Positions 1 to 39,817 of a DNA stretch of 39,817 nt are shown here, piece by piece (position 1 is the first letter of the stretch; each line of letters starts with the position of its first letter). The translations under genes and the position numbers were made by a program. The notes beneath the pieces are model-generated. The model was not told where the DNA came from, searched no databases, and saw nothing but the letters and a program-made list of their open reading frames with translations. This DNA is from a virus. The stretch lies in IMG/VR virus record IMGVR_UViG_3300021356_000051, positions 1 through 39,817 of that record. One strand, written 5' to 3'.

Positions 1-213
1 GCCTTGGCAAAAATTAGTAAGTCCACATTAAGCTCAGACGGCGCAGATCTTTATACAACAACATGTCCGTGTTTTGACTGCGCAAAACTAATTATTCAAT
101 CAGGTATTAAAAGAGTATTCTACTCAGAGGATTACAGAGATATGTCAGGTGTAGACCTATTAAAACAAGCAGGTATTGAAGTTAAAGAGGTAATATGTTG
201 GAACGCGGAGTAA
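1..213 (+). CDS. dCMP/cytidine deaminase family protein, C-terminal part (5' end outside window)
   Basis: The reading frame is open from the first base, so this is the 3' part of a longer gene. It encodes 70 residues, and the TTG at position 4 is not a credible start. The motif T-C-P-C-x-x-C-A-K (PCxxC at residues 23-27) is the second half of the zinc site of the deoxycytidylate/cytidine deaminase superfamily. The following I-K-R-V-x-Y and the final A-G-I-E-V also fit dCMP deaminases. The catalytic H-A-E motif must lie just upstream. Phage dCMP deaminases make dUMP for the dTTP pool in the cytosol during genome replication. Its last 19 bases overlap the start of the helicase gene, so the two are probably translated together. 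A ComE-like deaminase is the main alternative. Confidence 0.82.
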   Translation, partial: ALAKISKSTLSSDGADLYTTTCPCFDCAKLIIQSGIKRVFYSEDYRDMSGVDLLKQAGIEVKEVICWNAE

Positions 214-1928
214 CCGAAATTATAGACGATGCTCTAGAACAGAATGTATTCGGCGAGTCTTTTCTATTTAGAGAAGGTCAGCGAGAAGTCGTTGAGGCTA
301 TCTGCAATCACTATCTCCAAGATCCAGAAGGGACTATTATCCTAGATGCCCCAACTGGCAGTGGTAAATCCCTAATTGCTATGTGGTCCGCGCACGTTCT
401 AAAAGAACTTGGTAAAAGAGGTTATTTAGTAACCTCTGATCTAATGCTACAAGATCAGTATGAAGAAGACTTTAAAAGACTAAAACTGGATTGGCCTAGT
501 ATTAGAGGAGTAGACAACTATAACTGTAATGTAAACGATCTACCCTTCTCTCTTGCTGACTGTAAGATGAAAGGTATTGGGTATGAACAAGCCGAGAAAC
601 TTCCATGCTGGAACACCTGTGGGTATCTTCAAGCCAGACGGCGCGCGAAGGAGCTACCTGTAGCTCTCTTCAACTACTCATATTATCTAATACAAAGGAA
701 TTATGTAGAAGACAAGATGATGGAACAGGATAGAGAGATACCATTTCCTAAGAGAGACTTTGTATTCTTTGATGAAGCACATAAGGTAGACAGTATTGTA
801 CAATCACACTTCTCACCTAGAATAGATGTGGGTACACCTAAGATATTTAGAGAGGTAAACAAGTTTGTACAGAAACACGCACTTGATGCTGCCTGGGTAT
901 CTGAGAACAGAATAGCAGATATTGTCGACCGCTTAATGCGGGAAGACGATCACCAGGAGCTCATGAGGCACATCAGCGAGTTCAGAGGTATTGCCGTGGT
1001 ATATCGCAAGGTCAGATCGGCGGCCCTCATTCGCAGTAAACGCCAGTATAAGAATGGAGATGTCCCTAAAGAATGGCAGACTTTTTTTGGACGAATGGAC
1101 AGACTAAAAGACATTTGGTGCAAGTTTGATGACTATCATGACATAATTAAAGAGCTCGGCACTGATGCGATCGTTATTAATCGAAAAGAGAACGAAGTAC
1201 AATTCTTATGTTTAGAAGAAGCAATGATGATTGATAAATTCTTACAGAAGAAGAGTGGCTTTAAAGTCTTTATGTCAGCAACACTAGGTGATATTAGATC
1301 TTATGCGAAACATACTTCAATGGGTAATGCGAAAGTTATTAGAATGAATAATAATTTTGACTACAAAAAATCCCCCATCGTTTTCGTCAATAGGAACAAA
1401 TTGTCTTTTAGAGAACGCGAACAAAATCTCCCCAAAGTAGTAAAGACACTAGACAAGATCTTAGAGAAACATAAAGGACAAAGTGGAATTATTCACGCCG
1501 GTTCCTATGATTTCATGAACTACATCAACAGTAACTCTAAACATAAGTTCAGTTTTATTACCTACGATGTGGCAAAGGAGAGGGGTGGTGCGATCGATCT
1601 ATTTAATAAGAGTGATGGTAAAATACTAATAGGTCCATCGCTGCTAGAGGGACTGGATTTAAAAGACGAGAAGTCTAGATTCCAGATCTTCTTTAAAGTA
1701 CCATATCCATCATTAGGCGATCCACTTGTGAAAGCCAAGATGCAGGCGTTCCCTGGTTGGTATGACTGGAAAACAGGTATTTCCATTCAACAGGGAGCTG
1801 GTCGTAGTATCAGATCTAAAGATGACTGGGCAGTCACTTATATTTTGGACGCGTGCTTTAGAAGCCTGATAAATAAAGAGGGATTCTTTCCACCGTCATT
1901 TGAAGAACGAATAAAAACAATTTACTAA
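195..1928 (+). CDS. DinG/XPD-type superfamily 2 helicase with Fe-S cysteines
   Basis: The 577-residue protein has the full set of Rad3/XPD/DinG helicase motifs. Walker A is A-P-T-G-S-G-K-S at residues 52-59 and the DEAH box is at 193-196. An F-M-S-A-T-L motif lies in the second half, and motif VI Q-G-A-G-R-S-I-R is at about 533-540. Between Walker A and DEAH sit four cysteines (C111, C123, C138, C142), placed like the 4Fe-4S ligands of XPD and DinG. Such enzymes translocate 5'-3' on single-stranded DNA and unwind forks, D-loops or R-loops. A role in phage replication or recombination is inferred. The ATG at 195 lies inside the deaminase gene and the stop overlaps the next ATG (TAATG), indicating coupled translation. 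Confidence 0.9.
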   Translation: MLERGVTEIIDDALEQNVFGESFLFREGQREVVEAICNHYLQDPEGTIILDAPTGSGKSLIAMWSAHVLKELGKRGYLVTSDLMLQDQYEEDFKRLKLDWPSIRGVDNYNCNVNDLPFSLADCKMKGIGYEQAEKLPCWNTCGYLQARRRAKELPVALFNYSYYLIQRNYVEDKMMEQDREIPFPKRDFVFFDEAHKVDSIVQSHFSPRIDVGTPKIFREVNKFVQKHALDAAWVSENRIADIVDRLMREDDHQELMRHISEFRGIAVVYRKVRSAALIRSKRQYKNGDVPKEWQTFFGRMDRLKDIWCKFDDYHDIIKELGTDAIVINRKENEVQFLCLEEAMMIDKFLQKKSGFKVFMSATLGDIRSYAKHTSMGNAKVIRMNNNFDYKKSPIVFVNRNKLSFREREQNLPKVVKTLDKILEKHKGQSGIIHAGSYDFMNYINSNSKHKFSFITYDVAKERGGAIDLFNKSDGKILIGPSLLEGLDLKDEKSRFQIFFKVPYPSLGDPLVKAKMQAFPGWYDWKTGISIQQGAGRSIRSKDDWAVTYILDACFRSLINKEGFFPPSFEERIKTIY

Positions 1929-2515
1929 TGGCATATAACTTAATTATTATAGATGACTTTTATAGTAATCCGGAAGAGGTTAGAGAGTTTGCATTGGCAC
2001 AAGACTTTAATGTGGACGGTAACTATCCAGGTCACAGAACTAAATCATTTTTAACAGATAGTGTAAAAGAGTATATTGCGTCACACCTAAGACCTCACCA
2101 GGGTGAAATTGCATGGCCTGAAGGCGATGATAATTACTGTGGTGCATATCAATATACTACATCTAGAGATAGAACTTGGATTCACGCTGACAGTACGACT
2201 ACATGGGCTGGAGTTTGGTATGGAACACCGAACGCTCCAATCAGCGGCGGAACCGGTCTATTCAGACATAAGGAGACTGGATTAGTCGGCACACCTAGAC
2301 TGGCAGACGGTTCAGTAGATGAGAACTTATTAAACAAGGTATATGAAGATTCACAAGATTATACTAAATGGGAAATGACAGCTGAAGTGGGTAATGTATT
2401 TAATAGACTGGTTATCTATAGAGGTGATTACTTCCATGCGTCATTAGACTATTTTGGTACAAACTTACAAAACGGCAGATTATTTCAAACATTCTTTTTT
2501 AACACAGAACGATAA
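1928..2515 (+). CDS. 2-oxoglutarate/Fe(II) oxygenase-fold protein (DUF6445-like)
   Basis: The protein has 195 residues. It begins with a hydrophobic strand followed by F-Y-x-N-P-E-E-V-R, the usual opening of small phage and marine bacterial DUF6445-type proteins of the double-stranded beta-helix oxygenase superfamily. Candidate iron ligands are H86 and D88 in W-I-H-A-D and a distal H170 in Y-F-H-A-S. R184 in G-R-L-F-Q is a candidate 2-oxoglutarate contact. The segment after H86 is rich in G and W (A-G-V-W-Y-G-T-P), as in this family. The substrate cannot be told: protein or nucleotide hydroxylation are both possible. It is fused to the helicase gene by a TAATG overlap, which places it with nucleic-acid metabolism. 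The family assignment rests on motif recognition only. Confidence 0.68.
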   Translation: MAYNLIIIDDFYSNPEEVREFALAQDFNVDGNYPGHRTKSFLTDSVKEYIASHLRPHQGEIAWPEGDDNYCGAYQYTTSRDRTWIHADSTTTWAGVWYGTPNAPISGGTGLFRHKETGLVGTPRLADGSVDENLLNKVYEDSQDYTKWEMTAEVGNVFNRLVIYRGDYFHASLDYFGTNLQNGRLFQTFFFNTER

Positions 2516-2516
2516 T

Positions 2517-2744
2517 ATGGGATTTAACAAACTAAACTTACCAGATGTAACACATCTAAAAGAACAACTAGCACAATGGGGTGAAGAAGACTTTACGGCC
2601 TATTGGAAAAACCTCTTTGAAAAGAGAGACGCGATTTGTGGACCAACCGAGTCACATGACTTTATTAAACTTTTTTTAAATCGTGAGTATAACTATAGAA
2701 AGACTGGTCAACTCGAGTTTGACTTTGATTGGTCAGATATTTAA
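2517..2744 (+). CDS. small conserved-looking acidic protein, function unknown
   Basis: I do not recognise this 75-residue protein. The ATG at 2517 follows the previous stop by one base. An in-frame ATG at 2454 lies well inside the oxygenase gene and is less likely. The protein has aromatic and charged residues throughout, including E-D-F-T-A-Y-W-K-N-L-F in the middle. It ends in a strongly acidic aromatic tail (L-E-F-D-F-D-W-S-D-I). No signal peptide or membrane segment is visible. Position between the oxygenase and a string of small genes suggests co-expression but says nothing firm about role. Confidence 0.6.
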   Translation: MGFNKLNLPDVTHLKEQLAQWGEEDFTAYWKNLFEKRDAICGPTESHDFIKLFLNREYNYRKTGQLEFDFDWSDI

Positions 2745-2754
2745 AAAAACAAAT

Positions 2755-3354
2755 ATGGCAGAACAATTAACTGAAGAGAAAGAACAAATTTACGTTTGGG
2801 CTAAAACTGAACGTGCTGGTGACATCGTAACTGTAGATAAAACTGATGGAAAATACATTGTATTTACAGATGGAACCAAATGTGCAACTAATCTAATCAA
2901 CGAGATGTTGTTACCTGCAAAAGATGAGGCTCAGGCTAAATCTATCGCTAAACCATTTGGTAGTATTCAAGATATTGTTGATAATGTAGAACCTGTAGTA
3001 GAGACTACTCAGGCTACGCCAGTACAAGAGACTAACACATCTACTAAAACAGACAATGTGATGCTAGAGATGTTGAAAAAGCTCAGTGCTAAAAACACAA
3101 TTGAAATGCCTTTACAATTAAATATACCTTCACATGAAGTATATCAATTGTTTAAGGGTCAGATGGATATTACCGAGGAAGATTTACACGAACAAATTTT
3201 AGCGCTCGTATTGAGCCAGATAGATAATCTACAAGCACAGTTAAAGCCACAGGCTGAAGAATTCATTAATAATTATTACAATGGCAGAACAAACAGAAAA
3301 TCAAACACCGGAACAAGCACAACCGCAAAATCCGGGCCCGATATTACTTACTAG
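2755..3354 (+). CDS. hypothetical protein, possible tail/baseplate assembly factor
   Basis: This is a 199-residue protein of unknown function. I chose the ATG at 2755, preceded by an A-rich stretch, because an earlier in-frame ATG at 2683 lies inside the upstream gene and would add an unrelated leader. The N-terminal 60 residues look beta-rich (I-Y-V-W-A-K-T, then D-G-K-Y-I-V-F-T-D-G). A Thr/Gln-rich linker follows, then a predicted helical region with D-I-T-E-E-D-L-H-E-Q and L-S-Q-I-D-N-L-Q-A-Q-L. Its last 74 bases overlap the next gene in the +1 frame. Such an overlap is unusual here and resembles tail-assembly chaperone pairs, but no clear slippery site is seen. Confidence 0.65.
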   Translation: MAEQLTEEKEQIYVWAKTERAGDIVTVDKTDGKYIVFTDGTKCATNLINEMLLPAKDEAQAKSIAKPFGSIQDIVDNVEPVVETTQATPVQETNTSTKTDNVMLEMLKKLSAKNTIEMPLQLNIPSHEVYQLFKGQMDITEEDLHEQILALVLSQIDNLQAQLKPQAEEFINNYYNGRTNRKSNTGTSTTAKSGPDITY

Positions 3355-3739
3355 AAGACAGAGACGTTGGATGCAGAAACAACAGGGGTTAACTAGATAT
3401 ATTCAAAAGTTACCTTTAGCTGATAGATTAAAACTACAGAGACAAAACCAAGAGAATGGTAGAAAACTACATCAGCAGCATTTAGATATTCAAGAGCAAA
3501 GAAACCATACTAGATTAGAGAGAATTCTAGAAGGTTACACAAATGAAGAGGGTGAGAAGGTACCTGGTTTAAAAGATAATTGGGCTGCACAAGGCTACAA
3601 CCAAAAAGAGATTGATATGTTAGAAGAGGCTTGGTCTCTTAGTGTAATAAAAGATAAGACGACATATCAAGCTGATAAGAAAAAGAGAAGAGCACTAGAG
3701 AAAGAGGCAAAGGCTTCTAGAGATGCTCGCAAAAAATAA
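3281..3739 (+). CDS. highly charged helical protein, function unknown
   Basis: The protein has 152 residues and starts with a disordered E/Q/P-rich leader. A very basic segment (T-R-R-Q-R-R-W-M-Q-K) and long stretches of predicted helix rich in R, K, Q and E follow. The end is almost pure charge (K-K-K-R-R-A-L-E-K-E-A). It could be a coiled-coil scaffold or chaperone, or a nucleic-acid binder; nothing identifies which. The ATG at 3281 lies 74 bases inside the upstream gene. The next in-frame stop upstream is at 3242-3244, so expression could also come from a frameshift within 3245-3354. Confidence 0.65.
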   Translation: MAEQTENQTPEQAQPQNPGPILLTRRQRRWMQKQQGLTRYIQKLPLADRLKLQRQNQENGRKLHQQHLDIQEQRNHTRLERILEGYTNEEGEKVPGLKDNWAAQGYNQKEIDMLEEAWSLSVIKDKTTYQADKKKRRALEKEAKASRDARKK

Positions 3740-3746
3740 CTAGACG

Positions 3747-4070
3747 ATGATTACTATCCAAATCGAACCAGCCGATAATGGCGTGGTTAAGTTTTTAATT
3801 GACGATAATGTCAATGGCGGAGGTGAGGAATTCACCTCTCGCGTTGTATATGAGTTTGACAATACTTTAGGTAGAGCAAACCAAATTAAATTTTTAAAAG
3901 ATATTATCTTAGATTTAGGCTTAGCAACTGGTAGTGAACTGGATCGTGACAAGTTAGTTGTAAAAACAGAGTGGGGCTCACAGTATAAGCCCAACGAAGC
4001 AGAAATAAAAGTAAAACTCTCAGCTTTAGAAAAAGAAATGAATTTGCTGAGGGCACAAATAAAGAAATGA
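3747..4070 (+). CDS. small hypothetical protein with C-terminal coiled coil
   Basis: The protein has 107 residues. The first half is beta-rich (I-T-I-Q-I-E-P-A then V-V-K-F-L-I-D-D). The end is a short heptad-like helix (K-L-S-A-L-E-K-E-M-N-L-L-R-A-Q), which suggests oligomerisation. It begins seven bases after the previous stop and its stop overlaps the next ATG (ATGA at 4067), so it is probably translationally coupled. No function is recognised. The antisense open frame at the same place has no support. Confidence 0.6.
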   Translation: MITIQIEPADNGVVKFLIDDNVNGGGEEFTSRVVYEFDNTLGRANQIKFLKDIILDLGLATGSELDRDKLVVKTEWGSQYKPNEAEIKVKLSALEKEMNLLRAQIKK

Positions 4071-4474
4071 CACTAAAAATAGAAGGTGTTTGGTGTAAAA
4101 CTAGGACTGAGTTTGAAAAATTAGCAAAGTCTGGTGATTATGATTTAACTATATCCTATTTCGATATTGTAAATAGACTAGTTAAGAGTGACCCTTATAG
4201 TGAGGAACCATCAGATGTAATCGTCTCTCTGTATATTCGTAAATTAATTCAAAAATTAATAAACGATAAAATAGAAGGAGAGAATACGGAAGCAAAGCTA
4301 CTATATATGTTTAAGAACTTAGACAGTAACGCTGTTTTAAATTTTAAACATTTTATAGCAGATCTAACTGGCGACCCCTATGATATGGATCTAATTATTA
4401 TCAACAGATGCGACTACCCGAAAAGAGGAGTACTCAGTAAGTTTGATAATGTTAGATTTATAGACCATGATTAA
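4067..4474 (+). CDS. hypothetical protein, possible baseplate assembly factor
   Basis: This 135-residue, mainly helical protein of unknown function contains Y-D-L-T-I-S-Y-F-D-I-V and a central K-L-I-Q-K-L-I-N-D helix. Its place, just before the first baseplate structural gene and in an overlapping set of small genes, is where T4 relatives carry hub-assembly catalysts (gp26, gp51). I see no sequence motif proving that. Both ends overlap neighbours: ATGA with the upstream gene and an eight-base overlap with the downstream one. Confidence 0.6.
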   Translation: MTLKIEGVWCKTRTEFEKLAKSGDYDLTISYFDIVNRLVKSDPYSEEPSDVIVSLYIRKLIQKLINDKIEGENTEAKLLYMFKNLDSNAVLNFKHFIADLTGDPYDMDLIIINRCDYPKRGVLSKFDNVRFIDHD

Positions 4475-5063
4475 ACACAAAGTATTTACTAAAGGTGAAT
4501 ATGTACAGGCTTTAATCTCAACTACACAAAACCCAAATGTACTTATTCCTATACGAGGCCTAATTTACGATGTCAAGTTTGACGATGTAAATCCTAGGTA
4601 TCAACTACGTATTAAAAAGTTCTATGATAATATAGTCTTTTTAAAAGCAAATCTATTTGGTGGCAGATTCATCAGAGACTTCGAGGGCAAAGAGACTCGT
4701 ATTAATCTAAAGAGACAAGAGTATAAGACTGTTAAAGAATTAGAAGACAGAGTCTTTGACGGTGAGAAGTGGAAGCAATACCTCATTACAGTCGATTCAG
4801 TTTTCTGTGTAAAGACCAGAGGCGAGCAGGTAGAACTATTCAATAAGATACAAGACTTTCAGACAGAAGTGGCTCTAAAGGAACTCTATGAGCTCACAAG
4901 CCGTACTCAATATTCAGGCCAATTCAAATTTCAGAGTAAAGGTGAGTACGTTAAAGCACTTGAAAAGTTTTTAGGTGATAGATACCCTAAGAGCAAGGAT
5001 TGGTCAGATACTATTCTTTATAGACCAGACCATAATGAATTAGACCGCGGAGAGTGGGTCTAA
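4467..5063 (+). CDS. hypothetical protein with a repeated K-G-E-Y-V-x-A-L motif
   Basis: The protein has 198 residues. The octad K-G-E-Y-V-Q-A-L occurs at residues 9-16 and returns as K-G-E-Y-V-K-A-L at 158-165, which points to a duplicated small element or two similar binding edges. The middle holds a beta-rich stretch with basic residues (F-G-G-R-F-I-R-D-F-E-G-K) and a D-S-V-F-C-V-K strand. No family is recognised. It is the last gene of the leading block. A gap of 55 bases with a proposed promoter follows. Confidence 0.6.
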   Translation: MIKHKVFTKGEYVQALISTTQNPNVLIPIRGLIYDVKFDDVNPRYQLRIKKFYDNIVFLKANLFGGRFIRDFEGKETRINLKRQEYKTVKELEDRVFDGEKWKQYLITVDSVFCVKTRGEQVELFNKIQDFQTEVALKELYELTSRTQYSGQFKFQSKGEYVKALEKFLGDRYPKSKDWSDTILYRPDHNELDRGEWV

Positions 5064-5088
5064 AACATAATATCCTGATACATAGTCA

Positions 5089-5096
5089 GATATATA
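5089..5096 (+). promoter_or_regulatory. putative late promoter element GATATATA (P1)
   Basis: The octamer GATATATA lies 22 bases before the ATG at 5119, in a 55-base gap. The same octamer is found in four other gaps. It resembles the T4 late element TATAAATA in composition and role, but this is inference. An imperfect inverted repeat (ATAT-C-CTGA and TCAGATAT, about 5070-5093) overlaps it. Confidence 0.5.
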
Positions 5097-5118
5097 ATAA
5101 AAAAGAAATCATATTTGT

Positions 5119-6930
5119 ATGGGCGGTGAATTAATAGATGCTAGTAACTTGTTAACAGGAGGTGGAGGACTGTCTTCATTTCAATATCAAAATACTGATA
5201 CTGGGGACACTATAACTAGTGAAACACCTTTAGATGCTAATGGTAATCCACTACAACCAGCAACTGATAATGCTTCTGCGCAGGCTAATACTGAGAGAGC
5301 TCCATTAGGTGCAACACTAGAAGAGCAGCAAGAACCGGTTTCACAGGGTAATACTACAACTACCGGTGAAAGCACTGAGACTAATTCTTTATATGGTAAT
5401 AATGCTTTAAAAACTAGAGCATATACTGTTACAGACCCTGATAAAACTATTCCCGGTGTAGACGCTGTTAGATCTAAGTCAAATGCTTGGACTCTATTGA
5501 ATTACAGAAACTATTCAGGTGGTACTATTTATGGTAATCCAGAATATGGAAAATACAATAAAACTGTATTACACTCAGATAAAGAAAATATTTTAAATCC
5601 TACAGCTAAACGTATCGTGGAATACTCTGCGAATAACGGTGGTTTAGGTTTTGCTTATACATATAGAGATTTTATTCAGGCAGAGCATTATGGACAAATA
5701 TCTAATGAATTCTTAGTTACATTAAGAAGATTTGCTTTTCCTATTGGAGATGATATTAGAAATACAGTAGGCACTGATGATTCAGGTACAGAATTTGATA
5801 AGTCGGAGCCAGATTTAGCTAGGGCAATTACGTGGCTCTCACCTGCTTTAGGTAATGAAATGAAAGAGATACTCGGGTTCGGTACTGGCTTTGGCTGGGA
5901 AGAGATTAACGCCGATGTACAAGAGGTAACAGGTGCAGATACTCAATCAAGAAGGGGTTCGATCGGTGCTATGATTGAAGGTAGTGCTATAGCAAAAGGA
6001 GTAGAGGCTGGTATTAATGGGTATTCGGCTGCTCAGGCAGATAGAATTCACACTAAAGGTCATGGATTCGACCCTCTATCAAAAACATATCCTAACTTTG
6101 TATATGGACCATACAATGCTATTAAATCTGTATTGGCTAGAAACAAGGATGGTCTTAAATTTGACAGCGAGTTTACTCTTAACTTCTACTATGATTTAAG
6201 AGGATTTGACAATACATCTCCAAAGGTAGTATTTATGGATGTAATTTCTAACCTATTAGCGATTACATATAACAATGCTCCTTTCTGGGGTGGTGCAACT
6301 AGATATACGTCAAGCGGTTCTACAGGTAAACCATTTGGAGATTTTGATAAATTAAAGAACGGTGACTATGCAGGCTATCTAGGCTCATTGGCAACACAGT
6401 TAAAGTCTTCACTTGGTGCTGGTTTTGCCGATCTAGGTAAAGCTGCAAAAGGTCTAGTAAATGGTAAAGGTATAAACGCACTTGGGGACTCTAAGATTTT
6501 AGATAACTTAATTGGTGGTTCTCTAATGAAACAATTAGGTTCACCCTCAGGTGGTGATATTATTCAAGCATTCTTAACAGGTGATCCGACTGGACAGTGG
6601 CACTTAACGGTGGGTAATCCTATGAACCCAATGATGGTGTGTGGTAACCTATGTTTAGAAAGCGCTAAATTTGAATTTGAAGGTCCATTGAGTTTTGAAG
6701 GTTTTCCTAGTAAACTAAAGATGACAGTTGCATTAAAACCAGGTAGACCTAGAGATAAAGCAGAGATTGAGTCTATGTTTAACGCAGGTAGAGGTAGAAT
6801 GTACTTACAACCAGAAGTTGAAGGTAAATCACTCGATGATGTAGTAGACGTATCACAATTCGGAAATAAAGATAGAACCAGAATGTCTCCAGATAGAGCA
6901 TTGAGAAATTCTGATTTCGCAGCAGGTTAA
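5119..6930 (+). CDS. baseplate/tail-tube structural protein
   Basis: This 603-residue protein has a low-complexity N-terminus (G, T, N, Q-rich, residues 1-95) and a long folded body. The C-terminal region, about 494-567, contains W-H-L-T-V-G-N-P-M-N-P, G-N-L-C-L-E and G-F-P-S-K-L-K-M-T-V. It continues with L-K-P-G-R-P-R-D-K-A-E-I-E-S-M-F-N and G-R-G-R-M-Y. In large myoviruses that signature belongs to tube-like baseplate or tail-tube proteins, where N-P..N-P precedes a beta strand and a G-R-x-R-D loop. It is the first gene after promoter P1, followed three bases later by the gp53-like gene. The exact T4 equivalent (gp48/gp54 or another tube-fold protein) is uncertain. Confidence 0.7.
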   Translation: MGGELIDASNLLTGGGGLSSFQYQNTDTGDTITSETPLDANGNPLQPATDNASAQANTERAPLGATLEEQQEPVSQGNTTTTGESTETNSLYGNNALKTRAYTVTDPDKTIPGVDAVRSKSNAWTLLNYRNYSGGTIYGNPEYGKYNKTVLHSDKENILNPTAKRIVEYSANNGGLGFAYTYRDFIQAEHYGQISNEFLVTLRRFAFPIGDDIRNTVGTDDSGTEFDKSEPDLARAITWLSPALGNEMKEILGFGTGFGWEEINADVQEVTGADTQSRRGSIGAMIEGSAIAKGVEAGINGYSAAQADRIHTKGHGFDPLSKTYPNFVYGPYNAIKSVLARNKDGLKFDSEFTLNFYYDLRGFDNTSPKVVFMDVISNLLAITYNNAPFWGGATRYTSSGSTGKPFGDFDKLKNGDYAGYLGSLATQLKSSLGAGFADLGKAAKGLVNGKGINALGDSKILDNLIGGSLMKQLGSPSGGDIIQAFLTGDPTGQWHLTVGNPMNPMMVCGNLCLESAKFEFEGPLSFEGFPSKLKMTVALKPGRPRDKAEIESMFNAGRGRMYLQPEVEGKSLDDVVDVSQFGNKDRTRMSPDRALRNSDFAAG

Positions 6931-6933
6931 TAG

Positions 6934-7731
6934 ATGAACTTAAGAACTATTTTAAATAAAACCTCAAGTACAGTTAAGTTATTCTTAACTCAACCGACTA
7001 TGTTGTTTACTAATAAAGCAGCACAAACCGGAGTACGTGAACATATTGTTAGAGAAGACGAGGTAACTAGACCTGACTTAATTGCGCTAGAGTACTATGG
7101 TGACCAATCTAAAACAGACATAATTTTAAAATACAATGGGATTTCGGATCCTTTCTCTCTACAGCCAGGTGATGTACTAGAAATACCTAGCTCTGGAATT
7201 GCCTTCCATAAATTAGAGAGACCTGAAGGTGAAGAAGATAATCCGATTAAAAATCAATTCTTACAAGGCAAGAGATTATCCAAGAAAGATGATAGAAGAA
7301 TTGAGGCTTTGAAAAAGAAATATAATAAGGACGTGTTACTGCCGCCTAACGTGATACCTATCGGTAATAAGAACTATAAGTTTGATAAAGGTTTAGTAAC
7401 CTTCGGTGCGCAGGCTCAAAACGCAGAGGTAAACGACCCTGTAGTAAGAGATGTTCTACAAGATATTGCACCCGATCAATTAGCTAATATTGAATTTACT
7501 CCAACTGATATTGAATCCGGATCTGGATCTGGAGGTGGTAGAGGTTTAACCGAAACTCAGTTAGACAAATTATTAGATGATGGTGTAGGTAAAGGTAAAC
7601 TTACATCTGGCGATGGTGCTGGTAGAGGTGATACTGCTACTGAAAGACCTTCTAATAAAGGTGCAGGAGATGCTCCTGCTGGTACGAACGACGCTGCAGG
7701 TACGGCTAACGACGGCGCACCTTGTAACTAA
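6934..7731 (+). CDS. baseplate wedge protein, gp53/LysM-like
   Basis: The protein has 265 residues. Residues 34-86 read as a LysM-type module: V-R-E-H-I-V-R-E-D-E-V, then I-A-L-E-Y-Y-G-D-Q-S, I-I-L-K-Y-N-G-I and L-Q-P-G-D-V-L-E-I-P. T4 gp53 has this fold and joins wedges around the hub. A charged central region follows (K-K-D-D-R-R-I-E-A-L-K-K-K). The last 70 residues are Gly/Asp/Ala/Thr-rich and probably disordered. Membership of the baseplate agrees with its neighbours (tube-like protein before, hub after). A peptidoglycan-binding LysM role is possible but less likely in this position. Confidence 0.72.
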   Translation: MNLRTILNKTSSTVKLFLTQPTMLFTNKAAQTGVREHIVREDEVTRPDLIALEYYGDQSKTDIILKYNGISDPFSLQPGDVLEIPSSGIAFHKLERPEGEEDNPIKNQFLQGKRLSKKDDRRIEALKKKYNKDVLLPPNVIPIGNKNYKFDKGLVTFGAQAQNAEVNDPVVRDVLQDIAPDQLANIEFTPTDIESGSGSGGGRGLTETQLDKLLDDGVGKGKLTSGDGAGRGDTATERPSNKGAGDAPAGTNDAAGTANDGAPCN

Positions 7732-7740
7732 GACTAAAGA

Positions 7741-9252
7741 ATGGAATTAGGAAATCATATATTAGCGGTGGTAGAACCAGCTATCCTACCAACCGAGATC
7801 AAGATGGAGGCCCTAGGCGAAGATGAGGGCGGAGATAATGTAGATAAACAAACCAAGTCAATTGGTGCGTTTGAACCTTTTATCTTATGTAATGGTGTGC
7901 AAGTTAAACGTGACAATCTTGAGTCTTTTGAACTAGAGTTAAGCGGTAATGTGCCAAAGTGTGTAGTTACATTTATGGACAACGGCTCTTTCAAAGTAGA
8001 CTCAATGCCAAGAGACGGAGATTTCTTTACAATACTACTTAATTCAAAACACCAAGAGACTTTCAAGTCAGTCCACATGGATTTTGATATTACAGAAGTT
8101 ACTACCGAAGCTGCAGACCCATCACAGGGAAATGGATCCGGTATTACTCTATCTGGAATTGCTAAAATACCCAGACTATTTGGAGAAGACTGTCAAGTAT
8201 TAGACGCAGACACATCTCTAAATCACTTAGAGAAAATAGCTAGAGATCTAGAGATTGGATTAGCTACCAACGTGGATTCGACTGATGATAATCAATCTAG
8301 GATTCAAGCCTATGAAACTTTCTTAGACTTCATAAAATCTATTGTAGAAGATTCATATATCTCAGATGACTCATTCGCTAAATGGTATATTGACCAGTAT
8401 TACTATTTAACCTATGTAGATATTAATAAGATTTTTAATACTAAAAACCCTAAGCTGGATGAAGTAATGAAAGTGTTAACTTCTTTCGCTAGCTCAGAGC
8501 TGCAAAAATCTACAGCGGAAGATAAAACCGACGCTGATAATATAGATGTCCCTCTGATTCTGACTAACCATAATGACCTAAGAGGTTTAAGCTGCCACAT
8601 CATGGAATATGAGTTGGTCAACAACTCTTCTAAAATTAGTTTAAAAGCAGGTAACTCTAGGAATGTGCAGATCTATGATAATAATTCTGAGAAGGGTGAA
8701 AGATTCCAAGAGTTTACAATCGAACCTCTAACTACAGAAGAACTATCTGAGTTAGATGAACCATTAAAAGGAAATAGAAAAGACGAGAGATATAAAGAGC
8801 AAGTCAAATACAAATATATGGGTAGACAGAATGCTGGAGACGATGGTCTAGGTAATACTCATAAGAATGCAATCTTTACTAAACTACATCGTAAACAAAA
8901 TCAGATGGAGTTAGAAAAGATGAAGTTAAAATGTACAGTACAAGGATTTAACCCAGCTATATATAAGTTCTGTAAAATACCTGTTGTATTATACCATTAC
9001 GATGGTGTCGCGATAGAGGCTGAACAGATTGCAGATGGATTTAGAGAAGAGGCCGGTTTAAAAGAAAGACCGCTTGGCGCTGCAAAACCAGAAGTTGACC
9101 CAAATGAAGTAAGTCAAATGATGGATAAGTTTATCTCGGGTTTTTACATTGTAGAAAATATAGACTATAGATATGATTCATCCGAGGGTATATTTACGGA
9201 CTTCACTCTGATTAGAAGAGAATGGCCGGGTCGCTCTCGTAATCTAGCATAA
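7741..9252 (+). CDS. baseplate hub protein (gp27/gpD-like)
   Basis: The protein has 503 residues. It has the layout of hub proteins that adapt the six-fold tube to the three-fold spike: an N-terminal beta domain (F-E-L-E-L-S-G-N-V, D-G-D-F-F-T-I-L-L) with an alternating strand pattern, a helical insert (about 195-265), and a C-terminal beta domain. The C-terminal domain ends in F-I-S-G-F-Y-I-V-E-N-I-D-Y-R-Y and F-T-L-I-R-R-E-W-P-G. The G-F-Y-x-V and L-x-R-R-E-W-P-G ending is typical of hub proteins in large marine and Bacteroidota phages as I remember them. The gene lies between the gp53-like and tube-initiator-like genes and two genes before the spike. Confidence 0.66.
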   Translation: MELGNHILAVVEPAILPTEIKMEALGEDEGGDNVDKQTKSIGAFEPFILCNGVQVKRDNLESFELELSGNVPKCVVTFMDNGSFKVDSMPRDGDFFTILLNSKHQETFKSVHMDFDITEVTTEAADPSQGNGSGITLSGIAKIPRLFGEDCQVLDADTSLNHLEKIARDLEIGLATNVDSTDDNQSRIQAYETFLDFIKSIVEDSYISDDSFAKWYIDQYYYLTYVDINKIFNTKNPKLDEVMKVLTSFASSELQKSTAEDKTDADNIDVPLILTNHNDLRGLSCHIMEYELVNNSSKISLKAGNSRNVQIYDNNSEKGERFQEFTIEPLTTEELSELDEPLKGNRKDERYKEQVKYKYMGRQNAGDDGLGNTHKNAIFTKLHRKQNQMELEKMKLKCTVQGFNPAIYKFCKIPVVLYHYDGVAIEAEQIADGFREEAGLKERPLGAAKPEVDPNEVSQMMDKFISGFYIVENIDYRYDSSEGIFTDFTLIRREWPGRSRNLA

Positions 9253-9272
9253 AAAAGTAAGATAGATAATTT

Positions 9273-10685
9273 ATGGCAGATATAGATTTTAAATCAAGGA
9301 ATGAATTTAGAAAAGGTAGTAGGCTTCGTACAATAGATGAAGATCCAACCTATCTAAGTTTTATGCTATTATTCCACTATCATGACCACCATGATGTTGG
9401 CCACTCGCCCCTACTCAATGGTCAGGCAGAAAGATATTTAAGGTCTGTTGTTAGAGATGATATTGGTAACATCTATGCTGATAATCTAAAGAATTTTGTT
9501 AGAGTCTTAAGAAAGGTAAATGTAGAAATGCCTTGGTTCTGGCAGAGTTTAAAAGGTTTAGAGAACGCACTTAACTACGGTGATATGACAGAGCCTTTTA
9601 GGGGTTCTGCAGATAATGAGTTAGAGTTAGTCTGTTTGGAGGAGAACGTTGAGTTAACTGCCATCGGACTAATGGATCTTTACAAAAGATCTTGCTTTGA
9701 TTTTGAAAGATATGTAGAAGTAGTACCTAAGAACTTAAGAGAGTTCACGATGGATGTGATTATATCTGAAGTTAGAGTATTTCAAAAGGACACTAATGCT
9801 AAAAATATAAATCTAGTTGAAGATACAGATCCTGTTATTGCTGGTGCAAAACCACAGGCGGTAAAAGATCTACATGAAAATTATGTCAATAAAGATTTTA
9901 CGTCAGCTGATGTAACTCCATTTATTAGATTGAGATTTACACACTGTGAATTTGACCATAATTCTATTGCTAGTTTTTTTGGAGAGCTATCAAAAAACCC
10001 AGAAATGCCTAAGCCATCGATTAAAATTAAATGGGGCACATGTAGACAAGTAGATCAAAAGTTAGGGGCTAATCTATTCAACGAGAAAGCTGGTGCTGAT
10101 AAGCCTATTAACGCTAGACTTGAAGCTGCGGCAGCAGGTGAAGAAGACATTACAAATACAGCTGGACAATCCACTGGTCAAAAATACTTAAATGCAATTA
10201 GAGGTAGAACAATTGGTAAAGTTGAGTCTACTCTACAGAATGCAAAAGATGCAGCAACTGCTCAGGCTAATTCTATTGCCAATTCATTTGCAAATCCAGA
10301 TCAACCAGGTATTGTAAAAAATCTATTAGATAGAGCAACAGAAGATTTAACAGGTGCACTATTATTAGGTAACGTACATGGTCTAGGTGGTACAATTAAT
10401 GATATTTCAACTGCGATTAAAACAGGTAGTTTAAACGCAATCGGTAACCTAGTTGGAAATTTAGTACGTGGAGGTAATGATAAAACTCCTACAAACAGAG
10501 GACCTTTAGGTGGTGTTGGAGATAACCCTGTTGATTCAACCCCTGATAACATCAAGCTAGGTAAAGTATTCGATGAACTTAACGATGGTATTGGTCAAGC
10601 TGAACAAGCGTTAGGTAAAGATAATGTACATGGTACGACTGCACCTGATAATGATAATTTAGGAAAAGAGAATGTCCATGAATAA
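9273..10685 (+). CDS. baseplate/tube-initiator-like structural protein
   Basis: This 470-residue protein has a folded N-terminal half and a low-complexity Gly/Asn/Asp/Ala-rich C-terminal half. The N-terminal part has a striking histidine cluster H-Y-H-D-H-H-D-V-G-H at about 35-44, then S-P-L-L-N-G-Q-A-E-R-Y-L-R, a sequence style I associate with baseplate tube proteins of large myoviruses. Near residue 230 a strand F-I-R-L-R-F-T-H-C-E-F precedes a basic K-I-K-W-G-T-C. The tail end repeats L-G-K-D-N-V-H-G and L-G-K-E-N-V-H. A GATAGATA sequence in the 20-base gap upstream resembles the proposed promoter with one change. The 3' end overlaps the spike gene by 14 bases. Confidence 0.62.
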   Translation: MADIDFKSRNEFRKGSRLRTIDEDPTYLSFMLLFHYHDHHDVGHSPLLNGQAERYLRSVVRDDIGNIYADNLKNFVRVLRKVNVEMPWFWQSLKGLENALNYGDMTEPFRGSADNELELVCLEENVELTAIGLMDLYKRSCFDFERYVEVVPKNLREFTMDVIISEVRVFQKDTNAKNINLVEDTDPVIAGAKPQAVKDLHENYVNKDFTSADVTPFIRLRFTHCEFDHNSIASFFGELSKNPEMPKPSIKIKWGTCRQVDQKLGANLFNEKAGADKPINARLEAAAAGEEDITNTAGQSTGQKYLNAIRGRTIGKVESTLQNAKDAATAQANSIANSFANPDQPGIVKNLLDRATEDLTGALLLGNVHGLGGTINDISTAIKTGSLNAIGNLVGNLVRGGNDKTPTNRGPLGGVGDNPVDSTPDNIKLGKVFDELNDGIGQAEQALGKDNVHGTTAPDNDNLGKENVHE

Positions 10686-11394
10686 TAATGAACTTTTTAG
10701 AGACAATATACGAGAAACACACTGGCTCGGAGAAGTAGTTATTAATGAAGACCCACTTCTTCAAGGTAGATGTCGAGTAAAAGTATTCGGTAAGTTTGAT
10801 AAATTACCAGACGACCAGATTCCTTGGGCAACCCCTATGAACAGAGATCAGGTTGGTGCTCATGCAGTACCTAGAGTTGGTGATATTGTTGCAGTAAGAT
10901 TTGACAACGGTAACATCTATCATCCAGAATATTGGTTTCAAGTAGATCAGAATGATGACCTAAAGGCAGATATTCTAGAAGCATCTGATAAACCACATGA
11001 TGTTATCTCTTTAGTATATGACGCAGAACGTAATTTAAGAATTTATCATTCACCAGAAGATGGACTAGTAATTACAAGAGGTGAGGGTAAAAAAGAAAGA
11101 CCTATGCTTCAAATAGACGAAGATGGTTTCATTAAGATTTCAACTGGTGAGAAAGTATTCTTAGACTGTGGAGATATATTTGTATCTAATACTGGTGAAC
11201 CTGGTGCAGATGAAACTGAACCAGCAGTTAGAGGTCAGTCTCTACAAGATTGGCTACAAGCACTATTAGATGATTATCAAGCGCATATTCATCCAACTGG
11301 TGTTGGACCTTCAGGTCCTCCGATGCCACCAACTCCAGTAGTGGTGGGTAAATTATCTAGCACACATATTAACTACCAACAAAGAAACAAATAA
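10672..11394 (+). CDS. baseplate spike protein, gp5/gpV-type OB fold, no lysozyme domain
   Basis: The protein has 240 residues. After a short leader, L-G-E-V-V-I-N-E-D-P-L-x-Q-G-R-C-R-V-K-V-F-G begins the OB fold of phage and T6SS spikes. The fold continues with I-P-W-A-T-P and P-R-V-G-D-I-V-A-V-R-F-D-N-G to about residue 95. The following strands (L-R-I-Y-H-S-P-E-D-G-L-V-I-T) are short beta-helix turns. Near the tip, A-H-I-H-P-T-G with H205 and H207 matches the HxH iron-binding motif of spike apices. T4 gp5 carries a lysozyme domain that is absent here, so wall degradation must come from another protein. The start is ATG 10672 or ATG 10678; both lie inside the upstream gene. Confidence 0.85.
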   Translation: MSMNNNELFRDNIRETHWLGEVVINEDPLLQGRCRVKVFGKFDKLPDDQIPWATPMNRDQVGAHAVPRVGDIVAVRFDNGNIYHPEYWFQVDQNDDLKADILEASDKPHDVISLVYDAERNLRIYHSPEDGLVITRGEGKKERPMLQIDEDGFIKISTGEKVFLDCGDIFVSNTGEPGADETEPAVRGQSLQDWLQALLDDYQAHIHPTGVGPSGPPMPPTPVVVGKLSSTHINYQQRNK

Positions 11395-11396
11395 TC

Positions 11397-13271
11397 ATGC
11401 CTGCACTTTGGCCTAAATTCATAAAAGATCTGGCAGATGATATTACAAGCCAGCAATTTAAGAAACCAGGTGGAGCAGGTACTATGATTGGTATGCCAGT
11501 TCCTGCTGTAGGTGCTAATAACCAATTAGGTGAAACTGTGTCTGGTCAAAAATCTATTCTATCTGGTGGAATTACAGATGTAGGTAATCCTGCTAACGCT
11601 GCGCTTAAGACCAATCCTGCTACTATGGTAAATGCAAATAACACATCACCTAAATCAGGTAGATATGATTTTGGTGTTAGAGTTGCAGAGAGATATATTG
11701 AAGCTACAAAGGGTAAAGCACAAACTCATGTTGCAGAATTTCACGCGAACAATGGAGCTGCTGAAGCTCTGCTAAAGAATGGTTATGGTTGGGCTTTCGA
11801 GAGACTATTAATGGAAGGTGATATACCTCTACAAGATCAATATGATGAAGATGGTAATCTGATTGAGATGGGTAAAGAGTCTCATCCTGCCTATGCAGAT
11901 TTCTGTCCGACTGAAGAGGAGACTGCTGGTCCAGACGTAGATGAAATTAAAAGCGAGAATGATAAAGCCTTCAATAAATTTGTTGAGGAGCGAAGAGAAG
12001 AGTATAAGCTAGATAAATTTAAGTTCTATCATTTTCCTTGTCTAAGTGGCCAAGAGTCTCAGGCAGAACTAGAAGTTATCTTTGCTACTAGAATTCTAAT
12101 GGGCTATGAGTTCATGGAAACTGCTAACGAGAGATGGAACTACTTTGTATGGGCATGTCACTTAGGGAAAGAGAATTACTCTGGCACTAGCAACTATAAA
12201 AATCTTAGTAGTAGAACTAAGAATGAAATTGAAGATGCTGGCTATGACTATAAACTATTAGCGGATAATGTATCTCAGTATGTAAAAGAAGGTATCATGG
12301 CTGCACATCCTGAGAGGAGTACAGATTGGCCTAGGATAGGGATTAACTCTACGTTAAAGCAAAGAATTAAAAGACCTGCAGAAGAGGCGATCCAATTCCC
12401 AACAATTGAAGATGAGAATGGTACGGATATTACTCCAGACTACTGTCCTATTAATCGATATAAATTACAGGTGGCTAGAGATTTTGAAGGTGACGATAGT
12501 CTAAAACCTAAAATCTTAACCATGAGTATTATCGCTACATTTACATATTATCCTGGTAAAAGACAAGGCACCGGTGGTGGTTATGTAAAAAATAATGAAG
12601 AGGCTAAATTTATTACATCTGGCCCACAGAACATGAGGTTTGAAAAATCTTTGGGCTGGATAAAGAACAAATATAGAGACGACGAGTACAAGAAGAAGTG
12701 GAGAAAGGTACCTGCTACTAAATTAAAACAGGCAGCTCGATCGAATAAACCTAAACAAAAGTTTTTTGAGATCGATCCTATTCCACAAGGTACACTGTTT
12801 AAATTTGAATACCATAAAGCTCTTTGTGCTATAGAACAAGCAGAGAAGTGTGAAGAAGATTTAGCAGAAGTTATACATCCATGGAGACCTGGCTATGAGG
12901 GTTTTAATGGCGATCCTTACATGATGATGGCTAGAGTGACAATTGCATATTGGTATGCTTGTATTGTACAGCCATTTAAGAAATCTCCATCTGCTCCACC
13001 GGCTCTAATCGTACCTCCTCTTGGTGGTATCTACATTCCAATTTATTATGGTAGTGCAAATCGCCTAGCTAATAATCTAAGAAAAGCCTGGAATACAGGT
13101 AAGTCTTTCAGTAAGCTACCTGCTAAACAGCCGCCAGCAATAGCAGTAAGTACAGCAGTAGCAGGCGCGTATGCGATACACCTGCTAGAATTTAAGCTGC
13201 TTTATCTTGGTGGTATTCCAACTCCAGCTGGCCCAGTGCCGATGGTTGGTTTTGTACCAGTGGTATTTTAA
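11397..13271 (+). CDS. virion-associated protein with hydrophobic C-terminus, function unknown
   Basis: I do not recognise this 624-residue protein. The N-terminus starts M-P-A-L-W-P-K-F-I-K-D-L and is followed by a Gly/Ala/Asn-rich stretch (about 25-85). The body is helical and rich in acidic and aromatic residues, with several scattered cysteines. The last 95 residues are unusual: P-P-L-G-G-I-Y-I-P-I-Y-Y-G, then A-I-A-V-S-T-A-V-A-G-A-Y-A-I-H, and an ending rich in P, G, V and F. This looks membrane-active or buried. It begins three bases after the spike gene, so it is likely a spike or hub partner or an ejected tail protein. Its stop overlaps the stop of the convergent minus-strand gene. 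Confidence 0.66.
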   Translation: MPALWPKFIKDLADDITSQQFKKPGGAGTMIGMPVPAVGANNQLGETVSGQKSILSGGITDVGNPANAALKTNPATMVNANNTSPKSGRYDFGVRVAERYIEATKGKAQTHVAEFHANNGAAEALLKNGYGWAFERLLMEGDIPLQDQYDEDGNLIEMGKESHPAYADFCPTEEETAGPDVDEIKSENDKAFNKFVEERREEYKLDKFKFYHFPCLSGQESQAELEVIFATRILMGYEFMETANERWNYFVWACHLGKENYSGTSNYKNLSSRTKNEIEDAGYDYKLLADNVSQYVKEGIMAAHPERSTDWPRIGINSTLKQRIKRPAEEAIQFPTIEDENGTDITPDYCPINRYKLQVARDFEGDDSLKPKILTMSIIATFTYYPGKRQGTGGGYVKNNEEAKFITSGPQNMRFEKSLGWIKNKYRDDEYKKKWRKVPATKLKQAARSNKPKQKFFEIDPIPQGTLFKFEYHKALCAIEQAEKCEEDLAEVIHPWRPGYEGFNGDPYMMMARVTIAYWYACIVQPFKKSPSAPPALIVPPLGGIYIPIYYGSANRLANNLRKAWNTGKSFSKLPAKQPPAIAVSTAVAGAYAIHLLEFKLLYLGGIPTPAGPVPMVGFVPVVF

Positions 13272-13678
13272 CCCCAGTCTTTTTCGAAAGTATACCAATG
13301 GTCTGCAGACGCACAGTCGCGCAGAGCATCTAGAACCATATAAACCTTTTCGTCAATCGTTAGGTTGTTTAGAACAGCACCTACATGCATCTCAATTAGG
13401 TTTTCATCCTTAAGATATGTAGACACTTGTTTTGCAATTCCAGTTGCAAGTCGGTAACCATTGTCTTCAACCGTGTTGTATCTGCTACCAGCATAATACT
13501 CGGTATAAGTATCGACTTCGGAAGCATGTTCAATCATCTTGTCCCAGAGTTTATCGCCGAGTAGATCTCGAACCTCTTGACAGATTTCAGTAATCTGATT
13601 GATGTGTTTCAGTGTGGCTTGGTAGCCGAAGCCACCAATACCGTTACACTTGATTTCTTTGTAGTTAAATTTTGCCAT
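13268..13678 (-). CDS. small cytoplasmic protein, function unknown (accessory island)
   Basis: The 136-residue protein is encoded on the minus strand. It is mostly helical with a Cys/Gly motif near the start (I-K-C-N-G-I-G-G-F-G-Y). A central helical stretch carries I-C-Q-E-V-R-D-L-L-G-D-K-L-W-D-K, and the end is C-A-S-A-D-H-W-Y-T-F. No membrane segment or signal peptide is seen and no family is recognised. It is the second gene of a two-gene minus-strand unit: its ATG shares one base with the stop of the upstream gene (TAATG on the minus strand). Its stop codon overlaps that of the convergent structural gene in the tetramer TTAA at 13268-13271. Opposite orientation suggests expression at a different time from the tail genes. 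Confidence 0.68.
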   Translation of the reverse strand: MAKFNYKEIKCNGIGGFGYQATLKHINQITEICQEVRDLLGDKLWDKMIEHASEVDTYTEYYAGSRYNTVEDNGYRLATGIAKQVSTYLKDENLIEMHVGAVLNNLTIDEKVYMVLDALRDCASADHWYTFEKDWG

Positions 13679-14154
13679 TATGCTACTTCTTTAATAATTA
13701 TGTTTTCAAAAGAGTCTTTCAACTCTCCATAAGCTAAGCCAGCCCAAGTCTTAGAACCAATAGATTTCCAATGGTTGAAGTCCGCCATGTTAGGGAAAGT
13801 AGAGTGAATATCTCCGATCGTCAAGTTCTCAATGACAGTCTTGTCGATGTGCAAGAACTTGTTGTTCTTCATGTTAAGAACGGAGATGTAAAAGTCTGAA
13901 CCAGGAAGTTGAATTTCAACGTTGAAGAGTTTGTTCTTTTCGTAACGGAAGAGGTTACAAAGAAGTCCTTCACCTGAGTTAATAGTCAAGAAACCAGCTC
14001 TACATTTAGAGATGCTTCTGTATTTGTACTTAGTTTTGTTCCAGTCTAGACCAAGGTCTTTGACGTAGAATGTGTGCATTTTACCCTTAATGTTCTGTTC
14101 GATTGTGAACGAAGTTCCGAGGGTAGGGTTTGTGTGTTTTTTAATGTAAGCCAT
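13678..14154 (-). CDS. beta-rich protein of unknown function (accessory island)
   Basis: This 158-residue protein is the first gene of the minus-strand pair. It is beta-rich and basic, with T-S-F-T-I-E-Q-N-I-K-G-K-M, a Y-V-K-D-L-G-L-D-W segment and F-Y-I-S-V-L-N-M-K-N-N-K-F-L. The C-terminal third has M-A-D-F-N-H-W-K-S-I-G-S-K-T-W-A-G-L. No family is recognised. It starts beside the divergent regulatory region at 14155-14269, so it is probably controlled by the GGCAA/TTGCC array there. With its partner it is the only convincing minus-strand coding unit in the window, as expected of an early or middle gene or an acquired cargo gene. Confidence 0.68.
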   Translation of the reverse strand: MAYIKKHTNPTLGTSFTIEQNIKGKMHTFYVKDLGLDWNKTKYKYRSISKCRAGFLTINSGEGLLCNLFRYEKNKLFNVEIQLPGSDFYISVLNMKNNKFLHIDKTVIENLTIGDIHSTFPNMADFNHWKSIGSKTWAGLAYGELKDSFENIIIKEVA

Positions 14155-14215
14155 TTGTTTTACCGTTTAATTACAGTACTAATATAATAAAAATATCTGA
14201 CATAAAAAAATCTAG

Positions 14216-14253
14216 AGGCAATTATTTTGCCTAAAATGGCAAAGTTTTTTGCA
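14216..14253. promoter_or_regulatory. operator-like array of GGCAA/TTGCC half-sites
   Basis: GGCAA begins at 14217, its complement TTGCC at 14227, GGCAA again at 14238 and TTGC(A) at 14249. The spacing is 10, 11 and 11 bp, close to one helical turn. Neighbouring pairs can form three mutually exclusive hairpins: AGGCAA/TTGCCT, TTTGCC/GGCAAA and GCAAA/TTTGC. The array lies between divergent genes (14154 minus, 14270 plus) and just before a GATATATA element. A repressor operator is the simplest reading; an attenuator is the alternative. Confidence 0.5.
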
Positions 14254-14255
14254 CA

Positions 14256-14263
14256 GATATATA
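14256..14263 (+). promoter_or_regulatory. putative late promoter element GATATATA (P2)
   Basis: GATATATA is followed after only six bases by the ATG of the secreted protein at 14270. If the octamer acts like a -10 element, the transcript would be leaderless or nearly so. It adjoins the GGCAA/TTGCC array, so binding there could block it. Confidence 0.4.
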
Positions 14264-14269
14264 AATTAT

Positions 14270-14701
14270 ATGAAAAAGCTATTACTACTCTTATTCTTAA
14301 TCCCAACCATGTTATTCGCACAAGATTGTTCGCCATATCATAAAGTTACAAATTGGGAAGCTAATGATGACGTGGAATTTACAGTAGCATGGGTTAGTTG
14401 CTTCCATGCATCTGGTACGGCTTTTTCAACAGATTGGAATAATATGTCTCTTGGTGTACATCTCATGGGCGAAGGACATAAAAATGTGGCATATACCTTT
14501 TTCAGCTATCAATATCAACCTATTAAAAGAGTTAAGCTATTTGCAGGTCCTCTATATAGAATAAATAATGATAGTGGTTTTATGCTTGCACAATATGGGG
14601 GAGACATTAAATTATATAAATCTATTTGGGTTACAAGTAGAATATTGCAAATTAATAGAAATTTAAACTACCTTAATGCAGGTGTTAAGTTAGCAATATA
14701 A
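14270..14701 (+). CDS. secreted beta-rich (outer-membrane-barrel-like) small protein
   Basis: The protein has 143 residues. The ATG at 14270 gives a textbook signal peptide: M-K-K, a run of leucines, then P-T-M-L-F-A before Q-D-C-S. Cleavage at F-A/Q is common in Flavobacteriia. An upstream TTG frame at 14249 would put residues before the signal and is rejected. No lipobox directly precedes the cysteine, so a lipoprotein is unlikely. The mature part alternates polar and apolar residues in strands such as V-A-Y-T-F-F-S-Y-Q-Y-Q-P and V-K-L-F-A-G-P-L-Y-R-I, ending L-N-A-G-V-K-L-A-I. This suggests a small barrel or an outer-membrane-associated protein. A role in superinfection exclusion or envelope change is inference. 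It probably shares a transcript with the HExxH gene 15 bases downstream. Confidence 0.72.
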   Translation: MKKLLLLLFLIPTMLFAQDCSPYHKVTNWEANDDVEFTVAWVSCFHASGTAFSTDWNNMSLGVHLMGEGHKNVAYTFFSYQYQPIKRVKLFAGPLYRINNDSGFMLAQYGGDIKLYKSIWVTSRILQINRNLNYLNAGVKLAI

Positions 14702-14716
14702 AATCAGATTTTAACT

Positions 14717-15085
14717 ATGAAAACGCCTATCATTAAGTACAATGACAAGTTTTTAGACCGTATCGGTTTGTTTATGCGAATTGGCGGTATCACTCTTTGG
14801 CCTTTTGTTATCCTGAGAGAGATTTATGATTCTACACCGCCTTGGAGAAGAAGAGCTGCTAGAATTATTAACCATGAAACAATTCATATTAAACAACAGG
14901 AAGAGATGTTAATCATACCTTTTTATATTTGGTATGTTACAGAGTGGTTTATTAAATTGTTTATTTACGGTGGTCAGGCTTACTACAATATTTCCTTTGA
15001 AAGGGAAGCTTTTGATAACGATGACAACTTAAGCTACCTAAGTGGTAGAAAACGTTACGCTTGGATAAAACGCGTGCTTAAGTAG
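14717..15085 (+). CDS. membrane-associated HExxH metallopeptidase-like protein of Bacteroidota type
   Basis: This 122-residue protein contains H-E-T-I-H (residues 53-57), an HExxH zinc motif, followed by K-Q-Q-E-E. A hydrophobic segment M-L-I-I-P-F-Y-I-W-Y-V follows, and then I-S-F-E-R-E-A-F at about 92-99, where a glutamate could be the third zinc ligand. I recall small flavobacterial chromosomal proteins with the same order (H-E-K-I-H-x-x-Q-Q, a membrane segment, N-I-S-F-E-R-E-A), so this is probably host-derived. Their function is not known to me. It is too short for a complete M48 or M56 peptidase and may be a minimal membrane protease or an inactive binder. It lies 15 bases after the secreted protein gene; its stop codon overlaps promoter element P3. 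Confidence 0.72.
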   Translation: MKTPIIKYNDKFLDRIGLFMRIGGITLWPFVILREIYDSTPPWRRRAARIINHETIHIKQQEEMLIIPFYIWYVTEWFIKLFIYGGQAYYNISFEREAFDNDDNLSYLSGRKRYAWIKRVLK

Positions 15086-15092
15086 ATATATA
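15085..15092 (+). promoter_or_regulatory. putative late promoter element GATATATA (P3)
   Basis: The octamer starts on the last base of the HExxH gene's TAG stop and lies 31 bases before the ATG of the S1-like gene. A short inverted repeat TATAAT/ATTATA (15089-15094 and 15100-15105) overlaps its end, which may be chance in AT-rich DNA. Confidence 0.48.
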
Positions 15093-15123
15093 ATATGTTA
15101 TTATACTTTTAAATAAAAAATAA

Positions 15124-16422
15124 ATGTCAGACAAAAAAAGACGCAGGATTCAAACTGCCGGTGTGAAAGCCGAATCATCGATCGAACTACTAGATAGAGT
15201 TCAGACCCCTACCCAAGAATTTACAGAGACTAAAAAAGACAACCAGGACGACGGTAACGACTTCTCAGAATTTTATGATGAGAATGGAGAGTTCCTATGG
15301 GAAGCCTATGAGTCTACATGTCCATCCCACACTAGAAAACCTAACCCACATGTAAAAACACAGAATGGCGATAAGGTTTACTCAAGAGAGCCTTACGCAC
15401 AAGAGATGTATGACATCTTAACTGAATATAGCCCTGAAATTAAATCTCAATTATTTACAGGTGAGATTCACACAGGTAAAGTTTGGGGTGTAACAGAAGA
15501 GTGGATTACAGTAGACATTGGCTACAGAGAATTAGTATATGTAAATGCTAAGAAGGAGTCTGATGAAGTGAGAGCACTTCTACCAGGAGAAGAAACTGCG
15601 GTCTTAATTACTGACACAAGAGGCACTTTAGCCGGTACAATTACTGGTGGAGTAAAACATAAAACTTTCATGGACTTAAGAGCTGGTATCGAAGAGGGTA
15701 ACACTGCTTGGATTGGTCTAGTGAAAAATATGATTGAGAATGGTGGTTATATTGTAAGAGTACAGGGCGTTGACTGTTTCATGCCAGGTTCACTTGCAGG
15801 TATTAATAAACTATCAGACTTTAGCTCAATCATTGGAGAAGAGATCTATGTTGTACCAGTGAGTTACTCACCAGATAGAGGTACAGTCATTGTTTCACAT
15901 AGAAAATATCTACAAGCATTAATTCCTAACGCTATTCAAGAATTAAAGAATTCTATAGAAGATGTTAGAGAAGGTTTAGTTACAGGTACTGCTAAATACG
16001 GCGTGTTCGTTGAGTTTGACAAATGTTTAACTGGTATGATTCATACTAATGAGTTAGATGAAGAAACTCTGGTTAAGTTTAAATCTAGAGAGATTAAGCC
16101 AGGCGACCCTGTTAAGTTTTTTGTAAAAGATATTATTAGTAATTCTAAAATAACTCTAACTCAAAAGGAAGGAACGTCAATAAGCCCATGGATAAACATA
16201 GGCTCTAGGTATCAAATACCTTCAGTCGTCGAGGCTAAAATAAAGACTAAAAAGGATTATGGTATATTTGTAAATATCGAAGAAGGCGTAACCGGTTTAT
16301 TACATGTTAGTGAATTGCCTGAAAATAAAATCGATTCATATAATATAGGTGATTCTCTAGATGTTCAAATTACTAGAATTGATGAGTCTGCGATGAAGGT
16401 ATTTCTTAAATTACCTCAATAA
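15124..16422 (+). CDS. S1-repeat RNA-binding protein (phage ribosomal protein S1-like)
   Basis: The protein has 432 residues. An unrelated N-terminal region (basic start K-K-R-R-R-I, then an acidic stretch, to about 105) is followed by four S1/OB repeats at about 110-175, 193-268, 277-355 and 360-430. The last two are the clearest, with G-T-A-K-Y-G-V-F-V-E-F and K-D-Y-G-I-F-V-N-I-E-E-G-V-T-G-L-L-H-V-S-E-L. S1 repeats bind single-stranded RNA; in bS1 they bring mRNA to the 30S subunit. Bacterial bS1 usually has six repeats, so this is shorter, and the N-terminal ribosome anchor is not recognisable. It could redirect host ribosomes to phage messages. RNA protection or polymerase regulation are alternatives. 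It has its own proposed promoter (P3). Confidence 0.85.
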   Translation: MSDKKRRRIQTAGVKAESSIELLDRVQTPTQEFTETKKDNQDDGNDFSEFYDENGEFLWEAYESTCPSHTRKPNPHVKTQNGDKVYSREPYAQEMYDILTEYSPEIKSQLFTGEIHTGKVWGVTEEWITVDIGYRELVYVNAKKESDEVRALLPGEETAVLITDTRGTLAGTITGGVKHKTFMDLRAGIEEGNTAWIGLVKNMIENGGYIVRVQGVDCFMPGSLAGINKLSDFSSIIGEEIYVVPVSYSPDRGTVIVSHRKYLQALIPNAIQELKNSIEDVREGLVTGTAKYGVFVEFDKCLTGMIHTNELDEETLVKFKSREIKPGDPVKFFVKDIISNSKITLTQKEGTSISPWINIGSRYQIPSVVEAKIKTKKDYGIFVNIEEGVTGLLHVSELPENKIDSYNIGDSLDVQITRIDESAMKVFLKLPQ

Positions 16423-16439
16423 CTATAAAAACAGAGGAT

Positions 16440-16447
16440 GATATATA
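16440..16447 (+). promoter_or_regulatory. putative late promoter element GATATATA (P4)
   Basis: The octamer lies in the 51-base gap after the S1-like gene, 26 bases before the amidoligase ATG. A perfect 7-bp inverted repeat, ATGATAT (16438-16444) and ATATCAT (16458-16464), overlaps it and may be an operator half-site pair or a weak hairpin. It would start the long unit 16474-30120, in which no further gap exceeds 26 bases. Confidence 0.5.
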
Positions 16448-16473
16448 TTCAAAAGTAATATCATACTCTTAAT

Positions 16474-17784
16474 ATGCAAAAACTAAACGTATCTTCGGAT
16501 AGACATTCTGTTCTAAACGCTAGTCAGATTGGAATTGAATTTGAGTTTTATTCTAACTTAGAGCTAGAGGAAACACAAAAATCTTTATCCGAACTACTAA
16601 ATAGAAAGATTAGACTAGAGGAAAAGGCACACTCTGATTTCCAACCAAGCGCTGAAGTCTTTAAGATGGAACCTGATATGTCAGGTGGTAAAGGGCTAAT
16701 TGAGTTGGTAACAGGTGCAATGCCTTATAGAAACGCTAGGATTGTAATTCAAAAGATGTTAAGATGGATCGAGAAGAATGGTTATACAAATGACCGTGCT
16801 TCGATTCACCTTAATATGTCTTTTAACCCTGATTATTTAGTAGATAAAAATATGATTCAACACATGTCAGTGTTGAAATTCATTCTAGAGTTTGATGAGG
16901 CTAGAGTGTATAAGTATTTTCCAAATAGAAAGGATTCTACTTATGCAAAATCTATTAAATGGGTTATGCCAAAACATGAGGCTTTCTACTATAATGAAAA
17001 TCTAATTAGCTCAGATAACTTTACTTTCGCTAATACTAAATACTATGGTATTAACTTTGAGAAGGCACAGAAGAACTATTTAGAGTTTAGATATTTAGGT
17101 GGTGAAGGTTATGAGAAAAGAGTAGATGATATTCTACATCTTGCGGATGGATTTATTATGTCTGTCTTCAAATCTTGCTTCAACCCTAGATTTACTCCCG
17201 AGAATAAAATTGAACTTAAGCGTATCCTAGAGAAGAATAGACCTCTAATGGAAATGCTAAAAGACTACAAGGCAGTAAATAAATATTGGAAGAAGATAAA
17301 TATATTAGTAGACTTAACAGACAACGAGCAAGTAATCGAAGTTCAGTGGAACAGATTTAAGCTAAAAGTCTTAGAGTTACTAGCAAATGGTACAATGGAA
17401 GAAGGGATTATCAACTATGATTCCGACTACGGTGTGGTACAAGTTAAAAATGGTAAATTTAAGACTGCTTATTTGCTAGATGGATTTGAGTTTATAGACT
17501 GTGAGCTTTCAGGAAATATCGAAAATAGTGGTATTTATGGCGGTAAAGTAGAAGGAGCACAGTTATTAAGAACACAACTCTATAAAGGCTGTGAAGTAAA
17601 GGATTCAAAAATTGAGTCCTCTTATGTGCATGGCAGTTGTTCAGTAACAAACTGCTTTGTCTTTGGAAAAGATACAATTTTCAAAGGTAGAATGGTTGGA
17701 GGTATTTTCAGAGAGGGTGGCATTGGGCCACATGCTAGATTTGATGATACCGAAATAGTGGTAAGCACAAAAATAAATAGTTAA
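16474..17784 (+). CDS. GS-fold amidoligase with C-terminal pentapeptide-like beta-helix
   Basis: The protein has 436 residues. The first ~220 match the putative amidoligase family (glutamine-synthetase-like COOH-NH2 ligases): I-G-I-E-F-E-F at 19-25, M-E-P-D at 65-68, L-I-E-L-V-T-G at 75-81, S-I-H-L-N at 110-114 and Y-L-E-F-R-Y at 202-207. The acidic residues would bind metal-ATP, and H112 and R206 are probable active-site residues. Enzymes of this family join a carboxylate to an amine using ATP. From about 335 to 425 the sequence turns into five-residue steps (I-Y-G-G-K, V-E-G-A-Q, L-L-R-T-Q, L-Y-K-G-C), a beta-helix that may bind a surface or oligomerise. It starts an operon of baseplate genes, so a virion protein or the host wall are possible substrates. 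Neither is shown. Confidence 0.78.
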   Translation: MQKLNVSSDRHSVLNASQIGIEFEFYSNLELEETQKSLSELLNRKIRLEEKAHSDFQPSAEVFKMEPDMSGGKGLIELVTGAMPYRNARIVIQKMLRWIEKNGYTNDRASIHLNMSFNPDYLVDKNMIQHMSVLKFILEFDEARVYKYFPNRKDSTYAKSIKWVMPKHEAFYYNENLISSDNFTFANTKYYGINFEKAQKNYLEFRYLGGEGYEKRVDDILHLADGFIMSVFKSCFNPRFTPENKIELKRILEKNRPLMEMLKDYKAVNKYWKKINILVDLTDNEQVIEVQWNRFKLKVLELLANGTMEEGIINYDSDYGVVQVKNGKFKTAYLLDGFEFIDCELSGNIENSGIYGGKVEGAQLLRTQLYKGCEVKDSKIESSYVHGSCSVTNCFVFGKDTIFKGRMVGGIFREGGIGPHARFDDTEIVVSTKINS

Positions 17785-17785
17785 A

Positions 17786-18628
17786 ATGAGTGAAATAAGA
17801 TCGGGTAACGAAACTAACTTAAGCACCGAAAGAGATTTCGGGGATAGCTGTCTTAACGCCTTTCTCCAAGAGTTAGGTGATGATTTGACTGGTGCTTGTA
17901 TGGTTCCTGTTAACCTACCACAAAGAGAAATTATTAATATAGTTAAAAGAGCTAAGAAATGGTTCTATAAAAACTATGAGGATGCAGTTAGAGAGAACTA
18001 CTATCATGTTCCTAAAACTGTATTTGATTCAACATATTTTAAAAATCATAGATCTTTAAATCTACCTAATGCAAGTGCAGATGGTTCAGGTGCAGTATTC
18101 TCTGTATTTGGAGTACATGATTTGGGTTCTGGTTTCAACAGCGCACAAGGTGGATTAGATGTTAGATTCCAAAGCGGTGGAGACTTCGCTTTAGAGAAGA
18201 TGTTATTTAGAGGTATGTATGAAGGAGCCGGATCTGCCGAAGCTGCAGAAGAACTACAATACTATGTGCTTAATCAATCACTAGCAGATATGTCTAGGCA
18301 GATTTTAGAAAATCCTATCTCTTACCAATACTCTAGATTAACTGGTGAATTAAAGATATTAGGTGATACACCAAAAGACGATGTAATCCTACATGTATAT
18401 GAGACACTACCCGATTGTGCTATATACGAGGATGAAGTTTTCTTTAGATATTGTTCTGCTAGAATTAAGCAGTCCCTGGGTGCTAAATTAGGCATCTTTA
18501 AATTTGCATTACCTGGTAATGTGGAATTTGACTACGACGCGATAAAAGACATGGGCGACACCGAATTAGAGTCGATTATCGAAGAAATTAAAGGCGATGA
18601 AGGCGTGGATTGGATGTTCCACTCATAA
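17786..18628 (+). CDS. virion structural protein (neck or baseplate component)
   Basis: The protein has 280 residues. N-terminal L-P-Q-R-E-I-I-N-I-V-K-R-A-K-K-W-F-Y and C-terminal I-Y-E-D-E-V-F-F-R-Y-C-S-A-R-I-K follow a layout I remember from conserved structural proteins next to baseplate genes in many large myoviruses. That layout continues with F-K-F-A-L-P-G-N-V-E-F-D-Y. A middle region of about 70 residues is Gly/Ser/Ala-rich. It lies one base after the amidoligase gene and 20 bases before gp25. A neck/adaptor role or a wedge-associated role are both possible. Confidence 0.66.
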   Translation: MSEIRSGNETNLSTERDFGDSCLNAFLQELGDDLTGACMVPVNLPQREIINIVKRAKKWFYKNYEDAVRENYYHVPKTVFDSTYFKNHRSLNLPNASADGSGAVFSVFGVHDLGSGFNSAQGGLDVRFQSGGDFALEKMLFRGMYEGAGSAEAAEELQYYVLNQSLADMSRQILENPISYQYSRLTGELKILGDTPKDDVILHVYETLPDCAIYEDEVFFRYCSARIKQSLGAKLGIFKFALPGNVEFDYDAIKDMGDTELESIIEEIKGDEGVDWMFHS

Positions 18629-18648
18629 TAAGCTGAATACATACATAA

Positions 18649-19005
18649 ATGGATTTTTACATTAAATATATTGGTGACCCTAACTACCAGACTGATATTG
18701 TACACAACAATGGGGAGATTGAGCAACTATTGGCTCAGATTGAAACCACGTTGTTCACTAGAAAGAGGGATGTGTTAGGTCAACCTGATTTTGGATGTAG
18801 TCTAGAAAACTTGGTTTATGGTATGAACCAAAATGAATTTCAAATTAAAAATGAAATTGAGAAACAATTAACTAACTATGTACCTCTCTCTAGAAAGTAT
18901 TCTACAAGTGTAGATGTTAAATTCTTTAGAGGTGAAGTTAGAGATATTTGTTATGTAGATATTACAGTTAATAATGAGTACACAATTCAAGTAAATCTAA
19001 GATAA
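18649..19005 (+). CDS. gp25: baseplate wedge protein gp25 (GPW/gp25 family)
   Basis: This 118-residue protein is the usual length for gp25. After a short strand region it has T-L-F-T-R-K-R-D-V-L-G-Q-P-D-F-G-C-S-L-E-N-L-V, the family's core (family members have T-x-x-G-E-R-x-x-x-P-x-x-G-x-x-L). The C-terminal part alternates strands (V-D-V-K-F-F-R, Y-V-D-I-T-V, Y-T-I-Q-V-N). gp25 (TssE in type VI secretion) starts sheath assembly on the wedge with gp6 and gp53. It sits eight bases before the gp6 gene, which is strong support from gene order. Confidence 0.9.
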   Translation: MDFYIKYIGDPNYQTDIVHNNGEIEQLLAQIETTLFTRKRDVLGQPDFGCSLENLVYGMNQNEFQIKNEIEKQLTNYVPLSRKYSTSVDVKFFRGEVRDICYVDITVNNEYTIQVNLR

Positions 19006-19012
19006 ATAAATA

Positions 19013-20842
19013 ATGGCTGAATTAAAATTTTTAAGTACACTAAGAACCTCTGCAAATCAAGTCAAGGCTGATGCGCGCACCTATATTGCAAGGGTGTATA
19101 AGCGTGCAAATACCCTATTTACAGAGGCTTCACCGTTTGCTCAAATTGTAAACGTGATGGCTGAACTTGGTGAACTAATTATGTTCTATATAGAAGATGC
19201 TACTGTAGAACAAAACATATACACGGCCCAGCAACCTGAGTCAATCTATGGTCTATCAAGATTAACTGGCCATGATGCAACCAGAGGTTTTGCTGCAACA
19301 GGAGAGATAGAATTCAGATGGAAGTTAGGTGCAGATCTTGGTAAGATTGCAGGTACTGGTTTAAACATTGATGCTAGATCAGAGTTATCATGTGAACTAA
19401 ACGGCTTAACGTATACTCTACTAACACAACAAGATAAGTTTAGATTAGAAAAGTCTAACAAGTATAAAACTAAATGTGCTATCATTCAGGGTCAGTTTGA
19501 ACAACAGACGTTTACTGGAACTGGTGAGTCTATGCAGTCATATAATGTAAAAGTTCAATCATTAACAGACCACTCTAAAGTCTCAGTTGCAGTCAACGGC
19601 GAGCATTGGACCAAACACGATTCGATCTATGACCTACTTAACGAAGAAAAGGGTTATATCCTAAAGACAGGTATCTCAGGCGGTTTAGACGTTTATTTTG
19701 GTACTGGTAACTTTGGTGCAATTCCACCAGCAGGTGCAGATATTACCGTTGAATATGTGAAGCATAAAGGTGCTTTAGGTAATATTGATGATGGACAAGA
19801 TATTGTTTTCCAATGGCAGTCAGAGGGTTCAGACTCTAACGGTGATACTTTTGATTTAAACGAGTATTTAGAAGTTAATGTAACTTCATCTCCAAAAATG
19901 GGCGCAGATAAAGAGAGCCCAGAGTTTACTAAGTTAATGGCACCTCTCGCTTCCAAATCTTACGTCTTAGCAACTCCAGACAATTACGAGTATTTCCTAT
20001 CAAGATACGGATTATTCTCGTATGTGGACGCTTACAACACGACGTCGGATCAGTATTTAGATGATGACAATGTGATCTATATCTTTGCTGTGCCAGATAT
20101 AAAAAGAAAACTATTAGCAAGTCAAGACTACTTCTCTATTCCAGAGAATGAAATGTTCTTTGACCAAAACGAATATGACAAGATGTCACAAGTAATTCAA
20201 GATAGCGGCCAGCAAATGGTAACTACTGAAGTGGTGTTTGTTAAACCTCAGATTAGAAAATACAGTATGGACATTAACATCAGATATTTTGAGGGTTATA
20301 CAAAACAAGAGATCTTTAGCGAAGTTAGAGCTAGAGTAAGTGACTACCTATTAAATATCACAAGAAGAGACAAATTGCCTAAGTCTGATATTGTGTATAT
20401 TCTAGAAGAAATTGATGGCATTGATGCAGTGAATGTGAGATTCATCTCAGAAACAGAAGAGACAGCTAGACGTCTAGGTTACTACGAGTCTAAAACTGTA
20501 TCTGTTGTACCACAAGAACCTGTGCTATTAGAAGATATTGGTAACGGCAAACAAAAATATATTTTCTTTAAGCGCGTGGAAGAAGTTAAGACCGTGGACG
20601 TCGATGCGACGACAGCTATTCCACCAACAGTTGCAGGCTTAGACGAATGGGGTGACATCATCATGGAGAAAGAAGAAGTCGCTGTCTTTAGAGGCGGATG
20701 GCAAGACCGTGATGGAGACCCTATTATTGACGACGCTCGCATCAACGCGGAAGCTGCGCTTAGTGTGAATTTTGATGAAACGCCGGTACCTAGAACAATA
20801 TACACTAGAGTACAGGCTGGAAATAGAAAAGCCTTGAAATAA
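19013..20842 (+). CDS. gp6: baseplate wedge protein gp6-like (baseplate_J family)
   Basis: The protein has 609 residues; T4 gp6 has 660. The N-terminal helices (F-A-Q-I-V-N-V-M-A-E-L-G-E-L-I-M-F-Y-I-E-D) followed by E-Q-N-I-Y-T-A and L-S-R-L-T-G-H-D-A-T are typical of wedge gp6/gpJ. The middle is beta-rich. The C-terminal part has I-R-Y-F-E-G-Y-T, then E-I-F-S-E-V-R-A-R-V-S-D-Y-L and I-V-Y-I-L-E-E-I-D-G-I-D-A-V. That is the usual helix followed by I-x-x-I-D-G-V. gp6 dimers form the ring linking all wedges. It follows gp25 and its stop overlaps the next ATG (TAATG). Confidence 0.88.
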   Translation: MAELKFLSTLRTSANQVKADARTYIARVYKRANTLFTEASPFAQIVNVMAELGELIMFYIEDATVEQNIYTAQQPESIYGLSRLTGHDATRGFAATGEIEFRWKLGADLGKIAGTGLNIDARSELSCELNGLTYTLLTQQDKFRLEKSNKYKTKCAIIQGQFEQQTFTGTGESMQSYNVKVQSLTDHSKVSVAVNGEHWTKHDSIYDLLNEEKGYILKTGISGGLDVYFGTGNFGAIPPAGADITVEYVKHKGALGNIDDGQDIVFQWQSEGSDSNGDTFDLNEYLEVNVTSSPKMGADKESPEFTKLMAPLASKSYVLATPDNYEYFLSRYGLFSYVDAYNTTSDQYLDDDNVIYIFAVPDIKRKLLASQDYFSIPENEMFFDQNEYDKMSQVIQDSGQQMVTTEVVFVKPQIRKYSMDINIRYFEGYTKQEIFSEVRARVSDYLLNITRRDKLPKSDIVYILEEIDGIDAVNVRFISETEETARRLGYYESKTVSVVPQEPVLLEDIGNGKQKYIFFKRVEEVKTVDVDATTAIPPTVAGLDEWGDIIMEKEEVAVFRGGWQDRDGDPIIDDARINAEAALSVNFDETPVPRTIYTRVQAGNRKALK

Positions 20843-21117
20843 TGTTATTTAGAGACCTATTAGTTTACAAGCGTAAAAGGCTGTATAAAGTAGCCAAGCA
20901 TAGAAGAGACGATCTTAAGAATACTAAGTACGACTATAAGTCTGAGCAAAGAGGTCTGATTAAAAATCAAGTTTCACATCATATTCAAAGAAATCAAACG
21001 ATGAGAGAGTTTTTACTCTTTATCAACGATTATATTGTTAGCCTGTTAGATCAGGTAAGATATTTAAAGAACTACAAAAACTTTACAGTACAAAAAGACG
21101 ACGATACAACTAGATAA
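20842..21117 (+). CDS. small basic protein between gp6 and gp7 genes
   Basis: The 91-residue protein is strongly basic in its first half (Y-K-R-K-R-L-Y-K-V-A-K-H-R-R-D-D). A hydrophobic helix follows (F-L-L-F-I-N-D-Y-I-V-S-L-L-D-Q-V) and the tail is acidic. It starts on the gp6 stop codon (TAATG), so it is translated with gp6. T4 has no gene here. An assembly helper or small structural clip is the likely role, but no family is recognised. Confidence 0.65.
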   Translation: MLFRDLLVYKRKRLYKVAKHRRDDLKNTKYDYKSEQRGLIKNQVSHHIQRNQTMREFLLFINDYIVSLLDQVRYLKNYKNFTVQKDDDTTR

Positions 21118-21119
21118 CT

Positions 21120-23885
21120 ATGTGGAATAATTTAAGATTCTTTAATGGTACTGCTGAAGAGTTACAGTTAGTACAGAACGCAGCAGGCGTATGGACCGGT
21201 AAGGTCTATCTACCTGAAGTATCTGCAGGTCTGTATGAAACTGTTAATCTATTTGTATTGGAAGAAGTTATCCACGAGGGAGAGACTAAGGTCAGCAAGC
21301 CTATTTCGCCAAATGGTACAATCACTCAATTAGACTTCAGTTGGAGAGCTTTAGCTAAAGATCAGTCTAAAGACGTGATTATGTATGGTATGAGAATGGA
21401 TGGTGGTAAAGCCTATGTAAAGGAATTAAAGAACCAATCTCTAGAGTTAGCTGATTTTACTACTATTGTATCACAGGACAGTGACTACTTAAAGACAGTA
21501 AACGCGCACGAGAACATTGCTCTACAAGTTAACATCGCAATCTCTTCACAGAATGAAGGTATTCATAAGAGGGTATTGCAAGTTAAAGCTGGTGAGACGC
21601 TAATCGCTGAAATTGAATTCTACGGAGAAGTAGAAGCAGAAGACGAGAGATTAAAAATCTTATTAGGTAACTTAGGCGCCTCTTTAGAGGAAGAAGACTT
21701 TATGATATTTAAGTCACATGACATCTCAGAGATGCACCCTGACTATCAACTGTTAAACCAAAAGAGAAGAGAACTCTTACTAGAGTTAAACAACATTAAA
21801 CCATTTGTCGGTACGTATAAGGCTATCCTAAATGCGATCGACTTCTTTGGTTACGATAAGATTACCCTAAAAGAGTATTGGATTAATGTAGATAAGAGCT
21901 CAAGCAGTTTCGGTAAGCTACATGCTATCCCAGTACCTAACTCATCGGTAAGAGGTGAGATGACTAGAAAACTACTTAAGTTTAAAATGCCTTCTGCTAC
22001 GCAGAAGAAAACTAGTAGATTCTCTCTAGTCTACAGATTAAATGAGCCTAACGGTACATTCGATCAGTGGGATTTTGCTAATGTAGATGAAGTATTTGAT
22101 TATACTCCAGAAGAAGTCCTAATTAAATTATACGGTTTAAAGAATAGATTACAACGAGATTTTTTACCCCTAGAAGCTAAAATCGTAGACATCACAGGGG
22201 AAGGCGACTATTTCGCTCAGAAAAACTTAAATATCTGGAAGATTCAAAATCCAATTAGTTTCTTCACCGAAGGACATAGAGTAAAGTTCGATGTATTTCC
22301 TAACGACAGAGAATTATTCATTGAAGATACATCAATGGTATTAAAGTCTTACCTAGATCAAAATGATTTAACCAATAACTACACTACATTCTTAAACTTA
22401 GGTGTAGGTGATGAGGCTAGTATTACAGAGGCGCAAAGAACAGAATTAAAAACTGTCTATGAAAAATTCTATGAGACATATCACGATAGAGAGATGAACT
22501 CATGGAACCAGAACTTTGGTCAAACTACAGTGCCAATCGGCTGTCCAGTTATCTTAGACTCGATGGAGTCTTGGGATGATGTATGGGATGAAGCTCAGTT
22601 TGTTTGGGATGATGCCGTTGATGCAAATGCAAATCTAAAAGTAACTTGGGAGAACTGGTGGAAGAGATGGGTCTATGAAGTTGAGTGGATTATCGATGGT
22701 CCTAATGGATGGCATCAAGAATACAGAGGTCCAATCGACGACTACAAGAGATTGCCACTTAATTTACCTTATGTAGGTTCATACACAGTCGAGCTAAGAT
22801 ATTATGACTTATTTGGTCACATGTCTTACTATAAGAAAGAAGATCTTTTTGATGTAAAACTAAAAGAGATAGAACTATATGGTGTTTACTCTTGGTTAGA
22901 GACTGACAAGAAAGATAATATCTCACCTTGGAATGAAAAGTATTTAGACTGGAATCATTCAGGTGGTTACTGGGATTTTCCACAAGATAATAAGAATAAA
23001 GTAGAAGATTCAATTGCTACTTTCTATCTGACGTTAGATAGAGCTAATTATCCAAAAGATGCTACAGATCAGGGTGTAAGATTCTCAACAGTAAGAAGAT
23101 ATATTGACATCTACTCAGATACAGGTTACTCGGAAACTACTGGTCCATTCCAGTGGGATGAATGTTCATTTAGATGGAAAGATACAGTACATAACTGGTG
23201 GAACAACATGAGAGTGGGACCAGATTTAACTGCATCTTTTAAAATAGATTGGATTCAACAGGGCGACACTTTAGTGATAACACATAGAGACCCTGTGTCC
23301 AATGAGTTAATAACAGGTAGTCATACGATTACATCGACTACACCATCTGGTTCTAATGATGTTACTGCTTGGCAGAATATCGCCGACGAACTAGAGGCTA
23401 GCACAAATCCTATTGTTGCTAAATTTAACTATAACGCTGTTTTCAAGGATATGGACAGCGATAATGATATTGACAACCTAGACCAATTTCATTTCATACT
23501 GTGTACTGGACAAGAGTACTCTAAGACTTATGATTTTGAAAATGTAATTATCCAAGGTAGCGCAAGCTCATCGGTGAGTGGTCCAGTAAATTCAGTAGCA
23601 TATAACCCAACATGGGATAATTTAAAAGTATTTAAAAACTGGGCAGAAGTTGAAAGATCTACCCACGTCACTATATCAACCGACATTTCTAAGTTCCCGG
23701 GTGCAAGAAACCCAAAATGGACGATTACTAATATAAGTAACCCAAATGTGAATGATATATACTATAATAATATGTGGCTTACGTACATTTTCCAGGAGCC
23801 GGGTGATTACTCGATACAACTGGAAGCGGAAGACACGTATGGAAATAAGAACGTTGTACAACGCAACATGTTAAAAGTAAAATAA
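21120..23885 (+). CDS. baseplate wedge protein, gp7-like
   Basis: The protein has 921 residues; T4 gp7 has 1032. Gene order (gp25, gp6, small gene, this) and size support gp7. Around 210-250 there is Y-Q-L-L-N-Q-K-R-R-E-L-L-L-E-L-N, then G-T-Y-K-A-I-L-N-A-I-D-F-F-G-Y-D. That helical pair is seen in wedge gp7 and similar proteins of large phages. The C-terminal half consists of Ig/PKD-like beta domains with tryptophan-rich joints, for example W-D-D-V-W-D-E-A-Q-F-V-W-D-D near 482 and F-Q-W-D-E-C-S-F-R-W-K-D near 677. These could be outward-facing decorations. It is separated by only two bases from the gene before and seven from the gene after. Confidence 0.7.
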   Translation: MWNNLRFFNGTAEELQLVQNAAGVWTGKVYLPEVSAGLYETVNLFVLEEVIHEGETKVSKPISPNGTITQLDFSWRALAKDQSKDVIMYGMRMDGGKAYVKELKNQSLELADFTTIVSQDSDYLKTVNAHENIALQVNIAISSQNEGIHKRVLQVKAGETLIAEIEFYGEVEAEDERLKILLGNLGASLEEEDFMIFKSHDISEMHPDYQLLNQKRRELLLELNNIKPFVGTYKAILNAIDFFGYDKITLKEYWINVDKSSSSFGKLHAIPVPNSSVRGEMTRKLLKFKMPSATQKKTSRFSLVYRLNEPNGTFDQWDFANVDEVFDYTPEEVLIKLYGLKNRLQRDFLPLEAKIVDITGEGDYFAQKNLNIWKIQNPISFFTEGHRVKFDVFPNDRELFIEDTSMVLKSYLDQNDLTNNYTTFLNLGVGDEASITEAQRTELKTVYEKFYETYHDREMNSWNQNFGQTTVPIGCPVILDSMESWDDVWDEAQFVWDDAVDANANLKVTWENWWKRWVYEVEWIIDGPNGWHQEYRGPIDDYKRLPLNLPYVGSYTVELRYYDLFGHMSYYKKEDLFDVKLKEIELYGVYSWLETDKKDNISPWNEKYLDWNHSGGYWDFPQDNKNKVEDSIATFYLTLDRANYPKDATDQGVRFSTVRRYIDIYSDTGYSETTGPFQWDECSFRWKDTVHNWWNNMRVGPDLTASFKIDWIQQGDTLVITHRDPVSNELITGSHTITSTTPSGSNDVTAWQNIADELEASTNPIVAKFNYNAVFKDMDSDNDIDNLDQFHFILCTGQEYSKTYDFENVIIQGSASSSVSGPVNSVAYNPTWDNLKVFKNWAEVERSTHVTISTDISKFPGARNPKWTITNISNPNVNDIYYNNMWLTYIFQEPGDYSIQLEAEDTYGNKNVVQRNMLKVK

Positions 23886-23892
23886 ACGAAAA

Positions 23893-24450
23893 ATGGCAAA
23901 CATTACTGAAATTTTAGGTACAGACTCGGTTTCATCTTCAAGACCAGTTATCAACAGTAACTTCGAACTTCTGAACGACGAACTAGCTACAGTTACAGGT
24001 CTATTAGACCCAACAACTGCAGTCCTATCTGGCTTAACAAACGCTACGACTCAAGAACTTAATGTAGTAAATGGTTCTACATTATTTAGAGTAAGTACTG
24101 CCGGTGCATTAATTGGCACTGCAGCTACATTCTCTTCATCTGCGAGCTTTGGTGGTTCAATTGTTAAATCAGGTGTAGGTGGTTCTGCAAGTGCACCAGT
24201 AGCTGCTCCAACGACTATCGATAAGAGCACTTACTTTATGAATGGCAACTATGACATTCCGGCTGGAGCAGATGGGCAAGAAGTTACGTTAATCAATAAG
24301 AGTGGAGGCGCTGCTACTGTAACTGCATCTGGTGTAGTTAGTTTAGGTGCTACTTCTATCTCTTTAGATGGCAACAACTCAACTGTAACATTAAGATGTT
24401 TTGAAAACGTATGGTATGTAATTAGCTCTTACGCTACTACAATATCATAA
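23893..24450 (+). CDS. short tail fibre/baseplate appendage protein
   Basis: The protein has 185 residues. The N-terminus I-T-E-I-L-G-T-D-S-V, then I-N-S-N-F-E-L-L-N-D-E-L, resembles the N-terminus of the fibre gene at 38412 (I-Q-E-I-L-H-P-S-D-S, I-N-Y-N-F-D-Q-I). This suggests a shared attachment module for binding the baseplate. The middle is a Ser/Thr/Ala/Gly-rich, beta-prone region. The C-terminus (I-P-A-G-A-D-G-Q-E-V-T-L-I-N-K, then V-W-Y-V-I-S-S-Y) looks like a small trimeric tip domain common in fibres. It sits between the wedge gene and large baseplate genes, so a short fibre or a cap is likely. Confidence 0.68.
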   Translation: MANITEILGTDSVSSSRPVINSNFELLNDELATVTGLLDPTTAVLSGLTNATTQELNVVNGSTLFRVSTAGALIGTAATFSSSASFGGSIVKSGVGGSASAPVAAPTTIDKSTYFMNGNYDIPAGADGQEVTLINKSGGAATVTASGVVSLGATSISLDGNNSTVTLRCFENVWYVISSYATTIS

Positions 24451-24476
24451 TAATTAAATTAAACCGAAAACTGTAG

Positions 24477-26417
24477 ATGGCAACTCCATTAGTAAGAATA
24501 CCACAACCGCAGGGCGGCACGATGTATGCTTTCGCTTCAGCAGCGAGAGATATTACTAGAGCATTTAACAGCGCTGACATCAATTTTGAGTTTAGTAAAT
24601 TCGCTTTACTAGACTTACCTGATTTCACAGACTCTGTTAACAACTCTAATACTATCGACTTTGAGCTGAAATTGAAAGAGCAATCTGGTGCAGCATATAA
24701 CGCCAATATGCCGAATGTGGATTTCGCACAAACATTCCAAAATTATGCATTGAATTTAGAAGAGCTACTTCTAAAGGACGATGACTATGACCCAATCATC
24801 TTGGCATCTGACGCTGAGAAGATTTTCTTTAAGTGGTTATCAGCTCTAGGTGCAATTGATTTTAGACCGACTGACTCTAATGAGTCTTCTACAGGAGCTT
24901 ACGCTGAGAACGATAACGCAATCTTAGGTGGCTCGAACTACGATAGAGTAGTTAAGTACTTAGGTAGTATTGACGCTGAGAACGACGTAGCATATCAAGG
25001 CAATACTTACCATGAGGTTTATATTAACGTGCCGACATCGGTAGGTTATACGCCTCTGGTGTTGTTTAAACCAACAGAGTATAATACCTCTGCAACTAAA
25101 CTTTATTTAGATGCAAACAATGTAAACGTTGAGGGTAGAGAGGGACAAACACACCCTGACCCTAATATCAACCTATTGCCTGTAGTAGATGCTGGTTCAA
25201 CAGCTAACACTGCGGCTTATTATGATATTGCAACTAATGCTACAAACTCAGTTCAAATTGACTGGGACACGGCTTCTTACGAGCCAATTCAAAATAATCC
25301 AGATGTTCAATCACTACTGGATTATGCAAAGACTGGACAACAGTTCAGATTTAATGCCGTTTTAGTTTATTACGATTTATATAGTTCTTCTATTCCTGCG
25401 AATAGATCAACAAACCTATATGGTATCTTAATCCTAGATGATATTACAGATTCTTATGGGCCTGGATCTAAAATCCACGAACAAATTAAATTTAAGCCAA
25501 ATGAAGTTACTGGCTTAAATGGTAATGCGTTCTCATTAAAGTTAAATCTTAAATTTAACTCTTCATTAGATAACGTAGGTGTTGAGACAAGTGTAAATGA
25601 CTTTACTACTTTCTCAATGGACTTATTCATGGACACCACTACTGCGTTAGAGAATGCAACCGAGCTGTTATTACAAGCTAATAATAGATATAATAAAATT
25701 GTAGAGAGATTAGACTCGTTAGAGAATATTATTTTAGGCACGGCGAAAGCTGCTGCACTAGAAGCTAGAATTCAAGAGTTAGAAGATGACTTTACAGCAT
25801 CGTCTCTACAGTTACAAGATTCAAATGCACTATTAAGCTTAATTAATAATGCACATACAAAAATTAATCAGCTAATTGATGGTACAATTCCAGTAGAATT
25901 ACAGTATAATACAGATGTAATCTTTGCAGGTAAAGGTACTAATGTTGATAAATCAATTGCTGGTAAAATTAAGGTTAATAACTCTGTTGAGGGCTATGTG
26001 GTAAACGATGTATTCCAATGGGATATTGCATCTGGTGTAGTAAGTGGTAGCGTACTAGGAGGTACTAACCTGTTTGATAATTCAAACTCTAATATCAATG
26101 GTGTTTGGACTAAATTAAATTCTTACAGCAACAGATTAAGCTTAAAGAATAAATTGAGTACCGATCCACTAAATGGCAGCCTAAATATATATGTTGATGA
26201 CTCAGTAACTGGCTGGACGTTAGGACAATCTTTCAGAATTGCTTTTGATACAATCGATGTAGATGGTAACAACATTAAAGTTTGGACAAACAAATCAGGT
26301 GGCTGGCAAAATATCGCAGATATTGACCCATCACAACTATTAACGAATAAACCATACATTGAGCTGGTCTGCACAGATCCGGTGAACTTTGTATTTGAAG
26401 TAGATATTTTAAGATAA
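24477..26417 (+). CDS. baseplate structural protein with coiled coil
   Basis: The protein has 646 residues. The N-terminal two thirds look like a mixed beta fold with no recognisable catalytic motif. A predicted coiled coil lies at about 400-460 (R-Y-N-K-I-V-E-R-L-D-S-L-E-N-I, then L-E-A-R-I-Q-E-L-E-D-D-F). The final 180 residues form beta repeats with F-R-I-A-F-D-T-I-D-V-D and W-T-N-K-S-G-G-W-Q-N-I-A. Position after gp7 makes gp8 the T4 counterpart by order, but T4 gp8 has only 334 residues and I see no direct likeness. A trimeric baseplate or fibre-base protein is equally possible. Confidence 0.65.
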   Translation: MATPLVRIPQPQGGTMYAFASAARDITRAFNSADINFEFSKFALLDLPDFTDSVNNSNTIDFELKLKEQSGAAYNANMPNVDFAQTFQNYALNLEELLLKDDDYDPIILASDAEKIFFKWLSALGAIDFRPTDSNESSTGAYAENDNAILGGSNYDRVVKYLGSIDAENDVAYQGNTYHEVYINVPTSVGYTPLVLFKPTEYNTSATKLYLDANNVNVEGREGQTHPDPNINLLPVVDAGSTANTAAYYDIATNATNSVQIDWDTASYEPIQNNPDVQSLLDYAKTGQQFRFNAVLVYYDLYSSSIPANRSTNLYGILILDDITDSYGPGSKIHEQIKFKPNEVTGLNGNAFSLKLNLKFNSSLDNVGVETSVNDFTTFSMDLFMDTTTALENATELLLQANNRYNKIVERLDSLENIILGTAKAAALEARIQELEDDFTASSLQLQDSNALLSLINNAHTKINQLIDGTIPVELQYNTDVIFAGKGTNVDKSIAGKIKVNNSVEGYVVNDVFQWDIASGVVSGSVLGGTNLFDNSNSNINGVWTKLNSYSNRLSLKNKLSTDPLNGSLNIYVDDSVTGWTLGQSFRIAFDTIDVDGNNIKVWTNKSGGWQNIADIDPSQLLTNKPYIELVCTDPVNFVFEVDILR

Positions 26418-26418
26418 T

Positions 26419-29400
26419 ATGAACACTAACAACTCTATATCCAATTCTTTGAAGAAGCTGCTAGAGATTAATACTAATTCTCTAAAGACTTTCGAGCGTA
26501 TTAATGAAGCAGTAACTACAAATGCTAAGGACATCCCGTTAGAGATACTAACTGACGAGGGTACTAAAATAGTATCTATACCAGGGTTTGGTTATATGAA
26601 GAAAGAGCTAGAGAGATTAGATAATAATCTAAAAGCTCTTGCTGGTTTAAGTAAAGGTACTACTAGAGTAAAACTAGCAGATGGTACTTTTCAGAATATT
26701 GTCACTACTTCGTTAAAGACTCCTGCAAATGATATTACTACTTTAGCAAGACCAACGGCTTTTGCTTCTAAACCTAATTATTTTGCAGAGGATTTCTTAA
26801 ACCCAATGTTAACTACATCGATCGATGTAAGTGGTCAGATTCCAAACGACACAGAAAGAGTCTTAATAAAAAGAATTTTATTTGACGGTACTAATCAAGT
26901 TGCTGTAGACTTCTTTAATGAGAACTACAGAAATCAGGATAACATTGATTATCTAACTGCGATTAGAGATATTGTCAACAACAATATTGCATATACACTT
27001 GACGAAGAGTTAAGAGATATGCCTTATAGAACTACACAGTTTACTGGTAGATTTGATGTTCTTTCAATTTCTAACTCTCAGAGAGAAGTTGTAGAAGAGG
27101 GAGTAACTACAAAACAAGCTATCAAACTTTATACTCTAGACAGTTTAACTTACTCGGATAACGATAAAGATCTAGATGATACTGAATTACTCCGCGTAGG
27201 AGACCAACTGATGGTCACTGGTGGTTCTAAAAACACAAGATATAAGATTAGTAAGCTAGATGCTTCGACGCGTCAGGTTGAATTAGAATTAGTAGAGGGC
27301 TATGAGGCCATCAAGATCGGTGCAGGTACTCTGTCTATCTACAAGGTAGAAGACAATAATTTATCGATTGAAGTACCTATTGGATTTGATGAGAGAATCT
27401 TAATGTTTGTAAAAGCAGTAGATCCTGAATCTAAGATATTAGCTGAAAGCTGGTCACCTGGTGTTGGCTTCTACTCAAACGACCTAGAGGTGATACAAGA
27501 AGATGGTTCAATTATTTTATTAGCTGATTATTACAAAGAGAATGTGGCTGACTTTGGTAGACTTATTACGTCTATTAAAGAAGATAATATTCCTCCGGCG
27601 ACGGTAGGTGTAACTCCTAATGCTCCAACTCTAGTAGCTGATAATTTTAAAGTAGTTCAGATTAACAAACATTTAACTGAGAATGACGCTGCTGATAAAA
27701 TTAAGAAATTATCTGCTGATAAAGCCACTGTTGAAGAGGCTGTTAAGAAGTTAGATGATACTATTACTAAGAAGAGATCTGAAATAGCAACTAAAAAGTA
27801 TGAGTCTCAGGTACAGAAAGATAAAGATAAATCTGAATTAAACTCATTAATTGAAGAGAGAACTTCTGAGGCTAAATTATACAACTCGATTGTAACACAA
27901 ATTCAATCTTTATCAGCATCATCAAACGCTGCTAAGATTACACCTAAATACAGAATTAGAGGTTTCTGGTCGGTACCTGCGCCTAAACAAGTTGCAGATA
28001 CTCTAGATCAGAATGTCGTACAGTTTATTGTACAATATAGATACTTGTCGACTTCTGGCAAAGCTGCTGAAGTTGCACAGCTTAAATTCACAGAGGAAGA
28101 TAGAGAGAAAGCAGCAGTATTCTCAAACTGGAATGAAGTTAAGACTAAAGTTAGAGAAAGAGCTAAGTCAATTGACAATAACGGCAATATTGCTGATAAA
28201 TTTACATGGCAAGATACTAAGATCGAGGATGGTCAAGAGATTAACTTTAACCAGTTAGATATTGCGATTAACCAAGGTGAATTAGTAGAGATTAGAATTA
28301 AGTCTGTCTCTGAGGCTGGTTTCCCTGCTAATCCAATGTTATCTGATTGGTCAGAGCCAGTTCAAGTATCTTTCCCAGAAGAAGAAATTGATACAACGGA
28401 TGTTGCTGCAGTAGTCGAGGTTAACACTGCTGAACTTGCTAAAGTTCAAATTACAGAGGAGTTAACTGCACAGGGAGTATTCACTCACGTTAGTGATGCG
28501 TTTACTGCTAATGAAAACTACTATGCACACGTTGCAACTAATATAGCATCTGGATTCTTATCTCCGGAACAAAAACCAATTTCAGTCTATGACAAGATAG
28601 CGGAGTTAGAAGCTCAGATCGCAGGTCTTAAATCTGACGTTGAAGCAGAGGTTGGTGAATTGGTTGTTAAGATTGTCGCAGAAGACGGTTCAGTAACTAA
28701 CATTGCTAAAGACACTACAACTCAGTTATTTGCTGGTTACTATGTAGACGAAGTTGCAGATCTAACGGTTAGAAAAGGACATATTGTAACTAAAACATTT
28801 AAGTTACAGTTAGAAAATAGTAAAGCTACTAAATTAGAGTTAGTATCTAGACTAATTGGTGATAGAACTAAACCTGTTTACAGATCTTTCGGTAATACAG
28901 CTGGCGATCCGTATGACAATAACTTCGGTGTTGGTAATAACGACCAAGGTGGTACGGGTATTGATGTTAAAGTTAATAGAGATAACTACTATCAAGAAGA
29001 GGGTAACTACGATCTAGTACCTGTTCAATATCAGAACGTAACAGTTGGCTCAGGAGCTGGCGCTGGAGAATATGCTGAAACACATCAGGCTCCATATCAG
29101 TCTGCTCAAAGAAGGGGTCAGTTTATCTACAGCAGATATATGGACATAGCTAATCAGAACCCACACTACTTAACGTCACCATTAAACACGTTAGTTAGTA
29201 ATACTGATGCTACAATTGAAGATTATGAATATGCTTTAAGCTTTGCAGGCACAGGCACAGATCCTTGGCCTAACCCAAATAATGATACTTACACGAGTGC
29301 TAACTTTATCTGGGATGGTAGTTTTACAAGTATTGCTAATAACATTGATTGGAGTAATGACTTAATTAAAGTTACTTCTACATCACAAGTTGGTTTAACT

Positions 29401-30120
29401 AACTATAATAACGGTTTATTCTTACATAAAGATCATCCTCTATTAGCTAACTTATGGGACGATGCACAAAATGCTCAAAATTTTGATCTAGAGACTGTTA
29501 AGAAGTCTATGATTTTCTCAATGCCTAAATCTGCAACACAGGGTACAGGTACTCAACTACTAAGTATCTTTGGTTATGATTTAAGTACGAACGAGGTGAG
29601 TTCAAAACAACAGATGGCATATCATAGTGGTACAGGCCTGTACGACGCTACGTTAGCAGCGGCAAACAATAACATCATAAGACCTTTAAAAATGTCGTTT
29701 GACTCTAGCGACCAATACTTGCTAGGTGGACAATCATGTGGTGCTTTCTTATTTATGTCACCTGTGAGTGTAGATACTTTAAAAGTGAGCGGTGAAACGA
29801 AGAGATCAGCAAAAGAAATTAAAGCTAAAAAAGATAATGAGTCTAACGCAGTCTCAGTAGATATTGTGTTCCAGTACAGAATGACTGATTACTTTGGTAA
29901 TAACGAGGACACCGATACAGGTAGAATCGGTGGTTTAGCTAGACTCGCATTTAATAACCTAACCTATACAAAGAAAATTGGTTTAGATATTTTTGACAAG
30001 TATGGTGAACAATTCTCGTTTGACTTAGAGGTATTTGCCAAGTACAGTCCTAAAGGAAAGAACTTAAATTCTATTAAAGCTGCGCGACTACTCAGACCTA
30101 TACCTAGAGAGATCCAGTAA
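26419..30120 (+). CDS. large baseplate/tail protein with coiled coil and FnIII-like domain
   Basis: The protein has 1233 residues and starts one base after the preceding stop. Visible parts are an N-terminal helical region with S-L-K-K-L-L-E-I-N-T, a beta-rich body to about 420, and a strongly charged coiled coil at about 430-505 (D-K-I-K-K-L-S-A-D-K-A-T-V-E-E-A). A fibronectin-III-like domain follows at about 515-655 (V-Q-F-I-V-Q-Y-R-Y, then I-R-I-K-S-V-S-E-A-G and W-S-E-P-V-Q-V-S-F). A second short coiled coil lies near 725-755 and a beta-rich C-terminus completes the protein. It ends the operon that begins at the amidoligase. It is probably a peripheral baseplate or fibre-anchor protein; no T4 equivalent can be named. 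Confidence 0.66.
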   Translation: MNTNNSISNSLKKLLEINTNSLKTFERINEAVTTNAKDIPLEILTDEGTKIVSIPGFGYMKKELERLDNNLKALAGLSKGTTRVKLADGTFQNIVTTSLKTPANDITTLARPTAFASKPNYFAEDFLNPMLTTSIDVSGQIPNDTERVLIKRILFDGTNQVAVDFFNENYRNQDNIDYLTAIRDIVNNNIAYTLDEELRDMPYRTTQFTGRFDVLSISNSQREVVEEGVTTKQAIKLYTLDSLTYSDNDKDLDDTELLRVGDQLMVTGGSKNTRYKISKLDASTRQVELELVEGYEAIKIGAGTLSIYKVEDNNLSIEVPIGFDERILMFVKAVDPESKILAESWSPGVGFYSNDLEVIQEDGSIILLADYYKENVADFGRLITSIKEDNIPPATVGVTPNAPTLVADNFKVVQINKHLTENDAADKIKKLSADKATVEEAVKKLDDTITKKRSEIATKKYESQVQKDKDKSELNSLIEERTSEAKLYNSIVTQIQSLSASSNAAKITPKYRIRGFWSVPAPKQVADTLDQNVVQFIVQYRYLSTSGKAAEVAQLKFTEEDREKAAVFSNWNEVKTKVRERAKSIDNNGNIADKFTWQDTKIEDGQEINFNQLDIAINQGELVEIRIKSVSEAGFPANPMLSDWSEPVQVSFPEEEIDTTDVAAVVEVNTAELAKVQITEELTAQGVFTHVSDAFTANENYYAHVATNIASGFLSPEQKPISVYDKIAELEAQIAGLKSDVEAEVGELVVKIVAEDGSVTNIAKDTTTQLFAGYYVDEVADLTVRKGHIVTKTFKLQLENSKATKLELVSRLIGDRTKPVYRSFGNTAGDPYDNNFGVGNNDQGGTGIDVKVNRDNYYQEEGNYDLVPVQYQNVTVGSGAGAGEYAETHQAPYQSAQRRGQFIYSRYMDIANQNPHYLTSPLNTLVSNTDATIEDYEYALSFAGTGTDPWPNPNNDTYTSANFIWDGSFTSIANNIDWSNDLIKVTSTSQVGLTNYNNGLFLHKDHPLLANLWDDAQNAQNFDLETVKKSMIFSMPKSATQGTGTQLLSIFGYDLSTNEVSSKQQMAYHSGTGLYDATLAAANNNIIRPLKMSFDSSDQYLLGGQSCGAFLFMSPVSVDTLKVSGETKRSAKEIKAKKDNESNAVSVDIVFQYRMTDYFGNNEDTDTGRIGGLARLAFNNLTYTKKIGLDIFDKYGEQFSFDLEVFAKYSPKGKNLNSIKAARLLRPIPREIQ

Positions 30121-30141
30121 TATGTCCGCCTTTAAACGGAG

Positions 30142-30149
30142 GATATATA
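30142..30149 (+). promoter_or_regulatory. putative late promoter element GATATATA (P5)
   Basis: The octamer lies in the 64-base gap before the giant gene, 35 bases before its ATG, and directly before a perfect hairpin (30151-30168). It would drive the adhesin and fibre genes separately from the baseplate operon. Confidence 0.5.
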
Positions 30150-30150
30150 C

Positions 30151-30168
30151 TAGAGAAGAAATTCTCTA
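30151..30168 (+). promoter_or_regulatory. 5'-leader hairpin with GAAA tetraloop
   Basis: TAGAGAA, GAAA, TTCTCTA forms a perfect 7-bp stem with a GNRA-class tetraloop. It starts two bases after the P5 octamer, so it would be at or near the 5' end of the giant gene's mRNA, 16 bases before the ATG. A stabilising or translation-controlling leader is likely. No U-run follows, so it is not a standard terminator. Confidence 0.5.
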
Positions 30169-30184
30169 AATAGAATTAAAGTTA

Positions 30185-33100
30185 ATGGCATACGTAGTAT
30201 TACAATTTTCGGCAACAACTTACTTTAGTGCATGGGGCGCAGGACAAGATAATGGTTCTAGCACACAAAACGTAGTATATGATAACGCGCAGCAATCGGG
30301 CACGGCCCTACAGGTGGGTGATGCTGTTTTTTATGAGGATGGTAGTAACTTAGGCAATCCTTCTACAACACCAGTTCAGGATGGTTTCTATTTGTGCCAA
30401 GTGCAAGGCACACCCAACACAGTAGTGCAGATAACATCCGCGGATGTTTCTTCTATAATAGACCAGAGTAATGCCACGACTACAACAACTACAACAAGTA
30501 CAACGACAACGTCGACTACGACTGAAGCCCCGGCTATTGAATGGAACGACAGTTCAACTTTTAATACGTCTTCGGCGGCCACTACTTTAACGAGGTCTTT
30601 TACAATAACTAATAATAGTACTAACTTTACCCAAGGTGATATTGTTGGCTTACCTAACTGGATAACTGTAACCTCTCTATCAACTACAACACAGGGTGGT
30701 ACTATTGAGTTTTCTATATTGGAAAACACTACAGTCACTCCAAGGGATGCTACTATTGAGTTAGAACACCCTGGAGTAAATGGCGTAAAAACAGATCCTG
30801 ACATTACTATCAACCAGGCGGCAGGCGACGCGGTGCCTACCGCTCCGGACTTTAGTCAAATAGTTCAATATACCACAGTAGGTGGAACTGCACAGTTTAC
30901 TCTTGATTTTTCTAATGCGTCTGGTTGGACTAACGTAGGAGGCAGCTCGGTACAAGATGCTGAGTCTTCTTTCGCGAACGATGATTTAAAGATTCAGATT
31001 ATTGAGATTCCAGGTAACATCGAGATCTATGATAACGCTGCATCAGGGACACAGTTAACACAAGTAGCAAACCCTCCGTATGAATTAATTAATCAAGGCG
31101 GTGCGCCTACTCTACTTATTTCCAGTACGAGTTGGACTGGTACAGTGGTGTGGGACTATCAAGTAGAAGACGCTGCTGGTAATACAGTAACAGGTGAGAT
31201 TGAAGTTACTATACAGGAACCTGCTAACCAGGCACCTGACGCAACAGACGCTATTATTACACCTTTTGTAAACGATAGTACAGGTATATTAAAATATTTC
31301 AGTAGAGCTGCAACGGACGACGGAGTTGGCGGCGGCAGCACGACGTTTGAATGGTGGGATAATGATAATCAAACGACTAAAACGCTAGCACAATTAAATA
31401 ATACTATTTTACAATATGGGCAAGTAAGTTTGGCATCCGGTGAGTCTTGGATTTATACACCTGATGCATCAAGTGTTAGACAATTTGGAGACCCTACTCT
31501 TACAGAGACGTTTTACTTTAAAGCAACAGATCAAGACGGTAATGGTCTATCCGATGCTGGTAGTATTGGTACGGTCCAAATAGTTATGTTGTCACCTGGT
31601 AATGAGCGACCAGAATTTACGGTTACTTCTGGCTCGGACACGATGGCACAATATACTCAATTGAGTCAAACTATTACAGCATCAGATCTAGACGGAGATC
31701 CATTAACCTTTTCTATATTACAGGCTCCAGCAGAGGGCGAGTTAACCCTTGTTAACCCTCAATCAAATGAGGTGACTTGGAACTATAACGCGAATGGAGC
31801 TGCTGGAACAGTTACGTTCCAACTACAAGTTACGGATTCAAAGAACGAGAGTGCTCTTACACCGTTTACGATGACAATCAACGTGACAGCGTCGAGTGCT
31901 GTGTTAGTTAATGCATCTCAGTTTCAAGCTAACTCCAATGACGCATGTGCTGCTACAAAAGACCAACCAAAATATTTAGATACTGCGCAAGCTCAAAGCG
32001 TAGATCAGCTAGAGGTAGGTGATATAATTTACCAAGATACAGACTTTAACACTCCGTTAGCCAGTACAAACCAAGCTACTAGATGGGTTGCGGTGGTGCA
32101 ACCTTCTAACCCTACAGTTTCAAGAGCAATTGAAATAGACAGCGATGGTAGGATTGTGAGTATCGTTGAGTGTCAAGTTTCTTTAGGAAATGCTTGGCCT
32201 ATTATTGTAAGCTACGACGAGGATGTTATTGATTTATGTCAGGGCAGCGCAGAGTACAGCTATCAAGAAGTTTATCAGAATATAAGTCAAAATGCAACAC
32301 TGGCAGATGTCGTTACGGCTGGCGGTCAACTATTTAATGATATAGTCGTAGCAAACATATACCTTAGTAACACAGCTCCTAGTGAGTTTACAGTACCATC
32401 GGGTTACTACAATGATACTACATCTAGTGCGGACGGTGAGTATTATGAGTTTCAACAAGGTAGTTGGATCGCTGGTACTAACACAAACAGTTCGAACTCA
32501 TGTCCAGTTGAAATAAATTATCAGACATACAATGTTGGTGTATACTATAATAACGTAGATAGAGACAGCATAGATAATATCTGTTTAGCTAATAGTTCTG
32601 ATTTAATTTTTACTAAACTCTATTTTAGAGGTAATATATTAGATAACATTAGTCAATTATCCGAAGAAGACAAGCTACAGTATTTGTTACAGAATAACCT
32701 AGTGATATTTACATCACAAGAGGGTGCAGATGCGGTGGACTATGACTTAACATGGGACAACACAGTATTCTTAAGCTCTACATTAAACGGTAGTACTTAT
32801 AGTTTACCTGCCCAAAGAAAGTTTGCGATTTGGGAAAACTATAACTCAAGCGGCTACTCTGGTAATTTCACTTGGAAAGGCACAGATAGTTCTGGTTTTG
32901 TTTTGAGGAACGGTGGAGACAACAGCACAGTTTTAGCGGAATGTTCATTATATCCTGCTGGCGCTGGAAGACCTGCTGCAAACTCTATATACTGTCAAGG
33001 TTTAGAGAATAACGCTTGTACATCAGTCGACGGAGTTGCTACATCCCGTGAAAATGTATTCTATGCTTTCTTATCATGTGTAGCTAGATTTGAGGATGGT

Positions 33101-36100
33101 AGTCCTTACTGGAATCTATATGTAGTTGATGGTTTACATAAAGATGAGATTAATGCATCTTCATATATTGAACAGCTAGTAGAAGAGATTGGTGTTGGTG
33201 CTACTCTAGGCGGCCAGTCCATGTTAGAGTGTGTAACTCTGCAGCATAAAGTTTTAGCCGTTAATATTGATGACGCTCAAGATATTTTAAATAGCCTAGA
33301 CCAATACTCTGCGACAGGTGCAATTAGACCTGTACAAATTAACGCAGTAGATCTAGGACTTACTTCTAATGCCACGATCAGATATGGATATGCTGATTGC
33401 GCAGCATGTATAATGGACACCGGCTCTTTTAGTAGTTTTACACTGGCAACAGTAGATGATGCTGAAATTATTAACACTTCAATACCTAACTTTGATTTAG
33501 AGAAGAACTATGAGTTAGATGATGTGTCAAAGCCTCTATTAAGAACCAATCCTAAACTATCAACAAACGCTAAGCTTGTTGTTAACAGTGCTGGTGAAAT
33601 GTATCTAGAAGCAATCGAGGCGAGTAAAGAACTTGCTTCAGTAGAGTATAAAAAATGGCCTATCAACAAAGAAGGTCAATGGTCTTATGACTTGCATAAA
33701 TTCTTTAAGAATACAAAGACTCCATCTGATTTAATATACCAAGCGAAAGAGTCATACTCTAATTTTGCGGTACAAGAGACTTTTGAAAATCAAATAGAAG
33801 AAGATTACCACTACGGTACAGTCTATAACTATTCTAAAATATACAACGAGGATTTTAGAATGTTAGCACCTATTTGGTTAGACAAAAATATACCTAGTAA
33901 GTTTGTTATCTTTAGAGTTAAAGATCCAGTAGGTACTTTAGATTTTGATACTAGATCTAACCTAGATAATATTAAAGAGGTGTTAAAGAATTCTGAGATT
34001 ATTAAAACCTATGATTTAAGTAGAAAATCTGCTCTAGGTACATATCTTAGAAACCATATACAGTCCGAGTCTTTCCCGAAGACGCCTATCACTATGAACT
34101 TTGATAAGACTCAAAGATCTTCATTCAATGGAATAGATTTAGACAAGGGTGGATTCTCTAGTAAAGGTGAATATTTAGACAATGATTTAATTAGACAGGA
34201 TAGCACTTTAATTTCAGCTAACGAATTAATAACTTCAGGTTTTGAAAGAAATAAATTAGCATGTGCTAATCTAATTAACCTAGAGTTCTTGTTTGATGAT
34301 GATTCAGCTTCTGACTATTCTATTAATAGATATTTTGGACTATATGTAAATGATATTGATTCGGGTTATGGTACACTTGAATCAGCAGCAGGCGGCAGAC
34401 TAAAGTTTAAAACTTTAAACTCTTATATTAACTCTGAGTCTAGCTCTGCTATCCCGCCATATAAACTTATCTCGGAGAGTCCTATATTAGGCTACGCGGC
34501 GACATCAGATAAATTTTACAGAATATCTCCTAAAGTCTTATACAACGTCGATGATTTAGAGGTTAATGTAGAAGATTCAAATAATTCTATTGCGTCAGAG
34601 ATAAGACTAGCTGAAACTGGTAATTCAGTAGATATAAAAGTTAATGATGATGCGGGTAGTGACTTTGTGAAAGTAACTGTGATTGATACTCCAGCGGTAA
34701 ATGACGGATTTGCAATCTTCCCTTCTAAGGAACAAACATATAGAATTAAGTTTACAAGACTAGTTCCACAGCAACAAGTAGGGCAAGAGGGTTGGAACTT
34801 TACTATAGTTAACCCAGCAGACGGCAACCTGTTAGAGTTTGGTCCAATATACGTTACACAAAATGGCATACAAGGAGTTGCTAACTACATTAAAGATAAG
34901 ATTGGAGCTTCAAATGGATTTGGCCAACCCCTATATCCTGAGTTAAATGAAAACCTAGAGGTTGAAGTCGAGTCCGATAGATCTATTATACTTGCTGAGA
35001 AGAGAGCATCTTTAAAACCGCTACAACCAGATTTTGTACCTGTAAGTGCTGTTACAAGTTCTATTGTAAGAGTTGAAGAGTTACAGGTGCCTTATGACAT
35101 TGATAATAATACATTCTTTGCACTAGAAGATCTACCAGCAGGTGGATTTGGTGGTGTGAACTTCTCTAACCATGGTACAATCCCACAGATTACTAGCGCT
35201 ATTGTAAAGTCTATTAACTCGGTAGACAATGGATTTACTGCGCTATCTTATGACGGAGCAGACCACTTCTATATTAAAACAGATGTACAAGGATATAGAT
35301 TACTTTCTGCTGGTGTTGCAGTTCCTAACAATAATGCAAATCAGTGGATTAGTGTAGATGATAACAATCTAGATATAAACAACGAACTAAGACTAGATAT
35401 TAACTCTAACTCTGGTAATACAATTAACAATAGTAGTATTTACTATTTTAGTGGTGGTAACCAACAGGGTAAATCAGTCCTAGTTACTTTAGACTCTGTT
35501 GCTGATATTAATATTAACGATTCTATTAATACAAAAGCAAGAGGCGTCTACAACAAGGTTATTGATATTGTTGACGATATTGAAAGACTGCCTCTACAGT
35601 ATAAAAAAGTTATTCTAGAGAAAACAAACACAATTGAGTCAGGTGAAGTAAAAACTTACGCGGATAACCTAGTTAAGTTAGGTTTATTCTCAGCGTTCGA
35701 TATTCACGATATGAACTTTGACTTTTATGACACTGCAAACTCTAATCTAAAAGAGTTAGTCTACGAAACTCCTGCTAATATAGCATACGAGCCTGAGCTA
35801 GATGACTCAAACGACATATACCCATTCGGAGATAAAGATAACACTGAGTATACGATTGACCCTGTTTCTTACTTTAGCGGGTTAAATGATATTTTATTAG
35901 AGGAACAATCTGATGAGTTTGATGAAAATCAAATTACTAGTGAGTTTGATAGACTACAAGAGAACTATCTAAAAGAATATGCTATTAGATCTAGAGTAGT
36001 GCCTTCGATTAATAAGTGGGTGTTGAAAGACAGTTTAACTGTTAGAGAACAACCTTATTATCTAAATGTAAATGAGGCTTTTGGTAGATCTAACTTTGCG

Positions 36101-38407
36101 CCAGATCTTACTGCTAATGGTAGAAATAGATTAGGGATGACTCACGAATGGTTCTATATTAATAACCTACCTGCTTATTTCAAGCAGAACGTGGGAAGTG
36201 ATAATAATCCAGTTTATAGATTAAATGATTCATTTAGTTATATTAACTTTATGGATGGTTTTGAAATTACACCATCTTTATTTAAAGATACAAACTATGA
36301 TTATTTTGATAGATTCTTTGTAACTGAAGGTTTTGAAATAAAGGGTGATAATAACTATAAGACTTTTGTTAAAACAAATAGACAAAAGAAATATACTAAA
36401 GTAGATGGTGGAAATAATACTGGTTTTGCTAACACTATATTTAAAGGCTTAAAGTTTACTTTTAAAAATAGAAAAGAATTTAGTGCTGATAACCCAGTAG
36501 ATTTCATTAAATCAGCTGAGTTTAACGGTTACAAGTTTAGTACTCTACTTAATGTGAAAGTTGCACAAGAGTCTAATGGGATTGAATATGAGATAATACA
36601 AAATAAAAAATTCAAATTTGTAGTCTTCTTAATTACACTATCTTTAGATGATTTATGGGCAGATGGCACTGTAAACAGAAAACTTTTATATGAGTTAAAC
36701 CATTCTCTGGTATGGAAGCAAGAGGATTTAACATTCGATTACTCAGATATTAAAGTAGATGGAGCCTTAGATTTATATAATGCTAACTTGACTAACAGTA
36801 GTGCTGATGACTATTTAGTTATCAAGGGTTACGAACACGCTGACGGATCTTTACCTCAGTTCTTAGAGCAAATCAATAAGGATGAAGACTCTGCTTTTGG
36901 CAATATTTTGGTTAAAATGTTAACCCCATTTGGTGAGCTGATTTTAAAATTAAAGATAGCTAGACTAGACGGTCAAGATACTCTAGTTCTATCTGAGCCA
37001 CCAACAGATATAAACGATAACCCTGTTGATTTACAGAACATTCCAGTATATTTACAAAGCCAAGCAGAATACACTTACGAAAGAGGTGGTATCAATGCGT
37101 ATAAGTCTATACTAGATGCTTTAGCTGCGAAAGATGTTAGTGAGATGTTATTAAGAAATCCTAGCAATGTTAAGTTTACAACAGTAGAAAACAACGGTGC
37201 TCTATCTGATAACAAGTTTGTGGTTACAATGGAAGACGGTACCGAGGTTATTAAAGAGTCCTATGTTGTAACTATTCCAGATACTGATAAGCCTGAGTCG
37301 TTTAAACTGTTTACTGGTAACATTGGCTATAACCTAGATGATGGATTTACATACTATCCGTTCTTAATCAGACAAAATGGAAACTACACGGTAGATACTA
37401 GACCTGTTGTAACTTTTACAGATATTTACTCACACATGAAGACAAATACTTTACAGAGTACAGTCGACACAACAGAGATATTGTTAGAAGAACAAATGTA
37501 CAAACACTCGCTAACTGATATTGATGAGATTAACCTAGCTAAAGATTACTATAAGAGGTATAATAGATGTGGAGTTGCATTCAACTTAGGCTTTATTTAC
37601 GATGGCGGAACTCATGATTCGGCATGGGGTTATATTAGAAACCACTTCTACAGAAAAGTGAATGAGTTTAACGCAGCCTCTGTAACTAAACTATCTACAT
37701 CTACAGATAAATTACCACTGTACCCACTAATCGGTGAGGTTGCTATCGACAAGAAAGACGTACATGTATTTAAGTCTTCTTGGGATAAAAACTACTACAC
37801 GAGATCTTTATCTGGCGGGGGTATCGAACAGGTGCCTGGTACATTTGAGACCAAGGAAGAAAGGTCTTATCTTGCGTCTACTATAATGAAGGTTAAAGAT
37901 AGTTATACTCTATTAGAGTTTACTCAACAAGTGGTTGAATCTGAAGAAGAACAAGATCAAATACTAATAGATGATAACTCTGAGAATGATTTAGTTATAT
38001 TTGAAGGAGATGACAGAATAGTTATTGATTTTTACATTACTAAAAAAATCAACACACAACTATCGACAGATGGTGTGTTTAATGCAATTCAACAATATGT
38101 TGCTGTAGCAGACTCTGCAGAAGACAAGACTACTCTATTAGATGACGCTCAACTTTATATTGAAGAGAACTTAGTTAACCTGTTTAGCTTAAATCAAATT
38201 AAGCTGTTTACAAGAAGAACTAAAGGCGAGAGTTCAGCATTAGAAAGTGTTGCTACTATTGACGCATTAGACGATGGTGGGTATACACAAGATCAGAACT
38301 TTACTTTTAAGGCGCATGAACAAAAGCCCCTTAATTTTAGATTGATATATAATAAAAGATTAGGTTACTCTTATAGAATAAGACCTATGATAAAAATAAC
38401 ATCATAA
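30185..38407 (+). CDS. giant modular adhesin/baseplate protein with BACON-like and Ig-like domains
   Basis: The protein has 2740 residues. In order: an N-terminal small module (1-95); a Thr/Ser linker (98-113); and a BACON-like domain (about 125-213) with L-P-N-W-I-T-V and ending I-T-I-N-Q-A-A-G. Then come three cadherin/Ig-like domains (about 215-343, 345-472, 475-570) with D-x-D-G-x-x-L and T-F-Q-L-Q-V-T-D strands. Two cysteine-bracketed modules follow (about 585-663 and 684-770), then a Cys-rich region to about 1115. From L-L-R-T-N-P-K-L-S-T-N-A-K-L (about 1118) to the end there is a long, more uniform body, probably the virion-anchored part. BACON and Ig-like domains often bind glycans or act as stalks, so receptor or surface-polysaccharide contact is inferred. 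It has its own promoter and leader hairpin. The N-terminal variable and C-terminal conserved arrangement suggests a fusion. Confidence 0.75.
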   Translation: MAYVVLQFSATTYFSAWGAGQDNGSSTQNVVYDNAQQSGTALQVGDAVFYEDGSNLGNPSTTPVQDGFYLCQVQGTPNTVVQITSADVSSIIDQSNATTTTTTTSTTTTSTTTEAPAIEWNDSSTFNTSSAATTLTRSFTITNNSTNFTQGDIVGLPNWITVTSLSTTTQGGTIEFSILENTTVTPRDATIELEHPGVNGVKTDPDITINQAAGDAVPTAPDFSQIVQYTTVGGTAQFTLDFSNASGWTNVGGSSVQDAESSFANDDLKIQIIEIPGNIEIYDNAASGTQLTQVANPPYELINQGGAPTLLISSTSWTGTVVWDYQVEDAAGNTVTGEIEVTIQEPANQAPDATDAIITPFVNDSTGILKYFSRAATDDGVGGGSTTFEWWDNDNQTTKTLAQLNNTILQYGQVSLASGESWIYTPDASSVRQFGDPTLTETFYFKATDQDGNGLSDAGSIGTVQIVMLSPGNERPEFTVTSGSDTMAQYTQLSQTITASDLDGDPLTFSILQAPAEGELTLVNPQSNEVTWNYNANGAAGTVTFQLQVTDSKNESALTPFTMTINVTASSAVLVNASQFQANSNDACAATKDQPKYLDTAQAQSVDQLEVGDIIYQDTDFNTPLASTNQATRWVAVVQPSNPTVSRAIEIDSDGRIVSIVECQVSLGNAWPIIVSYDEDVIDLCQGSAEYSYQEVYQNISQNATLADVVTAGGQLFNDIVVANIYLSNTAPSEFTVPSGYYNDTTSSADGEYYEFQQGSWIAGTNTNSSNSCPVEINYQTYNVGVYYNNVDRDSIDNICLANSSDLIFTKLYFRGNILDNISQLSEEDKLQYLLQNNLVIFTSQEGADAVDYDLTWDNTVFLSSTLNGSTYSLPAQRKFAIWENYNSSGYSGNFTWKGTDSSGFVLRNGGDNSTVLAECSLYPAGAGRPAANSIYCQGLENNACTSVDGVATSRENVFYAFLSCVARFEDGSPYWNLYVVDGLHKDEINASSYIEQLVEEIGVGATLGGQSMLECVTLQHKVLAVNIDDAQDILNSLDQYSATGAIRPVQINAVDLGLTSNATIRYGYADCAACIMDTGSFSSFTLATVDDAEIINTSIPNFDLEKNYELDDVSKPLLRTNPKLSTNAKLVVNSAGEMYLEAIEASKELASVEYKKWPINKEGQWSYDLHKFFKNTKTPSDLIYQAKESYSNFAVQETFENQIEEDYHYGTVYNYSKIYNEDFRMLAPIWLDKNIPSKFVIFRVKDPVGTLDFDTRSNLDNIKEVLKNSEIIKTYDLSRKSALGTYLRNHIQSESFPKTPITMNFDKTQRSSFNGIDLDKGGFSSKGEYLDNDLIRQDSTLISANELITSGFERNKLACANLINLEFLFDDDSASDYSINRYFGLYVNDIDSGYGTLESAAGGRLKFKTLNSYINSESSSAIPPYKLISESPILGYAATSDKFYRISPKVLYNVDDLEVNVEDSNNSIASEIRLAETGNSVDIKVNDDAGSDFVKVTVIDTPAVNDGFAIFPSKEQTYRIKFTRLVPQQQVGQEGWNFTIVNPADGNLLEFGPIYVTQNGIQGVANYIKDKIGASNGFGQPLYPELNENLEVEVESDRSIILAEKRASLKPLQPDFVPVSAVTSSIVRVEELQVPYDIDNNTFFALEDLPAGGFGGVNFSNHGTIPQITSAIVKSINSVDNGFTALSYDGADHFYIKTDVQGYRLLSAGVAVPNNNANQWISVDDNNLDINNELRLDINSNSGNTINNSSIYYFSGGNQQGKSVLVTLDSVADININDSINTKARGVYNKVIDIVDDIERLPLQYKKVILEKTNTIESGEVKTYADNLVKLGLFSAFDIHDMNFDFYDTANSNLKELVYETPANIAYEPELDDSNDIYPFGDKDNTEYTIDPVSYFSGLNDILLEEQSDEFDENQITSEFDRLQENYLKEYAIRSRVVPSINKWVLKDSLTVREQPYYLNVNEAFGRSNFAPDLTANGRNRLGMTHEWFYINNLPAYFKQNVGSDNNPVYRLNDSFSYINFMDGFEITPSLFKDTNYDYFDRFFVTEGFEIKGDNNYKTFVKTNRQKKYTKVDGGNNTGFANTIFKGLKFTFKNRKEFSADNPVDFIKSAEFNGYKFSTLLNVKVAQESNGIEYEIIQNKKFKFVVFLITLSLDDLWADGTVNRKLLYELNHSLVWKQEDLTFDYSDIKVDGALDLYNANLTNSSADDYLVIKGYEHADGSLPQFLEQINKDEDSAFGNILVKMLTPFGELILKLKIARLDGQDTLVLSEPPTDINDNPVDLQNIPVYLQSQAEYTYERGGINAYKSILDALAAKDVSEMLLRNPSNVKFTTVENNGALSDNKFVVTMEDGTEVIKESYVVTIPDTDKPESFKLFTGNIGYNLDDGFTYYPFLIRQNGNYTVDTRPVVTFTDIYSHMKTNTLQSTVDTTEILLEEQMYKHSLTDIDEINLAKDYYKRYNRCGVAFNLGFIYDGGTHDSAWGYIRNHFYRKVNEFNAASVTKLSTSTDKLPLYPLIGEVAIDKKDVHVFKSSWDKNYYTRSLSGGGIEQVPGTFETKEERSYLASTIMKVKDSYTLLEFTQQVVESEEEQDQILIDDNSENDLVIFEGDDRIVIDFYITKKINTQLSTDGVFNAIQQYVAVADSAEDKTTLLDDAQLYIEENLVNLFSLNQIKLFTRRTKGESSALESVATIDALDDGGYTQDQNFTFKAHEQKPLNFRLIYNKRLGYSYRIRPMIKITS
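30476..30523 (+). repeat. Thr/Ser linker repeat in the giant protein
   Basis: Sixteen codons read T7-S-T4-S-T3 (residues 98-113), made from ACN with occasional AGT or TCG codons, and are followed by E-A-P. Synonymous codons vary, so the protein repeat is kept while the DNA repeat is imperfect. It separates the N-terminal module from the BACON-like domain. It shares ACAACAAGTACAACG with the linker at 39321-39398. Confidence 0.8.
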
Positions 38408-38411
38408 GAAG

Positions 38412-39817
38412 ATGGCCATTAATATACAAGAAATACTACACCCTAGTGATTCGGACGCTATTAAGTTTGAGAAGATAAACTATAACTTCGACCAGATTGT
38501 TGCGAACGGAGGTGGTCCTACTGGTCAGAAAGGTAACCAGGGTATACAAGGTTCCAAGGGTAATGTAGGTGCTAAAGGCCAAAAAGGTGACCTGGGTGAA
38601 AAGGGTGAAACTGGAGCAACTACCTCACGTTGGGAAGTTATCACAGTTAATCCAGACTCAGCTGGAACTTATTCTATATTAAAACCAAAATTATTAACGG
38701 ATGATATACATCCACATGTTTGGTTAGGCGATCAATCATTCAATGAAAATACAGGTGCTAATGGACAAACTGACATTAGAGCCACTATAACTATAGGTAA
38801 AAACGCACAGGGTACTGCCGGCTACGACTCAGATGAGTATGTCAGATTTTGGCATGGTACCGATCTATTAGGCAACGATGTTTCAATCGATATGCAGTCG
38901 ACTGATATAAGTGCTGATAATTCAGTTAGATATGAGTTTGGTAAATCATTTGACATTGGTACAGGACCAACAGTTGAGTTCAAAGCTAGCTTTGATAAAT
39001 TTACAATCGCACCGACTTCTACTTTTAAAGTACCCGTTGTAGGGGGAGTTGATGCTGCTGGCCAACAGCCAGAAGCTGGTCTAGTTAGATATAATACAGA
39101 CACGAATGTTTTTGAAGGTGGTGTATTTGATGGTGTTCAAACTACTTGGACGTCATTCTGTATGGCTCCATGTGGACAGGGTACCGCTAACTACTCTATC
39201 TCAATTGACCCGGCCGGAGACTTAAGCGTAAACGAAGTAGGTACAGAAAGTGGTAACTCAGTATCTTTTACACCAGCGGATGATGTAGAAGTAGACGCGT
39301 TTGGTGAAACATGGGTAGATACAACGACAAGTACGACGACGACTAGTACGACAACAACAAGTACAACGTCTACAACAAGTACGACGTCAACTACGACCGG
39401 CGCACCATCATACTCACATACACTAACGTTTGATGCTGGAGATGTCATGGCCGCGTGTGACAGTAGCACACAATACACGTTATGGAGTGGCGATCAGACA
39501 TTAAATGGAAACTCAGTTTTCTGGTCAGATTCAGATCTATCAGAATTCACAACACCAGCGGGTTGGTATTCAAACGGCACTCTGGGTTGGTTAATCACTA
39601 ACAGTGCAGGAGGATCTGTTACTGCTACAGACACATGTGAATACACGGCTACTTGGAATATTACAGAGCAAATTGTTAACGGTAAAGCGTATGCGACTCA
39701 ACATTCTACTACTGAGACTACACAGATTTCAGCATCTGCTGCTCCAGGTAATCAGGCTGAAGCAACAGTGTGGGTTGGAGGTAATGATGCATCATACTTG
39801 TTAACGGCACAGGATAT
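38412..39817 (+). CDS. collagen-repeat tail fibre, N-terminal part (3' end outside window)
   Basis: An open frame runs from the ATG at 38412 to the window end (468 codons, no stop), four bases after the giant gene. Residues 1-33 form an attachment module like that of the gene at 23893. Residues 35-70 are twelve Gly-X-Y triplets (collagen-like), and a beta-rich shaft follows to about 300. It contains F-K-V-P-V-V-G-G-V-D-A-A-G and G-L-V-R-Y-N-T-D-T-N-V-F-E-G, common in phage fibres. A Thr/Ser linker (304-329) ends in G-A-P. Then comes a cysteine-bracketed module (about 348-409) like those in the giant protein, and another domain that is cut off. It is likely a receptor-binding fibre. The C-terminal tip or chaperone domain is not visible. 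Confidence 0.82.
   Translation, partial: MAINIQEILHPSDSDAIKFEKINYNFDQIVANGGGPTGQKGNQGIQGSKGNVGAKGQKGDLGEKGETGATTSRWEVITVNPDSAGTYSILKPKLLTDDIHPHVWLGDQSFNENTGANGQTDIRATITIGKNAQGTAGYDSDEYVRFWHGTDLLGNDVSIDMQSTDISADNSVRYEFGKSFDIGTGPTVEFKASFDKFTIAPTSTFKVPVVGGVDAAGQQPEAGLVRYNTDTNVFEGGVFDGVQTTWTSFCMAPCGQGTANYSISIDPAGDLSVNEVGTESGNSVSFTPADDVEVDAFGETWVDTTTSTTTTSTTTTSTTSTTSTTSTTTGAPSYSHTLTFDAGDVMAACDSSTQYTLWSGDQTLNGNSVFWSDSDLSEFTTPAGWYSNGTLGWLITNSAGGSVTATDTCEYTATWNITEQIVNGKAYATQHSTTETTQISASAAPGNQAEATVWVGGNDASYLLTAQD
38514..38621 (+). repeat. collagen-like Gly-X-Y repeat (12 triplets)
   Basis: Twelve uninterrupted triplets, from G-P-T, G-Q-K, G-N-Q to G-E-K, G-E-T, G-A-T, encode residues 35-70. Lys-Gly-Asp/Glu combinations (K-G-D, K-G-E) favour triple-helix stability without hydroxyproline. 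It implies a trimeric fibre shaft just after the baseplate-binding module. Confidence 0.88.
39321..39398 (+). repeat. Thr/Ser linker repeat in the fibre
   Basis: Twenty-six codons read TTTS, TTTTS, TTTTS, then TTS three times and TTT (residues 304-329), followed by G-A-P. Composition is ACN plus AGT, TCT and TCA. It is the same type as 30476-30523 and also sits immediately before a new domain. The complementary strand has a long Val-rich open frame here, a by-product of the repeat. Confidence 0.82.

Follow-up and report, generated by a model that had tools for sequence, protein, structure and literature searches.

Podoviral amidoligases such as those of PSA-HP1, LUZ24-like phages and tf share cassettes with genes for GATase, ATP-grasp or cyclotransferase proteins, and a peptidoglycan-modifying role has been proposed for them (PMC5498523; PMC10580990). 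In UFV-P2 and tf, amidoligase and GATase genes are part of a unit that holds replication genes. The protein analysed here belongs to the same PF12224 family and has the same glutamine synthetase (GS)-like core as the amidoligases of phiEco32, LUZ24, tf and PSA-HP1, whereas its gene sits in a tail unit, is not accompanied by a GATase gene and encodes an added beta-helix. It was found on a viral contig of 39,817 nt (IMGVR_UViG_3300021356_000051; all of it is referred to as the window), the remainder of that genome being absent from the record. The GATase family PF13522 was detected in none of the 11 records searched, five of which are huge-phage genomes, and all 14 control genomes matched. The podoviral peptidoglycan-modification cassette was thus rejected as the identity of this locus. 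The gene and the parts of its product are as follows.

16474-17784, plus strand: amidoligase/beta-helix fusion, 436 aa, ATG start; PF12224 above cut-off; AlphaFold2 mean pLDDT 90.8
16474-17193, plus strand: GS-like catalytic core, residues 1-240; GS match, invariant residues, median Ka/Ks 0.08
17194-17388, plus strand: helical linker, residues 241-305; helices at 242-305 in the model, median Ka/Ks 0.17
17389-17781, plus strand: C-terminal beta-helix of the pentapeptide-repeat kind, residues 306-436; pLDDT 93.9 when modelled alone, lag-5 period

The frame at 16474-17784 is open, and stop codons abound in the frame read on its reverse complement. A Pfam search placed Amidoligase_2 (PF12224) at residues 18-129 (26.1 bits against a cut-off of 22, E 9.4e-6), and 11 of 35 relatives matched it at E <= 0.01. 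Employed as a six-frame search, PF12224 misses almost all members of the family, and family counts were therefore taken from the A2 profile. Full-length relatives were obtained by tblastn in six uncultured huge-phage records of 462-735 kb (31-39% identity), which represent five distinct ones because LR756501 and LR756503 match identically; each of these five genomes contains a single full-length copy by the A2 profile. In IMG/VR, 80 marine-type loci encode proteins with 62-100% identity to the fusion, where "marine" is shorthand for the close clade of the window and not a sample origin looked up contig by contig. A second IMG/VR scan yielded 551 matching stretches, three more scans led to distant loci, and full-length relatives span 29-100% identity overall. 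From marine contigs through to phages of 460-735 kb the fusion is conserved, and the beta-helix is always attached in the close family. No relative was detected in the GTDB genome contigs searched, two weak plasmid matches each covered only half of the protein, and the A2 profile had no match in the Lak, PTm1, pT24, MA9V-2 and PAU phages. By these searches the gene is a phage-only member of Amidoligase_2. The fusion and its tail-gene setting are a conserved variant of a known enzyme family, of which a limited literature search found no description.

The fusion has 44 BFVD matches at E <= 1e-3, and those that carry a name are mostly amidoligases. A full-length structural match (TM 0.84, 22% identity) is the uncharacterised 439-aa protein A0A6J5PQ40 of an uncultured Caudovirales phage. 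AUZ94978 of phage Atu_ph07 (PMC6102473), annotated in BFVD as an amidoligase, has the GS-like core and is encoded close to the portal gene; its A2 match ends at profile position 256, with no match to the beta-helix. By accession offset it would be gp196 of that phage.

The earlier note on this DNA, made from the sequence alone, had proposed a GS-like fold with conserved acidic and His/Arg positions in the N-terminal half. The predicted structure, built with AlphaFold2 from a 35-sequence alignment, bears this out. Residues 8-239 are folded like GS and gamma-glutamylcysteine synthetase (1va6 and 1v4g are in the Foldseek list), and the core matches GS 4bax with a VIA Z of 11.5 and an rmsd of 3.6 over 184 aligned residues; identity is about 10%, and the core of the fusion is smaller. 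Foldseek alone gave E 3.5e-4 and a low whole-chain TM because a single domain matches. Across the 35 aligned sequences E22, E24, D68, E77, H112, N114, R152, K159, K162, N194, E204 and R206 are invariant. Seven of the eight acidic, His and Arg positions named beforehand are on this list and only E66 falls short, being nearly invariant. The acidic metal-site residues, the His and the E-x-R motif (E22, E24, D68, E77, H112, E204, R206) are thus all present; presumably they correspond to GS active-site residues, an assignment that stems from knowledge of GS and not from measurement on coordinates. Marine-type sequences have median Ka/Ks values of 0.08 for the core, 0.17 for the linker and 0.13 for the beta-helix, and by these ratios the gene is under purifying selection. 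The fusion is almost certainly an enzyme, an intact-looking carboxylate-amine ligase of the GS-like Amidoligase_2 type, and would catalyse ATP-dependent amide-bond formation.

The five-residue beta-helix steps predicted for the C-terminus were recovered as well. Hydropathy autocorrelation over residues 338-400 reaches 0.35 at lag 5 and is at most 0.17 at every other lag from 2 to 12, and the C-terminal part modelled alone forms a confident beta-helix. Z-scores of 8.1-9.4 were obtained to the pentapeptide-repeat proteins NP275/276, MfpA, EfsQnr, AlbG and HetL; pentapeptide-repeat and other right-handed beta-helices together score 8-9.6, and with a repeat fold, scores of about 8-9 may reflect no more than a common arrangement. 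The pentapeptide-type identity is therefore also based on the lag-5 period, on Pfam Pentapeptide_4 matches in 14 of 35 relatives and on weak profile matches to AlbG and MfpA. The right-handed helix with five-residue steps is that of MfpA, Qnr and AlbG (Z 8-9); in the fusion it is shorter and linked to an enzyme.

In the window the gene is embedded in a plus-strand tail region.

15124-16422, plus strand: S1-domain protein (PF00575, E 6e-27), always upstream of the amidoligase in marine relatives
17786-18628, plus strand: neck-protein homologue, 280 aa, next downstream; tblastn 26%, E 1e-17 to the "neck protein" of Tenacibaculum phage PTm1; phrog_211 connector
18649-19005, plus strand: gp25-like baseplate wedge protein; PF04965 at E 3e-4, below cut-off; phrog_43 at E 1e-3
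19013-20842, plus strand: gp6/Baseplate_J-like wedge protein; PF04865 above cut-off; phrog_219 at E 6e-29
20842-24450, plus strand: 91-, 921- and 185-aa genes of the amidoligase unit; gaps of -1 to 7 nt, without GATATATA at their starts

Gaps from the amidoligase to a 1233-aa gene measure -1 to 26 nt, and the next gap is 64 nt. The downstream gp25 and gp6 genes named in the earlier note were found, the former by PF04965 below cut-off and phrog_43. The "gp7-like" label of the 921-aa gene was dropped, as its sole strong match is an unnamed PHROG. Elsewhere in the window, two minus-strand genes of 136 and 158 aa (13268-14154) break into the plus-strand tail region; neither received a Pfam or PHROG assignment.

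A short element recurs at the head of several of these units.

16439-16447, plus strand: promoter-like element TGATATATA, 26 nt before the amidoligase start codon, unchanged in all 21 aligned leaders
15085-15092, plus strand: GATATATA before the S1-domain gene, which starts at 15124
5089-5096, plus strand: GATATATA heading the 603-aa/gp53-like/hub unit; ATG at 5119 after a 22-nt spacer
30142-30149, plus strand: GATATATA heading a 2740-aa gene that follows the tail unit; ATG at 30185 after a 35-nt spacer

Among distinct marine sequences, GATATATA precedes the amidoligase in 43 of 43 and the S1 gene in 45 of 45; it is absent upstream of the neck, gp25, gp6, 91-aa, 921-aa and 185-aa genes, and 13 other tail-region genes, with 408 upstream sequences between them, lack it. 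The amidoligase had been placed at the head of a baseplate operon. Position and GATATATA agree that it heads a tail unit in the marine phages, and the correction is that the neck homologue lies between it and gp25. The window holds seven copies of GATATATA, all on the plus strand (3.6 expected), a count that by itself is weak because five of 100 shuffles reach at least seven. Its placement carries more weight: in 16 loci an ORF starts within 60 nt after 35 of 51 GATATATA sites, whereas anagrams reach a median of 4 and at best 16. We read GATATATA as a predicted promoter of late tail units, and expression of the amidoligase with the tail unit is very probable in the clade of the window, judged from sequence. 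The S1-domain gene has its own GATATATA in the tail region and is unlinked from the amidoligase in several huge phages. A dyad after TGATATATA was considered as an RNA hairpin and dropped, as RNAalifold predicts no pairs in this leader and single folds reach z of only -0.8 to -1.2. No hits came from Rfam and tRNA scans of the window, which also lacks the T4 late motif TATAAATA.

Conservation of the setting was followed through the relatives. The order S1-amidoligase-neck was observed in 145 of 149 marine-type loci, a tally in which some contigs are counted twice, and the remaining four lie at a contig edge; it is also retained in loci L186-L190. The gene is co-directional with tail genes in marine phages, LR756500 and L185-L190, and divergent from them or elsewhere in other huge phages. 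LR756504 carries the gene on the strand opposite to gp25 and neck genes, about 2 kb from them. Within the LR756502/LR745206 clade the gene is transcribed divergently from a conserved 129-aa gene and from 603-aa, LysM and hub-like genes, and most of the distant phages have it beside 603-aa, LysM and hub genes. In LR756501 the nearest of three markers is 334 kb away and a homologue of the 921-aa gene about 10 kb away. A random position would be as near to a marker gene with a probability of 2.6-5.1%, depending on which of the five linked genomes is considered; these values are not to be multiplied because the genomes are related. Synteny beside baseplate genes, as anticipated in the earlier note, thus persists in most lineages as linkage to the tail, although in distant phages the tail genes differ and often occupy the other strand, and LR756501 is unlinked. 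Several further features of these genomes were recorded. In many distant huge phages (L158-L176, L083, L085) the gene after the amidoligase overlaps or abuts its stop and begins MKYLKxFE, and a DHH-phosphoesterase-like gene often comes next. Several downstream ORFs in L171, L164 and L162 begin MKxxxxFNxF...NEEA, starts which we take to resemble the T4 capsid-targeting leader. The 603-aa and gp6 homologues of Lak phage MK250024 (W08) continue through several TAG codons, in agreement with the TAG recoding reported for Lak phages.

The distant clade has an element of its own, TTTTAATATATA, which is located 4-8 nt before the amidoligase start codon in most loci (24 of 29 by a looser pattern) and also heads 603-aa genes (13 of 26) and neck genes (3 of 3). 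In LR745206, read in pieces (L198-L229), TTTTAATATATA lies 4-5 nt before most of the 56 start codons that come after it, against 2 for the reversed motif; as a -10-like promoter element it would imply almost leaderless mRNAs there. Genes with TTTTAATATATA encode a T4 gp15-like tail protein, an M15 peptidase, helicases, an RNA ligase/tail-fibre attachment catalyst, NUDIX, GGACT (gamma-glutamyl cyclotransferase-like) and a methyltransferase. As helicase, RNA ligase, NUDIX and methyltransferase genes are among them, the element is not tail-specific. A comparison set without TTTTAATATATA includes DNA polymerase, topoisomerase, DNA ligase and a DnaB-like helicase but also a portal gene. This distribution fits a late or middle-late class, without amounting to proof.

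Based on these data, the fusion may be a late carboxylate-amine ligase that is made with the tail and acts on a tail or neck protein, a possible function that is put forward tentatively as the leading reading. The amidoligase would be transcribed as the first gene of the tail transcription unit and, because of this position, would be produced late alongside the neck and baseplate proteins. Its beta-helix may serve to dock it on a partner. In the course of assembly a carboxylate on a tail or neck protein would be joined by the ligase to an amino compound, for instance as a gamma-glutamyl or amide link. In favour are the enzyme family and fold, the invariant residues, the low Ka/Ks of the core, the tail linkage in most lineages, the shared promoter-like element and the missing GATase. 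Against it are the 334-kb distance in LR756501, the divergent orientation in most of the distant clade, the lack of tail specificity of TTTTAATATATA and the lack of an invariant C-terminal Glu. The last point emerged when a Pup-like tag, the substrate of a PafA-like ligase, was sought in the tail region and not found: no protein of the tail region ends in an invariant Glu, the 470-aa gene doing so in 43 of 54 sequences. It is doubtful that the protein is, more specifically, a beta-helix-guided ligase which, while the particle is built, gives a tail or neck protein a non-templated amide or isopeptide modification. To our knowledge, no such post-translational step has been described in phage virion assembly.

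The enzyme could instead modify the host envelope late in infection, altering a peptidoglycan side chain or another surface peptide and thereby aiding lysis or blocking superinfection. This is the role proposed for podoviral amidoligases (PMC5498523; PMC10580990), and it gains from the GGACT genes near 42557 in LR756502 and 25351 in LR745206, which bear TTTTAATATATA like the amidoligase, as does the M15 peptidase gene. However, GGACT is missing from two of the five huge genomes and never near the amidoligase in the other three, no searched record contains the GATase, and the fusion sits beside tail genes and not in a replication-gene unit as in UFV-P2 and tf; we regard envelope modification as rather unlikely. 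Synthesis of a small gamma-glutamyl or amide metabolite, with the place in the tail region merely an inherited order, would suit a fold shared with GS and gamma-glutamylcysteine synthetase, which act on small molecules, and the unlinked gene of LR756501. It is improbable given that separate lineages link the amidoligase to different tail genes and that the beta-helix is under purifying selection, which is unexpected in a simple metabolic enzyme. The position among tail genes, and that of the distant relative AUZ94978 within the Atu_ph07 CDS 170-215 cluster rich in virion proteins, could also indicate a virion component in which the enzyme fold has a mainly structural role. Every catalytic-type residue is invariant at 29-39% overall identity, a constraint needless in a purely structural protein, and this explanation appears very improbable.

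Phage amidoligases have so far been read as tools that alter the host wall or metabolism. If the fusion does modify a virion protein, it would represent a new step in tail assembly, one that mass spectrometry could reveal in any such virion. If the host wall is modified instead, production of the enzyme with the timing of tail genes would still call for an explanation.
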